Positions 1 to 64,000 of a DNA stretch of 64,000 nucleotides are shown in pieces (the first letter of the stretch is position 1; the number at the start of each line of letters is the position of its first letter). Below the pieces are notes generated by a model. The model worked only from the letters and a program-made list of their open reading frames with translations, was not told the DNA's origin and made no database searches. The position numbers and the translations under genes are program-made. This stretch comes from Eggerthellaceae bacterium (lineage in GTDB: Bacteria > Actinomycetota > Coriobacteriia > Coriobacteriales > Eggerthellaceae): assembly GCA_022791455.1 (NCBI GenBank), contig JAAVZC010000013.1:1-64000 (forward strand). The letters are read 5' to 3'.

Positions 1-1
1 C

Positions 2-639
2 GGGCTCATCGGCTCGGCGGCAAGGTCCCTCGGCAATGCCGTGGGCGGCGCCTTCAAGCAGAGCGCCAAGGTCGTGTCCCACTTCTGCGGAACCGCCGCC
101 AAGATGGCCGACACCGTGTTCGGCGGGAACCCGCCGAGCCTCTCCGACGTCGCCCATGGCGCCTTGGACATCCTGGGGTTCGTGCCAGGCGTCGGTGTTG
201 CTGCGGATATTGCGAATGGCATCTTGTACGCCGCTGAGGGGAATTGGGTCGACGCCGCCATGTCGTTTATTTCCGCAGTTCCTGTTGTGGGTGACGTCGC
301 TAATGGCGCCTCGATGGGTGCAGAAGTAACGACGAAACTCACAAAAGTCGTCGACTCATTCTCGCATGTTGGCGATTTAATTACGATGGAGAAGGGGTCT
401 TTCTTCCGACTCAAAAGGGCGTATCTGATGCCGCGTATCACCCTACCTTGCACACCAAAAAATACTACAGCGAAGTAAATGCATCGATTAAACATGCAGT
501 CTCGAGAGGGAAGGCTAAGGCGGATGCGGATGGAATACTCGATCCTTTGGAGCAGAACAAACTAATCAGAGATGAGATTATTGGCGAACTGGGTAGAATA
601 AAGGCTGATTTGCAGTCTGGCGCACTTACGGGAAAGTAG
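2..639 (+). pseudogene. C-terminal part of a polymorphic toxin (pretoxin-like linker plus C-terminal tail of an AHH-type nuclease), frameshifted, 5' end outside window
   Basis: Frame 2 is open from base 2 (GLIGSAARSLGNAVGGAFKQ...DILGFVPGVGVAADIANGILYAAEGNWVDAAMSFISAVPVVGDVANG) and runs out at 478. Frame 1 continues as YDGEGVFLPTQKGVSDAAYHPTLHTKKYYSEVNASIKHAV... to the stop at 639. The two join with a single-base shift near 370-385. Confidence 0.7.
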
Positions 640-647
640 GTTGAGGC

Positions 648-2267
648 ATGAGGGTCTGGCGGTTGGAGTGCAGTGAACTTAACGAGGAGTGGGTCGAGGA
701 GGCAGGAGACTCTTCTGCTGATCGATTGCCACAATTGTGTGGCGAGAGGCTCCAGGAATCTTGGAAGGAGATGAAGCTGCAGCCATCAGGAAAATGCCCA
801 ATGAAGACAGATATTTTTTCTTTTCGCGCTGGAGCCCCGGTATTAAGTGATCGTGCAAAATGCGCTCTTGAAAAGGTCACGTCCGGCTGCGTTGAGTGGT
901 TATCTGCGGATCTAAAGAAGCACCGAGTTTGGATATTGAACGTTGTCAACGTGCTTAACTGCCTCGACTTGGGCAATTCCGAATACCAAACGGCTGGTGA
1001 TGGCTTTGTGCGACGCGTAAATAAACACGCCTTTCTCAAATCGGCTGTTGATGAGGTTAATATCTTCAAAATCCGGGAAACTCCCGATAGACCAATTTAC
1101 GTCTCGGACCGCTTCGTGGATGCTGTATTCGCCGCAGAGCTTGAAGGATTCAGTTTTTATTTGGTCTGGGATGAAGATATGCCGATGGGCGTATTGGAGT
1201 GCTGGGGGGCTCAGCCTGGCGACTATCGTCTCGAAAATGATCTTGTTCTCCGCAAGCGAAATGCGAGAATAACTCAAGGTTATGAGACCAAGTGGCTTCC
1301 GGTCGAAGGGGGCTATGAGGGCTTATTGCGTCGCGCCCGTTCTGGAGAGGAGAGGGCGCCTGGGAAAATTACTGCAGAGCAGGAATCCGAAAATAACGGC
1401 GAATTTAGCCCCCTATCCCATGATGGACTACCAATGGACGACGAGATCGCGGCGGTTCGCGGAGAGGCGCTCCGTTCGCTCCCCGCGCTGCCTTGCGCCT
1501 GCGGGGCGGCTACTGAGCCGTCCGAGGTGGGCGGCCTGCCGCGGCTCCTGCGGCGTCTGGCCGGGGGCCATGGCTCCTCCCAGGTGGGCGGGGTGCCGCT
1601 CCTGGCCGAGGGCGAGCCGTGGCCCCTCGGTCCTGGCGGCGAGCCGCTGCGGCTACTCGCCCGCGTGGACTACTCGGAGGCGCCTCGCGTGCCCGGCCTC
1701 CCGGCCAAGGGGCTCCTTCAGCTGTTCGTCTCGCGGGAGCCCGACCTGGGGCTGGGGGAGGAGGGCGGCTTCCGCGTGCTGTGGCGCCCGGAGGGCGCGC
1801 GGGGGCTGACGGAGCGGCCCGACCCCCTCTCCGACCCCTATCCTGCGCTTCCCGTGGCGTTCGGGCGAGGACTCTCCGAGAGCGAGCCGTTCGACGTGGA
1901 CTTCCGCGCCGAGGAGGCGTTCGCCTTAAAATGGAACGAGCTCCATCCCGGCCTGCCGGTCTCGAAGTACCACGAGGATGCCGACCGCTACGCTTCCGGC
2001 TGCGGCTTCACCTGGGGGCTGTCGGCCGAGGACGAGCGCGAGTGCACCGACGTCCAGCTCGGCGGCTACCCGGACTTCCTCCAGGTGGACCCCCGCTCCT
2101 ACGACCCGGACGAGCGCCGCTACGACGCGCTGGCGCTGCAGGTGTCGCCGCCCGAATGGTCGGGCATAGAGCTGGGGGACGGAGGGCGCGCCTACCTCTT
2201 CGCCCCCGCGGAGGCGCTGGCGCGCGGGGACTTCTCGGACGTCATGTTCTGGTGGGACTGCGGCTAG
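648..2267 (+). CDS. Fused immunity-like protein: N-terminal Imm11/DUF1629-like module and C-terminal YwqG/DUF1963-like module
   Basis: ORF 539 aa. VWILNVVNVLNCLDLGNSEYQ...FKIRETPDRPIYVSDRFVDAVFAAELEGFSFYLVWD matches the Imm11/DUF1629 pattern. QVGGVPLLAEGEPWPLGPGGEPLRLLARVDYSEAP...LQLF...VQLGGYPDFLQVDP...YLFAPAEALARGDFSDVMFWWDCG matches the DUF1963/YwqG pattern. Confidence 0.72.
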   Translation: MRVWRLECSELNEEWVEEAGDSSADRLPQLCGERLQESWKEMKLQPSGKCPMKTDIFSFRAGAPVLSDRAKCALEKVTSGCVEWLSADLKKHRVWILNVVNVLNCLDLGNSEYQTAGDGFVRRVNKHAFLKSAVDEVNIFKIRETPDRPIYVSDRFVDAVFAAELEGFSFYLVWDEDMPMGVLECWGAQPGDYRLENDLVLRKRNARITQGYETKWLPVEGGYEGLLRRARSGEERAPGKITAEQESENNGEFSPLSHDGLPMDDEIAAVRGEALRSLPALPCACGAATEPSEVGGLPRLLRRLAGGHGSSQVGGVPLLAEGEPWPLGPGGEPLRLLARVDYSEAPRVPGLPAKGLLQLFVSREPDLGLGEEGGFRVLWRPEGARGLTERPDPLSDPYPALPVAFGRGLSESEPFDVDFRAEEAFALKWNELHPGLPVSKYHEDADRYASGCGFTWGLSAEDERECTDVQLGGYPDFLQVDPRSYDPDERRYDALALQVSPPEWSGIELGDGGRAYLFAPAEALARGDFSDVMFWWDCG

Positions 2268-2350
2268 CGCCGGGGCGTATTAGAAAACTATTGTATATTT
2301 CGCGTGGGAGAGGTAATTAAAACAAGTAGCAATGCTAATGTGAGCAGCAG

Positions 2351-2395
2351 CAAAGCGCCCGATTGGTGAGCATTTCACGGAGTCCGGCGCTTTAC
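2351..2395 (+). terminator. Long-loop inverted repeat (AAAGCGCC / GGCGCTTT), possible terminator or structured element
   Basis: 8-bp perfect inverted repeat with ~28-nt loop downstream of the immunity ORF. Confidence 0.35.
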
Positions 2396-2560
2396 TTTCT
2401 TATCGAATGCCATTGGGGTCGAAGCTGGCAAGCCGACCGCTGGTTCGGCACCACAGAAGTGCCAGAGATGCCAACCCGCTAGGCGATCGAGTTGGACTCT
2501 TCTCATGCGAGAGAGCGCCTGTGCTGGGGTACTCAACCATCTGCATCCCTTCACTAGTAG

Positions 2561-2589
2561 TTGTTTGGTTTACTGTCTTGGTTTACAAT
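2561..2589 (+). promoter_or_regulatory. Promoter TTGTTT-N17-TACAAT overlapped by tandem 9-bp repeat TTGGTTTAC-tgtc-TTGGTTTAC
   Basis: Repeat copies at 2565-2573 and 2578-2586, just upstream of the HTH gene. Confidence 0.6.
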
Positions 2590-2617
2590 CATAAACTTAG
2601 GAAGGAGTGCTGCCGCT

Positions 2618-3088
2618 ATGTCTCAGAAACTTATGAGCGCTCGTCAAGCGTCCGAGCTGTTGGGGGTTTCTAAAGCCTACATGTGTCGGCTTTTCTCGCA
2701 GGGCGTCATACCGGCTGAGAAGGTAGACACCGACTGGGTCGTCGAACGCAAGAACGTCCAGCTTTTCCTTGATGACAAAAGCGGTACGCCCGTTTATTAC
2801 CGGTGCACTGACGGCTGGAACAAGGATGATTATTACTTCCTCTACCGTTGGATCGACAAAATGGTGAATGATCGCAAAGGGCGCTTTGATGAAGAGCTCG
2901 CGTGCATCGACCCTGAAAAACTTAGCGACGTCGCGGGAGCCCTGCTGAAAGCCGAAGGCGCCCATGCGAGGTTCGACAACCTGCGATCCCTTGAAAACCA
3001 CCCGCCCCTGACTCCGCCTGTCGTCATTTCGACTTATCCCTGCCCGGGAGCCTTTCCCTCCTTCGAGGAGATGGGGTTGATCCTGTGA
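2618..3088 (+). CDS. Excisionase/MerR-like helix-turn-helix protein (putative antitoxin of HTH-NTase pair)
   Basis: MSQKLMSARQASELLGVSKAYMCRLFSQGVIPAEKVDTDWVVERKNVQLFL; RBS GGAAGGAG upstream; GTGA overlap with next gene. Confidence 0.8.
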   Translation: MSQKLMSARQASELLGVSKAYMCRLFSQGVIPAEKVDTDWVVERKNVQLFLDDKSGTPVYYRCTDGWNKDDYYFLYRWIDKMVNDRKGRFDEELACIDPEKLSDVAGALLKAEGAHARFDNLRSLENHPPLTPPVVISTYPCPGAFPSFEEMGLIL

Positions 3089-3621
3089 ATCGAGAGCTAG
3101 ATGTCGATGAGCTCATTCAGCTTCTTAGAGAGCTCGACAACACCATTACAACGCCTATTGTTGTCCGCGCCGTAGGGGGCTTTGCGCTTGCCTGGCATGG
3201 GGTCCGCGTAAACGGACTCACGGCCGATATCGATTCCATTACCGATGACTACCCCGTCGAAGTTGAAGACGCTATCGCCAAAATCGGCGCAAAACACGGA
3301 CTTGGCCCCTGGTGGCTGAACAACGATGCCGCCGCTGACGAGCCTGACTTTATAATCGAATCCATGGATCTTAAGTGGGAGCCAGTCGATTGCGGATTCG
3401 TTCACATCTCTCTCTTCGTCGGAGATTTGGTATCGCTCCTGAAGCTCAAGCTCTCGGCTGTGGAAGATAGTGCGCTGTCGGGGCGTACGCGTGATCTCGA
3501 CGACACCATCGGCATTTTGAGGGCCCTCGGATTGACCAAGGCTGAGTTCAAACGCAAATACTCCTATCTGCAGGACGACATGCCGAACGCTTTCGCCCTT
3601 GTCTCGCGTGCGATCTGGTGA
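3085..3621 (+). CDS. Nucleotidyltransferase-fold protein (DUF6036/AbiEii-like; putative toxin)
   Basis: VVRAVGGFALAWHGVRVNGLTADID nucleotidyltransferase signature and KLKLSAVEDSALSGRTRDLDDTIGIL; overlaps upstream stop. Confidence 0.75.
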   Translation: MNRELDVDELIQLLRELDNTITTPIVVRAVGGFALAWHGVRVNGLTADIDSITDDYPVEVEDAIAKIGAKHGLGPWWLNNDAAADEPDFIIESMDLKWEPVDCGFVHISLFVGDLVSLLKLKLSAVEDSALSGRTRDLDDTIGILRALGLTKAEFKRKYSYLQDDMPNAFALVSRAIW

Positions 3622-3680
3622 CGATTGACTAGCTGCATTGCAATTATGCGATGCTTCCCGGTTTTGTTGATTCGTGCTAT

Positions 3681-3700
3681 TATGTTGTACGTACAACATA
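3681..3700. promoter_or_regulatory. Perfect 20-bp palindrome TATGTTGTACGTACAACATA, probable TA autoregulatory operator
   Basis: Self-complementary across 20 bp; overlaps a TATTAT -10-like hexamer (3678-3683); ends 10 bp before the ATG of the antitoxin ORF. Confidence 0.75.
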
Positions 3701-3710
3701 GGGAGGTAGT

Positions 3711-4019
3711 ATGACGGCAGAGGCGATGGTTACTGGGCGGATGGCGGTTCAGAAGAAGGAAGATGGGAACCGGGTGCTAAGGTCGCTTGGCGTCAATGTA
3801 TCCCAGGCAATTAATCAACTCTTTGACTTCGTTATAGAGAACCGGGCGCTGCCCTTCCCAGAAGAACATCCTGCGCAAAATCATACGGCGGCCGAATTGG
3901 CTGCTGCAGCATCTTTGGTTGATTCAATCTGCCTTCCCGCAAACAATAAGTTTTCTACCATGTCTGACCTCGAGATAAAGATGGATCGGCTTCGTTCCCG
4001 CGGTTTGTTGGACGAATAG
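3711..4019 (+). CDS. RelB/DinJ-like type II antitoxin
   Basis: MTAEAMVTGRMAVQKKEDGNRVLRSLGVNVSQAINQLFDFVIENRALPF resembles RelB/DinJ N-termini; followed by PIN gene. Confidence 0.72.
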   Translation: MTAEAMVTGRMAVQKKEDGNRVLRSLGVNVSQAINQLFDFVIENRALPFPEEHPAQNHTAAELAAAASLVDSICLPANNKFSTMSDLEIKMDRLRSRGLLDE

Positions 4020-4030
4020 AGGCCGGTAAT

Positions 4031-4486
4031 ATGCGATGCTTCGTTGACACCAATATCATTATCGACGCCCTCGCCGTTCGGAAACCCTTCTACGAAAGCG
4101 CTCGCTTGCTCCTAATTGTCGGCGCCCTTAAGGATCTCGACCTGCGCTGCAGCACCTCCCAGCTCACGGATATTTTCTACCTCCTTACAGCGGGGAGTGG
4201 TACGCGATCTCCCGAAGAAGCGAAAGCGGCCATGAAGCTGCTCTTGCGATGCGTGTCCTGCGTGCCCCTGCGCGAAGAGGGTGTGCGCAGGGCTCTCGAT
4301 TCCGATTGGGAAGATTTCGAAGACGCTTGCGTTCTCCAACGTGCGTTGGATTCGGGTTGCGATGCGCTTATAACGCGGAATAAGAAGGACTTCCACCACG
4401 CTCCCATTCCTGTGTTCGATTGCGAGGAGCTATTTGCGTACATCAGACAGGAGTATAGCTTGGAATACGCAGAGGTCGATTTTTAG
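4031..4486 (+). CDS. PIN-domain toxin (VapC-like)
   Basis: MRCFVDTNIIIDAL...DWEDFEDACVLQRALDSGCDALITRNKKDF, PIN acidic residues present. Confidence 0.85.
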   Translation: MRCFVDTNIIIDALAVRKPFYESARLLLIVGALKDLDLRCSTSQLTDIFYLLTAGSGTRSPEEAKAAMKLLLRCVSCVPLREEGVRRALDSDWEDFEDACVLQRALDSGCDALITRNKKDFHHAPIPVFDCEELFAYIRQEYSLEYAEVDF

Positions 4487-4541
4487 AACCCAGTCTTAGC
4501 TCAAGTTTAGGAAAGCTCGAAAGATCGACCTCTCTTGCCAA

Positions 4542-6092
4542 TTACTCCTGCGCGGCGATGGCTTGGTGGTGGGCTTCTTTTGCTGCTTTGATGCGTGCTT
4601 GGCTGGCGGCCATGGCTTCTTCGGCGCCTTCCCAACCGGGCAACTTCTTGTCGCGCTCGGGGTCGAACGCGCCGTGCAGCTGGCGGCCGATCTTCTTGTG
4701 GAAGTCCTCGTCGCTGTCCGCCTGGCCTAAGTTGTTGCGATGGCGCTCGGCGGCGCGGGGGTCGTCCGGGTCGGTCCAAATCTCTTCCGCCATAGGCGCC
4801 CAGTCGGCGGCGGCAGGGCGGCACTTGTCCGCCAGCTCCTGCGCCGTTTCCTGAGACTGCAGATCGGTGCAGTGGGCGCCCGATGCCTCTACCATCTCCA
4901 CCAGGCAATCGGGGTTCTCAAGCATCGGGCACGGGCGCAGGAAGTTGTCGTTGAAGGGCTGGTTGTCGTGGTACTGCATGAAGATGGGGGAGCGCAGGCA
5001 GTCCAGCAGCGACATGTCGTGGATGTTGGCGTTCGAATAATGGATAAACACGCACGGCTCCACGTCGCCCGCGGCGTTGATGTGCAGATAGCGGCGCCCG
5101 CCGGCAATGCAGCCGCCCACGTATTCGCCGTCATGCTGGAAGTCCAGCGTGAGGATGGGCTTCGTCTCGCGTACATGGCGGTTGAACTCGTAGAGCTTTA
5201 CGCGCTGCTCGGTGGTGGGCATGAGCGAGGTGGGGGCGTCTTTGCCCACCGGCATGAAGGTGAAGATCCAGGCGAACAGCGCGCCCTTCTCAATGAGCCA
5301 GTCGAAGTACTCGTCGCTGGCCACCGAGGCTGCGTTGGCGGAGGTGTAGCAGATGGACACCCCGAAGGGCAGCCCGTGGGACTTTAGCAGATCCATTGCG
5401 GCGCCCATCTTCTTGTAAACGCCGTCGCCGCGGCGTCCGTCGGTGGCGGCTTCGTCTCCCTCGGCGGAAATAGCCGGCACGAAGTTCTTCACCCGGATCA
5501 TCTCCTGGCAGAACTCCTCATCGATGAGGGTGGAGTTGGTGAAGCACAAGAAGGCGCAGTCCGGGTGCTTCTCGCAAAGGCGAATGAGGTCGCGCTTGCG
5601 CACCAAGGGCTCTCCGCCGGTGTAGATGTAGATGTGGCAGCCGAGCGCCTTGCCCTGGGTGATGATGGAGTCGATGTCCTCGAAGCTCAGGTTCAGCTTG
5701 TGGCCGTACTCGGCGGCCCAGCAGCCGGTGCAGTGCAGGTTGCAGGCGCTGGTGGGGTCCAGCAGAATGGCCCAGGGAATGTTGCAGCCGTACTTCTCGC
5801 GCGCCTTCTCCTGCTTTCCCCAGGCAATGAAGTTCCCTTCCACCATGAAGGCCTTCAGCAGGTCGTTGCGCACGGCCGGGTTCAGCGCCATCACGCGCAT
5901 GATCAGGTCGTACATGTTGTTCTTGTCTTTGATCACGCGGCGGAAGGCGTCCCTTTGCGAGGGGAACAGGGCGTCGGGGGAAATGGCGTCCAGCTTGTCG
6001 AACATCGACTGCATGTGGTTCTCGGGGTCCTCGCACAGGTAGTCGACCAGTTTGTTTGCCGTCGTGCGCATGGCGAAATCCATGGGCCTCAT
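4542..6092 (-). CDS. Radical SAM protein with SPASM-like C-terminal cysteines
   Basis: DPTSACNLHCTGCW (CxxxCxxC), YTGGEPL, C-terminal Cys cluster (GGCIAGGRRYLHINAAGDVEPC). Confidence 0.88.
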   Translation of the reverse strand: MRPMDFAMRTTANKLVDYLCEDPENHMQSMFDKLDAISPDALFPSQRDAFRRVIKDKNNMYDLIMRVMALNPAVRNDLLKAFMVEGNFIAWGKQEKAREKYGCNIPWAILLDPTSACNLHCTGCWAAEYGHKLNLSFEDIDSIITQGKALGCHIYIYTGGEPLVRKRDLIRLCEKHPDCAFLCFTNSTLIDEEFCQEMIRVKNFVPAISAEGDEAATDGRRGDGVYKKMGAAMDLLKSHGLPFGVSICYTSANAASVASDEYFDWLIEKGALFAWIFTFMPVGKDAPTSLMPTTEQRVKLYEFNRHVRETKPILTLDFQHDGEYVGGCIAGGRRYLHINAAGDVEPCVFIHYSNANIHDMSLLDCLRSPIFMQYHDNQPFNDNFLRPCPMLENPDCLVEMVEASGAHCTDLQSQETAQELADKCRPAAADWAPMAEEIWTDPDDPRAAERHRNNLGQADSDEDFHKKIGRQLHGAFDPERDKKLPGWEGAEEAMAASQARIKAAKEAHHQAIAAQE

Positions 6093-6324
6093 GTGATCAC
6101 TTCCTCAAAAGTCTCCTTAACCTTCGCCGCGGCCGCCCCACGTGGGCTGCGGTGGAATTATTCTGGATATATTCGCGCTAGAAAACTAGTTCGTGAACGG
6201 GGCGAGGAGCTTCGTTACGCGGGCGAAACCTTGTTGTTTCTCGCTTGCCGCGAAACCGGCTGCGCGGCCGGGGGCTGCCTTGCCAACCGGCGGCTCAACC
6301 GCTAGGATAGCGGCTTGTGCAAAA

Positions 6325-6438
6325 AGCGCGCCCGTTTATCCAGAGTCGGGGGAGAGAGTTGGCTCGCCGATCCCGACACCAACCTAAGGGGAGGCTCCCT
6401 TAAAGGTGGTCCGGCCAGCAACGATGAAGGAGGAGCTT
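6325..6438 (+). ncRNA. SAM riboswitch-like leader (SAM-I clan) of metK
   Basis: TTATCCAGAGTCGGGGGAGAGAGTTGGCTCGCCGATCCCGACACCAACC...AAGGTGGTCCGGCCAGCA resembles the S-box core. P2-like TCGGG/CCCGA and P3-like TAAGGG/CCCTTA stems are visible. Canonical P1 closing strand not found. Confidence 0.55.
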
Positions 6439-6439
6439 C

Positions 6440-7708
6440 ATGGAAGAGCATTCTAATTCTTACCTGTTCACGTCCGAATCGGTGACCGAGGGTCATCCGG
6501 ACAAAATGTGCGACCAAATTTCCGATGCCATCCTGGACGCCATTCTGGCGAAGGAGATTGAGCTGCAGGCGGAAGGCTACGTGGCCCCCGGCGGGCAGCC
6601 GGCCGATGTTTCCCAGGTGCGCTGCGCCTGCGAGACGCTCACCACCACCGGCATGGTAGTGGTGGCGGGCGAGATTCGCACCCAAGCCTACGTGGACGTG
6701 CCCGGCATTGTGCGCGAAGTGGTGGAGGAAATTGGCTACGACCGCGCGAAGTATGGCTTCGATGCCACCACCTGCGGTGTGTTCAACGCCATCCACGGCC
6801 AGAGCCCCGACATTGCCCAGGGCGTCGACGAGTCCTGGGAGGCCCAGACCGGCCAGGCGGCCGCCGACGACCCCTACGAGACGGTGGGCGCCGGCGACCA
6901 GGGCATGATGTTCGGGTATGCCTGCAACGAGACCTCAACCCTCATGCCCATGCCCATCTACCTGGCCCATCGCATGGCCGAGCGCCTGACCGAGGTGCGC
7001 AAGAACAAGACGCTCGACTTTTTGCGCCCGGACGGAAAGACGCAGGTGTCCGTGCGCTATGTGGACGGCAAGCCCACTCAGGTGGAGAAGGTGGTTGTGT
7101 CCACCCAGCATGGCGAAGAGGTGGACCAGGAAACGCTGCGCGAGGCCATCATCGACAACGTCATCCGTCCGGTGCTTGACGCCGAGGGCGTGGCGCTTGC
7201 CGAAGATGCCCAGATCCACATCAACCCCACCGGCCGTTTCGTGGTGGGCGGTCCCATGGGCGATTCGGGCCTCACCGGTCGCAAGATCATCGTGGACACC
7301 TACGGCGGCATGGGCCGTCACGGCGGCGGCGCTTTCTCCGGCAAAGACTGCACGAAGGTGGACCGCTCTGCCGCCTACGCTGCCCGCTGGGTGGCGAAGA
7401 ACGTGGTGGCCGCGGGTTTGGCGGACCGCTGCGAGGTGCAGGTGGCCTATGCCATCGGCGTTGCCAGCCCGGTCTCGGTGATGGTGGACACCTTCGGCAC
7501 CAACCATGTGCCGGAAGCGGACATCGAGGCAGCGGTGGCGAAGGTGTTCGACCTGCGCCCCGGCGCCATCATCGACGCGCTGGACCTGCGTCGCCCCATC
7601 TACCGCAAGACGGCCGCCTACGGCCACTTCGGCCGCGAGCTTCCGGAGTTCACCTGGGAGAAAACCGACAAGGTGGACGAGCTGCGCGCTGCCTGCGGCT
7701 TGGCCTAA
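6440..7708 (+). CDS. metK: S-adenosylmethionine synthase
   Basis: [56 protein letters not shown]. Confidence 0.97.
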
Positions 7709-7731
7709 AAAGCGCCATCTGAGGTATTCCC

Positions 7732-10044
7732 TTGCTCCAAACCGCCTCGGTCATACTGGACATACCCACCCAATCCCTCGACGCGCCCTACACCTACGCG
7801 CTGGAGGAGGGCTGTGCCGCCGACGGCGAGCCGGTGGAGGTGGGCTGCGCCGTTCTGGTGCCGCTGGGCTCGCGCAAGGCCATCGGGTTCGTCATCGAGG
7901 TGAACGATTTCGAGGAAGAAGGCGCCTGCCCGGTGGAGGCCGGGAAGCTCAAGGGCGTGGAGAAGGTGCTCGCCGGGCCGTACTTTGACGAAGAGGGGGC
8001 CGCATGCGCCCAGTTTCTGGCGGATCGCTACATTGCGCCGCTTTCTTCGTGCATCCGGCTGTTCGCTCCTCCGGGGGGCGTGCCTCACCTGGTGAGCGGC
8101 CCCTACGGCCAGCGGGTGGAGGCGCCTGCGGTGGGGGAGGTGGAAGAGCGCTGGGCGGTTCTTACTGCCGAAGGTGCCGACTTTCAGCCCCGTTCCACTG
8201 CCGTCAAGCAACTGCGGCTGCTTGAGGCCCTGAAGGCGGAGGGCGGCCAGTGCCGCGTGGCCGATTTGGCTGAGCGTATCGGGGACGTTTCGGGCCCCTT
8301 GAAAACGCTTGCGGATAAGGGCGTGGTCGTGGTGGAGCGCCGCCGCCGCCTGCGCGCGCCCATCCAGGCAGAGCCCTTCCAACTGGCCCCTGCGCCGGAA
8401 TTGCTGCCGGACCAGCTGCAGGCGCTTCAGGTGATAGAAGAGGCCCGCGCCGCTCAGGACGGGCACGTGGTGGTGCTCGACGGCGTCACCGGCTCTGGCA
8501 AGACGGAGGTGTACCTGCAGGCCATCTCGTCGGTCATCGCGGAAGGGCGCACCGCCATCGTGCTCGTGCCCGAGATATCCCTCACCCCCCAGACGGTGGG
8601 GCGCTTCCGCAGCCGCTTCGGGGACCGCGTGGCGGTGATGCACTCCCGCATGAGCGCCGGCGAGCGCTTCGACCAGTGGCAGCTCATTCAGGAAGGCGGG
8701 GCAGACGTGGTGGTTGGCGCCCGCAGCGCCCTGTTCGCGCCGCTGGCGAACGTGGGGCTCATCGTCATCGACGAGGAGCACGAGTCCACCTACAAGCAGG
8801 AGAGCGCCCCGCGCTACCGGGCGGTCGACGTGGCCCTTTGGATGATGGGGCGCTCCGGCGGCACCGTTGTTCTGGGGTCGGCCACCCCCAGCATCGACAC
8901 GATGGAGCGGCTGGGCCGCGACGAGCGCTGGCACCATGCCTTGATGCCCCGGCGCACCAACGGCCGTCCGCTGCCGCCGGTGCGCATTGTGGACATGGCC
9001 CACGAGTTCTCCAGCGGCTCCCGCTCCATGTTCTCCGGTGCGCTGAAGAGCGCCCTGGCAGAGACCTTGGGGGCGGGCCGCAAGGCGGTGCTGCTGCTGA
9101 ACCAACGGGGCTTCGCGAAGTTTCTGCTCTGCCGCGATTGCGGGTTCGTGCCCACCTGCCCGTCGTGCGCCACGTCGCTCACCTACCACGAGCACGGCTC
9201 GAAGCTGGCCTGCCACCATTGCGGATACACAGCACCCGTGCCCGCTACGTGCCCGGAGTGCGGCTCGCCCTACCTGAAAAAGTTTGGCGCCGGCACCCAG
9301 CGGGTGGAGGCGGACCTGCGGGTGCTCCTGGACTCCATGCCCGAAGCCGGGCCCGGCGTTCCCATCGTGCGCATGGATGCCGATACTACCCGCTTCAAGG
9401 GGGCCCATCAGCAGCTGCTGGACGCGTTCGCCGCCGCCCCGCGCGCGGTTCTGCTGGGCACCCAGATGATCGCGAAGGGTCTCGACTTCGACGATGTGTC
9501 GCTTGTGGGAGTCATCAACGCGGACACCCAGCTGAACCTGCCGGACTTCCGTTCCGCCGAGCGCACCTTCGGCCTGATAGAGCAGGTGGCGGGCCGCGCC
9601 GGCCGCGGCGAGATTCCCGGCCAGGTGCTGGTGCAGACCTACGAGCCGCAATCGCCGGCCATTGTGGCCGCTGCCCGCTACGCGCGCGACTGGTTCGTTT
9701 CCGGCGAGCTGCAGAAACGGCGCATGTTCGGCTACCCGCCCTATGTGCGCATGGCCAATGTGCTGGTGTGGGGGCCGGACGAAGAGCAGGTGAAGGCGGT
9801 GGCCGCCCAGGTGCACGGCGAACTGGCCCAGCTGCTGCGCGATCAAGTGGGGGACCGCTGGCAGCTTCTGGCGCCCGTGCCCTGCGTGCTGGAGAAGCTG
9901 CGCGGCGCCCATCGCTGGCACATCGTGGTGAAATGCCCGCAAACCGACGACATCTCGCCGCTGCTCCTGCGCTACTTCCGCACCCGCAAACCTGACAAGC
10001 GCGCCAACGTCGCCGTAGATGTAGATCCCCTCGATTTGCTGTAG
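7732..10044 (+). CDS. priA: Primosomal protein N' (replication restart helicase)
   Basis: DGVTGSGKTEVYL, DEEHESTYKQ, zinc-binding CRDCGFVPTCPSCATSLTYHEHGSKLACHHCG. Confidence 0.95.
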   Translation: MLQTASVILDIPTQSLDAPYTYALEEGCAADGEPVEVGCAVLVPLGSRKAIGFVIEVNDFEEEGACPVEAGKLKGVEKVLAGPYFDEEGAACAQFLADRYIAPLSSCIRLFAPPGGVPHLVSGPYGQRVEAPAVGEVEERWAVLTAEGADFQPRSTAVKQLRLLEALKAEGGQCRVADLAERIGDVSGPLKTLADKGVVVVERRRRLRAPIQAEPFQLAPAPELLPDQLQALQVIEEARAAQDGHVVVLDGVTGSGKTEVYLQAISSVIAEGRTAIVLVPEISLTPQTVGRFRSRFGDRVAVMHSRMSAGERFDQWQLIQEGGADVVVGARSALFAPLANVGLIVIDEEHESTYKQESAPRYRAVDVALWMMGRSGGTVVLGSATPSIDTMERLGRDERWHHALMPRRTNGRPLPPVRIVDMAHEFSSGSRSMFSGALKSALAETLGAGRKAVLLLNQRGFAKFLLCRDCGFVPTCPSCATSLTYHEHGSKLACHHCGYTAPVPATCPECGSPYLKKFGAGTQRVEADLRVLLDSMPEAGPGVPIVRMDADTTRFKGAHQQLLDAFAAAPRAVLLGTQMIAKGLDFDDVSLVGVINADTQLNLPDFRSAERTFGLIEQVAGRAGRGEIPGQVLVQTYEPQSPAIVAAARYARDWFVSGELQKRRMFGYPPYVRMANVLVWGPDEEQVKAVAAQVHGELAQLLRDQVGDRWQLLAPVPCVLEKLRGAHRWHIVVKCPQTDDISPLLLRYFRTRKPDKRANVAVDVDPLDLL

Positions 10045-10061
10045 CACTACTCTCCGCCTCA

Positions 10062-10162
10062 GTTGTCATCCTGAGCGGAGCGCGCAGCGCGCAGTCGAAG
10101 GATCTCACCCGGCTGTGGAGATCCTTCGACTCCGGCCTTCGGCCTTCGCTCAGGATGACAAC
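10062..10162. repeat. Intergenic palindromic repeat, family A copy 1
   Basis: GTTGTCATCCTGAGC...GCTCAGGATGACAAC (15-bp perfect terminal inverted repeat), internal TCGAAGGATCTC/GAGATCCTTCGA. Confidence 0.9.
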
Positions 10163-10178
10163 AGGCTTGACCGCGCGG

Positions 10179-10194
10179 CTCCAGTCGAGATGAC
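10179..10194. repeat. Partial family B repeat end CTCCAGTCGAGATGAC
   Basis: Reverse complement of the family B start GTCATCTCGACCGGAG (11673 onward) with one mismatch. Confidence 0.5.
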
Positions 10195-10295
10195 ATATTG
10201 TTGCGCGAGTCGGTTTGTGATATTCTATGAGTTCGCGGCTTGCGGCCTATTATGGCGAAGCTGTATCTAAATTCGTCCTATAGAAAGGAGACGGC

Positions 10296-11588
<1,293 letters not shown>

Positions 11589-11602
11589 TTTCCGAAACTG
11601 TG

Positions 11603-11630
11603 GATGCCCGCCCCGGCGGGCATCTTTCTT
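11603..11630 (+). terminator. Rho-independent terminator of rpoD
   Basis: GATGCCCGCCCCGGCGGGCATCTTTCTT. Confidence 0.85.
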
Positions 11631-11671
11631 ATAAGGGAAGGGGTGCCTGAGCCCACTTCCCATCCGCCTAA

Positions 11672-11718
11672 CGTCATCTCGACCGGAGGCCCCGAAGGGG
11701 CCGAAGTGGAGAGATCCC
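11672..11718. repeat. Intergenic repeat, family B
   Basis: CGTCATCTCGACCGGAGGCCCCGAAGGGGCCGAAGTGGAGAGATCCC with internal GGCCCC/GGGGCC palindrome. Confidence 0.65.
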
Positions 11719-11775
11719 GCGCGGGCCGGAGGCCGGATTAATCGCTCGGCTACGCAAACGCACGAATGGAGCCCC

Positions 11776-14190
11776 ATGGACCGTCAGAATCTTGCCGAAC
11801 CCTTCGAATATTTCGCCACGTGCCCCCCGGGGGCCGAGCAGCTGCTGGCCGCCGAGCTCAAGGGCCTGCGCTGCCGCCAGGTGAGGCCGCTGGGCGGCGG
11901 CGTCGCGTTCTTCGGCACGCCCGCCACCGCTGCGCGCGTGTGCCTGTGGTCGCGGCTGGCGGGCAATGTGACGGTAACCTTGGCGCGCGTGGGCGCGGCC
12001 GATTCCGACGAGCTCTACGATGCGGTACGCGCCCTTGACTGGGAGGCGGTGCTGGTGCGCGGCGCCACAATGGCGGTCTCGGCCAAGGGCTCGAACGACC
12101 AGCTGCGCCACAGCCACTTCACCGCCCTGCGGGTGAAGGACGCCATCTGTGACGCGCTGATGGAGCGGGCCGGCTGGCGCCCTTCGGTGGACGCCCAAAC
12201 GCCCGATGCCGCCATCGAGGTGCGCCTGAGGGGCGATAAGGCCACTATAAGCCTGAACCTGAGCGGCGCATCGCTGCACCGGCGCGACTACCTGGACGAG
12301 CACGACGGCCCGGATGCACCGCGCACGGTGGCCCAGGCGGCGGCTCTTCTGGCGCTCTTGGATTGGGGAAAGCTCGTGAACGAGGGCGGCAGCCTGTATG
12401 ACCCCTCCTGCAATGAAGGTCTTCTGGTGTGCGAGGCGGCGCTCGCGCTCTGCCAGTGCGCGCCCGGCATCAGCCGCAGCCGCTGGGGTTTTCTGGGCTG
12501 GGCGCAGCACGACGCAGACGCGTGGGACCAGATGCTCGCAGAAGCAGACGAGCGCTTCGAAGAGGGGCTTGCCGCCGCAGAGGCCCGCTTGCGGGTGCTG
12601 GGCACCAGCAATTCCTCTCCCTCCATTGCCCGCGCCCGGGTGCATGCAAAGCGGGCGGGCGTTTCCAAAGCGGTGAGCGTGGAGCTCTACGACGATGAGG
12701 CGCTTGACGACGGCTCCTTGTTCGCGCGCTTGCGCCCTGAAGGCGAGTCGCCCTTGGCGGTGGCCTGGTGCCGCCCTGCCGACCATTCCACCGAAGACGC
12801 CCGCGCCCGCTTCGAGGAGCAGGCCTTCCAGCGGGCCTGCGCGCAGGCGCCGGCGGGGTCGCTGTTCGCCAGCTCTGCCGAGTCGGATCTTTCCCAGCTG
12901 TTCGGAGAAGGGGCCGAGTGCAGCGCCCTGCTGAAGGCGGGGGAGCAACGGGCGGTTCTGGCGGTTCGCTCCGGCGGCCCGAAGGCCCAGGAGAGCATCT
13001 TGGTGCCCGACCCCAACGGCGGCTCCGAGCACAAGGTGATCGTGTACGAGAAGGGGTCGGAGCAGTTCGCCAGCCGCCTTTCCAAAGTGGCCCGGCAGCG
13101 GCGCAAGTGGGCGCGCAAGAACAATGTGGCCTGCTACCGCGTTTACGACCGCGATCTGCCGGAGTACAGCTGCTCGGTGGACGTGTACGGCGGTGCTGGC
13201 GACAACAGCGGCGCCACCTATGTGCAAGTGGCCGAGTACCAGGCCCCCAAAACGGTCGATGCGGCTACGGCCTACCGCCGCTTCGCCGATGTGCTGGCCA
13301 TTGTGCCGGTAGTGCTGGGGATGCGGCCGGACCACGTGTTCTCGAAGGTGCGCAGCCACGGCAAGGGAGGCTCCCAGTACGCGAACCGCGATCGACGCGG
13401 CTACGCGGCCGTGACGGCGGAGGAGGCGCTTTTGCCGGCCAACAGCCCGCTGGCCGCCGCGCTGCGCAAAGAGGGGCTGGATGTGGCGGTCTCCTCCGGC
13501 GCCAGCGGCGGGGAGTGCCTGTTCAAAGTGGACTTCGGCTCTTACCTCGATACCGGCTTGTTTCTCGACCATCGCCTGACGCGGCAGATGGTGGCCTCGC
13601 TTTCCGCGGGGAAGACTTTCCTGAATTTGTTCGCCTATACGGGCACTGCCTCTGTCCATGCAGCGATGGGCGGTGCGCGAGAGACTACGACCGTGGACTT
13701 GTCCCAGACCTACTTGGATTGGGCCATGGAAAACTTCCGGCTGAACGGGTTGGAGGTACCTGCAGCGGAAAGATCCTTCGCTCCGCTCAGGATGACGAAG
13801 AAAAAAGGATTGATTGCTCCCAACCAGTTTGTTCGGGGGGATGTGACCGCTTGGATTACCGAGGCGCGGCGTGGCGGGCAGAAGTTCGACCTCATCTTCG
13901 TCGATCCTCCCACCTTTTCGAACTCCAAGGCGATGGGCAGCCGCACCTGGGATGTGCAGCGCGATCACGTGGAGCTGCTCATCGGCGTCAGCCGGCTTCT
14001 GGCGAAAGGGGGCCTGGCCGTGTTCTCCTGCAACCTGAAGGGCTTCAAGCTGGTCGCCGAAGAGCTGGAGCGCTACGGCGTGGAGGCGCGCGACATCACC
14101 GCCCTCACCATTCCGGAGGACTTCGAGCGCACGCCGAAGGTGCACCACTGCTTCCTGATTCGCCGCATACCGGTTTCTGCGCAGTCGTAA
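11776..14190 (+). CDS. rlmL: Bifunctional 23S rRNA methyltransferase RlmK/L-like
   Basis: FEYFATCPPGAEQLLAAELKGL, ISLNLSGASLHRRDY, DPSCNEGLL, C-terminal RlmK part KTFLNLFAYTGTASVHAAMGGA, FVDPPTFSNSKAM. Confidence 0.9.
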   Translation: MDRQNLAEPFEYFATCPPGAEQLLAAELKGLRCRQVRPLGGGVAFFGTPATAARVCLWSRLAGNVTVTLARVGAADSDELYDAVRALDWEAVLVRGATMAVSAKGSNDQLRHSHFTALRVKDAICDALMERAGWRPSVDAQTPDAAIEVRLRGDKATISLNLSGASLHRRDYLDEHDGPDAPRTVAQAAALLALLDWGKLVNEGGSLYDPSCNEGLLVCEAALALCQCAPGISRSRWGFLGWAQHDADAWDQMLAEADERFEEGLAAAEARLRVLGTSNSSPSIARARVHAKRAGVSKAVSVELYDDEALDDGSLFARLRPEGESPLAVAWCRPADHSTEDARARFEEQAFQRACAQAPAGSLFASSAESDLSQLFGEGAECSALLKAGEQRAVLAVRSGGPKAQESILVPDPNGGSEHKVIVYEKGSEQFASRLSKVARQRRKWARKNNVACYRVYDRDLPEYSCSVDVYGGAGDNSGATYVQVAEYQAPKTVDAATAYRRFADVLAIVPVVLGMRPDHVFSKVRSHGKGGSQYANRDRRGYAAVTAEEALLPANSPLAAALRKEGLDVAVSSGASGGECLFKVDFGSYLDTGLFLDHRLTRQMVASLSAGKTFLNLFAYTGTASVHAAMGGARETTTVDLSQTYLDWAMENFRLNGLEVPAAERSFAPLRMTKKKGLIAPNQFVRGDVTAWITEARRGGQKFDLIFVDPPTFSNSKAMGSRTWDVQRDHVELLIGVSRLLAKGGLAVFSCNLKGFKLVAEELERYGVEARDITALTIPEDFERTPKVHHCFLIRRIPVSAQS
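13771..13796 (+). repeat. Family A repeat remnant inserted in frame in rlmKL
   Basis: AGATCCTTCGCTCCGCTCAGGATGAC matches the right half of the family A repeats at 10062 and 24168 with the middle missing; translates to RSFAPLRMT inside AERSFAPLRMTKKKGLIAP. Confidence 0.85.
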
Positions 14191-14200
14191 AAATTTTCCC

Positions 14201-14228
14201 TTGCGCGGACGAGAGTGTTCTGTATAAT
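14201..14228 (+). promoter_or_regulatory. Promoter of tRNA-Asn (TTGCGC-N16-TATAAT)
   Basis: -35-like TTGCGC 14201-14206 and -10 TATAAT 14223-14228. Confidence 0.7.
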
Positions 14229-14264
14229 ATCTTCTTGCGCGTTGATGAGATGCGCGGTTGATAT

Positions 14265-14340
14265 TCCTCGGTAGCTCAATTGGCAGAGCATCCGGCTGTT
14301 AACCGGAGGGTTGTAGGTTCGAGTCCTACCCGAGGAGCCA
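14265..14340 (+). tRNA. tRNA-Asn (GTT)
   Basis: TCCTCGG acceptor, anticodon stem CCGGCTGTTAACCGG, TTCGAGTCC T-loop, encoded CCA. Confidence 0.95.
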
Positions 14341-14350
14341 CTGAATTTCC

Positions 14351-14376
14351 GAGCCTGCTGATCAGCAGGCTTTTTC
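14351..14376 (+). terminator. Terminator after tRNA-Asn
   Basis: AGCCTGCTGATCAGCAGGCTTTTT. Confidence 0.85.
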
Positions 14377-14379
14377 ATG

Positions 14380-14823
14380 TCATAACACCAGCAGCAGAAT
14401 AGCCATAAGGCCGGCGAAGGGGAGCGCCAGCGCCGCGCCGGCAATCACGTCTTTCGCGTAATGAACGCCTCCCTGCACGCGAAGGAAGGCCAGAAGGGCC
14501 GTGAGGGCCAGCAAGACGGCGCAGACGGCCGGAAACCCTGCCACGCCCCAGCAGAGGCTGATGAGGGCGGCACAAAAGGCGTGGCGGCTTGGGAAGGAGT
14601 CGTTTTCCCCGTCGCGGCCGATGGCGGGGGCAATTCCCGTTACCTGGTAGGGGCGCGGCGCACCGATGGCCTTGCGCAACCACCCCACGAAGAAGAAGCC
14701 CGCGGCTGCCCCCGTCCCGCAAACGCCCAAGCAAAGAAAGCGGCCCTCGCCGGCCAGGACAAGTCCCAGCACGGCGAAGGCCGCGTAGAAAACAACGACG
14801 ATGACCCGGTTGAGCGCGTTCAT
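14380..14823 (-). CDS. PAP2-family phosphatase
   Basis: KAIGAPRPY, FPSRHAFCAALISLC, RVQGGVHYAKDVIAG (PAP2 signature motifs). Confidence 0.88.
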   Translation of the reverse strand: MNALNRVIVVVFYAAFAVLGLVLAGEGRFLCLGVCGTGAAAGFFFVGWLRKAIGAPRPYQVTGIAPAIGRDGENDSFPSRHAFCAALISLCWGVAGFPAVCAVLLALTALLAFLRVQGGVHYAKDVIAGAALALPFAGLMAILLLVL

Positions 14824-14838
14824 CGTAAGAAGGAAAAC

Positions 14839-16128
14839 CTAGGCGTCCAGCTCGTCAGCGGTGAACATGTCCTTGCCCAGGTGCACTTCCTTGCCCTCCT
14901 TGATCATGCGGCGGTACTCGGCGGTAGCGGTGAACACTACGTCGGAAGAGGAGTTGACCGCGGTCTCGCAGGAGTCCTGCACCACGCCGATGATGAAGCC
15001 GATGGCCACCACCTGCATGGCGATGGAGTTGTCGATGCCAAAGAGCGAGCAGCACAGCGGGATGAGCAGCAGCGAACCGCCGGCCACGTCGGAAGCGCCG
15101 CAGGCAGAGATAGCGGCGAGCACCGACAGGATGACGGCGGTGATGGGGTCGACCGACACGCCCACCGTCTGGCAGGCGGCCATGGTCATGATGGTGATGG
15201 TAACGGCGGCGCCGGCCATGTTGATGGTGGAGCCCAGCGGAATGGACACGGAATAGTTGTCCTTGTTCAGCCCCAGCTTCTCGCAAAGCGCCATGTTCAC
15301 GGGGATGTTAGCGGCGGAGCTGCGGGTGAAGAAGGCGGTCAGGCCGGAGTCCTTCAGGCAGCGCAGGATGAGCGGATAGGGGTTCTTGCGGGTGCAGGCG
15401 AACACGATGATGGCATTGGTAACAAGCGCGATGAAGGCCATGCAGCCCACCAGCACCAGAATGATGCGGCCGTACTCAACGAAGATTTCCACGCCGTTTG
15501 TGCCCACGGAGTTGTACACCAGGCCCATGACGCCGAAAGGCGCGAACGCGATAACCCAACGAACCAGGGTGGAAACGGCGTCGGCCAACGTGGAGAACAG
15601 GTTCTTCACGTCGTCGTTGGCGATGCCGCGCAAAATGACGCCGAGCACCGCGGCCCAGGCGAGAATGCCCAGGTAATTGGCATTGGCCAGCGAGTCCACC
15701 GGGTTGCTCACCACGTTCATGATAAGGGTGATGAGCACGTCGCCCACGTTAGAGGGGGAGGACTGCTCCACGATAGTGGAAGTGTCCAGCGTCAGCGGCG
15801 TGGGGAAGATGTAGCTGGCGATGACCGCCACGAGCGCCGCCACGAACGTGCTGATAATGTAGAGGACAACCACGGTGCCCATGGTGCCCTTGCCCTTGGC
15901 GTTGCAGAGGGCGCTCAGGACCAGGAAGAACACCAGGATGGGGGCAACGCCCTTCAGAGCGCCGACGAAGATGTCGCCGAACAGGGTGATGAAGGCGTTC
16001 AGGCCCGTAGGGGTTTCCTGAATGGGGATGAGCAGGGCCAAGATCACGCCAATGATCAGGCCCACGATGATCCTCTTGATGAGGCTGATGTCGTTGTACT
16101 TGCGCACAACCGCTTTAATGGTATCCAC
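14839..16128 (-). CDS. sstT: Serine/threonine:sodium symporter (SstT-like, DAACS family)
   Basis: ISLIKRIIVGLIIGVILALLIP, SSAANIPVNMALCEKLGLNKDNYSVSIPLGSTINMAGAAVTITIMTMAA. Confidence 0.9.
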   Translation of the reverse strand: MDTIKAVVRKYNDISLIKRIIVGLIIGVILALLIPIQETPTGLNAFITLFGDIFVGALKGVAPILVFFLVLSALCNAKGKGTMGTVVVLYIISTFVAALVAVIASYIFPTPLTLDTSTIVEQSSPSNVGDVLITLIMNVVSNPVDSLANANYLGILAWAAVLGVILRGIANDDVKNLFSTLADAVSTLVRWVIAFAPFGVMGLVYNSVGTNGVEIFVEYGRIILVLVGCMAFIALVTNAIIVFACTRKNPYPLILRCLKDSGLTAFFTRSSAANIPVNMALCEKLGLNKDNYSVSIPLGSTINMAGAAVTITIMTMAACQTVGVSVDPITAVILSVLAAISACGASDVAGGSLLLIPLCCSLFGIDNSIAMQVVAIGFIIGVVQDSCETAVNSSSDVVFTATAEYRRMIKEGKEVHLGKDMFTADELDA

Positions 16129-16174
16129 GCGTCTCCCTTCAACTGTGAATATGGTCGACAGCCAAGGAAGAGGA

Positions 16175-16259
16175 TGGTGCGGGCGAAAGGACTTGAACCT
16201 TCACGAGTTTCCTCGCCAGGACCTAAACCTGGTGCGTCTGCCAATTCCGCCACGCCCGC
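16175..16259 (-). tRNA. tRNA-Leu (TAG)
   Basis: Reverse strand GCGGGCGTGGCGGAATTGGCAGACGCACCAGGTTTAGGTCCTGGCGAGGAAACTCGTGAAGGTTCAAGTCCTTTCGCCCGCACCA. Confidence 0.95.
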
Positions 16260-16299
16260 ACATATAACCGCACAATGTGCTTCGCGACCCCGCTCAGCT

Positions 16300-16338
16300 G
16301 CAGTGATGGCCAAATAGTACCAAATTGGTCATCACTGC
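16300..16338. repeat. Long hairpin between tRNA-Leu and pilT
   Basis: GCAGTGATGGCCAA / TTGGTCATCACTGC, 14-bp stem with one mismatch, no T-tract. Confidence 0.6.
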
Positions 16339-16354
16339 CGAGCGAAAAGATGAA

Positions 16355-17419
16355 TTACTCCTCCAGGCGGCGGCGAAGGACGTCCTCGTGGATGGCGTGC
16401 TGCAGGGCGGTCTCCTTCGTGATGATGCCGCGCTGGTAGAGGTTGTAGAGGCTCTGGTCCATGGTGATCATGCCCTCTTCGGCCGACGCGGCAATCACAC
16501 TGTCCATCTGATGGGTCTTCTCCTCGCGGATGAGGTTGCGGATGGCGGGCGTGGCGGTCATGATCTCGAACACGGGAACCAGCGTGCCGTCCTTGGCGGG
16601 CACCAGCTGCTGGCTCACCACGGCGCGCAGCACCATGGCCAGCTGCAGGCGAATCTGCCGCTGCTGGTTGGCGGGGAAGGCGTCGATGATGCGGTCGACC
16701 GTGGAGGCGGCGCCGGTGGTGTGCAGGGTGGAGAACACCAGCTGGGCCATTTCGGAGGCGGTCATGGCGGCGGCGATGGTCTCGGAGTCGCGCAGCTCGC
16801 CAATGAGGATGACGTCGGGCGCCTCGCGCATGGCGGAGCGCAGGGCGTCGTTGTAGGTGGCGATGTCGGTGGGAATCTCGCGCTGGGTGACGATGCATCC
16901 CTCGTGGCGATGAATGTACTCGATGGGGTCTTCCAGCGTGATGATGTGGCCGGAGCGGCTGTGGTTCAGTTTGTCGATGAGGCAGGCGAGCGTAGTGGTC
17001 TTGCCGGAGCCCGCCGGGCCGGTGATGAGCACGAGGCCCTTGTTGAAGTCGGCGCAAGCCATCACCTCGGGCGGAATGGCGCAGCTGGCAGGGTTGGGCA
17101 GCTCGAAGGGAATGATGCGGATGACGGCGCCGTAGGAGCCGCGCTGGCGGAACACGTTCACGCGGAAGCGGCCGAGGCCGGGCACGGCGAAGGAGAAGTC
17201 GTCGTCGTGGCAGGAATCAGCCAGAAGTACGTCCACCGGGCGGTTCGCCATGCGGTAGATGTCGAAGATGAGCTCTTGGGTGTCGGCGGGGGTGAGCTTG
17301 TTCTCACTATAGTGGACAATCTTGCCGTCCTTCTGAGTGGACAGCGGCAGGCCCGCCACGATGAAAACGTCCGCCACCTTGTCATTGACCATTGCCTTGA
17401 GGGATTCGATCAGCGCCAT
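16355..17419 (-). CDS. pilT: PilT-family type IV pilus ATPase
   Basis: GPAGSGKTTTLACLIDKLN, ITLEDPIEYIH, MREAPDVILIGELRDSETI, FSTLHTTGAASTVDRIIDAFP. Confidence 0.93.
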   Translation of the reverse strand: MALIESLKAMVNDKVADVFIVAGLPLSTQKDGKIVHYSENKLTPADTQELIFDIYRMANRPVDVLLADSCHDDDFSFAVPGLGRFRVNVFRQRGSYGAVIRIIPFELPNPASCAIPPEVMACADFNKGLVLITGPAGSGKTTTLACLIDKLNHSRSGHIITLEDPIEYIHRHEGCIVTQREIPTDIATYNDALRSAMREAPDVILIGELRDSETIAAAMTASEMAQLVFSTLHTTGAASTVDRIIDAFPANQQRQIRLQLAMVLRAVVSQQLVPAKDGTLVPVFEIMTATPAIRNLIREEKTHQMDSVIAASAEEGMITMDQSLYNLYQRGIITKETALQHAIHEDVLRRRLEE

Positions 17420-17491
17420 TGCTTCTCCTAACCTTTCAGTTTCATATCTTCAGTCACTGGGGCGCCCATCGCCCGCATTTTCCTGTACGTC

Positions 17492-17989
17492 CTACTTGCC
17501 GTCCCAAAGACCGGTGCCCTCGTCCTCTTCCCAGAGGGTGGCAGTGCTCCATTGGGTGACCACGTAGCCGGCTTCCTCGTCGAAAGCCACCGCCACGTTC
17601 AGCTGCCTGAACCCTTCGCATTCGAAGGTGGCGGAAAGGGTGCCGTTCTCCCAGCTGAGAGCGGTCACCTGGGTTGCCTCCATGTCCACCGCCGCAAGGA
17701 ACCGGTCCACCGCCTTCTGGGCCGCCGCCGCATCCGGAAGCGACGAGCGCACCTGGTTCCAGCCTTCGCCATTGCGCTGGTCGCCCAACGTCTCGTCGAC
17801 GCAGGCCAGCAGCGCTTGGGCGGAGGCTTCGTTGGCGTAGGTGGCGCTCACGGTGGCCTTCTGGCGCTCCGCGATGGCGTTCTGGGCGTTAACGGTGGAT
17901 ACCCCCAGCACCGCCATCACCGCCAGCACCAGCAGAATGAGGAAGGTGAGGATGGTGACCGGTCCCATGCGCAGAAATTTCTCGCTCAT
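17492..17989 (-). CDS. Minor pilin-like protein with single N-terminal TM
   Basis: MSEKFLRMGPVTILTFLILLVLAVMAVLGVSTVNAQ; located within the pil cluster. Confidence 0.55.
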   Translation of the reverse strand: MSEKFLRMGPVTILTFLILLVLAVMAVLGVSTVNAQNAIAERQKATVSATYANEASAQALLACVDETLGDQRNGEGWNQVRSSLPDAAAAQKAVDRFLAAVDMEATQVTALSWENGTLSATFECEGFRQLNVAVAFDEEAGYVVTQWSTATLWEEDEGTGLWDGK

Positions 17990-18375
17990 CGCTCACCTCC
18001 TGCCTGGTAGCTGCAGGTGTCGAACGAGTACACAACGGAATCCCCTTCGACAACCTGGATGGTGAGGGCCTCAAGCGCCCCGGTACCGGCCGCAGCCTCG
18101 CGAGCGGTGCAGCGCACGGTGAAGCCCTCCACCTGAGTCTCGGCGGGCACGTCCGCGCCGGCCGCTGCCGACTCGGCGTAGCTGGTGGCCACGGTCATGG
18201 CCTGGTTGAACGCCTGGTTGTAGCGGGCCTGCTGCACCATGGACCCCATGAGGGAGAACACAATGGCAAGGCTCACGGCGGCGAACAGCAAAAGCAAAGT
18301 CATTTCCAGGAAGAAGGCGCTGTTTCCGCGCGTCCCCTTCCGGCTGCGGCGCAGCTGTGCATCCGGGCGGATCAT
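17986..18375 (-). CDS. Minor pilin-like protein
   Basis: FFLEMTLLLLFAAVSLAIVFSLMG hydrophobic N-terminal segment; overlaps neighbours by 4 nt. Confidence 0.55.
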   Translation of the reverse strand: MIRPDAQLRRSRKGTRGNSAFFLEMTLLLLFAAVSLAIVFSLMGSMVQQARYNQAFNQAMTVATSYAESAAAGADVPAETQVEGFTVRCTAREAAAGTGALEALTIQVVEGDSVVYSFDTCSYQAGGER

Positions 18376-18920
18376 AGGATCACCACCTCTCCGGTGGCGG
18401 AGTTCTCATGAGGGGAATGCCCCTCGGCCCCATGGCTGCGCAGGTAGACCGAGGCGGTGCCCTCGTCGGTGGTGATGGTCAGAAGACCGTCGTCGTAATC
18501 GAAGGAGAGCTGCTGTGATGGCGCCACCTCGAGAACGGAGGCGTCGGACACTTCCGTCCCGGCCAGGGCCGATTGCTGGCAGATCATGCCGTCGCGCAGG
18601 AAGATGGCGGTCTCGAAGGTGTTGTTGCCGATGACCTCCTCCAGCACAAGGCGCTGGTTTCCATCGGCAAGCGACACCGAGGAGATGCGATCATGGCCCT
18701 TTACCGTGTTGACGAGCATCCCCAAAGAGGCGCGGGCGGTCTGGGTGGCATTGCCCTGGGCGGTGATCTCGCGATAGCTGTTCACGCCGAAGAGCAGCGC
18801 CGCCATCAGTAGCGCCAAGAACAGGCCGAAGAGCAACGTGGTGGCCACCCGCAGGCCGGTAGGGGAGGTGGCGGCGCGGCCGTTCAGGCCCCGCCAGAGC
18901 GTGGGAGTGGGCTGTGTCAT
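18372..18920 (-). CDS. Pilus-locus membrane protein (DUF4860-like)
   Basis: Refined start MTQPTPTLWRGLNGRAA; single TM; LASLGMLVNTVKGHD-like sequence; overlaps neighbours. Confidence 0.55.
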   Translation of the reverse strand: MTQPTPTLWRGLNGRAATSPTGLRVATTLLFGLFLALLMAALLFGVNSYREITAQGNATQTARASLGMLVNTVKGHDRISSVSLADGNQRLVLEEVIGNNTFETAIFLRDGMICQQSALAGTEVSDASVLEVAPSQQLSFDYDDGLLTITTDEGTASVYLRSHGAEGHSPHENSATGEVVIL

Positions 18921-19231
18921 TTCAGCTTCACCACCACGTTGGGGGGCATGTTCGTAGCGAACGCCTCGTAGGTGACGGCGTACACGTCGTCGTTGACGGA
19001 AACGCCGTAGCAATCTTCAAGATGGGAGAGGGAGAGCGGGTAGGCGCCCTCCACCGCGGCGCACTGGTTGGCGGCGTCCAAGATGGACTGGCGAAGCGAT
19101 GCGGCGCCCTGCTCGGCCGACGAGGCCTGGGCGGCGTCGATTCCCCATGCGGCGCCGAAGCCCACCACCAGGCATAAGCCGACAGCGATGAGCCAGCGCG
19201 CGGCGCGAGATTTGTTCTTCCGGGCGGCCAT
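18917..19231 (-). CDS. Minor pilin-like protein
   Basis: MAARKNKSRAARWLIAVGLCLVVGFGAAWGIDAAQ, then soluble domain; pil cluster. Confidence 0.5.
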   Translation of the reverse strand: MAARKNKSRAARWLIAVGLCLVVGFGAAWGIDAAQASSAEQGAASLRQSILDAANQCAAVEGAYPLSLSHLEDCYGVSVNDDVYAVTYEAFATNMPPNVVVKLK

Positions 19232-19235
19232 TGGT

Positions 19236-20288
19236 TTACCCGATCGATCCCATGATGCCGATGAGGGGCATCATCACGGCAATGAGGGTGGCCCCCACCG
19301 CAACGGTCAAAAGCGCCGCCAGCACCGGCTCGATGCGGTCGATAGAGGCGCTCAAGGAATCGAGGGCATCCTCGAACAGCGTGCGGGAAAGCGACTCGAG
19401 CGCTTCGGCGGTAGAGCCCATGGCCGACTGCACGGTGAGCATGTGGCCGTAGAGCGGCTGGTAGAGGCCCGCTTCCACGAGCGCTTGGGCCAGGCCCTTC
19501 GGGTCGGAGTTGTCTTCCATAAGCTTGCGGGCGCGCTCGAGCCGCGTTGCCAGTTCGCGGTGGTCCACCACGCCTGCGGCGTACTGCAGCGCGTCGGTGG
19601 TGTTGAGCCCCGAGGCAATGGCGGTGGAAAGGGCCGCCGAGAACCGGGAAACTGCCAGGTCGTAGGCGCTTCCCTTCAAAAACGATACTTTCTCCGCTAG
19701 TCGCAAGATGGACATGCGGCCGGTTTGGCTGCCGCTGCGCACGAACAGAACCAGCATGAAGATGGTGGTGATGAGGGTGAGGGCGAAGGCAACCCAGCCG
19801 ATGCCGAGCGAAATGGAAACAAACGAGTAAGAGCCAGAGGTGAGGGAGCCGGTCATCTGCTCGTAGACCCCCACGAACACGGGAAGCACCAGCGCGCAGG
19901 TGACCACCAGGATTACCGACATGAGCCCCAGAAGCAAGCAGGGATAGCCAAGCGAGCTGCGCAGTCGGGAGAACAGGCGATGCTCCTCGTCGTAATAGGT
20001 GGCAAGGGAGCGGCTCACCTCCTCGATGCGGCCGCTCTTGTCGCCAATCTTGAGCATCTGCACCGCGTAGGGAGGAAACGCCCCGGCCTCTTCAGCAGCG
20101 AGGCCCAGCGCAACCCCTTCGTCCAGCTGCTGGTACATGTCGCGGCACACCGCGGCCAGCTCTTTGTCGGAGGCGTCTTGGGCCAGCGTCCAAAGCGCCT
20201 GGCTCGTCTGCATGCCGGAAGCGAGCATCAGCGCGATGCTCTCGAAGAACTCGGACAGGGTCAAGCTGTCCAGGAGGGGCCGTTTCAT
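19236..20288 (-). CDS. pilC: Type II secretion/type IV pilus inner-membrane platform protein (PilC/GspF family)
   Basis: FFESIALMLASGMQTSQAL, FPPYAVQMLKIGDKSGRIEEVSRSLATYYDEE, IEPVLAALLTVAVGATLIAVMMPLIGIMG. Confidence 0.88.
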   Translation of the reverse strand: MKRPLLDSLTLSEFFESIALMLASGMQTSQALWTLAQDASDKELAAVCRDMYQQLDEGVALGLAAEEAGAFPPYAVQMLKIGDKSGRIEEVSRSLATYYDEEHRLFSRLRSSLGYPCLLLGLMSVILVVTCALVLPVFVGVYEQMTGSLTSGSYSFVSISLGIGWVAFALTLITTIFMLVLFVRSGSQTGRMSILRLAEKVSFLKGSAYDLAVSRFSAALSTAIASGLNTTDALQYAAGVVDHRELATRLERARKLMEDNSDPKGLAQALVEAGLYQPLYGHMLTVQSAMGSTAEALESLSRTLFEDALDSLSASIDRIEPVLAALLTVAVGATLIAVMMPLIGIMGSIG

Positions 20289-20315
20289 GTTCTTCTCGTT
20301 CCTTTCCGTCTGGTG

Positions 20316-21380
20316 CTAGTAGGTGTAGCGGTCGGTGTAGTTGATGCCGTCGCCCACATACTCTTTATATGAGGGGGAGGCGCCGAAGGTGGAATCCACG
20401 CGGCTCCAGGTGTTGGCGCGCACGTCGATGCCCACCGCTTGCCAGCTGCCGTCTATGTAGACCATGTTCCAGGCATGGTAGAGGTCGTTGGGGCTCACGT
20501 ATCCGGTGATCACCTGGCAGGGGATGCCCACGCTGCGCAGCATCGCGCCCACGAGCGCCGAATAGTCGAAGCAGATGCCGGTGCCGGAAGAAAGGGTGCT
20601 GTCGGGGTTGGGCAGATAGCCGGACTTGTCGCTGAGGTCTTCGGCTTTCGCGGCGTCATAGCTGATGTTGGCGCACACCCAGTCGTAGATGGCCGCCACT
20701 GCGTCCGCCTCGTTGGCGGCATTCGCGGTGAGCTCCTTGGCCTTCTTGACGGCGGCGGAAGACTCGCTGTAGTCGCAGATGACGCTCGGCAGCAGGAAGG
20801 GCGCGAACTCGCTTGCCAGCGAAACGTCCATCTGCACCGAGCAGATTTCCACGTAATTGGAATCGGTCGTGTTCTGCATAACGCGGAAGGTGTAGCTGCC
20901 GCTGCCCATGTTCACCGGGCAGACGATGGGGGTGCCGTCGCCGGGAAGGTCGTAGTTGTAGCTCATCTCGCCTTTGATGACCTGGAACTTCAGGCGCACG
21001 TCGTTCACCGCCTTGGCAGCGACCCAGCCCTCGTTGGCGCCGGAGGCGTCGATGGCGGCGCCGTTCTCCTCGGCGGTGGCGGTCCCGAAGGAGGGGATGG
21101 TGAGGCTTGACGGGGGGTTGAAGGCGGCGCCGGTAGTCTGGGGCTTCTCCGCTTCCGGCTCGGGATCGGGGGCCTCATCGGTGGTGGATTCACTCGGCGT
21201 GCTTGTTTCATTGGAGGGAGCAGGGGTGGGGTCGGTCGTGGTTGACGGGGCAGGGTCGGCCGTTGGCTGCGAATCTTCGCCACCGCCGCCACAGCCCGCG
21301 AGGAAGCTGCCGGCCGAAATTGCCAGCACCAGCGCGAGCGCCCATTTTCCACTGATCAGGTGTTTCAACTTCCCAAGCAC
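20316..21380 (-). CDS. Transglutaminase-like domain lipoprotein
   Basis: Lipobox SFLAGC, Pro/Thr/Ser/Glu-rich linker, transglutaminase Cys/His/Asp motifs TGICFDYSALVGAMLRSVGIPCQVITGYV, YHAWNMVYIDGSWQAVGID. Confidence 0.85.
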   Translation of the reverse strand: MLGKLKHLISGKWALALVLAISAGSFLAGCGGGGEDSQPTADPAPSTTTDPTPAPSNETSTPSESTTDEAPDPEPEAEKPQTTGAAFNPPSSLTIPSFGTATAEENGAAIDASGANEGWVAAKAVNDVRLKFQVIKGEMSYNYDLPGDGTPIVCPVNMGSGSYTFRVMQNTTDSNYVEICSVQMDVSLASEFAPFLLPSVICDYSESSAAVKKAKELTANAANEADAVAAIYDWVCANISYDAAKAEDLSDKSGYLPNPDSTLSSGTGICFDYSALVGAMLRSVGIPCQVITGYVSPNDLYHAWNMVYIDGSWQAVGIDVRANTWSRVDSTFGASPSYKEYVGDGINYTDRYTY

Positions 21381-21630
21381 CTAGTTCTCTCTCAATCTTA
21401 CGGATTGGCATTATAGCTTGCTCGAAGATTTTGTTCACCAAGATATTTCTTCGCGGCGGCCATTGCCGAGGAAAATCCATCAGCGCGCCCGCGCCCCCAC
21501 GCCTCTGGCCCTTCTCGGCGATATTTCGCTTGTATTCAACTTCAAGTTCTTCTTCGTTTCTGATAAGGTATCGCATGGTGTCCGCCATCTGTGGTTGGTT
21601 TTTTCGGCGGCGCCTGGGAAAGGGGAATAC

Positions 21631-23715
21631 ATGGCCGTGGGAAGCCTGAAGGGTCGCACGATCCTGGTCGTTGACGACAACCCGATGAACCGGCTGCTTT
21701 TGCAAGACATTATTGGCGGCGAGGCGAATTTCGTCGAAGCCGCTGACGGAGCATCTGCGATTGCCCGCATCAAAGAGCTGGGCACCGAGATCTCGGTGGT
21801 GCTGCTGGACATTGTGATGCCCATTCTTTCCGGCCTCGATGTGCTGGAATTCATGTCGAAAGCGGGGTATGTGAACGACATCCCCGTCATCATGGTGTCC
21901 TCCGAGACCGATTCCGACATTGTCATGCGCGCCTACGAGCTGGGGGCCACCGACTTCATCAACCGCCCCTTCGTGCCCAACATTGTGCGGCGGCGCGTCA
22001 TCAACACCATCATGCTCTACGCCAAGCAGCGCGATCTCATCGGGCTCATGGAGGAGCAGATCCTCGCCCGCGAGCGCGACAACATGCTCATGGTGTCCAC
22101 GCTCTCCCACATTGTGGAGGTCCGCAACGGTGAGTCCGGCTCGCACGTCACCCATGTGAGCAACATCGCCCGCATCTTGCTGCGGGCGATGGGCGCGAAG
22201 TCCAGCCAGTATTTCCTTTCCGAAGAGGACATTCGCATCATCTCGCTGGCGTCGAGCCTTCACGACGTTGGCAAGATTTCCATTCCCGACGAGATTCTCA
22301 ACAAGCCGGGCCGGTTGACCCCCGAAGAGTTCGAGGTCATGAAGGCGCATACCACTAAGGGCGCCGAGATGCTGGCGAGCCTTGATGGCAACAACGAGAC
22401 GAAACTGGTGAAGACTGCCTACGAAATTGTGCGCTGGCATCACGAGCGCTTCGACGGCAAGGGGTACCCGGACGGCATTTCCGGTAACGACATTCCCCTT
22501 TCCGCGCAGGTAGTCTCCCTTGCCGACGTGTACGACGCCCTGCGCAGCGAGCGCGTGTACAAGAAAGCGTTCCCACGGGAAAAGGCTCTCGAGATGATCG
22601 TGGGCGGCGAGTGCGGCATCTTCAACCCCGACCTTCTGGAAGTGTTTTTGGAGTCGGTGGACGAGATGGAGCAGGTGGTCAGTTCCACCGAGGTGAACCT
22701 TGCCGAGCAGGTGGACGGCGGCAGCGGCGGATCGCTGCTCTCGCCCCGCAACGCCGGTGAGATTTCCGCGCGCACGGTCGAGCAGCTGGAATACGAGCGC
22801 CAGAAGTACCGCTTCTTCGCATCCATGTCCAGCGAGGTGCAGTTCGAGTACACCTACGCCACCGACCTTCTGGTGCTGAACGACCACGGCCCGGGCGATC
22901 TGGGGCTGGACGAGGCCATCCTCTCGCCGCGAGCCGACGAGCGCTTCATTGCCTTCTTCGGCCAGGAGAACCTGGACCACTTGCTGGAGGCCATCGCGGC
23001 TGCCACGCCGGAAGACCCGCTCGTGCACATGAAGATTGTGGCCAACCCCGTGGGCGGCCCCCGTTGGTTCGAGCTCACCGCGCGCGTGATCTGGACGGTG
23101 AGCAGTCTGGATACCAAGACGTCCGCGGTCATCGGCAAGCTGGTCGACATCAACGAGCGGCAGGAGAACCTGAACAAGCTCTCCTTCAAGGCCACCCACG
23201 ACAGCCTGACCGGCCTTATGAACCACGCCAACGCCAAGCGGGTCATCAGCGACCGCCTCATCGAGAAGAACGATTCGCAGTTGGTGCTGTGCGTTCTGGA
23301 CATCGACAACTTCAAGGCCATCAACGACACCCGCGGCCATCTGTTCGGCGACGACATCTTGACGTGGATGGCTTCGCGCATGAACCATTCGGTGCGCGAC
23401 CGCGACCTTCTTGCCCGCGTAGGCGGTGATGAGTTCCTCATCTTCTTAGAGGTGAAGGGCGATCCGCAGCTTGTGGTGGAGCGCATCTTCAACCGCATCT
23501 GCGGCAACTACTCCGGGTGGGACGTGACGGTGTCCATGGGCGTGGCCATCGCGCCGGCGGAGTCCATCTCTTACGAAGATCTTTTCCGTCAGGCTGACGC
23601 CGCTTTGTACATTCGCAAGGGCTCGGGGCGAAACGGCTATACCTTCTACGAGAACGAACAGCACTCCGATCCGTCGTTCTCCAGCTCTATCACTCCTATC
23701 GACAGCGGCGAATAG
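21631..23715 (+). CDS. Response regulator with HD-GYP phosphodiesterase, PAS-like and GGDEF domains
   Basis: ILVVDDNPMNRLLL...VVLLDIVMP receiver; HDVGKISIPDEIL and HHERFDGKGYPDG HD-GYP; THDSLTGLMNH...RVGGDEF with RDRD 5 aa upstream. Confidence 0.93.
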   Translation: MAVGSLKGRTILVVDDNPMNRLLLQDIIGGEANFVEAADGASAIARIKELGTEISVVLLDIVMPILSGLDVLEFMSKAGYVNDIPVIMVSSETDSDIVMRAYELGATDFINRPFVPNIVRRRVINTIMLYAKQRDLIGLMEEQILARERDNMLMVSTLSHIVEVRNGESGSHVTHVSNIARILLRAMGAKSSQYFLSEEDIRIISLASSLHDVGKISIPDEILNKPGRLTPEEFEVMKAHTTKGAEMLASLDGNNETKLVKTAYEIVRWHHERFDGKGYPDGISGNDIPLSAQVVSLADVYDALRSERVYKKAFPREKALEMIVGGECGIFNPDLLEVFLESVDEMEQVVSSTEVNLAEQVDGGSGGSLLSPRNAGEISARTVEQLEYERQKYRFFASMSSEVQFEYTYATDLLVLNDHGPGDLGLDEAILSPRADERFIAFFGQENLDHLLEAIAAATPEDPLVHMKIVANPVGGPRWFELTARVIWTVSSLDTKTSAVIGKLVDINERQENLNKLSFKATHDSLTGLMNHANAKRVISDRLIEKNDSQLVLCVLDIDNFKAINDTRGHLFGDDILTWMASRMNHSVRDRDLLARVGGDEFLIFLEVKGDPQLVVERIFNRICGNYSGWDVTVSMGVAIAPAESISYEDLFRQADAALYIRKGSGRNGYTFYENEQHSDPSFSSSITPIDSGE

Positions 23716-23739
23716 CCCCACAAGGAAAGGACGATTACC

Positions 23740-24102
23740 ATGAGTCTTGAAGATTGCTATGGCGTGTGCGGGGGAGACTTGGCTGCTGTCCGCGGTCGTT
23801 TGCTGGACGATGCCCGCATTACCAAGTACCTGAATTTCTTTTTGCAGGACGACACCTATGCCAATCTGGGAACTTCCCTGGAAAGTGGCGATCTGGCTAC
23901 TGCCTTCCGGATGGCGCACACGTTGAAGGGTACCTCGATGGAGCTGGGGCTTGTGCAGCTTTCTCAGGATGCGGCGGCATTGTGTGAGGCGCTGCGCCCC
24001 GATGATGCCGGTGTGCCGAAGAATCTGGAGGCCGCGCCCGAGCTGAAGCAGAAGGTGGACGACGACTACCTTCTCGTGCAGGCCGGTATCGCGCTGATCT
24101 AG
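23740..24102 (+). CDS. Hpt (histidine phosphotransfer) domain protein
   Basis: ATAFRMAHTLKGTSMELGLVQLS. Confidence 0.85.
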   Translation: MSLEDCYGVCGGDLAAVRGRLLDDARITKYLNFFLQDDTYANLGTSLESGDLATAFRMAHTLKGTSMELGLVQLSQDAAALCEALRPDDAGVPKNLEAAPELKQKVDDDYLLVQAGIALI

Positions 24103-24120
24103 CATATATATAAGTAAGAG

Positions 24121-24148
24121 AAGGAGGGCTCACGGGCCCTCCTTTGTT
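24121..24148 (+). terminator. Terminator after hpt gene
   Basis: AAGGAGGGCTCACGGGCCCTCCTTTGTT. Confidence 0.8.
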
Positions 24149-24167
24149 GTTCTTTGCCAGCCTACCC

Positions 24168-24266
24168 GTTGTCATCCTGAGCGGAGCGCGCAGCGCGTAG
24201 TCGAAGGATCTCGGCAGCCGAGGAGATCCTTCGACTACGGCCTTTGGCCTCCGCTCAGGATGACAA
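24168..24266. repeat. Intergenic palindromic repeat, family A copy 2
   Basis: GTTGTCATCCTGAGCGGAGCGCGCAGCGCG...GATCCTTCGACTACGGCC...CGCTCAGGATGACAA; near-identical to 10062-10162. Confidence 0.9.
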
Positions 24267-24433
24267 ATGCCAATACTGTTAAATCATTCTGCATGCCGTT
24301 TTTGCCCGATAAATTGCAACGGGGTGGAACCATGTCTGGGCAAGGCCGTTAAGGTGTGCCATAATTTGCAGCTGTGCGCTTTCGGCGGCTTGCGTCGGCG
24401 CGCGTATTAGTAAAGACACGATGGAGGACTTCT

Positions 24434-25804
24434 GTGAAGACTAACAAAGAGGAGCTTCTTGACAATCAGGTCAAGGTTACCGTTACGGTGGACGCGGCCG
24501 ATGTGGATTCCCGCATCAACAAGACCTACCGCGATTTCGCCGCCCGCTACAATTTCCCGGGCTTCCGCAAGGGCAAGGCTCCGCGCAAGGTTATCGACAA
24601 CGCGCTGGGCGCCGAAGCGGTGGCGGCCACCGTTTCCGAGCAGTTGGTGAACGAGGGCTACCCCTTCGCCATTGAAGCAGAGGGTCTGTTCCCCATGGGT
24701 CAGCCGAAGTTCTCCGCCGACGAGATTGCCAAGGCGGGCGAGCCCTACGAGTTCTCCTTTGAGATTGAAGTGAAGCCCTCCTATGAACTGACCTCCTACG
24801 ATCCGGTCGAGATCGAGATGCCCGCCTCCGGTGCCACCGAAGCGGAGATCGACGACCAGCTGGAGACCATGCGCGGCCACTACGTGGAGTTCGTGGACGC
24901 CTCTGCCGCCAAGAAGCTGAAAGAGGACAACTTCGCCGACCTGAAGATTGTCGCCACCGACGAGACTGGCAAGAACGTCGAGACCGTCTCCAGCGAGTCC
25001 CGTCTGTACGGCCCGGGCTCCGGCATGCTCTCCGAAGCCTTCGACAAGGAAATCATGGGGATGAAGAAGGGCGAGACCCGCGAGTTCGAGCTGCTCATTC
25101 CCGTGACCGAGGATTCCGTGCTGCTGCAGCCGCTGGCCGGCCAGAAGGTGAAGTTCGAGGTCACTTGCACGGTGGTCAAGAAGAAGGAGCTGCCGGAGGT
25201 CACCGACGAGTGGGCCAAGGAGACTATGGGCTTCGAGAACGTGGCCGACATGCGCGAGCGCATCGCCCAGTCCATCGAAGTGCAGAAGGACAGCTACCTG
25301 CCTCGTCTGAAGGAGAACAACTGCCTGCAGGCGCTCATGACCCGCGTTGAGGGCGAGGTGCCCGGCGCGCTGGTGGAGCAGCAGCAGACCAACCTACTGC
25401 AGGAGTTCTTCGGCCAGCTTCAGGGCGCCGGCATGACGCTGGACGGCTACCTGAAGATGCAGGGCATCACTTCCGACCAGTTCAAGGCCGACATCAAGGC
25501 TCAGGCCACCGATGAGGTGAAATCCGGCCTGGCGCTGGACGCGTGGGCCCGCCATAACGGCATTGAGGTTACCGACGCCGAAGTCCTGGCCGAGTTCAAC
25601 AAGGCCGGCGTGCCCGACCCCGAGGGCATGATGGAGGAATGGCGCCAGGAAGGCCGCCTGTACCTCATCCGCGAGGGCGTCATCCGCGGCAAGGCCGTGA
25701 ACCAGGTCATGGAGACCGCCGTGGTCACCGAAACCGATGCCCCTGCGAAGGACGAGACGGTAGAGGTTTCCGCCGAGGACGAGAAGGCGGCGGAAGCGGA
25801 GTAG
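24434..25804 (+). CDS. tig: Trigger factor
   Basis: KVTVTVDAADVDSRINKTYRDFAARYNFPGFRKGKAPRKVIDNALG; GTG start. Confidence 0.95.
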   Translation: MKTNKEELLDNQVKVTVTVDAADVDSRINKTYRDFAARYNFPGFRKGKAPRKVIDNALGAEAVAATVSEQLVNEGYPFAIEAEGLFPMGQPKFSADEIAKAGEPYEFSFEIEVKPSYELTSYDPVEIEMPASGATEAEIDDQLETMRGHYVEFVDASAAKKLKEDNFADLKIVATDETGKNVETVSSESRLYGPGSGMLSEAFDKEIMGMKKGETREFELLIPVTEDSVLLQPLAGQKVKFEVTCTVVKKKELPEVTDEWAKETMGFENVADMRERIAQSIEVQKDSYLPRLKENNCLQALMTRVEGEVPGALVEQQQTNLLQEFFGQLQGAGMTLDGYLKMQGITSDQFKADIKAQATDEVKSGLALDAWARHNGIEVTDAEVLAEFNKAGVPDPEGMMEEWRQEGRLYLIREGVIRGKAVNQVMETAVVTETDAPAKDETVEVSAEDEKAAEAE

Positions 25805-25828
25805 CTTTCCGGATACGGTTCGCATTCC

Positions 25829-25866
25829 AAGGCCGCTTGCCTCCCCGGGGGCGAGCGGCCTTTTAG
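25829..25866 (+). terminator. Terminator after tig
   Basis: AAGGCCGCTTGCCTCCCCGGGGGCGAGCGGCCTTTTA. Confidence 0.85.
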
Positions 25867-25978
25867 CTATGGAATTTCGTTTCGGCGCTTTGCCGGACGG
25901 CCCCTATAGCCTAAGATAGGCAGGATACCTGACAGACGGCGGCGCAACGGCGGCCGCCCATAGCGAAAGAGAGCGTTT

Positions 25979-26599
25979 ATGAGTATCGAACGAGTGAGCA
26001 ACGCCCTGATCCCCTATGTTATCGAGCAGTCTCCGCGCGGCGAGCGCAGCTACGACATCTACTCCCGCCTGCTGAACGACCGCATCATCTTCTTGGGCGA
26101 GCAGATTGACGACCACGTGGCAAATTCCGTGGTGGCGCAGCTGCTGCACCTGGAGAGCGCCGACCCGGACAAGGACATCTCCCTGTACATCAATTCCCCG
26201 GGCGGCTCCGTTACTGCGGGCCTGGGCATTCTGGACACCATGAACTTCATCAAGTGCGACGTGTCCACCATCTGCATCGGCGAGTGCGCCTCTATGGCGG
26301 CCGTGCTGCTTTCCAACGGCGCGAAGGGCAAGCGCTTCTGCCTGCCGAATTCCATGGTGCTCATCCACCAGCCTTCCGGCGGCGCCCAGGGCCAGCAGAC
26401 CGAGATTGCCATTGTGGCTGACTTCATGCTGAAGACCCGCGACCGCTTGAACAAGATTCTGGCGGACAACACCGGCCAGACCATCGAGCGCATCCAGCTG
26501 GACACCGAGCGCGACAACTACATGACCGCCGAAGAGGCCAAGGCCTACGGCCTGGTGGACGAGATCATCACCCACCACGGCGCCCGTTCCGGCGAATAG
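25979..26599 (+). CDS. clpP: ATP-dependent Clp protease proteolytic subunit
   Basis: [58 protein letters not shown]. Confidence 0.97.
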
Positions 26600-26617
26600 G
26601 ACATAAGGAACCACCCC

Positions 26618-27982
26618 ATGACCAACGATCGACCCAAACACGGGTACCACGAAGAGGCGCCCATTTTCTGCGCCTTCTGCGGGAAGAGCCATGACGAGGT
26701 TTCCGCCATGATCTCCGGCCCCAACGGCATCTACATCTGCGACGAGTGCATTTCTTTGTGCGCCGACGCGATGATGCGCGACTTCGGCTACGCCATGCAG
26801 CAGGAGATGATGGACGGCCGCATGGGCGAGCAGGAAGAGATGGCCATGCCCACCGCCTACGTGGAGCAGCACCGCTCCGAGAACCCGGGCGCGGCGCTGG
26901 GTCATCTTCCCACCCCGCACGAGCTGTACCGCAACCTCTCCGAGCACGTGGTAGGGCAGGAAGCGGCCAAGAAGGCGCTGTCGGTGGCGGTGTACAACCA
27001 CTACAAGCGCATCTCCATGGGCGCCGAGGCGCTGGAGGGCGATGTGGAGCTGGCCAAGAGCAACATCATGCTCTTGGGCCCCACCGGCTCCGGCAAGACG
27101 CTTTTGGCCCAGACCCTGGCCCGCACACTGCAGGTGCCCTTCGCCATTGCCGACGCCACTACCTTGACCGAGGCGGGCTATGTGGGCGAGGACGTGGAGA
27201 ACATCCTGCTGAAGCTCATCACCGCCGCCGACAACGATGTGGCGCGGGCGGAGATCGGCATCATCTACATTGACGAGATCGACAAGATTGCCCGCAAGGC
27301 GGAGAACCTCTCCATCACCCGCGACGTTTCCGGCGAGGGCGTGCAGCAGGCGCTGCTGAAGATTGTGGAGGGCTGCGAGGCCAGCGTGCCGCCGCAAGGG
27401 GGCCGCAAGCACCCGCAACAGGAGTACATCCACATCGACACCACCAACATCCTGTTCATTCTGGGCGGGGCGTTCGTGGGCCTGGCGGACATCATCGCCC
27501 ACCGCGTGGGCACTTCCTCGCTGGGCTTTGCCACCGACCTTCCGGAGAACCAGAAGTTGCGCGATGCGGAACTTCTGGCTCAGGTGCTGCCGGAGGACCT
27601 CAACAAGTTCGGCATGATCCCCGAATTCGTGGGCCGCATCCCGGTCATCACCTCGCTAACCGAGCTTTCCGAAGAGGACATGGTGCGCATTCTCACCGAG
27701 CCGAAGAACGCCCTGGTGAAGCAGTACACTCGCATGTTCGAGTTCGAGCAGGCGCGGCTGGTGTTCGAACCGGAGGCTTTGCGTGCCATCGCACACGAGG
27801 CGGTGGAGCAGGGCACTGGCGCCCGCGGCCTGCGTAGCATCTGCGAGCGCGTGCTGATGGACGTGATGTACGACCTGCCGGCCCTGGGGCGCCCGGCCCG
27901 CGTGGTGGTGCACGCCTCCGACGTCACCGGCGAGACGAAGCCCATCATCGAACCGGGCGACTTCTTCGCCCCGCGGAAGTAA
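26618..27982 (+). CDS. clpX: ATP-dependent Clp protease ATP-binding subunit
   Basis: [54 protein letters not shown]. Confidence 0.97.
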
Positions 27983-28000
27983 GCTTCCCTTTGAGTTATC

Positions 28001-28032
28001 GGGGCCGAGGCGATTGCCGTCGGCCCTTTTCC
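28001..28032 (+). terminator. Terminator after clpX
   Basis: GGGCCGAGGCGATTGCCGTCGGCCCTTTTCC. Confidence 0.8.
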
Positions 28033-28060
28033 TATTACTGGTCAACGATCAAGCACGAGG

Positions 28061-30754
28061 ATGGTTCCAATGGCGGAAAACACCCAGGAGCAGAAGGCCC
28101 CCAAGGCGCCGGACTTCGATTTCCAGGCCCATGAGAAGCCGATATTCGAGGCATGGCGCGAGCATGGATTCTTCCAGCGGGGGAACGGTTTCGGCGAACA
28201 TGCCGACGACACCTACACTATCGTCATTCCGCCGCCCAATATCACCGGCATGCTGCACATGGGCCATGCCCTCAACGACACCATTCAGGACGCCTGCATC
28301 CGCCGCGCCCGCATGCAGGGCTACAAGACCCGTTGGGTGCTGGGCACCGACCATGCCGGCATTGCCACCCAGACCAAGGTGGACAAGAAGCTGGCCAGCG
28401 AGGGGATCAGCCGCCTGGAGATTGGCCGCGAGGCCTTCGTTGAGGCCTGCTACGACTGGTACAAGGAATACGGCGCCACCATCGTGCGCCAGATTCAGGG
28501 CATCGGCTGCAGCTGCGATTACGACCACGAGCACTTCACCATGGAGCCGGCCTACGTGCACGCGGTGCGCGAGCTTTTCGTGCGCTGGTACAAGGACGGC
28601 CTTATCTACCGCGGAAAGCGCATTGTGAACTGGTGCCCCAGCTGCACCACCGCCATTGCCGACGACGAAGCGGAGTACGTGCCCGAGAAGGGGCATCTGT
28701 GGTACCTGCGCTACCCGCTGACCGAGCCGGTGGACGGGCTTGAGTACCTGGTGGTGGCCACCACGCGCCCCGAGACCATGCTGGGCGACACCGGCGTGGC
28801 CGTGAACCCCAAGGACGAGCGCTTCGCCCATTTGGTGGGCAAGACCGTGAAGCTGCCGCTGGTGGACCGGAAGATTCCCATCTTCGCCGACTGGCATGTG
28901 GACACCGAGTTCGGCACCGGCTGCGTGAAGGTGACCCCCTCCCACGACCCCAACGACTGGGCCATGGGGGAGAAGGCGGGGCTGCCCCGCATCAACATCT
29001 TCGACGAGACGGCGCACGTGGTGGAAGGTTTCGGCGAATTCTCCGGCATGGACCGCGACCAGGCGCGCGAGGCGGTTGTGGCCGCCTTCGACGAGCTGGG
29101 GCTGCTGGACCACATCGAGGACCACGACCACTCCGTAATGACCTGCTACCGCTGCCACACCAAGCTGGAGCCGTGGGAGTCCGAGCAGTGGTTCGTGGCG
29201 GTCGACGGCCTGAAGAAGGCCGCTGCGGCCGCCGTTGAGAGCGGCGAGATCCAGTTCCACCCGGCTCGTTGGAAGCAGGTGTACCTGGATTGGCTGGCGA
29301 ACCTGAAGGACTGGTGCATCTCCCGCCAGCTGTGGTGGGGCCATCGCATTCCCATGTACTACTGCGACGAGTGCGGCTGGGAAGACGCCTCGGTGGACGA
29401 GGTTGAGGTTTGCCCGGTGTGCGGCGCGCCAGTGCGTCAGGATAACGACGTGCTGGACACCTGGTTCTCCAGCCAGCTATGGCCCTTTGCCACTATGGGC
29501 TGGGCCGAAGAGGGGATGGACGCGCCGGAAATGAAGGAGGCCTATCCCACCCAGGTGCTCTCCACCGCCCGCGACATCATGGGCCTGTGGGTGGCGCGCA
29601 TGGTGATGGCTTCCGAATACTGCACCGGCCAGATTCCCTTCCAGAACGTGATCATTCACCCCACGGTGATGGCGGCCGACGGCAAGCCCATGTCCAAGAG
29701 CCGCGGCAACGGCGTGGACCCGCTGAAGCTCATCCAGGACTACGGCGCCGACGGCATGCGATTCGGCCTGCTTCTGCAGGTGACCGGTGCGCAGGACATG
29801 CGCTTCAACGAGAACAAGCTGGTCTCCAGCCGCAACTTCGCCAACAAGATTCGCAACGCCGCCCGCTTCGTGCTCATGAACATGGAGGGCTTCGAGCCGG
29901 GAGAGCCGGAGGCGCGCACCGACGCCGACCGCTGGATCTTCTCCCGTTTGGCGAAGTTGATCGAATCCGTTGACGCCGGGTTCGACGCGTACGAGTTCTC
30001 CGATGTCACCCGCGAGCTGAACAACTTCTTCTGGAACGAGTTCTGCGACTGGTACATCGAGTTTTCCAAGAGCCGCTTGGCGGAAGGGGCAGACCCCGCT
30101 GACCGCCTGGCTTGCCAGCGCAACCTGGTGTTCGTGCTCGACCAGGCGCTGCGGCTTTTGCACCCCATCATGCCGTTCGTGACCGAGGAGATCTACCAGG
30201 AGCTGCCGGTGCGCGAAACCGAGTTCCTCATTGTGGCCCCGTGGCCCAAGGCCGCGCGTGCCGCCGCGCTGGGCTCTGATGAAGCCGAGCGCGCCATCGA
30301 CTTGGTGGTGGGCGTGGTTTCCGCTGTGCGCTCTGCCCGCAGCCGCTATGGCATCTCGCCCCGCCAAGAGCTTGATGTGGTGGTTAAGGCGGAAGGGGAG
30401 GACGCTGCGCTGCTGGAGCAGCAAGCGGGCCTCATCTCCGCCCTGGCCCGCGCCGCGAGCCTTTCCATCGGCGCGGATGCGGAAAAGCCCGCGGAGTCTT
30501 CGACGGCCGTCGTCTCGGGCCTCGAGGTGTACACCTGCCTGGCCGGGTTCGTGGACTTCGCTGCCGAGCGCGCCCGCATCGAGAAGGAGCTGGCGAAGGT
30601 GAGCGCCGATGCTGCCAAGTTCGCCAAGAAGCTCTCGAACCCCGGCTTTTTGGCGAAAGCCGCGCCGGAGATCATCGAAAAGGACAAGGCGAAGCTGGCA
30701 GAGTTGGAGGACACCCGAGACCGCCTGTCTGCGTCTTTGCAGGAACTCGGCTAA
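28061..30754 (+). CDS. valS: Valyl-tRNA synthetase
   Basis: PPPNITGMLHMGHALN, GTDHAGIATQ, KMSKS variant KPMSKSRGNG. Confidence 0.97.
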   Translation: MVPMAENTQEQKAPKAPDFDFQAHEKPIFEAWREHGFFQRGNGFGEHADDTYTIVIPPPNITGMLHMGHALNDTIQDACIRRARMQGYKTRWVLGTDHAGIATQTKVDKKLASEGISRLEIGREAFVEACYDWYKEYGATIVRQIQGIGCSCDYDHEHFTMEPAYVHAVRELFVRWYKDGLIYRGKRIVNWCPSCTTAIADDEAEYVPEKGHLWYLRYPLTEPVDGLEYLVVATTRPETMLGDTGVAVNPKDERFAHLVGKTVKLPLVDRKIPIFADWHVDTEFGTGCVKVTPSHDPNDWAMGEKAGLPRINIFDETAHVVEGFGEFSGMDRDQAREAVVAAFDELGLLDHIEDHDHSVMTCYRCHTKLEPWESEQWFVAVDGLKKAAAAAVESGEIQFHPARWKQVYLDWLANLKDWCISRQLWWGHRIPMYYCDECGWEDASVDEVEVCPVCGAPVRQDNDVLDTWFSSQLWPFATMGWAEEGMDAPEMKEAYPTQVLSTARDIMGLWVARMVMASEYCTGQIPFQNVIIHPTVMAADGKPMSKSRGNGVDPLKLIQDYGADGMRFGLLLQVTGAQDMRFNENKLVSSRNFANKIRNAARFVLMNMEGFEPGEPEARTDADRWIFSRLAKLIESVDAGFDAYEFSDVTRELNNFFWNEFCDWYIEFSKSRLAEGADPADRLACQRNLVFVLDQALRLLHPIMPFVTEEIYQELPVRETEFLIVAPWPKAARAAALGSDEAERAIDLVVGVVSAVRSARSRYGISPRQELDVVVKAEGEDAALLEQQAGLISALARAASLSIGADAEKPAESSTAVVSGLEVYTCLAGFVDFAAERARIEKELAKVSADAAKFAKKLSNPGFLAKAAPEIIEKDKAKLAELEDTRDRLSASLQELG

Positions 30755-30854
30755 GTTGGGTACCAGCCTTCTGCGCCTTTGCTATAATCCGATGATTGTG
30801 GGTTAAGTGAGCTGGGCGCACAAGGCGACCCGGTCCGCGAAAAGGAGATCTGAC

Positions 30855-31355
30855 ATGAGCGAGTTGCTCTCGCAGTTTTGGACAGAGCAGATGCAAACCG
30901 CCCTTAACGTGGTGGTGGTGCTTCTCATCATTCTCTACATCCTCTCCATCGTATGGGTGGTGCGCGACGCTTATCTGCGCGGCACTCTGTGGTACATCTG
31001 GGGTATTGTGGCGCTGGTGCCGGTGCTGGGGCTTATCGCCTACTGCATGCTGCGCCCGCCGCTGTTGTCGGTGGACCGTGACGAGCAGGAGCTGGAAATT
31101 GCCCTCAAGCAACGGCAATTGATGAAGTACGGCGAATGCGCTACCTGCGGATATCCCGTGGAAGCGGACTACGTGCTGTGCCCGAACTGCCACACGCAAT
31201 TGAAGAACCTCTGCTCCCACTGCCAGCATGCGCTGGATCCGGCTTGGCAGATTTGCCCCTATTGCGCCACACCGGTGGGAGGCGTGCCCCGTTCTTCTGC
31301 TGCCGGCGCGGCTCCTCGCCGTCGTCGTTCGGCCAACCCGACAGGCCAAGCATAA
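30855..31355 (+). CDS. Membrane-anchored double zinc-ribbon protein
   Basis: Two hydrophobic segments then CATCGYPVEADYVLCPNCHTQLKNLCSHCQHALDPAWQICPYCATPV. Confidence 0.75.
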   Translation: MSELLSQFWTEQMQTALNVVVVLLIILYILSIVWVVRDAYLRGTLWYIWGIVALVPVLGLIAYCMLRPPLLSVDRDEQELEIALKQRQLMKYGECATCGYPVEADYVLCPNCHTQLKNLCSHCQHALDPAWQICPYCATPVGGVPRSSAAGAAPRRRRSANPTGQA

Positions 31356-31393
31356 GACGCAGCCAGCTTTCCAGGCACGTCAACACTCTTGAA

Positions 31394-31425
31394 ACAACTG
31401 CCCGCCGCAAGGCGGGTTTGTTGCG
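31394..31425 (+). terminator. Terminator after zinc-ribbon gene
   Basis: AACAACTGCCCGCCGCAAGGCGGGTTTGTTG. Confidence 0.75.
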
Positions 31426-31437
31426 ATAAAAGCCAAG

Positions 31438-31467
31438 ATGTTCCTCGCGGTTTTTCCGCGCGAACAT
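31438..31467 (+). promoter_or_regulatory. thrS leader hairpin
   Basis: ATGTTCctCGCGGtttttCCGCGcGAACAT stem-loop 50 nt upstream of thrS start. Confidence 0.6.
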
Positions 31468-31516
31468 CGAGCAGTGCAGGCGCTTTGTGCGCGCCCGGCA
31501 CGAGAAAGGAACTCTT

Positions 31517-33430
<1,914 letters not shown>

Positions 33431-33508
33431 CTTGTTTTAACGTAGGCACGTGGCGGGCGGGGCAGTTTCAGCACACTCAGCCCGCCCCGCCAAAGATCGC
33501 GATATTAG

Positions 33509-33541
33509 AAGAAGCGACCCGATTTTCAGGGTCGCTTCTTC
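33509..33541. terminator. Terminator between convergent thrS and trxB
   Basis: AAGAAGCGACCCGATTTTCAGGGTCGCTTCTT. Confidence 0.8.
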
Positions 33542-33656
33542 ATGTTGGGCTTACTTTTGCTGAAAATCTTTGCGTCGCTTCCTTAATCGCGATCGACGCG
33601 GGATCAGCGGGGTGCGTGGGATGAAACTGTTCCGCCCGCCGCGGGCCGGCAGGTTG

Positions 33657-34610
33657 CTAGAGTGTTTCGGCTTCGATGTCTGCTAGTTCGTCGAGGTATT
33701 CGGCGGCGGCTTGAGCGGCGAGGGCACCGTCGGCTACGGCGGTGACTACTTGGCGCAAGGGCGTAGTGCGAACGTCTCCGGCCACGAAGACGCCAGGAGT
33801 AGCCGTGCTGGTGCCGTCGCCGGTCATCACGTAGCCTTGAGGGGAAAGCGGCACAAGGCTCGCGAAGTTCTCGCTGTTCGGTGCCATGCCGACGGCGATA
33901 AAGATGGCGCTGACGGGCAGCTCTCGCTGCTCGCTGGTTTTGAGGTTCGCCACTTGCACGCCTGAGATGCGTCCATCGGTTTCGACAAGCGAGGTAACCA
34001 CACTGTCCCAAACGAACTCGAGGTTCTCGATTTCCCGCAGACGGTCATGGTAAATGGGGGTGGCGCGCAGGGTGTCGCGACGATGCACCAGGTACACTTT
34101 GCGGCAGATGCGGGAGAGGTAGATGGCGTCAGCCGCGGCTGTGTCGCCACCGCCGATGACCGCCACGTCCTTCCCGCGGAAGAAGTTGCCGTCGCAGGTG
34201 GCGCAATAGGACACGCCCTTGCCGGTGAGCTCTTCCTCGAGCGGCAACCCCAGCTTTTTCGGCCGGGCACCGGTGGCAATGACCACGGATTTTGCCCAAT
34301 AGGTGCCGAACGGGGTGCGGATCACCTTCACGGCTCCCATGTCCTCTACGCTGGTCACTTCTTCGGAAATGACCGATGCGCCGAAGGAAAAAGCCTGGTC
34401 GGCTATGATCATGGAGAGGTCGAACCCGCTCGTGTTGGCGTTGTAACCCGGGTAGTTTTCCAGGTGCTCTGTTTGCGCCAGCTGGCCACCAGGGGAGAGG
34501 CGCTCGAAAATGACCGGCTTCAAACCGGCCCGAGCAGCATAGAGCCCCGCAGTAAGACCTGCGGGGCCCGCTCCGATGATGGCGATATCGTAGGTCTTGA
34601 TATCTTCCAT
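33657..34610 (-). CDS. trxB: Thioredoxin-disulfide reductase
   Basis: [50 protein letters not shown]. Confidence 0.95.
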
Positions 34611-34624
34611 ATATACGTGCGCCT

Positions 34625-34933
34625 TTAAGCGATGAAGGTGAGCAGGTTCTGCTTCGGCTGCGCGCCCACTGTTTGCTTGGCGGGCTCGCCGTCCTTGAAG
34701 AGGATGAGGGTGGGGACACTGGTCACGTTGTAGTGGGCGGCAATCTCGGGCGTGGCGTCGATGTCTACCTTATAGACGGCCACTTCGCCCGCTTTCTCGG
34801 CAGCTACTTCATCGAGCACCGGCGCCAGCATGCGGCAGGGGCCGCACCAGGTGGCGAAGAAGTCTACGAGCACCTTGCCCGGGGCCTTGAGAACTTTTTC
34901 CTGAAAATCGTCGGCAGTAAGAACTTGGCTCAT
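34625..34933 (-). CDS. trxA: Thioredoxin
   Basis: [24 protein letters not shown]; refined start [10 protein letters not shown]. Confidence 0.95.
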
Positions 34934-35181
34934 GATGTACCTCCTGTGATACGTAATGGTGGGTAAGTCAATCTTGCCATTTCGCGCCCAGCAGCAGAAC
35001 TGGATGCGCAAAACTGCACCGCCTTTGTAACTTTGACAGCGTTCTTGTGGGAGATCCGTAAGAATGAAGATGACGGCAATCGACTTTGGATAAAACCCGG
35101 CAACAAGACAGCTGTCTGGATCAAAGAATGGAATAATAAGGAGGAAGAATTCATCGGGATAAGAAGTTCGAGGTTGCGGCG

Positions 35182-36516
35182 ATGACGGTAGATTTGGTTT
35201 CTTTGGCGATCATCTGCGCCGTCTCCTTCGTTTGCCCGGTGCTTTCGCAAATTATTCCCGGCAAGCCCATACCTGAAACGGTGTTTCTGCTCATCGGAGG
35301 CATGGTGCTGGGGCCGAACCTGCTTGCCGTGGTGGGAACCGACAATGCAATCTCTCTGTTGTCAGATTTGGGGCTGGGTTTTCTGTTCCTTCTGGCTGGC
35401 TACGAGATAGATCCGAAGAATCTGGCCGGAAGCGAAGGCCGGCGCGGGTTTGCCACCTGGTTCGCAAGCCTGGCGCTTGCGTTTGTGGTCGTGTGGTTGT
35501 GGCCTGAGTTCTCCGTGACCACCATCGACGGCATTGCCGTGGTCATCGCGCTTACCACCACCGCTATCGGCACCCTTATGCCCATCTTGCAGGAGAACAA
35601 GGTGTTCGGGACGCGCTTAGGGAACGCCGTGCTGAACTACGGCACCTGGGGCGAAGTGCTTCCCATTTTGGCCATGACGCTTCTGCTCTCGACGCGGGCG
35701 CGGTGGGAGACTATCGCGGTGCTTGCGGCATTCGTGGCCATCGCGGTGTTCGCTGCCGTTGTTCCGCGGCTGGCCCGGAAGGCGGGCGGCAAGCTGTTCC
35801 GCTTAATCGAACGCAATGCCGATACCAATTCCCAGATGTTCGTTCGAACGGTGGTTCTTCTGCTCACGGTGCTGGTGGCGGTTTCGGCAGTGTTTCAGCT
35901 GGACATCGTGCTGGGAGCATTCGCCGCCGGCTTCGTGCTCCGATTCGTGGTGCCGGAGGGGAACGAGCTGCTTGAGGCCAAGCTTAACTCCATTGGGTTT
36001 GGATTCTTCATTCCGCTGTTCTTCGTGTGCTCGGGGGCCAAGATTGACGTGACTGCGGTTTTTGCGAACCCGGGACTTTTGGTGCTATTCATCTGCCTGC
36101 TGCTCCTGGTGCGCGCTATTCCCATTTATATCGCTATGGCCACCGACAAAGAGACCGGATCGTGGCCTGCGGCATCGCGACTGACCGTGGCCATCTACTG
36201 CACAACCGCGCTGCCGCTTATCGTGGCCGTTACCGCCATCGCCACGAGCGCCGGCGCCATGACCCAAGACGTCGCATCGGTGCTGGTGGCAGCCGGCGGC
36301 ATTACCGTGCTCGTGATGCCGTTCGTGGCGTCGCTGGCGCTGCGCACCGTTTCCGCCCATCCCATCAGTGCCGCGAAGGAGATTGCCCACGATCCGCGTG
36401 CGTTCCGCACCATCATCCGCGACCATAGCCGCGTTTCCCACGACAGCTGGGAGCAGCACACGCGGGTAGTACCGGAGGCTGCAGGAGGGCAATCCGCCGA
36501 AGACGACGGGAAGTAG
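35182..36516 (+). CDS. Cation:proton antiporter (CPA2 family-like)
   Basis: Multi-TM; GKPIPETVFLLIGGMVLGPNLLAVV, LSDLGLGFLFLLAGYEID, LGAFAAGFVLRFVVP. Confidence 0.85.
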   Translation: MTVDLVSLAIICAVSFVCPVLSQIIPGKPIPETVFLLIGGMVLGPNLLAVVGTDNAISLLSDLGLGFLFLLAGYEIDPKNLAGSEGRRGFATWFASLALAFVVVWLWPEFSVTTIDGIAVVIALTTTAIGTLMPILQENKVFGTRLGNAVLNYGTWGEVLPILAMTLLLSTRARWETIAVLAAFVAIAVFAAVVPRLARKAGGKLFRLIERNADTNSQMFVRTVVLLLTVLVAVSAVFQLDIVLGAFAAGFVLRFVVPEGNELLEAKLNSIGFGFFIPLFFVCSGAKIDVTAVFANPGLLVLFICLLLLVRAIPIYIAMATDKETGSWPAASRLTVAIYCTTALPLIVAVTAIATSAGAMTQDVASVLVAAGGITVLVMPFVASLALRTVSAHPISAAKEIAHDPRAFRTIIRDHSRVSHDSWEQHTRVVPEAAGGQSAEDDGK

Positions 36517-36613
36517 CGGCCGTCGAGCGATGCGCGCCCTTGACGGGTCTGCTAGTATGAAAAAGTTGCACTGAACGAACGAATTGATCATGACGCCTTA
36601 GGAGGAGCAACCC

Positions 36614-37687
36614 GTGGCGGATAACGATATGCGCGACAAGCTTGAGAAGATTATTGCGGCCTATAGCGAACTGCAGGCCAAGATGGGCGATCCTGCGGTG
36701 CTGGCGGACCAGAAGGAGTACAACCGCCTTGCCAAGGAGTACGCCAACCAGGGCCCGCTGGCCAAGAAGGCGGCCGAGTACGTGTCCGCCTACGACGACC
36801 TCATGGAAGCGAAGGAAATGCTCTCTGATTCCGAGATGCGCGACTTCGCCCAAGAGGAAATCTCCCGCATCGAGGGGATTCTGCCGGGCCTGGAAGAGGA
36901 CATTAAGTTCATGCTGATTCCGGCCGACCCGGCTGACGACAAGGACATCATCGTGGAGATCCGCGCGGCGGCTGGCGGCGACGAGGCGGCCATCTTCGCC
37001 GGAGACCTCTACAAGATGTACGAGCGCTTCGCCTCCTCGCAGGGATGGAAGACCGAGACCATGGACGTTTCCCCCTCCGACGCCGGCGGTTACAAGGAAA
37101 TCCAGTTCAAGGTGAAGGGCGACAAAGTGTACTCGGTGATGAAATTCGAGTCCGGTGTGCACCGTGTCCAGCGCGTTCCCAAGACCGAGAGCCAGGGGCG
37201 CATTCACACCTCCACCGCCACCGTGGCAGTGCTTCCGGAAGCCGACGAGGTGGAAGTGGAGATCAACGAGAACGATCTGCGCATCGACGTGTACCGCGCC
37301 GGCGGTCCGGGCGGCCAGTGCGTTAACACTACCGACTCCGCTGTGCGCATCACGCACCTGCCGAGCGGCCTTGTGGTGCAGTCTCAGGACCAGAAGTCCC
37401 AGCTGCAGAACAAGATTGCCGCCATGGCCGTGCTGCGCGCACGCCTGTACGAGAAGATGCTCGCGGAGCAGCAAGCGGCCGAGGGTGCCAAGCGCCTTGC
37501 CCAGATTGGTTCCGGCGACCGCGCCGAGAAGGTGCGCACCTATAACGGCCCCCAGGACCGCGTCACCGATCATCGCATCGGCTACAACGGCACCTACAAC
37601 GGCGTGCTTTTGGGAGACGGCCTGTCCGACCTTATCACTGCTCTTCAAGCAGCTGACCGCGCGCAAAAACTGGAAGAAGCGGTTTAG
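36614..37687 (+). CDS. prfA: Peptide chain release factor 1
   Basis: YRAGGPGGQCVNTTDSAVRITHLPSGLVV (GGQ motif). Confidence 0.97.
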   Translation: MADNDMRDKLEKIIAAYSELQAKMGDPAVLADQKEYNRLAKEYANQGPLAKKAAEYVSAYDDLMEAKEMLSDSEMRDFAQEEISRIEGILPGLEEDIKFMLIPADPADDKDIIVEIRAAAGGDEAAIFAGDLYKMYERFASSQGWKTETMDVSPSDAGGYKEIQFKVKGDKVYSVMKFESGVHRVQRVPKTESQGRIHTSTATVAVLPEADEVEVEINENDLRIDVYRAGGPGGQCVNTTDSAVRITHLPSGLVVQSQDQKSQLQNKIAAMAVLRARLYEKMLAEQQAAEGAKRLAQIGSGDRAEKVRTYNGPQDRVTDHRIGYNGTYNGVLLGDGLSDLITALQAADRAQKLEEAV

Positions 37688-37713
37688 TCCCCTTGTCTCG
37701 CGGAGGAGGCGGT

Positions 37714-38874
37714 ATGGCGCAGGAGTGGACCATTAAGGAAGCCCTTGATTGGACGGTGGGCTATCTAGAGCGCAAGGGAGACGAGAACCCCCGCCTGTCT
37801 GCCGAATGGCTGCTTTCTGCCGCTTGCCAGTTGTCCCGCATCCAGCTGTACGTTAACTACGAGCGTGCGCTGAGCGAGGGGGGACGGGAGGTGCTGCGCG
37901 GGTACGTTACTCGCCGTGGCGCTGGTGAGCCCCTGCAGTACATCACGGGCGAAGCACCGTTTCGCCACGTCACGCTGAAGGTGCGGCCCGGTGTGCTCAT
38001 TCCCCGGCCCGAAACCGAGGTGTTGGTAAGCGAGGCGCTTGCGCTCCTTCCCGCTGCCGATAAGCGAGTGGCCTTTGACTCCACCATCGAGGCGTGGGAG
38101 GGGGATCTGTTGAAAGCGGCGCAGGAGGCCCAAGAGGGCGCGGCTGACGCACAAGACTCGAGCGCGGCTTCAACAGCTGCCGCAGCCGAAGCGCAAGCTC
38201 GCCTGGAGCAACGCTTCGACGCGCCAATAGGCGCGCGCCTTGAGGAGGATGCCTCCGAAGACCCATCCGTTTCGGTACCCGAGACGCCGGAGTCCTCCGC
38301 GCCTGACACCGCCCCAAAGTGCCCGATGCCCTACTTGGTGGCAGATCTCTGCACTGGCAGCGGCTGCATTGCCGTCTCGATGGCAAGTGAGCGCTCGGAC
38401 GTGCGCGTTTTCGCCACAGATATCGACGACAAAGCTGTGACTCTGGCCCGAGAGAACGCCGAGGCCTGCGGCGTGGCCGACCGGGTGAAAGTGGCCCAAT
38501 GCAATCTGGGGGAGGCACTGCCGCCTTCGGCTTTGGGACGGCTGGACCTCGTGGTATCGAATCCGCCCTATGTTCCGACCGCGGTGGTGGCAGGGCTTCC
38601 CGAAGAGGTTCGGGGCTTCGAACCGGCGCTCGCGCTCGACGGCGGCCCGGACGGCCTTTCGCTCTTTCGCCTCATTGCCCCTTGGGCAATGCAGGCGCTC
38701 AAGCCGGGCGGCGGCCTGGTGTGCGAGCTGTTCGAAGAGCATATGGAAGAAGCCCGTGCGTTTGCGCTTTCCTGCGGCTTTGCCGATGCGCGCATCGTTT
38801 GCGACCTTGCCGGTCGCCCGCGCGTCCTTGTTGCCCTGCGCGCCAGCGAAGATGCGGAAGAAGGAGCAGAGTGA
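37714..38874 (+). CDS. prmC: Release factor glutamine methyltransferase with a Glu/Ala/Ser-rich insertion
   Basis: EPLQYITGEAPFRHVTLKVRPGVLIPRPETEVLV, VADLCTGSGCIAVSMAS, VVSNPPYVP (NPPY). Confidence 0.93.
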   Translation: MAQEWTIKEALDWTVGYLERKGDENPRLSAEWLLSAACQLSRIQLYVNYERALSEGGREVLRGYVTRRGAGEPLQYITGEAPFRHVTLKVRPGVLIPRPETEVLVSEALALLPAADKRVAFDSTIEAWEGDLLKAAQEAQEGAADAQDSSAASTAAAAEAQARLEQRFDAPIGARLEEDASEDPSVSVPETPESSAPDTAPKCPMPYLVADLCTGSGCIAVSMASERSDVRVFATDIDDKAVTLARENAEACGVADRVKVAQCNLGEALPPSALGRLDLVVSNPPYVPTAVVAGLPEEVRGFEPALALDGGPDGLSLFRLIAPWAMQALKPGGGLVCELFEEHMEEARAFALSCGFADARIVCDLAGRPRVLVALRASEDAEEGAE

Positions 38875-39707
38875 TGATTGCCGACGAATCCCTTATGGAC
38901 TTCCTCGATGAGTCCGTCTCTTGGATGCGGGCACGCTTGGACGGCTTTGTGCCGGAAGTTGCCGTTATTCTGGGATCGGGGTTCGGGCCGGTTGCGCGCG
39001 CCGTGCAGAATCCCCGGATAGTTCCTTTCGCCGAACTGCCCCACATGGGCTCGTCTTCAGCCACCGGCCATGTGGGGCAGTTCGTCGCCGGCGATCTGGG
39101 AGACAAGCGCGTGCTGGTCATGGAAGGGCGCCTTCACGGCTACGAGGGCTACAGCGCCCAGGAAGTCGCCTTCCCCGTGTGGCTCATGGCCCGCTTGGGT
39201 GCAAAAGTTCTCGTGACCACCAACGCCGCCGGCGCTATTAACGAGGGCTATCGGGTAGGGGACTTCTGCGTCATGGCCGACCATATAAACCTCACCGGCC
39301 GCAACCCTCTGACGGGAAAGGCCCCGGACGCGCTCTCGCCGCGATTCCTCTCGATGCTCGATGCTTACGACCCAGCCTTGCGCCGTTTGTTCCTGGGCAA
39401 CGCCGCCGAACTCTCAGTGCCGTGCCAAGAGGGCGTGTACCTGGGGCTTTTGGGTCCCAGCTTCGAGACGCCCGCCGAGATACGCGCCTTCCGCACGCTG
39501 GGGGCCGACACAGTTGCCATGTCGGTTTGTGAAGAGGTCATCGCCGCCCGTCACCTGGGCATGCGGGTTTTGGGGGTTTCCCTGGTCTCGAACATGGCCT
39601 GCGGCATCGAAGGTGCCAATCCATCGGACGACGAGGTGCACGAAGTGGCACACGGCCGGGTCGAGGACTTCACGCAGTTGCTTCAGGCGTTCCTCAAAGG
39701 CCTTTAA
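38874..39707 (+). CDS. Purine-nucleoside phosphorylase
   Basis: VAVILGSGFGPVARAV, VLVMEGRLHGYEGY, VTNAAGAIN-like TTNAAGAINEGY, GPSFETPAEIR; ATGA overlap with prmC. Confidence 0.93.
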   Translation: MIADESLMDFLDESVSWMRARLDGFVPEVAVILGSGFGPVARAVQNPRIVPFAELPHMGSSSATGHVGQFVAGDLGDKRVLVMEGRLHGYEGYSAQEVAFPVWLMARLGAKVLVTTNAAGAINEGYRVGDFCVMADHINLTGRNPLTGKAPDALSPRFLSMLDAYDPALRRLFLGNAAELSVPCQEGVYLGLLGPSFETPAEIRAFRTLGADTVAMSVCEEVIAARHLGMRVLGVSLVSNMACGIEGANPSDDEVHEVAHGRVEDFTQLLQAFLKGL

Positions 39708-39724
39708 GCGCTTCCCGTTCGAAT

Positions 39725-40612
39725 CTAGGCACGCACGTAGCTGTAAAGGGCATGAGCGTTGTCTAGCACCTCGTCGAAGGACCAGCTGCGGGCGGTGTTT
39801 TCGCTCGAGGAAGGGTCGTTCACCACAAGACGGCTATCTTGATCGACTCCCGTCACCACCACGGCAGACGCAACGGGAGATACCGAGCCTTGGTTCAGCA
39901 CGACTGTAACCGGGTGACCAGACGCCACTGACTGGCGAATGGCGATGGCGGTCGCCTCGAGCGGAGAGGCCTTGAGCCCGAATGCAGCAGCTCCGTTGGT
40001 CAGCACTTCGTCAATCGCCTCAAGGGAGGTGGAGGCGGCGTTGTTCTCGTTCGCCCATTTCGCTATTTCTACCGGCGTGACTTCGGTTTCGCCGGTTTCG
40101 CATACGTGCACCATGGCGAGCGCCGTTGCGGACGATCCGGAAAGGCCGATGGTGGAGGCTCCGAAGGGGATGTCCGCCCAGTCGGGATCGTCACTGTAGA
40201 GGTGGGGCGTTGTTCCCTGCTTCCAGATGGCTGCGGGGGTTGAGGACTCCGCATGGGGGGAGGGGTTCTCGATAGAAAGCGCGCTGTAGGCCTTTCCGGA
40301 CTGAGGCGTCGAGAAGGGATTGAGTGCGCCAAGCGCGAACAGCACGAGCACGGCCGCGGCAATAATGGCGGCAAGAGCTACGCGCGACGTAGGAAGAGCC
40401 GGCAGCGGAACCGATTTAGCCGTGCTGCTCTTGGGGGTGTAGCGCTCCAGATTGGGAACCGCCGGCAGCACGCCAGAGGTTGACGGGTCCATGACGGGAA
40501 GTGCGGCGGTAGCAGTAGCAGAGGCACTAGAATCGCCCAGCACGTTTGGCGGTATGCGGTGGGCGCGCATGCGGACGGAAGTTGGTTTTGAAGCTTTGCG
40601 GCGATGAGGCAT
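39725..40612 (-). CDS. Membrane-anchored C39-like peptidase-fold protein lacking catalytic Cys/His
   Basis: Start MPHRRKASK; one TM; IPFGASTIGLSGSSATALAMV...HPVTVVLNQGSVSPVASAVVVTGVDQDSRLVVNDP. Confidence 0.65.
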   Translation of the reverse strand: MPHRRKASKPTSVRMRAHRIPPNVLGDSSASATATAALPVMDPSTSGVLPAVPNLERYTPKSSTAKSVPLPALPTSRVALAAIIAAAVLVLFALGALNPFSTPQSGKAYSALSIENPSPHAESSTPAAIWKQGTTPHLYSDDPDWADIPFGASTIGLSGSSATALAMVHVCETGETEVTPVEIAKWANENNAASTSLEAIDEVLTNGAAAFGLKASPLEATAIAIRQSVASGHPVTVVLNQGSVSPVASAVVVTGVDQDSRLVVNDPSSSENTARSWSFDEVLDNAHALYSYVRA

Positions 40613-40905
40613 GATGTTCCCCTTTTTCTGCTGTCCCATCAATTTCTGCCGCAAAACTATCATCGCGCGTATTAAGAAAGGGAGTGCCCGCTTGTTTCGT
40701 TGAGCTCGATTTCTCAATCGGTCATCGAGCGGTGAATTCCGTTTCCTGCCCGTAAACGGGGCTTTCAGACGCGCTGGCCCCAAAGATGAAGCGCATCCGC
40801 TGTGGAATTTGTCCCCATATGAGGCGGCTATGCTAGAATGAACGACTACTTGTGGGAACTGGGGCCTCGTGCCTTACCGCCAATAGACCAAGAGGGAATT
40901 GCTCA

Positions 40906-41961
40906 ATGTCCTTTCTCGATTTTTTTTCTAGCTTAACGGGGCAGATGTCCGCGGACATGGCCATCGACTTGGGTACCGCCAACACGCTGGTGGCCATTAC
41001 TGGCGAGGGCATCGTCATCAACGAGCCTTCGGTTGTGGCCATCGAGAAGAGCACCCACCGGGTTCTCGCTGTGGGCCACGAGGCTAAGAACATGATCAAC
41101 CACACGCCGGACGCCTTCACGGCCGAGCATCCGCTGAAAGACGGCGTGATTGCCGACTACGACGTGACCGAGGCCATGCTTTCCGCCTTCATCAACAAGG
41201 CCTCTCAGCGCAAGTACCCCTGGCAGCCGAAGCCCCGCATCGTCATCTGCATTCCCTGCGGCGCCACGTCGGTGGAGAAGCGCGCCGTGTTCGAGGCCTC
41301 CATTCAAGCAGGTGCGCGCCAGGCCTACCTCATTGAAGAGCCCATGGCGGCGGCGATGGGCGCCGACCTGCCCGTCACCGAACCCACTGGCTCTATGGTG
41401 GTGGACATCGGCGGCGGCACCACTGAAGTGGCGGTTATCTCGCTGGGCGGTATCGTCACCTCTTCCAGCCTGCGCCTTGCCGGCAACCGTTTGGACGAGG
41501 CCATCGCCACTCACCTGCGCGATCTGCTGGGCATCAAGATTGGTGGCCGCACCGCCGAAGTGATCAAGATCAAGATCGGCTCCATCCTGCCCTTCGAGGA
41601 CGGTCGCGAGCGCGACATGATCATCTCCGGCCAGGATGTCTACACCGAGCAGCCCAAGGAAGTCACCATCCAGTCCGAGGACGTACGCGAAGCGCTGCAG
41701 GCCCCCATCGAGGAAATGGTGCTTCACATTAAAGAGACCTTCAAGAAGACTAACCCCGACCTGGCCTCTGACATCATCCAAAACGGCATCCTGCTCACCG
41801 GCGGCGGTGGCCTGCTTTCCGGCTTGGACCGCTATCTCACCGATAAGCTGGAGATTCCCGTATGGGTTTCGGAAACAGCGCTCACCAACGTGGTGTCCGG
41901 TTGCCTGAAGGTGCTCGAGACCCCCACTGCGTTGCGCCAGACCCTGATGCGCTCCAAGTAG
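40906..41961 (+). CDS. mreB: Rod shape-determining protein MreB
   Basis: DMAIDLGTANTLVAITGEGIVINEPSVVAIE, GSMVVDIGGGTTEVAVISLGGIV. Confidence 0.96.
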   Translation: MSFLDFFSSLTGQMSADMAIDLGTANTLVAITGEGIVINEPSVVAIEKSTHRVLAVGHEAKNMINHTPDAFTAEHPLKDGVIADYDVTEAMLSAFINKASQRKYPWQPKPRIVICIPCGATSVEKRAVFEASIQAGARQAYLIEEPMAAAMGADLPVTEPTGSMVVDIGGGTTEVAVISLGGIVTSSSLRLAGNRLDEAIATHLRDLLGIKIGGRTAEVIKIKIGSILPFEDGRERDMIISGQDVYTEQPKEVTIQSEDVREALQAPIEEMVLHIKETFKKTNPDLASDIIQNGILLTGGGGLLSGLDRYLTDKLEIPVWVSETALTNVVSGCLKVLETPTALRQTLMRSK

Positions 41962-41974
41962 GGCTGATTCTTTC

Positions 41975-42874
41975 ATGAACAACAATCGCACCCTCAGGCT
42001 CGGGCCCATCATCTGCGCCCTCTTGGTGGTGGTGTGCGTATTCGTCGTGGTCGTGTATCAGCGGGAAGGGGCAGGTGGCCCCATCCATTCGCTGCAATCT
42101 GCGGTGGCGGGCCTCATCGCGCCATTGCAAGGGCCGGGGGAGGCGGCCACATCGGCCGTCGACGATTTGGGCGAGGCCCAGGCGGATGCCACCGCTGACG
42201 CTGAAACCTTGAGTGCCCTGAAGGCTCAAAACGCCGAGCTGCGCAATCTTTTGGCGCAGGCGGAGGAGTACCGCCTGAAGGCACAGGACTTAGAAGCCCT
42301 GCTCAATCTGAAGGACATCTACGAGATCGAGGGCATGGGAGCCCACGTCATAGGCAAGTCAACTGACTCTTGGAATCAAACCATTACGCTCGACATTGGC
42401 GAGACGAGCGGTGTGAAACCGGGGCTCACTGTGATGGGCTCTTACGGCGTGGTGGGCCAAGTGGCCACCGTGTCGGACAAAAGCTGCACCGTGCGCCTTC
42501 TCACCGATCCGCAATCCGGCGTGGCGGCGCTCATCCAGTCGAATCGTGCCGAGGGCATTGTCCGCGGCTCCCTTGACGGCATGCTGTATCTGGAAAACGT
42601 CGCTGCCGATGTGGTGGTGGAAGCGGGAGACGTGGTGCTGACGAGCGGCCTGGGCGGTTCCTACCAGCGCGGCCTGCTCATCGGGTCGGTGGTGAAGGTG
42701 GAAGGGCGCCCGGGCGACGCCACGCGCACCATCGTGGTTTCCCCGAACGACATCACCCACGGCTATGAAGACGTGATCGTGGTGTTCGAGGCCTCGGGCG
42801 ACACCGGCTCCTCGACGGGCTCCGACAATTCGCAAGGTTCCGATAACGACTCTTCGGAAGGTTCTGAGGGCTGA
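41975..42874 (+). CDS. mreC: Rod shape-determining protein MreC
   Basis: Single TM, coiled coil, GLTVMGSYGVVGQVATVSDKSCTVRLLTDPQSGVAALIQSNRAEGIVRG. Confidence 0.92.
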   Translation: MNNNRTLRLGPIICALLVVVCVFVVVVYQREGAGGPIHSLQSAVAGLIAPLQGPGEAATSAVDDLGEAQADATADAETLSALKAQNAELRNLLAQAEEYRLKAQDLEALLNLKDIYEIEGMGAHVIGKSTDSWNQTITLDIGETSGVKPGLTVMGSYGVVGQVATVSDKSCTVRLLTDPQSGVAALIQSNRAEGIVRGSLDGMLYLENVAADVVVEAGDVVLTSGLGGSYQRGLLIGSVVKVEGRPGDATRTIVVSPNDITHGYEDVIVVFEASGDTGSSTGSDNSQGSDNDSSEGSEG

Positions 42875-43395
42875 TGGAGAGCCGGCGCCTATGGGCGGTT
42901 CGCGGCGGGGGAGCCCTCGTGGCGCTGTTGCTGCAAATTGCTGTGGCCCCCTTCATTTCGCTTGGACTCACGACCCCTAACTTCCTCGTAGCCTGGTGCG
43001 TCGCCACCGCTATGGCCGATCCGTCAGACCCTCCGTATCTGACGGCGTTTCTGCTGGGCATCGCCTTCGACATCACGGGGGGCGGCCCTGTAGGTGCTAT
43101 GGCTTTTTGCCTCCTGGTGGTGACATTTGCCGTTACTCGTGTTTACATGGTGGTGAGCAACGATACAGTTTTCATGACGGTGGCCTTCGCAGCGCTGGCG
43201 GTTTTCGCCACGGAGCTGCTCTATGGGATCATCGTCGCCGCGGTTGTGCCCGACATTTCCGTCGGCGGGGCCCTGCTCTACCGGAGCCTTCCCAACAGCC
43301 TGTACAACTTCGTCGTTGCGCTGCTTCTGTACCCTGTTGCGGCATTTCTGCACCATCGGCTGGTAGCCCAGAGCGCAGGCATGCCCGTACTGTAA
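42874..43395 (+). CDS. mreD: Rod shape-determining protein MreD
   Basis: Multi-TM, position between mreC and PBP2. Confidence 0.8.
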   Translation: MESRRLWAVRGGGALVALLLQIAVAPFISLGLTTPNFLVAWCVATAMADPSDPPYLTAFLLGIAFDITGGGPVGAMAFCLLVVTFAVTRVYMVVSNDTVFMTVAFAALAVFATELLYGIIVAAVVPDISVGGALLYRSLPNSLYNFVVALLLYPVAAFLHHRLVAQSAGMPVL

Positions 43396-43415
43396 ATATC
43401 GAAGGAGGATCCTCT

Positions 43416-45575
43416 GTGATCTCCGCTGTTTTGGCCGGCGTACTGGTAGCGCTGGTCTTGATAGTCATAGCGGCCCTTGGCCTGGCGGCGCGGGCGCGCA
43501 AGCAATCGGAGAAGGCGCCCCACCGCTCCGATGTTACCGAGTTGTCCCATATGTCTGTGGGAAGCATGGCCGAGAACAGCGACCTTGAAGTCAAGCAAGG
43601 CCCCTCTGCCACGACGAAACTTCCTTCCGACGGCTTGAAATCCCGATTCGCCGCTCTGGGCATCTTGGGGCTAGGCATCTTCGGCGCCCTTTCCGCGAAG
43701 GTCTTCACCCTGCAGGTGGCAAGCGGCAGCGATTATGCTGCGAAGGCGGAAAAGAACCTCTACACTTCCGTTTCCACCCCGGCGCCCCGCGGCTACATCT
43801 ACGATGTGAAGGGCAACGTGCTGGCGGGCAACAAGAGCCTGCAGACCGTGCTGGCAGACCCGGAAGTAGCGGACGATCCGGTGGTGCTACGGCGGCTTTC
43901 CGGTGTGCTGGGTATTCCAGTGAACGTGGTGCGACAGCGCATTCAGGACGCCTCGTCGGGGGCCCAGAGCCAGCGCGTGGTGGCCACGGGCGCCCGCCTG
44001 CGGGACGTGGCCTTCATTTCCGAGCACTCGGTGGCGTTCCCGGGCATTTCTGCCGAAACCCGCACCACTCGCGAGTACCCCTTCGGCGCGCTTGCCGCCC
44101 ACGTGCTGGGATACACCTCGTCGGTAACCGAAGAGGACGCCTCGACTCAGCGCGAGGGGCGCGAAATCAAGTCTAATGACGTTATTGGCAAAAGCGGCAT
44201 TGAATACTTTTACGACGACCTGATTGCCGGCGATCACGGCCAGCGACGGGTTATGAAGGATGCCGGCGGCAGCGTGCTCGATGTGGTCAGCGAGACGAAG
44301 CCCACCAAGGGCTGCGACATCACCCTTACCCTCGACGCCCGCGTGCAGTACGTGGCGGATACCGTGCTGGCGAATCTCATCGCCCCTAACGACGGCACCA
44401 TCGGTAGCGGCCGGGGCGTGGCGGGCGCCGCCGTGGTCATGGATGTGCGCGACGGATCCATCATCGCAATGTCCAGCTATCCCACCTTCGAGCCCTCCCA
44501 TTTCACCGGTGCCGTGCCCACGGACATCTGGAAGACCTACAACGAGGAAAAGGACGAAGAGGACGATTACAGCTACGCCGCCCTGAACAACCGCGCCATC
44601 AACGGCCTGTACGCCGCCGCCTCCACCTATAAGGCCTTCACGTCGCTGGCTGGCCTGCAGTACGGATTCGCCAGCGGGGACAATTCTTGGGAGTGCACCG
44701 GCTCATGGGACGGCTTCAACACCGGGTCCCCACAAATGTGCTGGAAGCACGAGGGCCATGGCTACCTGGGGCTGCGCGAGGGCATCGTGAAGTCCTGCGA
44801 CGTGGTGTTCTACGAGATCGGCAAGTCCTTCTACACCCACGGTCCCGAGGGCACCGGCGAGCTTTCTGCCACCGCTCTGCAGGAGTTTCTGGAGAAGTTC
44901 CGCCTGAACCAGCCCACCGGCATCGATTTGGGCGGCGAGTCTTCCGGCCGCATTCCCACCCCCCAGTGGAAGCAGGAGATGTTCGCGAACCGACCGGCTG
45001 ATGCCGTTTGGCGCGGCGGCGACTACACCAACATGATCATCGGCCAAGGCGACGTGTTGGTCACCCCGCTCGAGATTGCCGTCGCCTACGGCGCGCTTGC
45101 CACCGGCAACTTCATGAAGCCCCACTTGCTGAAAGAGGTCATGAACGCCGACGGGGAAGTTGTGGTGACCTTCGAGCCGGAAGTGGTACAGACCCTGGAT
45201 GTAAACGAGAGCCACTTGGCCCTGGTGCGGGACGCGCTGCGGGGCGTGGTGACGGAGAACGAATCGGCGAAGAACGTCTTCGAGGAGCAGGGGCTGCGGG
45301 CCGCCGGCAAGTCCGGTACTGCCGAGCATACCAACCGCGAGGACGACGCGTGGTTCGTGGCCTATGCCCCCTATGACGACCCCAAATACGTTGCCGCCTG
45401 CGTAATCGAGCGGGGCGGCGGCGGTACTGCCGGTGCCGCACCGGTGGTGGCGCGCCTTCTGCGGGAGGCGCTTGATGCTGCCGAGGACAAGAGCTCGGTG
45501 GCGGTGGCGGCCATTCCTGGATGGAACGGGCGTCACATCCATTACGCGGGCGAGGACGAGGGCCGCACCGACTAA
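43416..45575 (+). CDS. mrdA: Penicillin-binding protein 2 (elongasome transpeptidase)
   Basis: GTG start; GSDYAAKAEKNLY, AAASTYKAFTSLAGL (SxxK), KSGTAEHTN (KSGT). Confidence 0.93.
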   Translation: MISAVLAGVLVALVLIVIAALGLAARARKQSEKAPHRSDVTELSHMSVGSMAENSDLEVKQGPSATTKLPSDGLKSRFAALGILGLGIFGALSAKVFTLQVASGSDYAAKAEKNLYTSVSTPAPRGYIYDVKGNVLAGNKSLQTVLADPEVADDPVVLRRLSGVLGIPVNVVRQRIQDASSGAQSQRVVATGARLRDVAFISEHSVAFPGISAETRTTREYPFGALAAHVLGYTSSVTEEDASTQREGREIKSNDVIGKSGIEYFYDDLIAGDHGQRRVMKDAGGSVLDVVSETKPTKGCDITLTLDARVQYVADTVLANLIAPNDGTIGSGRGVAGAAVVMDVRDGSIIAMSSYPTFEPSHFTGAVPTDIWKTYNEEKDEEDDYSYAALNNRAINGLYAAASTYKAFTSLAGLQYGFASGDNSWECTGSWDGFNTGSPQMCWKHEGHGYLGLREGIVKSCDVVFYEIGKSFYTHGPEGTGELSATALQEFLEKFRLNQPTGIDLGGESSGRIPTPQWKQEMFANRPADAVWRGGDYTNMIIGQGDVLVTPLEIAVAYGALATGNFMKPHLLKEVMNADGEVVVTFEPEVVQTLDVNESHLALVRDALRGVVTENESAKNVFEEQGLRAAGKSGTAEHTNREDDAWFVAYAPYDDPKYVAACVIERGGGGTAGAAPVVARLLREALDAAEDKSSVAVAAIPGWNGRHIHYAGEDEGRTD

Positions 45576-45624
45576 CCTTGTTTCCGCCTCGTTTCCCCAA
45601 TCTTGAAAGGACGCCTCCAAACCC

Positions 45625-46845
45625 GTGACCGAACTGCCCCAGATATCGCCAATGCGCGGCATGCGCTTCGAATCGCCCGAGAAAAAGAAAGACCCGGTGC
45701 TCTTCGGCAACGGCCTGCTGTCGTTTTTCCTCGTGGCCTTCGTGCTGGTCTGCTACGGTCTGGTGGTGTGCTGGTCTGCCTGCCAAGTGGACAAGGACTT
45801 CAACTTCTCCCGCCAGTACCTGGGCGTATTGCTGGGGCTCATTTGCATGGTGGTCGTGTGGCGCTTCGACTACCGCAAGCTGGCCAACATGACGGTGCCG
45901 CTGTACATCCTTACCATCGGCCTCATCCTGTCCCCCTTCATTCCCGGCATCGGCGTGGAGGAGAACGGCGCGCGCAGCTGGATCAAGCTGGGCGTGCAGT
46001 TCCAGCCGGGCGAGTTCGCCAAGATCACCATGGTGCTGCTCTCCGCCAGCCTGGTGGCCCGTTACGGCGGCCAGTTGGACGACCTGCGCCAATATGTGAA
46101 GGCGCTCGTTATCCTCATATCGCCCACCGTGTTCATCATGCTCCAGCCTGACTTGGGCACGGGGCTTGTGTACTTCTTCATCGCCGGAGTGACGCTGGTG
46201 ATGGGCGGCGCCAAACCCTCGTACCTTATTGCCACCGCTCTCTTAGGGGTAGTTGCCGTTGCAGCGCTCTTGGGAATAGACGAGGTCTTCTTCAAGCACG
46301 AAGACCCTACCACCTCGACCGGCTACGAGTACAAGATCCTCAAGCAATACCAGCGCTCGCGTCTCACGGTGTTCCTGAACCCGGAAGGGGACACGTCCGC
46401 TACGGGATACAACCTGGCGCAGGCGCTCATCGCTGTGGGCTCGGGAGGACTGTTCGGAAAGGGCTTGGGCAACACCACCCAAGCGGCGGGCGGCTTTCTG
46501 CCCGAGGCTCCCACCGACTTCATCTTCTGCGTTCTTGCCGAGCAGCTTGGGTTCGTGGGTGCAATGGCGCTCATCCTGCTCTACGCCGCCTTCATATTCT
46601 GCGCGGTGCGCATTGCACTTCGCTCGGACGACCTGTTCGGTATGCTCGTGGTCTGCGGCGTGGTTGGCATGTGGCTCTTCCAGATTCTGGAGAATATCGG
46701 GATGACCATCGGGCTCATGCCCATCACGGGCATTCCATTACCATTCTTTAGTTACGGTTCGTCGTTCATGGTCACGAATATGATTATGATAGGCCTCATA
46801 GCTTCCGTTGCAACGCACCATGCCACCTTAGGAGGGAAACGATAA
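45625..46845 (+). CDS. rodA: RodA/FtsW/SpoVE family glycosyltransferase
   Basis: GARSWIKLGVQFQPGEFAKI, LQPDLGTGLVYF, GITGIPLPFFSYGSSFMV-like ITGIPLPFFSYGSS. Confidence 0.94.
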   Translation: MTELPQISPMRGMRFESPEKKKDPVLFGNGLLSFFLVAFVLVCYGLVVCWSACQVDKDFNFSRQYLGVLLGLICMVVVWRFDYRKLANMTVPLYILTIGLILSPFIPGIGVEENGARSWIKLGVQFQPGEFAKITMVLLSASLVARYGGQLDDLRQYVKALVILISPTVFIMLQPDLGTGLVYFFIAGVTLVMGGAKPSYLIATALLGVVAVAALLGIDEVFFKHEDPTTSTGYEYKILKQYQRSRLTVFLNPEGDTSATGYNLAQALIAVGSGGLFGKGLGNTTQAAGGFLPEAPTDFIFCVLAEQLGFVGAMALILLYAAFIFCAVRIALRSDDLFGMLVVCGVVGMWLFQILENIGMTIGLMPITGIPLPFFSYGSSFMVTNMIMIGLIASVATHHATLGGKR

Positions 46846-47882
46846 TGAAGCTTCCCGTTGACTTTTCGGCCGTTAAATCGGCCCTCGACAGCACCCAGCA
46901 GTCGGCCGACGAGCCGTTGGCCGTGAGCCTGTACATCGACGAGAACTCGCCGGAGGACATGATCGCCCACGTGCGCAAGGCCTTCTTCAGCACCGATGCG
47001 AAGATCCGCTTCTCTATGGAGTACCTGAGCGCCACGAGCGCTCCCAACAGCGGCGATGACATGGCCTGTATTGTGGCGGGCACGTCTGAAGAGGTGGGCG
47101 CGCTTGCCGAGCGCATCCGCCAGGCGGGGGTGCCGGTGATGGTGGCCACGTCGATGCCGTCGCTGGTGCGCGACCTTTCCGCAGCCACAGGGCATCCCAT
47201 TCCGGTGGGGGACTTGGTGGCTCCCATGACGAAGGCTCCGGATGCGAAGGGCCAAGTGCCCGCTGTGGTTGCTGACGATGATCGCCAGGAGCCCATTGCC
47301 CTGGACGAGCAAGCGATTCGCACGCTCGACGAGCGCATGGGACAGTGGGTCATCACCGCCTGCAGCCAGAAGAAGCTGGCCTTTGCGCTGGCGTTTCCCT
47401 TCGTGCGCCGCCCGCTTGCAACCGAGGCGGTCACCGCTACCTCGCTGCAGAACGCCGGCATCGGCGCCTTCATGTTCATTCCCGGTGCGGACATGCCCAT
47501 CCTCACCCTGAACCAGGTGAAGATGGTGCTGCAAATTGGCGCCGCCTATGGTCAACCTATGACGATGGACCGCCTGAAGGAGATCGCGTTCGTGGTGGCC
47601 GGCGCGTTTGGCTGCCGGGCGCTTGCCCGCCAGGGGGCCGGCTTGGTGCCGGGACTTGGTTGGGCCGTCAAAGGCGCCATCGGTTTCGCCGGTACCGAGG
47701 CCATGGGCCGTGCGGTGATCGAGTACTTCGAGGGCGGCGGAAACATTTCCGGCCTCGCGAACCTAGTCAAGCACGCTGGCGGAGCTGCGGCGAGCGGCGC
47801 CCAGAAGGCCGCTTCCTCTTCCGTGGGAAAGACTGTTGTCGAAAAGGGGTCCCAGGCGCTGGGGCGCATCCTGAAGCTGTAA
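46845..47882 (+). CDS. Conserved protein with DUF697-like C-terminal membrane domain
   Basis: IPGADMPILTLNQVKMVLQIGAAYGQPMTMDRLKEIAFVVAGAFGCRALARQGAGLVPGLGWAVKGAIGFAGTEAMGRAVIEYFE. Confidence 0.75.
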   Translation: MKLPVDFSAVKSALDSTQQSADEPLAVSLYIDENSPEDMIAHVRKAFFSTDAKIRFSMEYLSATSAPNSGDDMACIVAGTSEEVGALAERIRQAGVPVMVATSMPSLVRDLSAATGHPIPVGDLVAPMTKAPDAKGQVPAVVADDDRQEPIALDEQAIRTLDERMGQWVITACSQKKLAFALAFPFVRRPLATEAVTATSLQNAGIGAFMFIPGADMPILTLNQVKMVLQIGAAYGQPMTMDRLKEIAFVVAGAFGCRALARQGAGLVPGLGWAVKGAIGFAGTEAMGRAVIEYFEGGGNISGLANLVKHAGGAAASGAQKAASSSVGKTVVEKGSQALGRILKL

Positions 47883-47909
47883 TCACGAACCGAAAGAGCA
47901 TAGCAATCT

Positions 47910-49838
47910 ATGGGAAACACCAATCTCTGGCCGCAGATCGAGCCACTGTTGGCGCGCGTTGAGCGCCCTGCCCGCTACTTGAACCACGAGTGGGGCATCA
48001 CCTTGAAGGAAGACACCGATTTCCGGTTCTGCATGGTGTACCCGGACACCTATGAGCTGGGCCAGGCGAACCAGGCAGTGCGCATCCTAGTGAACTGCGT
48101 TAACAATACGGAGCACCTGGCCGCCGAGCGCGCGTTCCTGCCCGCCGTGGACATGATCGCCTGCATGCGCGAAGCGGGCGTGCCGTTGTTCTCGCTCGAG
48201 ACCATGGCCCCGCTTTCCGAATTCGACGCTATTGGCATCACGTTGCCTCACGAACTGGCAGCGACCAACGTGCTGGAGACGCTTGATTTGGCTGGCATCC
48301 CCCTACTTTCGGAAGAGCGCGGTGAAGATGACCCCTTCGTGCTCGCTGGTGGTCCCTGTGCCTACAACCCCGAGCCCTACGCCCCCTTTTTCGATGTGAT
48401 CACCATCGGCGAAGGGGAAGAGGTGACGCCCCAAACGCTTTCCGCCATCCGTGAGATGCGGCGCGAGGGGCTCTCCCGCCGTGAAATTCTGCGGAATCTT
48501 GCCGATATTCCGGGCACCTACGTCCCCTCGCTGTACCGCTGGCGGAGCGAGGAGGAGGCACAGGCGGCCGGGAGCTGGGCAGAGCCGATGGAAGAAGGGT
48601 TGCCGGAAGTCATCACGAAGCGGGTCTTCGCCGGTTTCGCCGAGAGCAACGCGCATGAGCCTTCGGTGGTGCCTTACACCGAAGTGGTGCACGACCGGCT
48701 GAACGTCGAAATTCTGCGCGGCTGCGCCCGCGGCTGCCGTTTCTGCCAGGCGGGCATGATGTACCGACCTGTGCGCGAGCGCAGCGCCGACAACGTGGTG
48801 AACGCCGTGGTGTGCGGTCTTCGGGAAACGGGCTACGACGAAGTTTCCCTCACTTCGCTTTCTTCCACCGACCATTCCCAGATTGCCGAAATTTTGCAGC
48901 GACTGAATAATGAATTCGACGGAAAGGGCGTGCGCATCTCCGTGCCCTCGCAGCGACTCGACTCCTTTGGCGTCGAGATGGCCGATTTGGTGGCGGGCCA
49001 GAAGAAGGGCGGCCTTACCTTCGCGCCCGAAGCGGGCACTCAGCGGCTGCGGGACGTCATCAACAAGAGCGTCACCGAGGAAGATCTGTTCGGCGCTATC
49101 GACGCCGCCTTCTCCGCCGGTTGGCGCCGTTGCAAGCTGTACTTCATGATCGGCCTTCCCACCGAGACTGACGACGATATTAAGGGCATCGCGAGCCTAG
49201 CGCAGCGCGCCTACGACCGCGCGAAGGCGAATGTGCCGCCGGAACAGCGGGGGAGCGTGCGCATGTCCATTTCTGTGGCAGTGTTCGTGCCCAAGGCCCA
49301 GACCCCGTTCCAGTGGGACGGGCAGATTTCGCCGGAAGAGACGCTGCGGCGCATCGGGCTTCTGCGGCGGTCGGTCAAGTACAAGGCGGTCGATGTTCAT
49401 TGGCACGACCCGTCCACGTCGTTTGTCGAAGCGGTTATGAGCCGTGGCGGCCGAGAAGTGGCGGACTGGGTTCTGCTTGCCTGGAAGAAGGGCGCCCGCT
49501 TCGATGCCTGGACGGAGCTCTTCAACCGCCAGGCCTGGGAAGAGGCCGCTGCCGAGCTGGGGCTCGACCCCGAGGCCATCGCACAGGCCACCTACGAGCC
49601 CGGCTACGTGATGCCCTGGGCCCATATTTCCGCTGGTGTTTCCCCGCGCTTTCTGGCGCTTGAGCGCAAGCGCGCCCAGCAAGAGGTGACCACCGCCGAC
49701 TGCACTTACGAGAAATGCACCGGCTGCGGCGCTTGCCAGGCGGTGGGGGCAGACAACGAGCTTGCCACGCCCCGTGTGGCGGCCGGCTCCAATGCCAAGC
49801 CTGCGTCCGACGAGGGAGAGGAGGCTGCTCGTGGCTGA
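47910..49838 (+). CDS. B12-binding-domain radical SAM protein (TIGR03960-like)
   Basis: LRGCARGCRFCQAGMMYRPVRERS, FAPEAGTQRLRDVINK, C-terminal CTYEKCTGCGAC. Confidence 0.9.
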   Translation: MGNTNLWPQIEPLLARVERPARYLNHEWGITLKEDTDFRFCMVYPDTYELGQANQAVRILVNCVNNTEHLAAERAFLPAVDMIACMREAGVPLFSLETMAPLSEFDAIGITLPHELAATNVLETLDLAGIPLLSEERGEDDPFVLAGGPCAYNPEPYAPFFDVITIGEGEEVTPQTLSAIREMRREGLSRREILRNLADIPGTYVPSLYRWRSEEEAQAAGSWAEPMEEGLPEVITKRVFAGFAESNAHEPSVVPYTEVVHDRLNVEILRGCARGCRFCQAGMMYRPVRERSADNVVNAVVCGLRETGYDEVSLTSLSSTDHSQIAEILQRLNNEFDGKGVRISVPSQRLDSFGVEMADLVAGQKKGGLTFAPEAGTQRLRDVINKSVTEEDLFGAIDAAFSAGWRRCKLYFMIGLPTETDDDIKGIASLAQRAYDRAKANVPPEQRGSVRMSISVAVFVPKAQTPFQWDGQISPEETLRRIGLLRRSVKYKAVDVHWHDPSTSFVEAVMSRGGREVADWVLLAWKKGARFDAWTELFNRQAWEEAAAELGLDPEAIAQATYEPGYVMPWAHISAGVSPRFLALERKRAQQEVTTADCTYEKCTGCGACQAVGADNELATPRVAAGSNAKPASDEGEEAARG

Positions 49839-50475
49839 TCCCAGCTTGTTCCGCCTTCGGGTGGTGTTCCAGAAATCCGGCCGCTTGTGCCAGCTCTCGC
49901 ACCTCGAGATTGCCCGCACCCTTGAACGGGTGGTGCGCCGCGCCGATTTGCCCTATGCCATCACTCAAGGATTCTCGCCGCACATGAAGATTTCCTTCGG
50001 GAGCGCCCTGCCGGTAGGGGTAGGGGGAACGCGCGAGTTCTACGACCTGTTCCTCACCCGCTATGTGCGCCCGGCTGAAGCGTTGAGTGCCCTCTCGGCC
50101 GCGAGCCCTGAAGACCTTCAGCCCCTGACCTGCTTTTATGTAGAGGCAAGCGCGCCGGCCGCCTCGGTGGCGTTCCCCTTCAGCACCTACGAGGCCGTAC
50201 TGTCCGGCGAGGGAGCTTCTTTGAATTTCCCCGCCGAGGTGACGGTGGTGCGCAAGAAGAAGGAGAAGGTGCTCGCGGTCGCGGACTATCTGGCCGCTGG
50301 CCCCATCGCGTCCGACAACACGGTTCGCTTTACGCTGGAGGCGAAGCCCACCGGCTCTCTTCGCCCCGACGCGCTGCTGGTCGAATCGCTGAAATCAGCT
50401 CCTGGCCTTGTGCTAACATCCCTCACGAGAATTGATCAGAGGGATGCGGCAGGGCGCTCGGTCTGCCCCGACTAG
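49831..50475 (+). CDS. TIGR03936/DUF2344 family protein
   Basis: FRLRVVFQKSGRLCQLSHLEIARTLERVVRRADLPYAITQGFSPHMKISFGSALPVGVGGTREFYDLFL; overlaps upstream ORF by 8 nt. Confidence 0.88.
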   Translation: MADPSLFRLRVVFQKSGRLCQLSHLEIARTLERVVRRADLPYAITQGFSPHMKISFGSALPVGVGGTREFYDLFLTRYVRPAEALSALSAASPEDLQPLTCFYVEASAPAASVAFPFSTYEAVLSGEGASLNFPAEVTVVRKKKEKVLAVADYLAAGPIASDNTVRFTLEAKPTGSLRPDALLVESLKSAPGLVLTSLTRIDQRDAAGRSVCPD

Positions 50476-50506
50476 CCGCTTCCCGTCCACGGAAACGGAG
50501 CGTGCA

Positions 50507-50758
50507 ATGTACGAGTTCACCCCGCGGGGCGTCTGCTCCCGCAAGATCGAGTTCGACCTGGACGGAAATGTGGTGCGTTCGGTGAAGTTCACCGGCGGCT
50601 GCGACGGTAACCTGAAGGCTATCGGCAAGCTGGTGGAAGGCCAGACGGTCGAGCAGGTGGCAGGCCTTTTACGCGGAAACACCTGCGGTCCGCGCCGCAC
50701 TTCGTGCGCCGACCAGCTGGCCATGGCGCTGGAAGGGGCGCTGGCGCAGAATTCCTAG
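50507..50758 (+). CDS. TSCPD-domain protein (TIGR03905-like)
   Basis: GVCSRKIEFDLDGNVVRSVKFTGGCDGNLKAIGKLVEG...GNTCGPRRTSCADQLAMAL. Confidence 0.85.
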   Translation: MYEFTPRGVCSRKIEFDLDGNVVRSVKFTGGCDGNLKAIGKLVEGQTVEQVAGLLRGNTCGPRRTSCADQLAMALEGALAQNS

Positions 50759-50885
50759 CGCACCGCTCGCATATTATTCGACCATTCGACGGGGGTTGGC
50801 GATTGTAAGCCGGCCCCCGAATGTCTAGAATGTAGACCTATTTGCCATTTGGCCTGGTATTTTATGTAAGGAGGGGAACCGGACC

Positions 50886-52313
50886 GTGGTCTTTTCCAGT
50901 CTCATATTCCTGTTCTTCTTCTTTGCGTTGAACCTGGCCGTGTACTTCACGGTGCCCAAGCGCTTCCGCAACCAGGTGCTGCTTGCCTTCTCGCTCGTCT
51001 TCTACGCATGGGGCGGCCCGAAGTACCTGTTGCTCTTGGTGGGGGAGACCCTCATCAGCTGGTGGTGCGCGCTGTTCATCTCGAAGGCGGAGACGAAATC
51101 CCGCAAGAAGCTGGGCATCGTCATCGAGTGCGTAGCACTGCTGGGGCTTCTGGCCTACTTCAAGTACACGCGCTTCATCTTCGGTAACATTGCGGCCATC
51201 TTCAACGCGCCCGAGATCATACCTGAGATCTTCCTGCCCATCGGCATCTCGTTCTACACCTTCCAGCTGATCTCCTATGTGTGCGACGTTTATCGCGGCC
51301 AGGTGCAGGCGCAGCCCACCTTCTGGAAGTTGCTGCTGTACTCGTCGCTGTTCTACCAGTGCATCGCTGGCCCCATCGTGCGCTATTCCACCGTGGCCGA
51401 CGACATCGATCATCGCAAGGTCACCTCGCTCGACGTGTACGCCGGCATGCGCCGCTTCTGCATCGGTCTGGCGAAGAAGGCGGTGCTTGCGAACTCCTGC
51501 GCCGCGGTGGCCGACACCCTTCTGCCCATGGGCACCGAGGGACTGTTCTTGCAGAACACCGCCGGCTGCTGGCTGGGCATGCTCTTCTTCATGCTTCAGA
51601 TCTACCTTGATTTTTCCGCTTATTCCGATATGGCCATCGGCATGGGCCGCATGGTGGGCTTCCGCTTCCTCGAGAACTTCAACTACCCTTACCAGTGCAC
51701 CTCGATTCAGGATTTCTGGCGCCGCTGGCACATCTCGCTTTCCAGTTTCTTCCGCGACTACGTCTACATTCCGCTTGGCGGCAGCCGCTGCAGCAAGCTG
51801 AAGTACGTGCGTAATATGACGGTGGTCTGGTTCCTTACCGGACTTTGGCACGGCGCCAGCTGGAACTACATTTGCTGGGGCCTGTTCTTCCTCGTGTTCT
51901 TGCTGCTTGAGAAGTTTGTCATTGGCGGATTCTTGAAGCAGCACCGCATCGTGGGACACGTCTACGCGCTTGTGGTGGTGTATTTCGGCTGGGTGCTGTT
52001 CAAGTTCGAGAACTTCGCCGAGCTGGGCTGGGTGCTCTCCTGTATGTTCGGCATGGCCGGCACGGGGCTGTCCGGCCTGGAGGTGCAGACGCTGTTCTTG
52101 CAGAACATCTTCCTGCTGGCCTTCTGCTTGGTGGCCTGCACTGACGTGGGCAAACGGCTTCACGCGCGGCTGGGGAACCTGGCAAAGGGCAATCCTGCCA
52201 TGATGCGACTCTATGGCATCACCGAAGCGCTTACGCCGGTGTTCTGTCTGCTTCTGTCCGTGATCGCGTTGGCAGGGGCCTCCTACAACCCCTTCATCTA
52301 CTTCCAGTTCTAG
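50886..52313 (+). CDS. MBOAT-family O-acyltransferase (AlgI-like)
   Basis: LFFLFFFALNLAVYFTVPKRFRNQVLLAFSLVFYAWGGPKYL, FNYPYQCTSIQDFWRRWHISLSSFFRDYVYIPLGGSR, GLWHGASWNYICWGL. Confidence 0.93.
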   Translation: MVFSSLIFLFFFFALNLAVYFTVPKRFRNQVLLAFSLVFYAWGGPKYLLLLVGETLISWWCALFISKAETKSRKKLGIVIECVALLGLLAYFKYTRFIFGNIAAIFNAPEIIPEIFLPIGISFYTFQLISYVCDVYRGQVQAQPTFWKLLLYSSLFYQCIAGPIVRYSTVADDIDHRKVTSLDVYAGMRRFCIGLAKKAVLANSCAAVADTLLPMGTEGLFLQNTAGCWLGMLFFMLQIYLDFSAYSDMAIGMGRMVGFRFLENFNYPYQCTSIQDFWRRWHISLSSFFRDYVYIPLGGSRCSKLKYVRNMTVVWFLTGLWHGASWNYICWGLFFLVFLLLEKFVIGGFLKQHRIVGHVYALVVVYFGWVLFKFENFAELGWVLSCMFGMAGTGLSGLEVQTLFLQNIFLLAFCLVACTDVGKRLHARLGNLAKGNPAMMRLYGITEALTPVFCLLLSVIALAGASYNPFIYFQF

Positions 52314-52328
52314 AAGGGGAGGCACCGA

Positions 52329-53870
52329 ATGCGCGAATACAACCCCAACAGCTTCAACATGGTCACCCAGATCCCCTTGCAGACGAAGGGCCCCACCGTC
52401 ATGCGGCCGGAAGGGGACGAGGGACGTCGCGGACGGCATGCTGCTCCGGCGGCAGAAATGCAGGAAGAGACCACACCGTCTGCCGACAATGGCCCGCGCC
52501 ACGAGGCCGAACCGCCCCAGAAACGCAGCTTCTCCCGTCGCGACGTACGCTTCCTGAAGTCCATGCACACGTGGGGCGTGCGCGCTTTCGGGGCCGTGAT
52601 GGCCGTGGGGTGCGTTGCGGGGTTGCTTGTCTTCGCCCATCCTGCCACCTCGCAACTGGAGGGGCGCGAGCTGACGAAGTTCCCGGAGTTCACCTTGGAT
52701 TCGTTTCTCGACGGTTCGTATCTTGAACAAGTGTCCCTGTGGTACTCGGACACCTTCCCCGGGCGCGATGTACTGGTGAACCTGGGGCAAGACCTGAAGG
52801 GGCTTTACGGCATCCAGCCGGAAACATCGCTTGTGGGCGGCAACGTGCAGGCGGACGAACTGCCGCCGCTCGAGGTCGAGCAGCCCGTCACCGACGAGCA
52901 AGAACCCCAAGTGCCAGAAGAGCCGAAGGAGCGCGAGAAGGTAGAGGTTCCCACCGAGGAGGCCATGGCCGCCGACGTGCAGAAGAACATCATGAGCGGC
53001 CTGTACGTGAAGGACGGCGCCGCCTACAGCATCTACTACTTCAGCCAAGAAGCGGTCGAAAACTACACGGCCGCCATCTCCGCCGCTGCTGACAAGTTGG
53101 CGGGGGTCGCGAACGTCTACTCGGTCATCGTCCCCAACAACTCCGCCGCCCTGCTCGACGAGAGCGTGCTGGAATCCCTCGGCGGCACCGACCAGGCGAA
53201 GGCTATCGACTACTTCAACAGCCTCTACTCGCTGAACGTGCGCACCGTACCCATTCTGGACGCCCTGCGCGATCACCGCAGCGAGTACACCTACTTCCGC
53301 ACCGATCACCACTGGACTGCGCTGGGCGCTTACTACGCCTACCTGGAGTACTGCAAAGCGGCCGACATTCAGCCGGTGGACATTTCGGGCTTGAAGACCA
53401 TGACTTTCGACGGCTTCTTGGGCAGCTTCTACACCGAGCTCAAGAACCCCGCCATGGCCGACAACCCCGATGAGGTCATCGCCTATGTGCCGAAGGGCAC
53501 CAACGACATGGTCTACTGGGACAAAGAGGGCGAAAAGATCGAGGCGCATGTCATCACCGATGTTGAGGGGTGGAACAAGAACTCGCTGTACAGCACCTTC
53601 ATCGCCGGCGACGAGCCCATCTCCATCATCGAGAACCCCACCATTACCGACGGATCATCGGTCCTTGTGGTGAAGGACTCCTTCGGCAATGCCTTCGTGC
53701 CGTTCTTGGCCAACAACTACCAGACGGTTTACGTCATCGACTATCGCTACACCGACACCAACATCGTCGAGTACGTGAAGGAACACAAGATCCAGGACGT
53801 CATCTTCCTCAACAACATCTCGCTTGCGGGCACGTTGACGGTGGCCGCGAAGATCGACTCCATGGTTTAG
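52329..53870 (+). CDS. DHHW-family (AlgJ/AlgX-like) protein
   Basis: FRTDHHWTALGAYYAYLEYC, VVKDSFGNAFVPFLANNYQTVYVIDYRY. Confidence 0.88.
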   Translation: MREYNPNSFNMVTQIPLQTKGPTVMRPEGDEGRRGRHAAPAAEMQEETTPSADNGPRHEAEPPQKRSFSRRDVRFLKSMHTWGVRAFGAVMAVGCVAGLLVFAHPATSQLEGRELTKFPEFTLDSFLDGSYLEQVSLWYSDTFPGRDVLVNLGQDLKGLYGIQPETSLVGGNVQADELPPLEVEQPVTDEQEPQVPEEPKEREKVEVPTEEAMAADVQKNIMSGLYVKDGAAYSIYYFSQEAVENYTAAISAAADKLAGVANVYSVIVPNNSAALLDESVLESLGGTDQAKAIDYFNSLYSLNVRTVPILDALRDHRSEYTYFRTDHHWTALGAYYAYLEYCKAADIQPVDISGLKTMTFDGFLGSFYTELKNPAMADNPDEVIAYVPKGTNDMVYWDKEGEKIEAHVITDVEGWNKNSLYSTFIAGDEPISIIENPTITDGSSVLVVKDSFGNAFVPFLANNYQTVYVIDYRYTDTNIVEYVKEHKIQDVIFLNNISLAGTLTVAAKIDSMV

Positions 53871-53990
53871 ATTCTCTCCGCATCGAAACAGTTGGCCAAC
53901 GGGGAATTATCCGAACTTCCCCGATCTGAAAAACGAGGTCGACGCCCCTCTACACTTGCTTCATCGTAAATCCCGATGAAGGAGGATACC

Positions 53991-54362
53991 ATGGGTGTTC
54001 TGGACGATCTGAAAGAAATGGCCGACAAGGCTGGCGACGCCATCACCGATGCTGCCCACGATTTCGCCGACAAGGCGGGGGACGTGGCCCACGATCTGGC
54101 AGAGAAGGCGGGAGACGCTAAGGACGCCATTGTTGACAAGGCCGGCGATGCCGGTGACGCGATTGCCGACAAGGCCGGCGACATCAAGGACGCCGTAGCC
54201 GACAAGGCCCAGGACGCCAGCGCCGCCATCGCTGACAAAGCAGGGGACATCAAAGACGCCGTGACCAAGAAGGCCGCCGAAGCCCAAGACGCCGTAGCCG
54301 CCAAGGCAGACGACGCCAAAAAGGCCGTAGACGAAGCCGCCAAGAAAGCTGACGACAAGTAG
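53991..54362 (+). CDS. LEA-like/apolipoprotein-like 11-residue repeat protein
   Basis: Consecutive 11-mers VDKAGDAGDAI/ADKAGDIKDAV/ADKAQDASAAI/ADKAGDIKDAV/TKKAAEAQDAV/AAKADDAKKAV; SD GGAGG upstream. Confidence 0.8.
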   Translation: MGVLDDLKEMADKAGDAITDAAHDFADKAGDVAHDLAEKAGDAKDAIVDKAGDAGDAIADKAGDIKDAVADKAQDASAAIADKAGDIKDAVTKKAAEAQDAVAAKADDAKKAVDEAAKKADDK

Positions 54363-54400
54363 CGAACATGTCTCTCCGTCAACTTGATGGAACAACCAGC

Positions 54401-54504
54401 GGGGTGGGGCGGCCCTCACCAAGCGAGTTCCGCACGACGCGAAAGTGCCAGTGGCACTTTCGCCAAAGCAGGACTGTTTGAGCGACTGAGGGTTGCCCCG
54501 CCCC
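54401..54504. repeat. Nested palindromic intergenic element
   Basis: 18-bp imperfect terminal inverted repeats GGGGTGGGGCGGCCCTCA / TGAGGGTTGCCCCGCCCC around a perfect 11-bp stem GCGAAAGTGCC-AGT-GGCACTTTCGC (54439-54463). Confidence 0.8.
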
Positions 54505-54624
54505 GCCGCCCCGCGATAATTTCCAACGACAATTTCAGCGAAATACCGTTCGCCAAAACTTTTGAAAATTAGGGCTTGTGTTCGTTTTTGCTTATGCGTA
54601 TACTAAGCAAGCTGTCAAACGCAC

Positions 54625-54701
<77 letters not shown>

Positions 54702-54710
54702 CTAGCAATT

Positions 54711-54741
54711 AGAGAGAGCTCCGAAAGGGGCTCTCTTTCTG
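54711..54741 (+). terminator. Terminator after tRNA-Asp
   Basis: AGAGAGCTCCGAAAGGGGCTCTCTTTCTG. Confidence 0.75.
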
Positions 54742-54755
54742 TATAAGGAACCGAA

Positions 54756-56843
54756 ATGATTCTGCAGACCGAGCATATCTCCAAATCTTATGGCGGACGC
54801 CAGTTGTTCCATGACGTAACCTTCAAGTTGGAGGAGTTCGATCGCTTGGCGCTGGTGGGGCCTAACGGTGCCGGGAAGACCACGCTGCTCAACATTATTG
54901 CTGGGAAGGACGACCCGGACGAGGGGCGCATCCTCACGGCGAAGGGGGCCCGGGTGGGCTACCTGGAGCAGGAGGCCATCGAGATGCCTGACCGCCCCAT
55001 CTTCGAAGAGGTGATGTCCTCGCAGGTGGAGGTGCTGGAAGCCGAGCAGCGGCTCTACAAGCTTGAGCAGGAACTGGGAAGCGATCCCACCGAGGCGCAA
55101 CTGTCGGCGGTGGGCCGGGCGCGGGACGCCTATGAGCATATGGGCGGCTATTCGCTTGAGGCCAAGGTGCGCGGTGTGCTATTCGGCCTGGGGTTCAAGG
55201 AAGCGGATTTGCGCCGCTCCACCAACAACTTCTCCGGCGGCTGGCAGATGCGCATTGCCCTCTCGAAGCTGCTCATCCGCAACCCCGAGATCCTCCTTCT
55301 GGACGAGCCTACCAACCATCTAGATCTGGAATCTGTGAAATGGTTGGAGGGCTTCTTGCGCGGCTACGAGGGCACTGTGATCGTGGTGAGCCACGACCGC
55401 GCCTTCATGGACAACATGGTGGACCGCGTAGCGGAGATCGACAACGGTGAGGTGATCCTCTATAAGGGCAACTACACCGCTTATCTGCGTCAACGGCAGG
55501 AGCGCCTGGAGCTTTTGCGGGCCCAGAAGGCCAAGCAGGACGAAGAGCTCGCGCACTTGGAAGCCTTCGTCGAGAAGTTCCGCTACAAGGCCACTAAGGC
55601 GAAGCAGGCGCAAGACCGTCAGAAGCGCATCGACAAGATCATGGAGAACCGCATCGTCATTCCCGAAGAGAAGAAGACGGTACACTTCAACTTCCAGCAG
55701 CCGCCCCGCACCGGCGACATGGTGGTGAAGGGCACCGACATCGTGAAGCGCTTCGGCGACAAGACCGTCTACGACGGCCTGGACTTCACCCTCTACCGGG
55801 GGGACAAGGTGGCGCTTGTGGGCCCGAACGGCGCCGGCAAGTCGACGCTTCTGAAGATGATCGCCGATGTGCTGAAGCCCGATTCCGGCACTATCGAATA
55901 CGGCGTGCACGTGGAGCTCACCTACTACGCGCAGCACCAGCTGGAAGAGCTGCACGCTGGCAATACCGTGTTCGAGGAATTGGACCGCGTGGCCCCCGGC
56001 TGGAGCATCTCGCAGGTGCGCACGCTGCTGGGCGCCTTCCTGTTCACGGGCGATGCGGTCGATAAGAAAGTGGGCGTGCTCTCCGGCGGCGAGAAGAGCC
56101 GTTTGGCACTGGCGAAGATGCTCGTTGCGCCGAAGCCGCTGCTGTGCCTGGACGAGCCCACCAACCACCTCGATATCTCAAGCGCAGACATTCTGGAACA
56201 GGCGCTCGTGCATTTCGACGGAACCATCGTCTTCATCACCCATGACCGCCACCTTATTCGCAAGGTGGCCAATCGCATCATCGAAATCGAGCCGGGTCGG
56301 GTAACCAACTATGATGGCGATTACGACTACTATCTGTACAAGTCCGGCCAGCTGGACAACTTGAGCCCCGCCGAGCGCTCGCTTGTGGACGATCTCTTTG
56401 AGGGGGAGGGGGGCACGTCCGCCGGCAAGGGCGCAGAGAAGGCGAAGGCTCCGGGCAAAGTGGTGCAGGTGCGCAAGCATGGCAAGGAAAAGCAGCCGGC
56501 TGCGGCTGCCGCGCCGCTCACGGCTCCCAAAGAGAGCGCCCCTAAGACCAAGGAGCAGAAGCGGCGGGAAGCCGAGGCGCGAAACCGTGCCTATGCAGCT
56601 TTGAAGAACCAGCGCAAGCGGGTGGCTGTGCTGGAAAAGCAGCTGGACGAGGACAACGCCCGCATGGACGAGCTGCTGGCCCTCATGGCAGACCCGGATT
56701 TCTACATTAACGAGTCGGCTTCTACCGACGCCATTTCCGAACACGCGGTGCTGAAGAAGCGCATCGCCGCTGCCGAGGAAGAGTGGTTCATGCTCACCGA
56801 AGAGATCGAAGAGGAAATGGCCCGCCAGCAAGAGGCGCTGTAG
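54756..56843 (+). CDS. ABC-F family ATP-binding protein
   Basis: Two ABC domains ([24 protein letters not shown]), [29 protein letters not shown]-terminal coiled coil. Confidence 0.93.
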
Positions 56844-56879
56844 GGCGAATCGAAGGGAAATAAGGTACACTGTAGCGCT

Positions 56880-57560
56880 ATGTCTGATTATCTACTTTAC
56901 ATATTGGCCATGGTGCTGAGCTTCATCCCGGCCCTGGTTTGCCACGAGGCCTCGCACGGCTTTGCCGCCTACAAGCTGGGGGACCCGACGGCGAAGCGGG
57001 CTGGACGGCTCTCCTTCAACCCGCTCAAGCACATCGACCCCTTCGGCACGGTCATTTTGCCTGCCATGTTGATGCTCATGAACATGCCGGTGTTCGGCTA
57101 TGCCAAGCCGGTGCCTTACAACCCCCGTTACTTCAAGGATCCCCGCAAAGGCGACCTGATCACTGGCCTTGCAGGCCCTGCCGCCAACCTGGTGCTGGCG
57201 CTTCTGGGGGCCGGCCTTGCGTGGCTGCTGCTGAGCCCCGCCTTGAACGGAGGACTCTCGAACCCCGTATTCGAGTGGTTCTACCTCATGTATCTGCCCA
57301 CGTTCGTGCTCATCAACCTGTTCCTCATGTTCTTCAACCTGCTGCCCATCCCGCCGCTGGACGGCTCCTCTATTTTCGCCATCCTCATTCCGGCGAAGTA
57401 CCTGCCCAAGTACTACGAGATACAGCGCTACGCGTTCCCCATCTTCATGATGGCCATCATCCTTTTGCCCTACATCTTCCACGTGAACCCCTTCGGCTGG
57501 TACTTCGATATCACCGCCTATAATCTGGCCAACCTCATCTACCCGTTCAAGATCGCTTAG
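56880..57560 (+). CDS. Site-2 protease family (M50) membrane metalloprotease
   Basis: LVCHEASHGFAAYKLGDPTAKRAGRLSFNPLKHIDPFGT; NLLPIPPLDGSSI. Confidence 0.9.
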   Translation: MSDYLLYILAMVLSFIPALVCHEASHGFAAYKLGDPTAKRAGRLSFNPLKHIDPFGTVILPAMLMLMNMPVFGYAKPVPYNPRYFKDPRKGDLITGLAGPAANLVLALLGAGLAWLLLSPALNGGLSNPVFEWFYLMYLPTFVLINLFLMFFNLLPIPPLDGSSIFAILIPAKYLPKYYEIQRYAFPIFMMAIILLPYIFHVNPFGWYFDITAYNLANLIYPFKIA

Positions 57561-57569
57561 GCGCTGCCC

Positions 57570-58358
57570 ATGTCGTACCGCGTGAAGATCGAGAATTTCG
57601 ATGGCCCCTTCGAGCTTCTGCTCACTTTGGTGAGCCGCGATAAGGTGGACATCGGGTCCATCTCCATTACCGAGATCGCCGATCAGTACCTGGCGGAGAT
57701 TTCCCGCATCAAGGCGCTCGATCTGGACGTGGCGAGCGACTTTCTGCTGGTAGCGGCCACGCTGCTGGAGATCAAGGCGCAAAGCCTTCTGCCCCGGCCT
57801 GCCGTGGACTTAGACGACGACATTGCCGAGCTTTCCCCCAGTGAGGCGCGCGACATGCTGGTAGAGCGGCTCATGACCTACAAGCAGTACAAGAACGCCG
57901 CCGGCTCGCTCTACGAGCGCTACGAGGCGGAAGGGCGGATGCACGCCCGACCCTTCGGGCCGGATGCGGTCTTTCTGCGGGTGATGCCGGACTTCTTGAA
58001 GGGCGTCACCACCGATGCGCTGGGGCTGCTAGCGGCCGGCGCCTATGCGCGGCGCGAGGTGTTTTTGCTGGAAAGCGAGCACATTGCCGCCAAACCGCTG
58101 CCGGTGGAAGTGCACGTGAAGGCCATCCACCAGCGCATTCGCAACAAGGGCCACCTGAAGTTTTCCGAGCTGGTAACTGACGATACCCCCACTGAAGTGC
58201 TGGTGGTCACGTTCCTGGCGCTTTTGGAGCTGTTCAAGCGCTCCATGGTGAAGCTGGAGCAGCCGAACCCCTTCGGAGACATTTTGGTGGATTACATCGA
58301 GGGCTCCGGCGAGCTCATTTTGGACGACGAGCACGGACTCACCTCCGTCGACGAATAG
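57570..58358 (+). CDS. scpA: Segregation and condensation protein A
   Basis: YRVKIENFDGPFELLLTLVSRDKVDIGSISITEIADQYL. Confidence 0.93.
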   Translation: MSYRVKIENFDGPFELLLTLVSRDKVDIGSISITEIADQYLAEISRIKALDLDVASDFLLVAATLLEIKAQSLLPRPAVDLDDDIAELSPSEARDMLVERLMTYKQYKNAAGSLYERYEAEGRMHARPFGPDAVFLRVMPDFLKGVTTDALGLLAAGAYARREVFLLESEHIAAKPLPVEVHVKAIHQRIRNKGHLKFSELVTDDTPTEVLVVTFLALLELFKRSMVKLEQPNPFGDILVDYIEGSGELILDDEHGLTSVDE

Positions 58359-58377
58359 GGAAGGGAAGCGATACTCA

Positions 58378-59163
58378 GTGTTCCAGGGAATCACCGAAGC
58401 CGATTTGCCGGGGGCCATGGAAGCCCTCCTGTTCGTGACCGACCAGCCGGTGAGCGCCGTCACGCTGGCGGAGATGCTGGAGTGCGACGCCAGCCTAGCG
58501 GAAAGCGCGCTGCTGGCGCTGCAAGAGCAGCTGGCCAGCGGCAACCGCGGCATTCAGCTGCGGGAAGTGGCCGGCGGCTGGCGCTTGTTCACCCACCCCG
58601 CCTACCATGAGCTTATCGAGAAGTACGTTGTTTCCTGGGACACGCGCAAGCTTTCCGCCGCCGCTATGGAGACGCTGGCCATCGTGGCCTACTCGCAGCC
58701 CTGTACCCGCGGCCAGGTGGCCTCGGTGCGCGGCGTGAACTCCGACAGCCCCATGAACTCTCTGGTCGAGAAGGGCCTGCTGCGGGAAGTGGGCGTGGCG
58801 GATGCCCCGGGCAATCCGGTGCTCTACGGCACCACGCGCACGTTCCTGGAAAAGTTCGGCCTGCGCACGGTGGCGGACCTTCCCGATCTTGCCCAGTTCG
58901 TGCCGGACGAGGAGACGCGCCGCCTTGTGGCCGAGCGGCTTTCTGCCGTGCGCGTGCAGATGGAAGCAGTCGAGGGCGAAGAAAAGCCCGCTGCTCCTGT
59001 CGCTTCCGAGGCCGACGCCGACAATGAAGGGGAGCAGGCCACCGCTCCCGGCCCGGTCGAAGACGCAGCACGGGCCGCTATGGCCGCCGCCTTCAGCGCG
59101 CTTTCCGGTGCGGTGGAGAAGATAGATTTCGACACGCTTGTCTTCGAGACGGACGATGAGTAG
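58378..59163 (+). CDS. scpB: Segregation and condensation protein B
   Basis: MEALLFVTDQPVSAVTLAEML, LSAAAMETLAIVAYSQPCTRGQVASVRGVNSD. Confidence 0.93.
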   Translation: MFQGITEADLPGAMEALLFVTDQPVSAVTLAEMLECDASLAESALLALQEQLASGNRGIQLREVAGGWRLFTHPAYHELIEKYVVSWDTRKLSAAAMETLAIVAYSQPCTRGQVASVRGVNSDSPMNSLVEKGLLREVGVADAPGNPVLYGTTRTFLEKFGLRTVADLPDLAQFVPDEETRRLVAERLSAVRVQMEAVEGEEKPAAPVASEADADNEGEQATAPGPVEDAARAAMAAAFSALSGAVEKIDFDTLVFETDDE

Positions 59164-59938
59164 CCAGGGGCCCGTTCGGCTCCAGAAGTTCTTGGCCCGC
59201 TGCGGCGTTGCCTCGCGCCGGGCATGCGAGGAACTCATCGCCGCCGGACGCGTGAGTGTGAACGGCGCTTTTGTCACCGAATTGGGGACGAAGGTGGATC
59301 CTGCGGCGGACAAGGTGGCAGTTGACGGTCTCGAAGTCTCTTTGCCTGACGAAGCCGTGGTGCTCGCCCTGAACAAGCCCGTGGGCTTCCTGACCACGAT
59401 GGACGACCCGCAAGGTCGCGAAACAGTGGCCTCCCTCGTGCCCACCGACCGCTATCCGGGGCTTTTCCCCGTCGGACGACTGGACGGAGACACGTCCGGC
59501 CTTCTCCTGTTCACCAACGATGGAGAACTCGGCAACAACCTCATTCATCCGCGCAAGCATGTGGAGAAGACTTATCTGGCGCTCGTGGAGGGGATACCTG
59601 ACGATGCTGCCCTCGACCAATTGCAAAAGGGCGTGCTCCTGGAAGACGGCCCTACGCTTCCGGCACGGGCACGGCTTCTTGGCAGCAATGCCGCCCAGAA
59701 GCAGGCGCAGGCTCTGGGGTGGCAGCAGGGGCCCCGCCAAAGAATTGTGGAATTGACCATAACCGAAGGGCGCAACCGCCAAGTTAGGCGTATGCTTGCC
59801 TCCGTCGGCCATCCGGTGCGCCAGCTGCACCGGGTCCGTGTGGGGTCGCTCGAATTGGGAGGGCTGCCCTGCGGCCAATGGCGGTTGCTCACCGAAGAGG
59901 AAACCGCTGCTTTGGAGGCACTGGCAACTGACTGCTAA
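59156..59938 (+). CDS. rluB: rRNA pseudouridine synthase (RsuA/RluB family)
   Basis: VRLQKFLARCGVASRRACEELI, FPVGRLDGDTSGLLLFTNDGEL, ITEGRNRQVRRML; start overlaps scpB stop by 8 nt. Confidence 0.93.
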   Translation: MSSQGPVRLQKFLARCGVASRRACEELIAAGRVSVNGAFVTELGTKVDPAADKVAVDGLEVSLPDEAVVLALNKPVGFLTTMDDPQGRETVASLVPTDRYPGLFPVGRLDGDTSGLLLFTNDGELGNNLIHPRKHVEKTYLALVEGIPDDAALDQLQKGVLLEDGPTLPARARLLGSNAAQKQAQALGWQQGPRQRIVELTITEGRNRQVRRMLASVGHPVRQLHRVRVGSLELGGLPCGQWRLLTEEETAALEALATDC

Positions 59939-59981
59939 AGTTAAACGGTTGACCTTCGATCGTGAAAATGGACAGTGAGCG

Positions 59982-61163
59982 ATGGATATTTCAGAACACA
60001 TTGAGACCGAGAAACAGCCGCTGGGGTTCTCGTCGGTCTGCATCATAGGTCTGGGGCTCATTGGCGCTTCGTTTGCCGGCGCCATTAAAGAAGCGGCCCC
60101 TGCCGTCACCGTGGTTGGCGTCGACACCGACCCGGCTACGCTTGCCGCTGCGGCCGAACGCGGGTGGGCCGATGCCGCTTACTTGCCGGAATCCGAGGAA
60201 CTGCGGAAGTTTCTTTCGCACGATTGCCAGCTGGTGGTTTTGGCGACGCCGGTTTATGCAGTGGACGACTACTTCCGCCTTCTTGCGGATTGCACGTTTG
60301 CGGGCGTGGTAACCGACACCATCTCCACCAAGGCCCATATCCTCGATGCCGCCAAGGAGCTGCTGCCGAAGGAATGCGACTTCATTCCCGGTCACCCCAT
60401 GTCCGGCTCCGAGAAGAGCGGCATTGCGGGCGCGCGGGCGGACCTGTTCAAGGGCATCAATTGGATTCTTTGCCCCGACGAGCGTACGGTGCCGGAGAAC
60501 TTCCAGCACCTCCACGAGCTGATCACTGGCATCGAAGCGCGCGTGGTCTCGCTTCCGCGCGAAGAGCACGACCAGGCGGTGGCGGTGGTGAGCCATGTGC
60601 CCCACATGGTGGCCGCCGCACTCATGCAGCTGGCCAGCAACCACGCCGACGACACCCAGTCGCTCATGCGGCTGGCGGCCGGCGGATTCAAGGACACCAC
60701 CCGCATCGCCGCCGGCTCGCCGAAGCTGTGGTGCGGCATTGCTTTCGACAACGCCCAGGCGCTCCAAGAGGGGCTTGCCGAGATGCAGTCGATCATCGGC
60801 GGCTTCTCCGCAGCGCTTGAGAAGCAGGACCGCGAAGGCTTCACCGCGCTTCTGCAGAAGGCCTCCGAGGCCCGCAAGGCGCTTCCGGCCGCGTGGGTGC
60901 CCTCTACTGACAAGCTGCTGGAAGTGCGCATCCCCATGATCAACCGCAACGGCGTCGTGGCGGAAGTGACCACCATCGCGAGCGCTGCCGGCTGCAATAT
61001 CCAATCCATCGAAATCGACCACATCAGCGAGGGCAACGCCGTCCTTTCGCTGATCCTGACCGACGAGGGGAACATCGGGAAGCTCTCGATGGACCTTATC
61101 AACGGCGGTTACGCTGTCTCATTTAGCCCACTTATGGTGAAGGAGCATGCTCATGTCGACTGA
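59982..61163 (+). CDS. tyrA: Prephenate dehydrogenase with C-terminal ACT domain
   Basis: SSVCIIGLGLIGASFAGAIK, GHPMSGSEKSGIAGA, C-terminal RIPMINRNGVVAEVTTIASAAGCNIQSIEIDH. Confidence 0.92.
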   Translation: MDISEHIETEKQPLGFSSVCIIGLGLIGASFAGAIKEAAPAVTVVGVDTDPATLAAAAERGWADAAYLPESEELRKFLSHDCQLVVLATPVYAVDDYFRLLADCTFAGVVTDTISTKAHILDAAKELLPKECDFIPGHPMSGSEKSGIAGARADLFKGINWILCPDERTVPENFQHLHELITGIEARVVSLPREEHDQAVAVVSHVPHMVAAALMQLASNHADDTQSLMRLAAGGFKDTTRIAAGSPKLWCGIAFDNAQALQEGLAEMQSIIGGFSAALEKQDREGFTALLQKASEARKALPAAWVPSTDKLLEVRIPMINRNGVVAEVTTIASAAGCNIQSIEIDHISEGNAVLSLILTDEGNIGKLSMDLINGGYAVSFSPLMVKEHAHVD

Positions 61164-62478
61164 TCGCCTGACCACTATCGATCCGCTTACCGGCCCTCTT
61201 CGGGGAACCGCCACCGTCCCGGGGGACAAGTCCATCTCGCATCGCGCGGTGCTGTTCTCTGCCATGGCCGAAGGTACGTCCACGGTATCCGGCGTGCTCG
61301 ACTCCCAAGACGTGCGCTCTTCCATGGCCGCCGTAGCGCAGCTGGGCGCGCAAGTTGACTTGAAGGAGCAGGAAGACGGCAGCCTTGCCGGCACCATCAC
61401 CGGATGGGGAAGTGCTGGCCCCGCCCAACCAAACGAGCGCGTCTACTGCGGCAATTCCGGCACTACAGTGCGCCTGCTCATGGGCATTTTGGCCCCCTGG
61501 CCTATCACCGTCACGCTCGACGGGGACGAATCGCTGCGCCGCCGCCCCATGCGTCGCATCGCCGCCCCCCTCATGAAGATGGGGGCGAAGTTCGAGCCGG
61601 TGGGGCAGGAGCTGCTACCCCTCACAGAAACCGGTAACCCCGCGCTTAAGGCCATCACCTACGACGCCCCTATGGCATCTGCCCAGCTGAAGACCGCCGT
61701 GTTGCTGGCTGGCGTGTTCGCCAAGGGCACCACTACGGTGAACGAGCCGGCGCCATCCCGCAACCATACCGAGCTCATGCTGCCGGAATTCGGCGTGCCC
61801 ACCACCGCCGCCGCCCGCACCGCCTCGGTGAAGGGACCGGCCCAGCTGAAGGCGAGCGATGTCTGCGTGCCGGGAGACCCTTCTTCCGCTGCGTTTTTGA
61901 CCGCCGCTGCCCTGCTTAAGCCCGGCAGCTCCGTAACCATCGAGAACGTCTCTCTGAACCCTGCCCGCATCGGGTTTTTGCGTACGCTCGAGCGCATGGG
62001 AGCCAATGTGGAAGAAGCCCACTGCGGCCAGGAGGGCAAGGAACCGAACGGCTCCATCACCGCCGTCTACACGCCCACCCTGCGCGGCTGCGAAGTGCCC
62101 CCGCAGCACATTGCCTCGCTCATCGACGAGATTCCGGTGCTGGCGCTGGTGGCGGCCCATGCCCGCGGCGTCACCGTGTTCAAAGAAGTCGGGGAGCTGC
62201 GGGTGAAGGAGACCGATCGTTTGGCCGCCATCATCGAAGGGCTCTCGCTTCTGGGGGTGGATGCCTGGGAAGAGGGGAACAACCTGTTCATCGAGGGCAA
62301 TCCCGATCTGGAGGTGCCCGCAGGCCTCGTCTTCGATTCCCACAGGGACCATCGTTTGGCCATGACCTGGGCCATTGCCGGCCTTTGCGGCCAAAACTCG
62401 GTGCAGATTCGCGACTTCGAGTCCGTTGCGGTCAGCTATCCGGGATTCCTGTCCGACATTCGCGCATTGGAGGCGTAA
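61147..62478 (+). CDS. aroA: 3-phosphoshikimate 1-carboxyvinyltransferase
   Basis: TVPGDKSISHRAVLFSAMAEG, GNSGTTVRLLMG, ELRVKETDRLAAI. Confidence 0.95.
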   Translation: MLMSTDRLTTIDPLTGPLRGTATVPGDKSISHRAVLFSAMAEGTSTVSGVLDSQDVRSSMAAVAQLGAQVDLKEQEDGSLAGTITGWGSAGPAQPNERVYCGNSGTTVRLLMGILAPWPITVTLDGDESLRRRPMRRIAAPLMKMGAKFEPVGQELLPLTETGNPALKAITYDAPMASAQLKTAVLLAGVFAKGTTTVNEPAPSRNHTELMLPEFGVPTTAAARTASVKGPAQLKASDVCVPGDPSSAAFLTAAALLKPGSSVTIENVSLNPARIGFLRTLERMGANVEEAHCGQEGKEPNGSITAVYTPTLRGCEVPPQHIASLIDEIPVLALVAAHARGVTVFKEVGELRVKETDRLAAIIEGLSLLGVDAWEEGNNLFIEGNPDLEVPAGLVFDSHRDHRLAMTWAIAGLCGQNSVQIRDFESVAVSYPGFLSDIRALEA

Positions 62479-63153
62479 ATGATCATCGCTATCGACGGCC
62501 CGTCCGGGGCCGGCAAGTCCACCGTTGCCAAAGCGGTTGCCAAGAAGCTGGACTTCGACTGCCTGGACACGGGCGCAATGTATCGGGCCGTGGCCTGGAA
62601 GGCGCTGCAGGACGGTGTCGCCCTGGACGATGCGGCCGGACTTGAGGCCATTGCGGTAAACGATGCGATTGACTTTGGCCGCGACGGCGGCTCCCAGACG
62701 GTGGCCATTGCGGGCTATGACGTCACGGCCGCCATCCGCACCGCCGAGATCGACCGCGCCGTGAGCCCCGTTTCTGCCTGCCCCGCCGTGCGCGAGGCGC
62801 TTGTGGAGCAGCAGCGGCGCATCGGGCTGGCCGGCAACTACGTGGTGGAGGGGCGCGACATTGGCACCGTGGTGTTCCCGGCGGCCGAAGTGAAGGTGTT
62901 CCTTACCGCCTCGCCGGAAGAGCGGGCTCATCGCCGCGTGCGGCAGAACGTAGACCGCGGCATTGGCTCCATCGACTACCAGACGGTCCTTGCCGATATC
63001 ATCCGCCGCGACGACATCGATTCGAACCGGGCCGCCTCGCCGCTGAAACCGGCCGAAGACGCCGTTCCCATGGACTCCACCGGCACCTACATCGAGGACG
63101 TCATCGACGCCATCTGCGACCTGGCCTACGCCCGCGGCGCGGAAAGGGCCTGA
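62479..63153 (+). CDS. cmk: Cytidylate kinase
   Basis: IIAIDGPSGAGKSTVAKAVAKKLDFDCLDTGAMYRAVAWKAL, VVEGRDIGTVVFP. Confidence 0.96.
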   Translation: MIIAIDGPSGAGKSTVAKAVAKKLDFDCLDTGAMYRAVAWKALQDGVALDDAAGLEAIAVNDAIDFGRDGGSQTVAIAGYDVTAAIRTAEIDRAVSPVSACPAVREALVEQQRRIGLAGNYVVEGRDIGTVVFPAAEVKVFLTASPEERAHRRVRQNVDRGIGSIDYQTVLADIIRRDDIDSNRAASPLKPAEDAVPMDSTGTYIEDVIDAICDLAYARGAERA

Positions 63154-63155
63154 TC

Positions 63156-63998
63156 ATGAGCCTCTTCATGCCTATGAGCGAGATGTGGGACCTGCCCCTT
63201 CCCGGCAAGCGGGGGGAGCGCCACATTCCCCATTGGTTCGGCAACCTGGCCTTTGCGGTGGTGGGGCTCATCTGCAAGATCTGCTGGCGCTATAAGGTGG
63301 AAGGACGCGAGCACCTGCGCGCCTTCAAGGACAAGAGCGGCGTGCTGCTGGTTTCCAACCACACCTCGTTTCTGGACGTGGTGTTCATGTATCTTTCTTG
63401 CCGACCCTCCCAGTGGGTGCGGCTCATGGGGCGCGACAGCCTCTTCGACAACGCCGGCGGCTTGCTGGGGCAGGCGCTTTCCCGCGTGGGGGCGTTTCCG
63501 GTGAAGCGCGATTCCGCCGATCGCAGCGCCATCAAGCGCGCCACCCGCATGCTTAAGAACCAGGAAATTGTGGGCATCCTGCCGGAAGGCACTCGCCGCG
63601 GCCGCGGCACCGCCGAGATGAAGCTCCACTCCGGCGCCGCCTTCATCGCGAAGATGGGCAAGGCGCCCATCATTCCTATGACCGTGCGCAACGCCGAGCT
63701 GGTGAAGCAGAAGGGCAAGTTCATCCGCTTCCCGAAGATTTCGGTGGAGTTCGGCACGCCCATCTTGGTGGGGGATTTCGATTTCCTGCCGAAAGAAGAG
63801 CGGCTGGATGCCTGCACCTGGTATGCGATGCGGGAGTGCTTCGCCCTTTCCCGCCGCATCCCCGCAGATGAGGTGGACATGCATGAGCTGTTCCCCTCGG
63901 CAAAAGACTATTCGGATGCATTTGCCCAGCACCCGCTGCCCGTCCACAGCGCCGACGAGGTGGCTAGCGCGATGAGCGCAGGAAAGTCGGCATCATGA
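63156..63998 (+). CDS. plsC: 1-acyl-sn-glycerol-3-phosphate acyltransferase
   Basis: VLLVSNHTSFLDVVFM (NHxxxxD), ILPEGTRRGRG. Confidence 0.93.
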   Translation: MSLFMPMSEMWDLPLPGKRGERHIPHWFGNLAFAVVGLICKICWRYKVEGREHLRAFKDKSGVLLVSNHTSFLDVVFMYLSCRPSQWVRLMGRDSLFDNAGGLLGQALSRVGAFPVKRDSADRSAIKRATRMLKNQEIVGILPEGTRRGRGTAEMKLHSGAAFIAKMGKAPIIPMTVRNAELVKQKGKFIRFPKISVEFGTPILVGDFDFLPKEERLDACTWYAMRECFALSRRIPADEVDMHELFPSAKDYSDAFAQHPLPVHSADEVASAMSAGKSAS

Positions 63999-64000
63999 AG

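Follow-up and report, generated by a model that had tools for sequence, protein, structure and literature searches.

The window analysed here, a stretch of 64,000 nucleotides at the beginning of contig C4 in the genome of a gut bacterium, opens with the 3′ end of an RHS toxin gene, followed on the same strand by an open reading frame at 648-2267 (+) that runs for 539 codons from an ATG and joins an Imm11 and a DUF1963 domain in one frame (Table 1). The single reading frame proposed in the initial annotation is real, as a sister species has two copies of the same full-length architecture at 39–42% identity. The likeness of its two halves to Imm11 and YwqG/DUF1963 was also borne out, with both scoring above the curated Pfam cut-offs, and on the question of whether just one half would give a recognised fold, both halves do (PDB 6a4c and 1pv5, respectively).

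Table 1. Coordinates of the genes and protein segments at the fused immunity locus
Feature	Position in window	Strand	Basis or remark
3′ end of RHS toxin gene with broken AHH tip	2..639	+	frame 2 to about 376, then frame 1 to stop 637-639
Fused Imm11-DUF1963 protein, 539 aa	648..2267	+	two full-length homologues in Parvibacter caecicola
Head: Imm11 domain, residues 1-195 (Pfam match 47-171)	648..1232	+	Pfam, fold, homology
Linker, residues 196-262	1233..1433	+	low model confidence, variable length and sequence, low GC like the head
Tail: DUF1963/YwqG (TYPP) domain, GC-rich	1434..2264	+	Pfam, PDB matches
Radical-SAM-type gene flanking the locus	4542..6092	-	close similarity along its length to a P. 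caecicola ORF

Each half of the protein was scanned alone against Pfam. The first half matched Imm11 (PF07791) at residues 47-171, with an E of 1.5e-14 and 54.2 bits against a curated cut-off of 22.1, and the second half matched DUF1963 (PF09234) at residues 311-538 of the whole protein, with an E of 2.9e-33, 116.5 bits against a cut-off of 23, and model positions 1-216 of 216 covered. The head is homologous to a stand-alone Imm11 protein (E 1.4e-23) of genome G068, which belongs to another genus of the same family. In the tail, the GGxP motif is present as GGVP and GGYP, and Q479 is invariant in a 9-sequence alignment; a GGxP motif and a near-invariant Gln define the TYPP/YwqG family (PMC4275035). 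A sequence search of solved structures matched the tail to YwqG (1pv5, E 2.7e-17) and gave no match for the head. We also considered an NCBIfam match to the SitI6 double-CXXCG immunity family, which shares a clan with Imm11 (PMC12077181), and rejected it as insignificant at an E of 0.21. GC content at the third codon position is 53% in the head, 45% in the linker and 91% in the tail, with a sharp step at the module border.

The AlphaFold model of the fused protein is of moderate confidence, with a mean pLDDT of 55.8, and falls below 50 over residues 178-263, the linker stretch, which is probably disordered according to the model. Because of this low mean pLDDT, we used only two strong fold matches from the model, as backing for the HMM results. 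These were the only PDB entries to which Foldseek matched the model below an E of 0.001: YwqG for the tail (1pv5, E 2.3e-12), and MXAN_0049 of Myxococcus xanthus for the head (6a4c, E 1.1e-4, probability 1.00, on a model of only moderate confidence).

The RHS toxin gene is split over two contigs, its 5′ part of 3,171 codons running off the end of contig C8 (G000, C8 1-9514). Within the window, the frame-2 piece of the toxin matches residues 95-204 of the compared piece of the P. caecicola toxin tip (E 2.5e-12) and the frame-1 piece matches residues 285-356 (E 1.5e-13), and the stretch between the two matches, which holds the AHH motif (near residue 3458 of P0001), is missing; the tip is also frameshifted. 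The AHH profile PF14412 covers only model positions 27-96 on the window tip and scores below its cut-off, and a search with the same profile found no other AHH domain in the window strain's genome. Judged from its sequence, the toxin tip of the window strain is probably dead in this assembly. The immunity gene is intact, which would be expected if immunity to the toxin of siblings were still useful. An assembly error at the contig end may also lie behind the missing AHH motif.

Two full-length fused copies are present in Parvibacter caecicola DSM 22242, which falls in the same GTDB genus as the window genome. Copy A is 527 aa long and 39% identical to the window protein, copy B is 538 aa long and 42% identical, and both carry Ala/Pro-rich linkers at the place of the window linker. 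On copy A the Pfam Imm11 profile reached 21.4 bits, below the cut-off of 22.1, and on copy B it had no match, so that the heads of both copies were assigned by their homology to the window protein. Copy A begins within the stop codon of the gene before it, the two overlapping as ATGA; that gene encodes an RHS toxin of 3,559 residues with an AHH nuclease tip (PF14412, E 8.5e-16). The loci of the two genomes are syntenic, since the same radical-SAM-type gene, a name given by sequence inspection without an HMM, bounds both of them. Between the two fused copies of P. caecicola lie two genes of 372 and 127 aa (L005 4439-5976) that belong to no known Pfam family and may serve the RHS locus as additional immunity or accessory genes. 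In the window, the immunity gene is separated from the radical-SAM-type gene by an HTH_17-like gene, a 178-aa gene of unknown family, and a pair of genes for a RelB-like antitoxin and a PIN_3 toxin (2618-4486), all of which are missing from that place in P. caecicola.

The search for the fusion covered 140 genomes of the family, 397 sampled Actinomycetota genomes, and plasmid and phage collections. A single-protein query of the genome collection found no relatives; an alignment query recovered P. caecicola together with DUF1963-only proteins. The plasmid and phage collections gave DUF1963-only matches and no fusion, and no further fusion was found in the Actinomycetota sample. Fused sequences are thus three in number across these collections, all in one genus, though the fusion may also occur in other phyla, which only one scan of the genome collection reached. 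Within the family, DUF1963 was found in 5/140 genomes and Imm11 in 4/140, three by Pfam profile and P. caecicola by alignment. Both domains occur together in 3 genomes, and in each of these they are neighbours or fused (hypergeometric p 8.8e-5 by genome, 0.015 by genus). The seven genomes checked for AHH were picked for holding one of the domains or for being in the genus, so the count is descriptive only: the three that are AHH-positive are exactly the three with both domains. DUF1963 lies without a neighbouring RHS toxin in family genomes G036 and G158.

In all three of these settings, the window (where the tip is degenerate), P. caecicola and G068, an AHH-tipped RHS toxin is followed by a fused or separate Imm11. 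AHH and Imm11 are an established toxin–immunity pair (PMC3482391, PMC12077181), and the Imm11 prototype is MXAN_0049 (PMC12077181); its cognate toxin is the AHH nuclease MXAN_0050, with which it is retained in pull-downs (PMC12077131). The window protein resembles MXAN_0049 (PF07791, DUF1629) in domain profile, in fold and in its place directly after an AHH toxin gene; it differs in that MXAN_0049 and the G068 Imm11 stand alone, whereas the window Imm11 carries a C-terminal DUF1963. The tail in turn shares with YwqG (PF09234, TYPP, 1pv5) the full-length domain, the GGxP motifs and the conserved Gln. YwqG-family fusions to C-type lectin, ankyrin, BRCT and WGR domains and TM regions have been listed, and Imm11 is absent from that list (PMC4275035); Imm11 itself has published fusions to SuFu and Imm23, and the Imm11-DUF1963 pairing was not found among published fusions in the portions of the literature available to us.

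We consider it probable, at roughly 60%, that the fused protein confers immunity to an RHS toxin whose tip is an AHH (HNH/EndoVII-fold) nuclease and that its tail is a shared, protein-binding, chaperone-like module. From its family and gene order, the Imm11 head would bind the AHH nuclease tip and block it, the mode of action reported for MXAN_0049 on MXAN_0050 (PMC12077131). The DUF1963/TYPP tail, for which a chaperone-like or protein-interaction role has been proposed (PMC4275035), would once have had a gene of its own after Imm11, coupled to it in translation and now fused to it through a flexible linker, and most likely serves as a shared protein-binding module that stays with the locus as heads and toxin tips change. 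Its part could be to keep the head stable, to hold on to the toxin or the toxin's shell, or to counter a second toxin; we prefer the first two because the tail is the conserved part of the protein. Against this reading stands the window strain itself, which lacks an intact cognate toxin for the fused protein, as the AHH motif is missing. Also against it are the DUF1963 genes of G036 and G158 that have no neighbouring RHS toxin, the P. caecicola heads that fall short of the Imm11 cut-off, the standing of DUF1963 outside the established immunity families, and the confinement of the three fused sequences to one genus. The locus ties the poorly understood YwqG/DUF1963 domain to an RHS-AHH toxin and an Imm11 immunity protein and gives a concrete, testable setting for its role.

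A minority possibility is a true polyimmunity protein with two targets: its head would act against the AHH nuclease, and its DUF1963 tail would itself confer immunity to another toxin, unrelated to the first. Proteins that join unrelated immunity domains are known, with Imm11 as a frequent partner (PMC3482391), and the array in which the DUF1963 gene of G068 sits also includes a DUF2247 gene and encodes an Imm32/Imm11-like protein. Like the polyimmunity proteins of Zhang et al. (2012, PMC3482391), the window protein combines an immunity domain with another globular domain in one polypeptide. The label chosen in the initial annotation is a reasonable one; of its two immunity modules the second is putative, given the protein-interaction or chaperone roles proposed in the TYPP study (PMC4275035). 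Of both domains, only Imm11 is an established immunity family, and we found no mention of DUF1963/YwqG as an immunity domain in the accessible literature. The gene also follows directly after its toxin gene, whereas polyimmunity genes usually lie away from toxin genes, a tendency rather than a strict rule (Zhang et al., PMC3482391). Finally, the tail is conserved, whereas immunity domains under pressure from toxins usually diverge fastest.

This conservation can be followed along the two P. caecicola copies. Their Imm11 heads share 17-57% identity per 30-residue segment, from about the linker end to window residue 390 they are 92-100% identical in protein and 92-99% in DNA, and over the remainder of the tail they are about 57-85% identical. 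On the sequences compared, so close a match over this block points to recent recombination, or to gene conversion, within the tail. In all three loci the toxin tip and Imm11 are poorer in GC than the sequences on either side, the upstream RHS shell and the downstream DUF1963, a pattern that fits exchange of a tip-plus-head cassette and that domain-specific composition could also cause. We raise, as a tentative and on balance unlikely proposal, that the DUF1963 tail is a constant immunity segment mirroring the constant RHS shell of the toxin. The low-GC cassette of toxin tip and Imm11 head, with conserved sequence on each flank, could then be swapped through homologous recombination at its two ends, and the downstream crossover, inside the immunity gene, would regenerate a working fusion at every exchange. 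Published Rhs tip and immunity exchange likewise involves a variable toxin tip and immunity gene with a constant RHS core (PMC3967940, PMC10539506); here, in contrast, a conserved segment also lies downstream, within the immunity gene. If the idea is true, polymorphic immunity proteins would share the design of the toxins that they block, one end variable and the other constant.

Comparison of fused and separate genes across genomes, which the initial annotation had called for, points to the origin of the protein: the domains are fused in both P. caecicola copies and separate in G068. There an RHS-AHH toxin gene is followed by a stand-alone Imm11 and then a stand-alone DUF1963 gene, and the Imm11 stop and the DUF1963 start overlap by four bases as ATGA, in different frames. 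Two neighbouring genes were probably the source of the fusion, as both are found separate and overlapping in the same kind of toxin locus in G068; this overlapping pair would be the probable pre-fusion state, in which a small insertion or deletion at the ATGA would join the two frames. Fusion of immunity genes is thus visible at two stages, as overlapping separate genes in one genus and as fused copies in another.

The long, low-confidence linker and the stand-alone genes of this relative would also be compatible with cleavage of the fused protein, or with internal re-initiation, so that two proteins act separately as they do in G068. We regard this as improbable, as the linker and its surroundings contain no start codon that is both conserved and preceded by a ribosome-binding site. 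The in-frame ATG at 1434 noted initially is present, but the proposal that it is an old start was not supported: the sequence upstream of it has no Shine-Dalgarno motif and the sister copies carry CTT (Leu) at its position, and we rejected an internal start there. That two immunity genes only recently lost the stop codon between them and are now read through, without function as a fusion, is very improbable even with a linker of low third-position GC that looks non-domain and a gene pair that is separate in G068, as the ATG at 1434 has neither a ribosome-binding site nor conservation as a start and the two full-length fused relatives keep open frames at 39-42% identity. Of that suggestion the origin from adjacent genes probably stands and the fresh stop loss does not, since there are two fused copies at about 40% identity in the syntenic sister locus. 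The fusion is old and inherited rather than the product of a recent stop-codon loss, because it occurs fused twice in the sister species and as overlapping separate genes in the more distant relative. The G068 array that holds the DUF1963 and DUF2247 genes also encodes a multi-immunity protein with two Imm32 stretches and an Imm11-like domain (L020 5350-6414).
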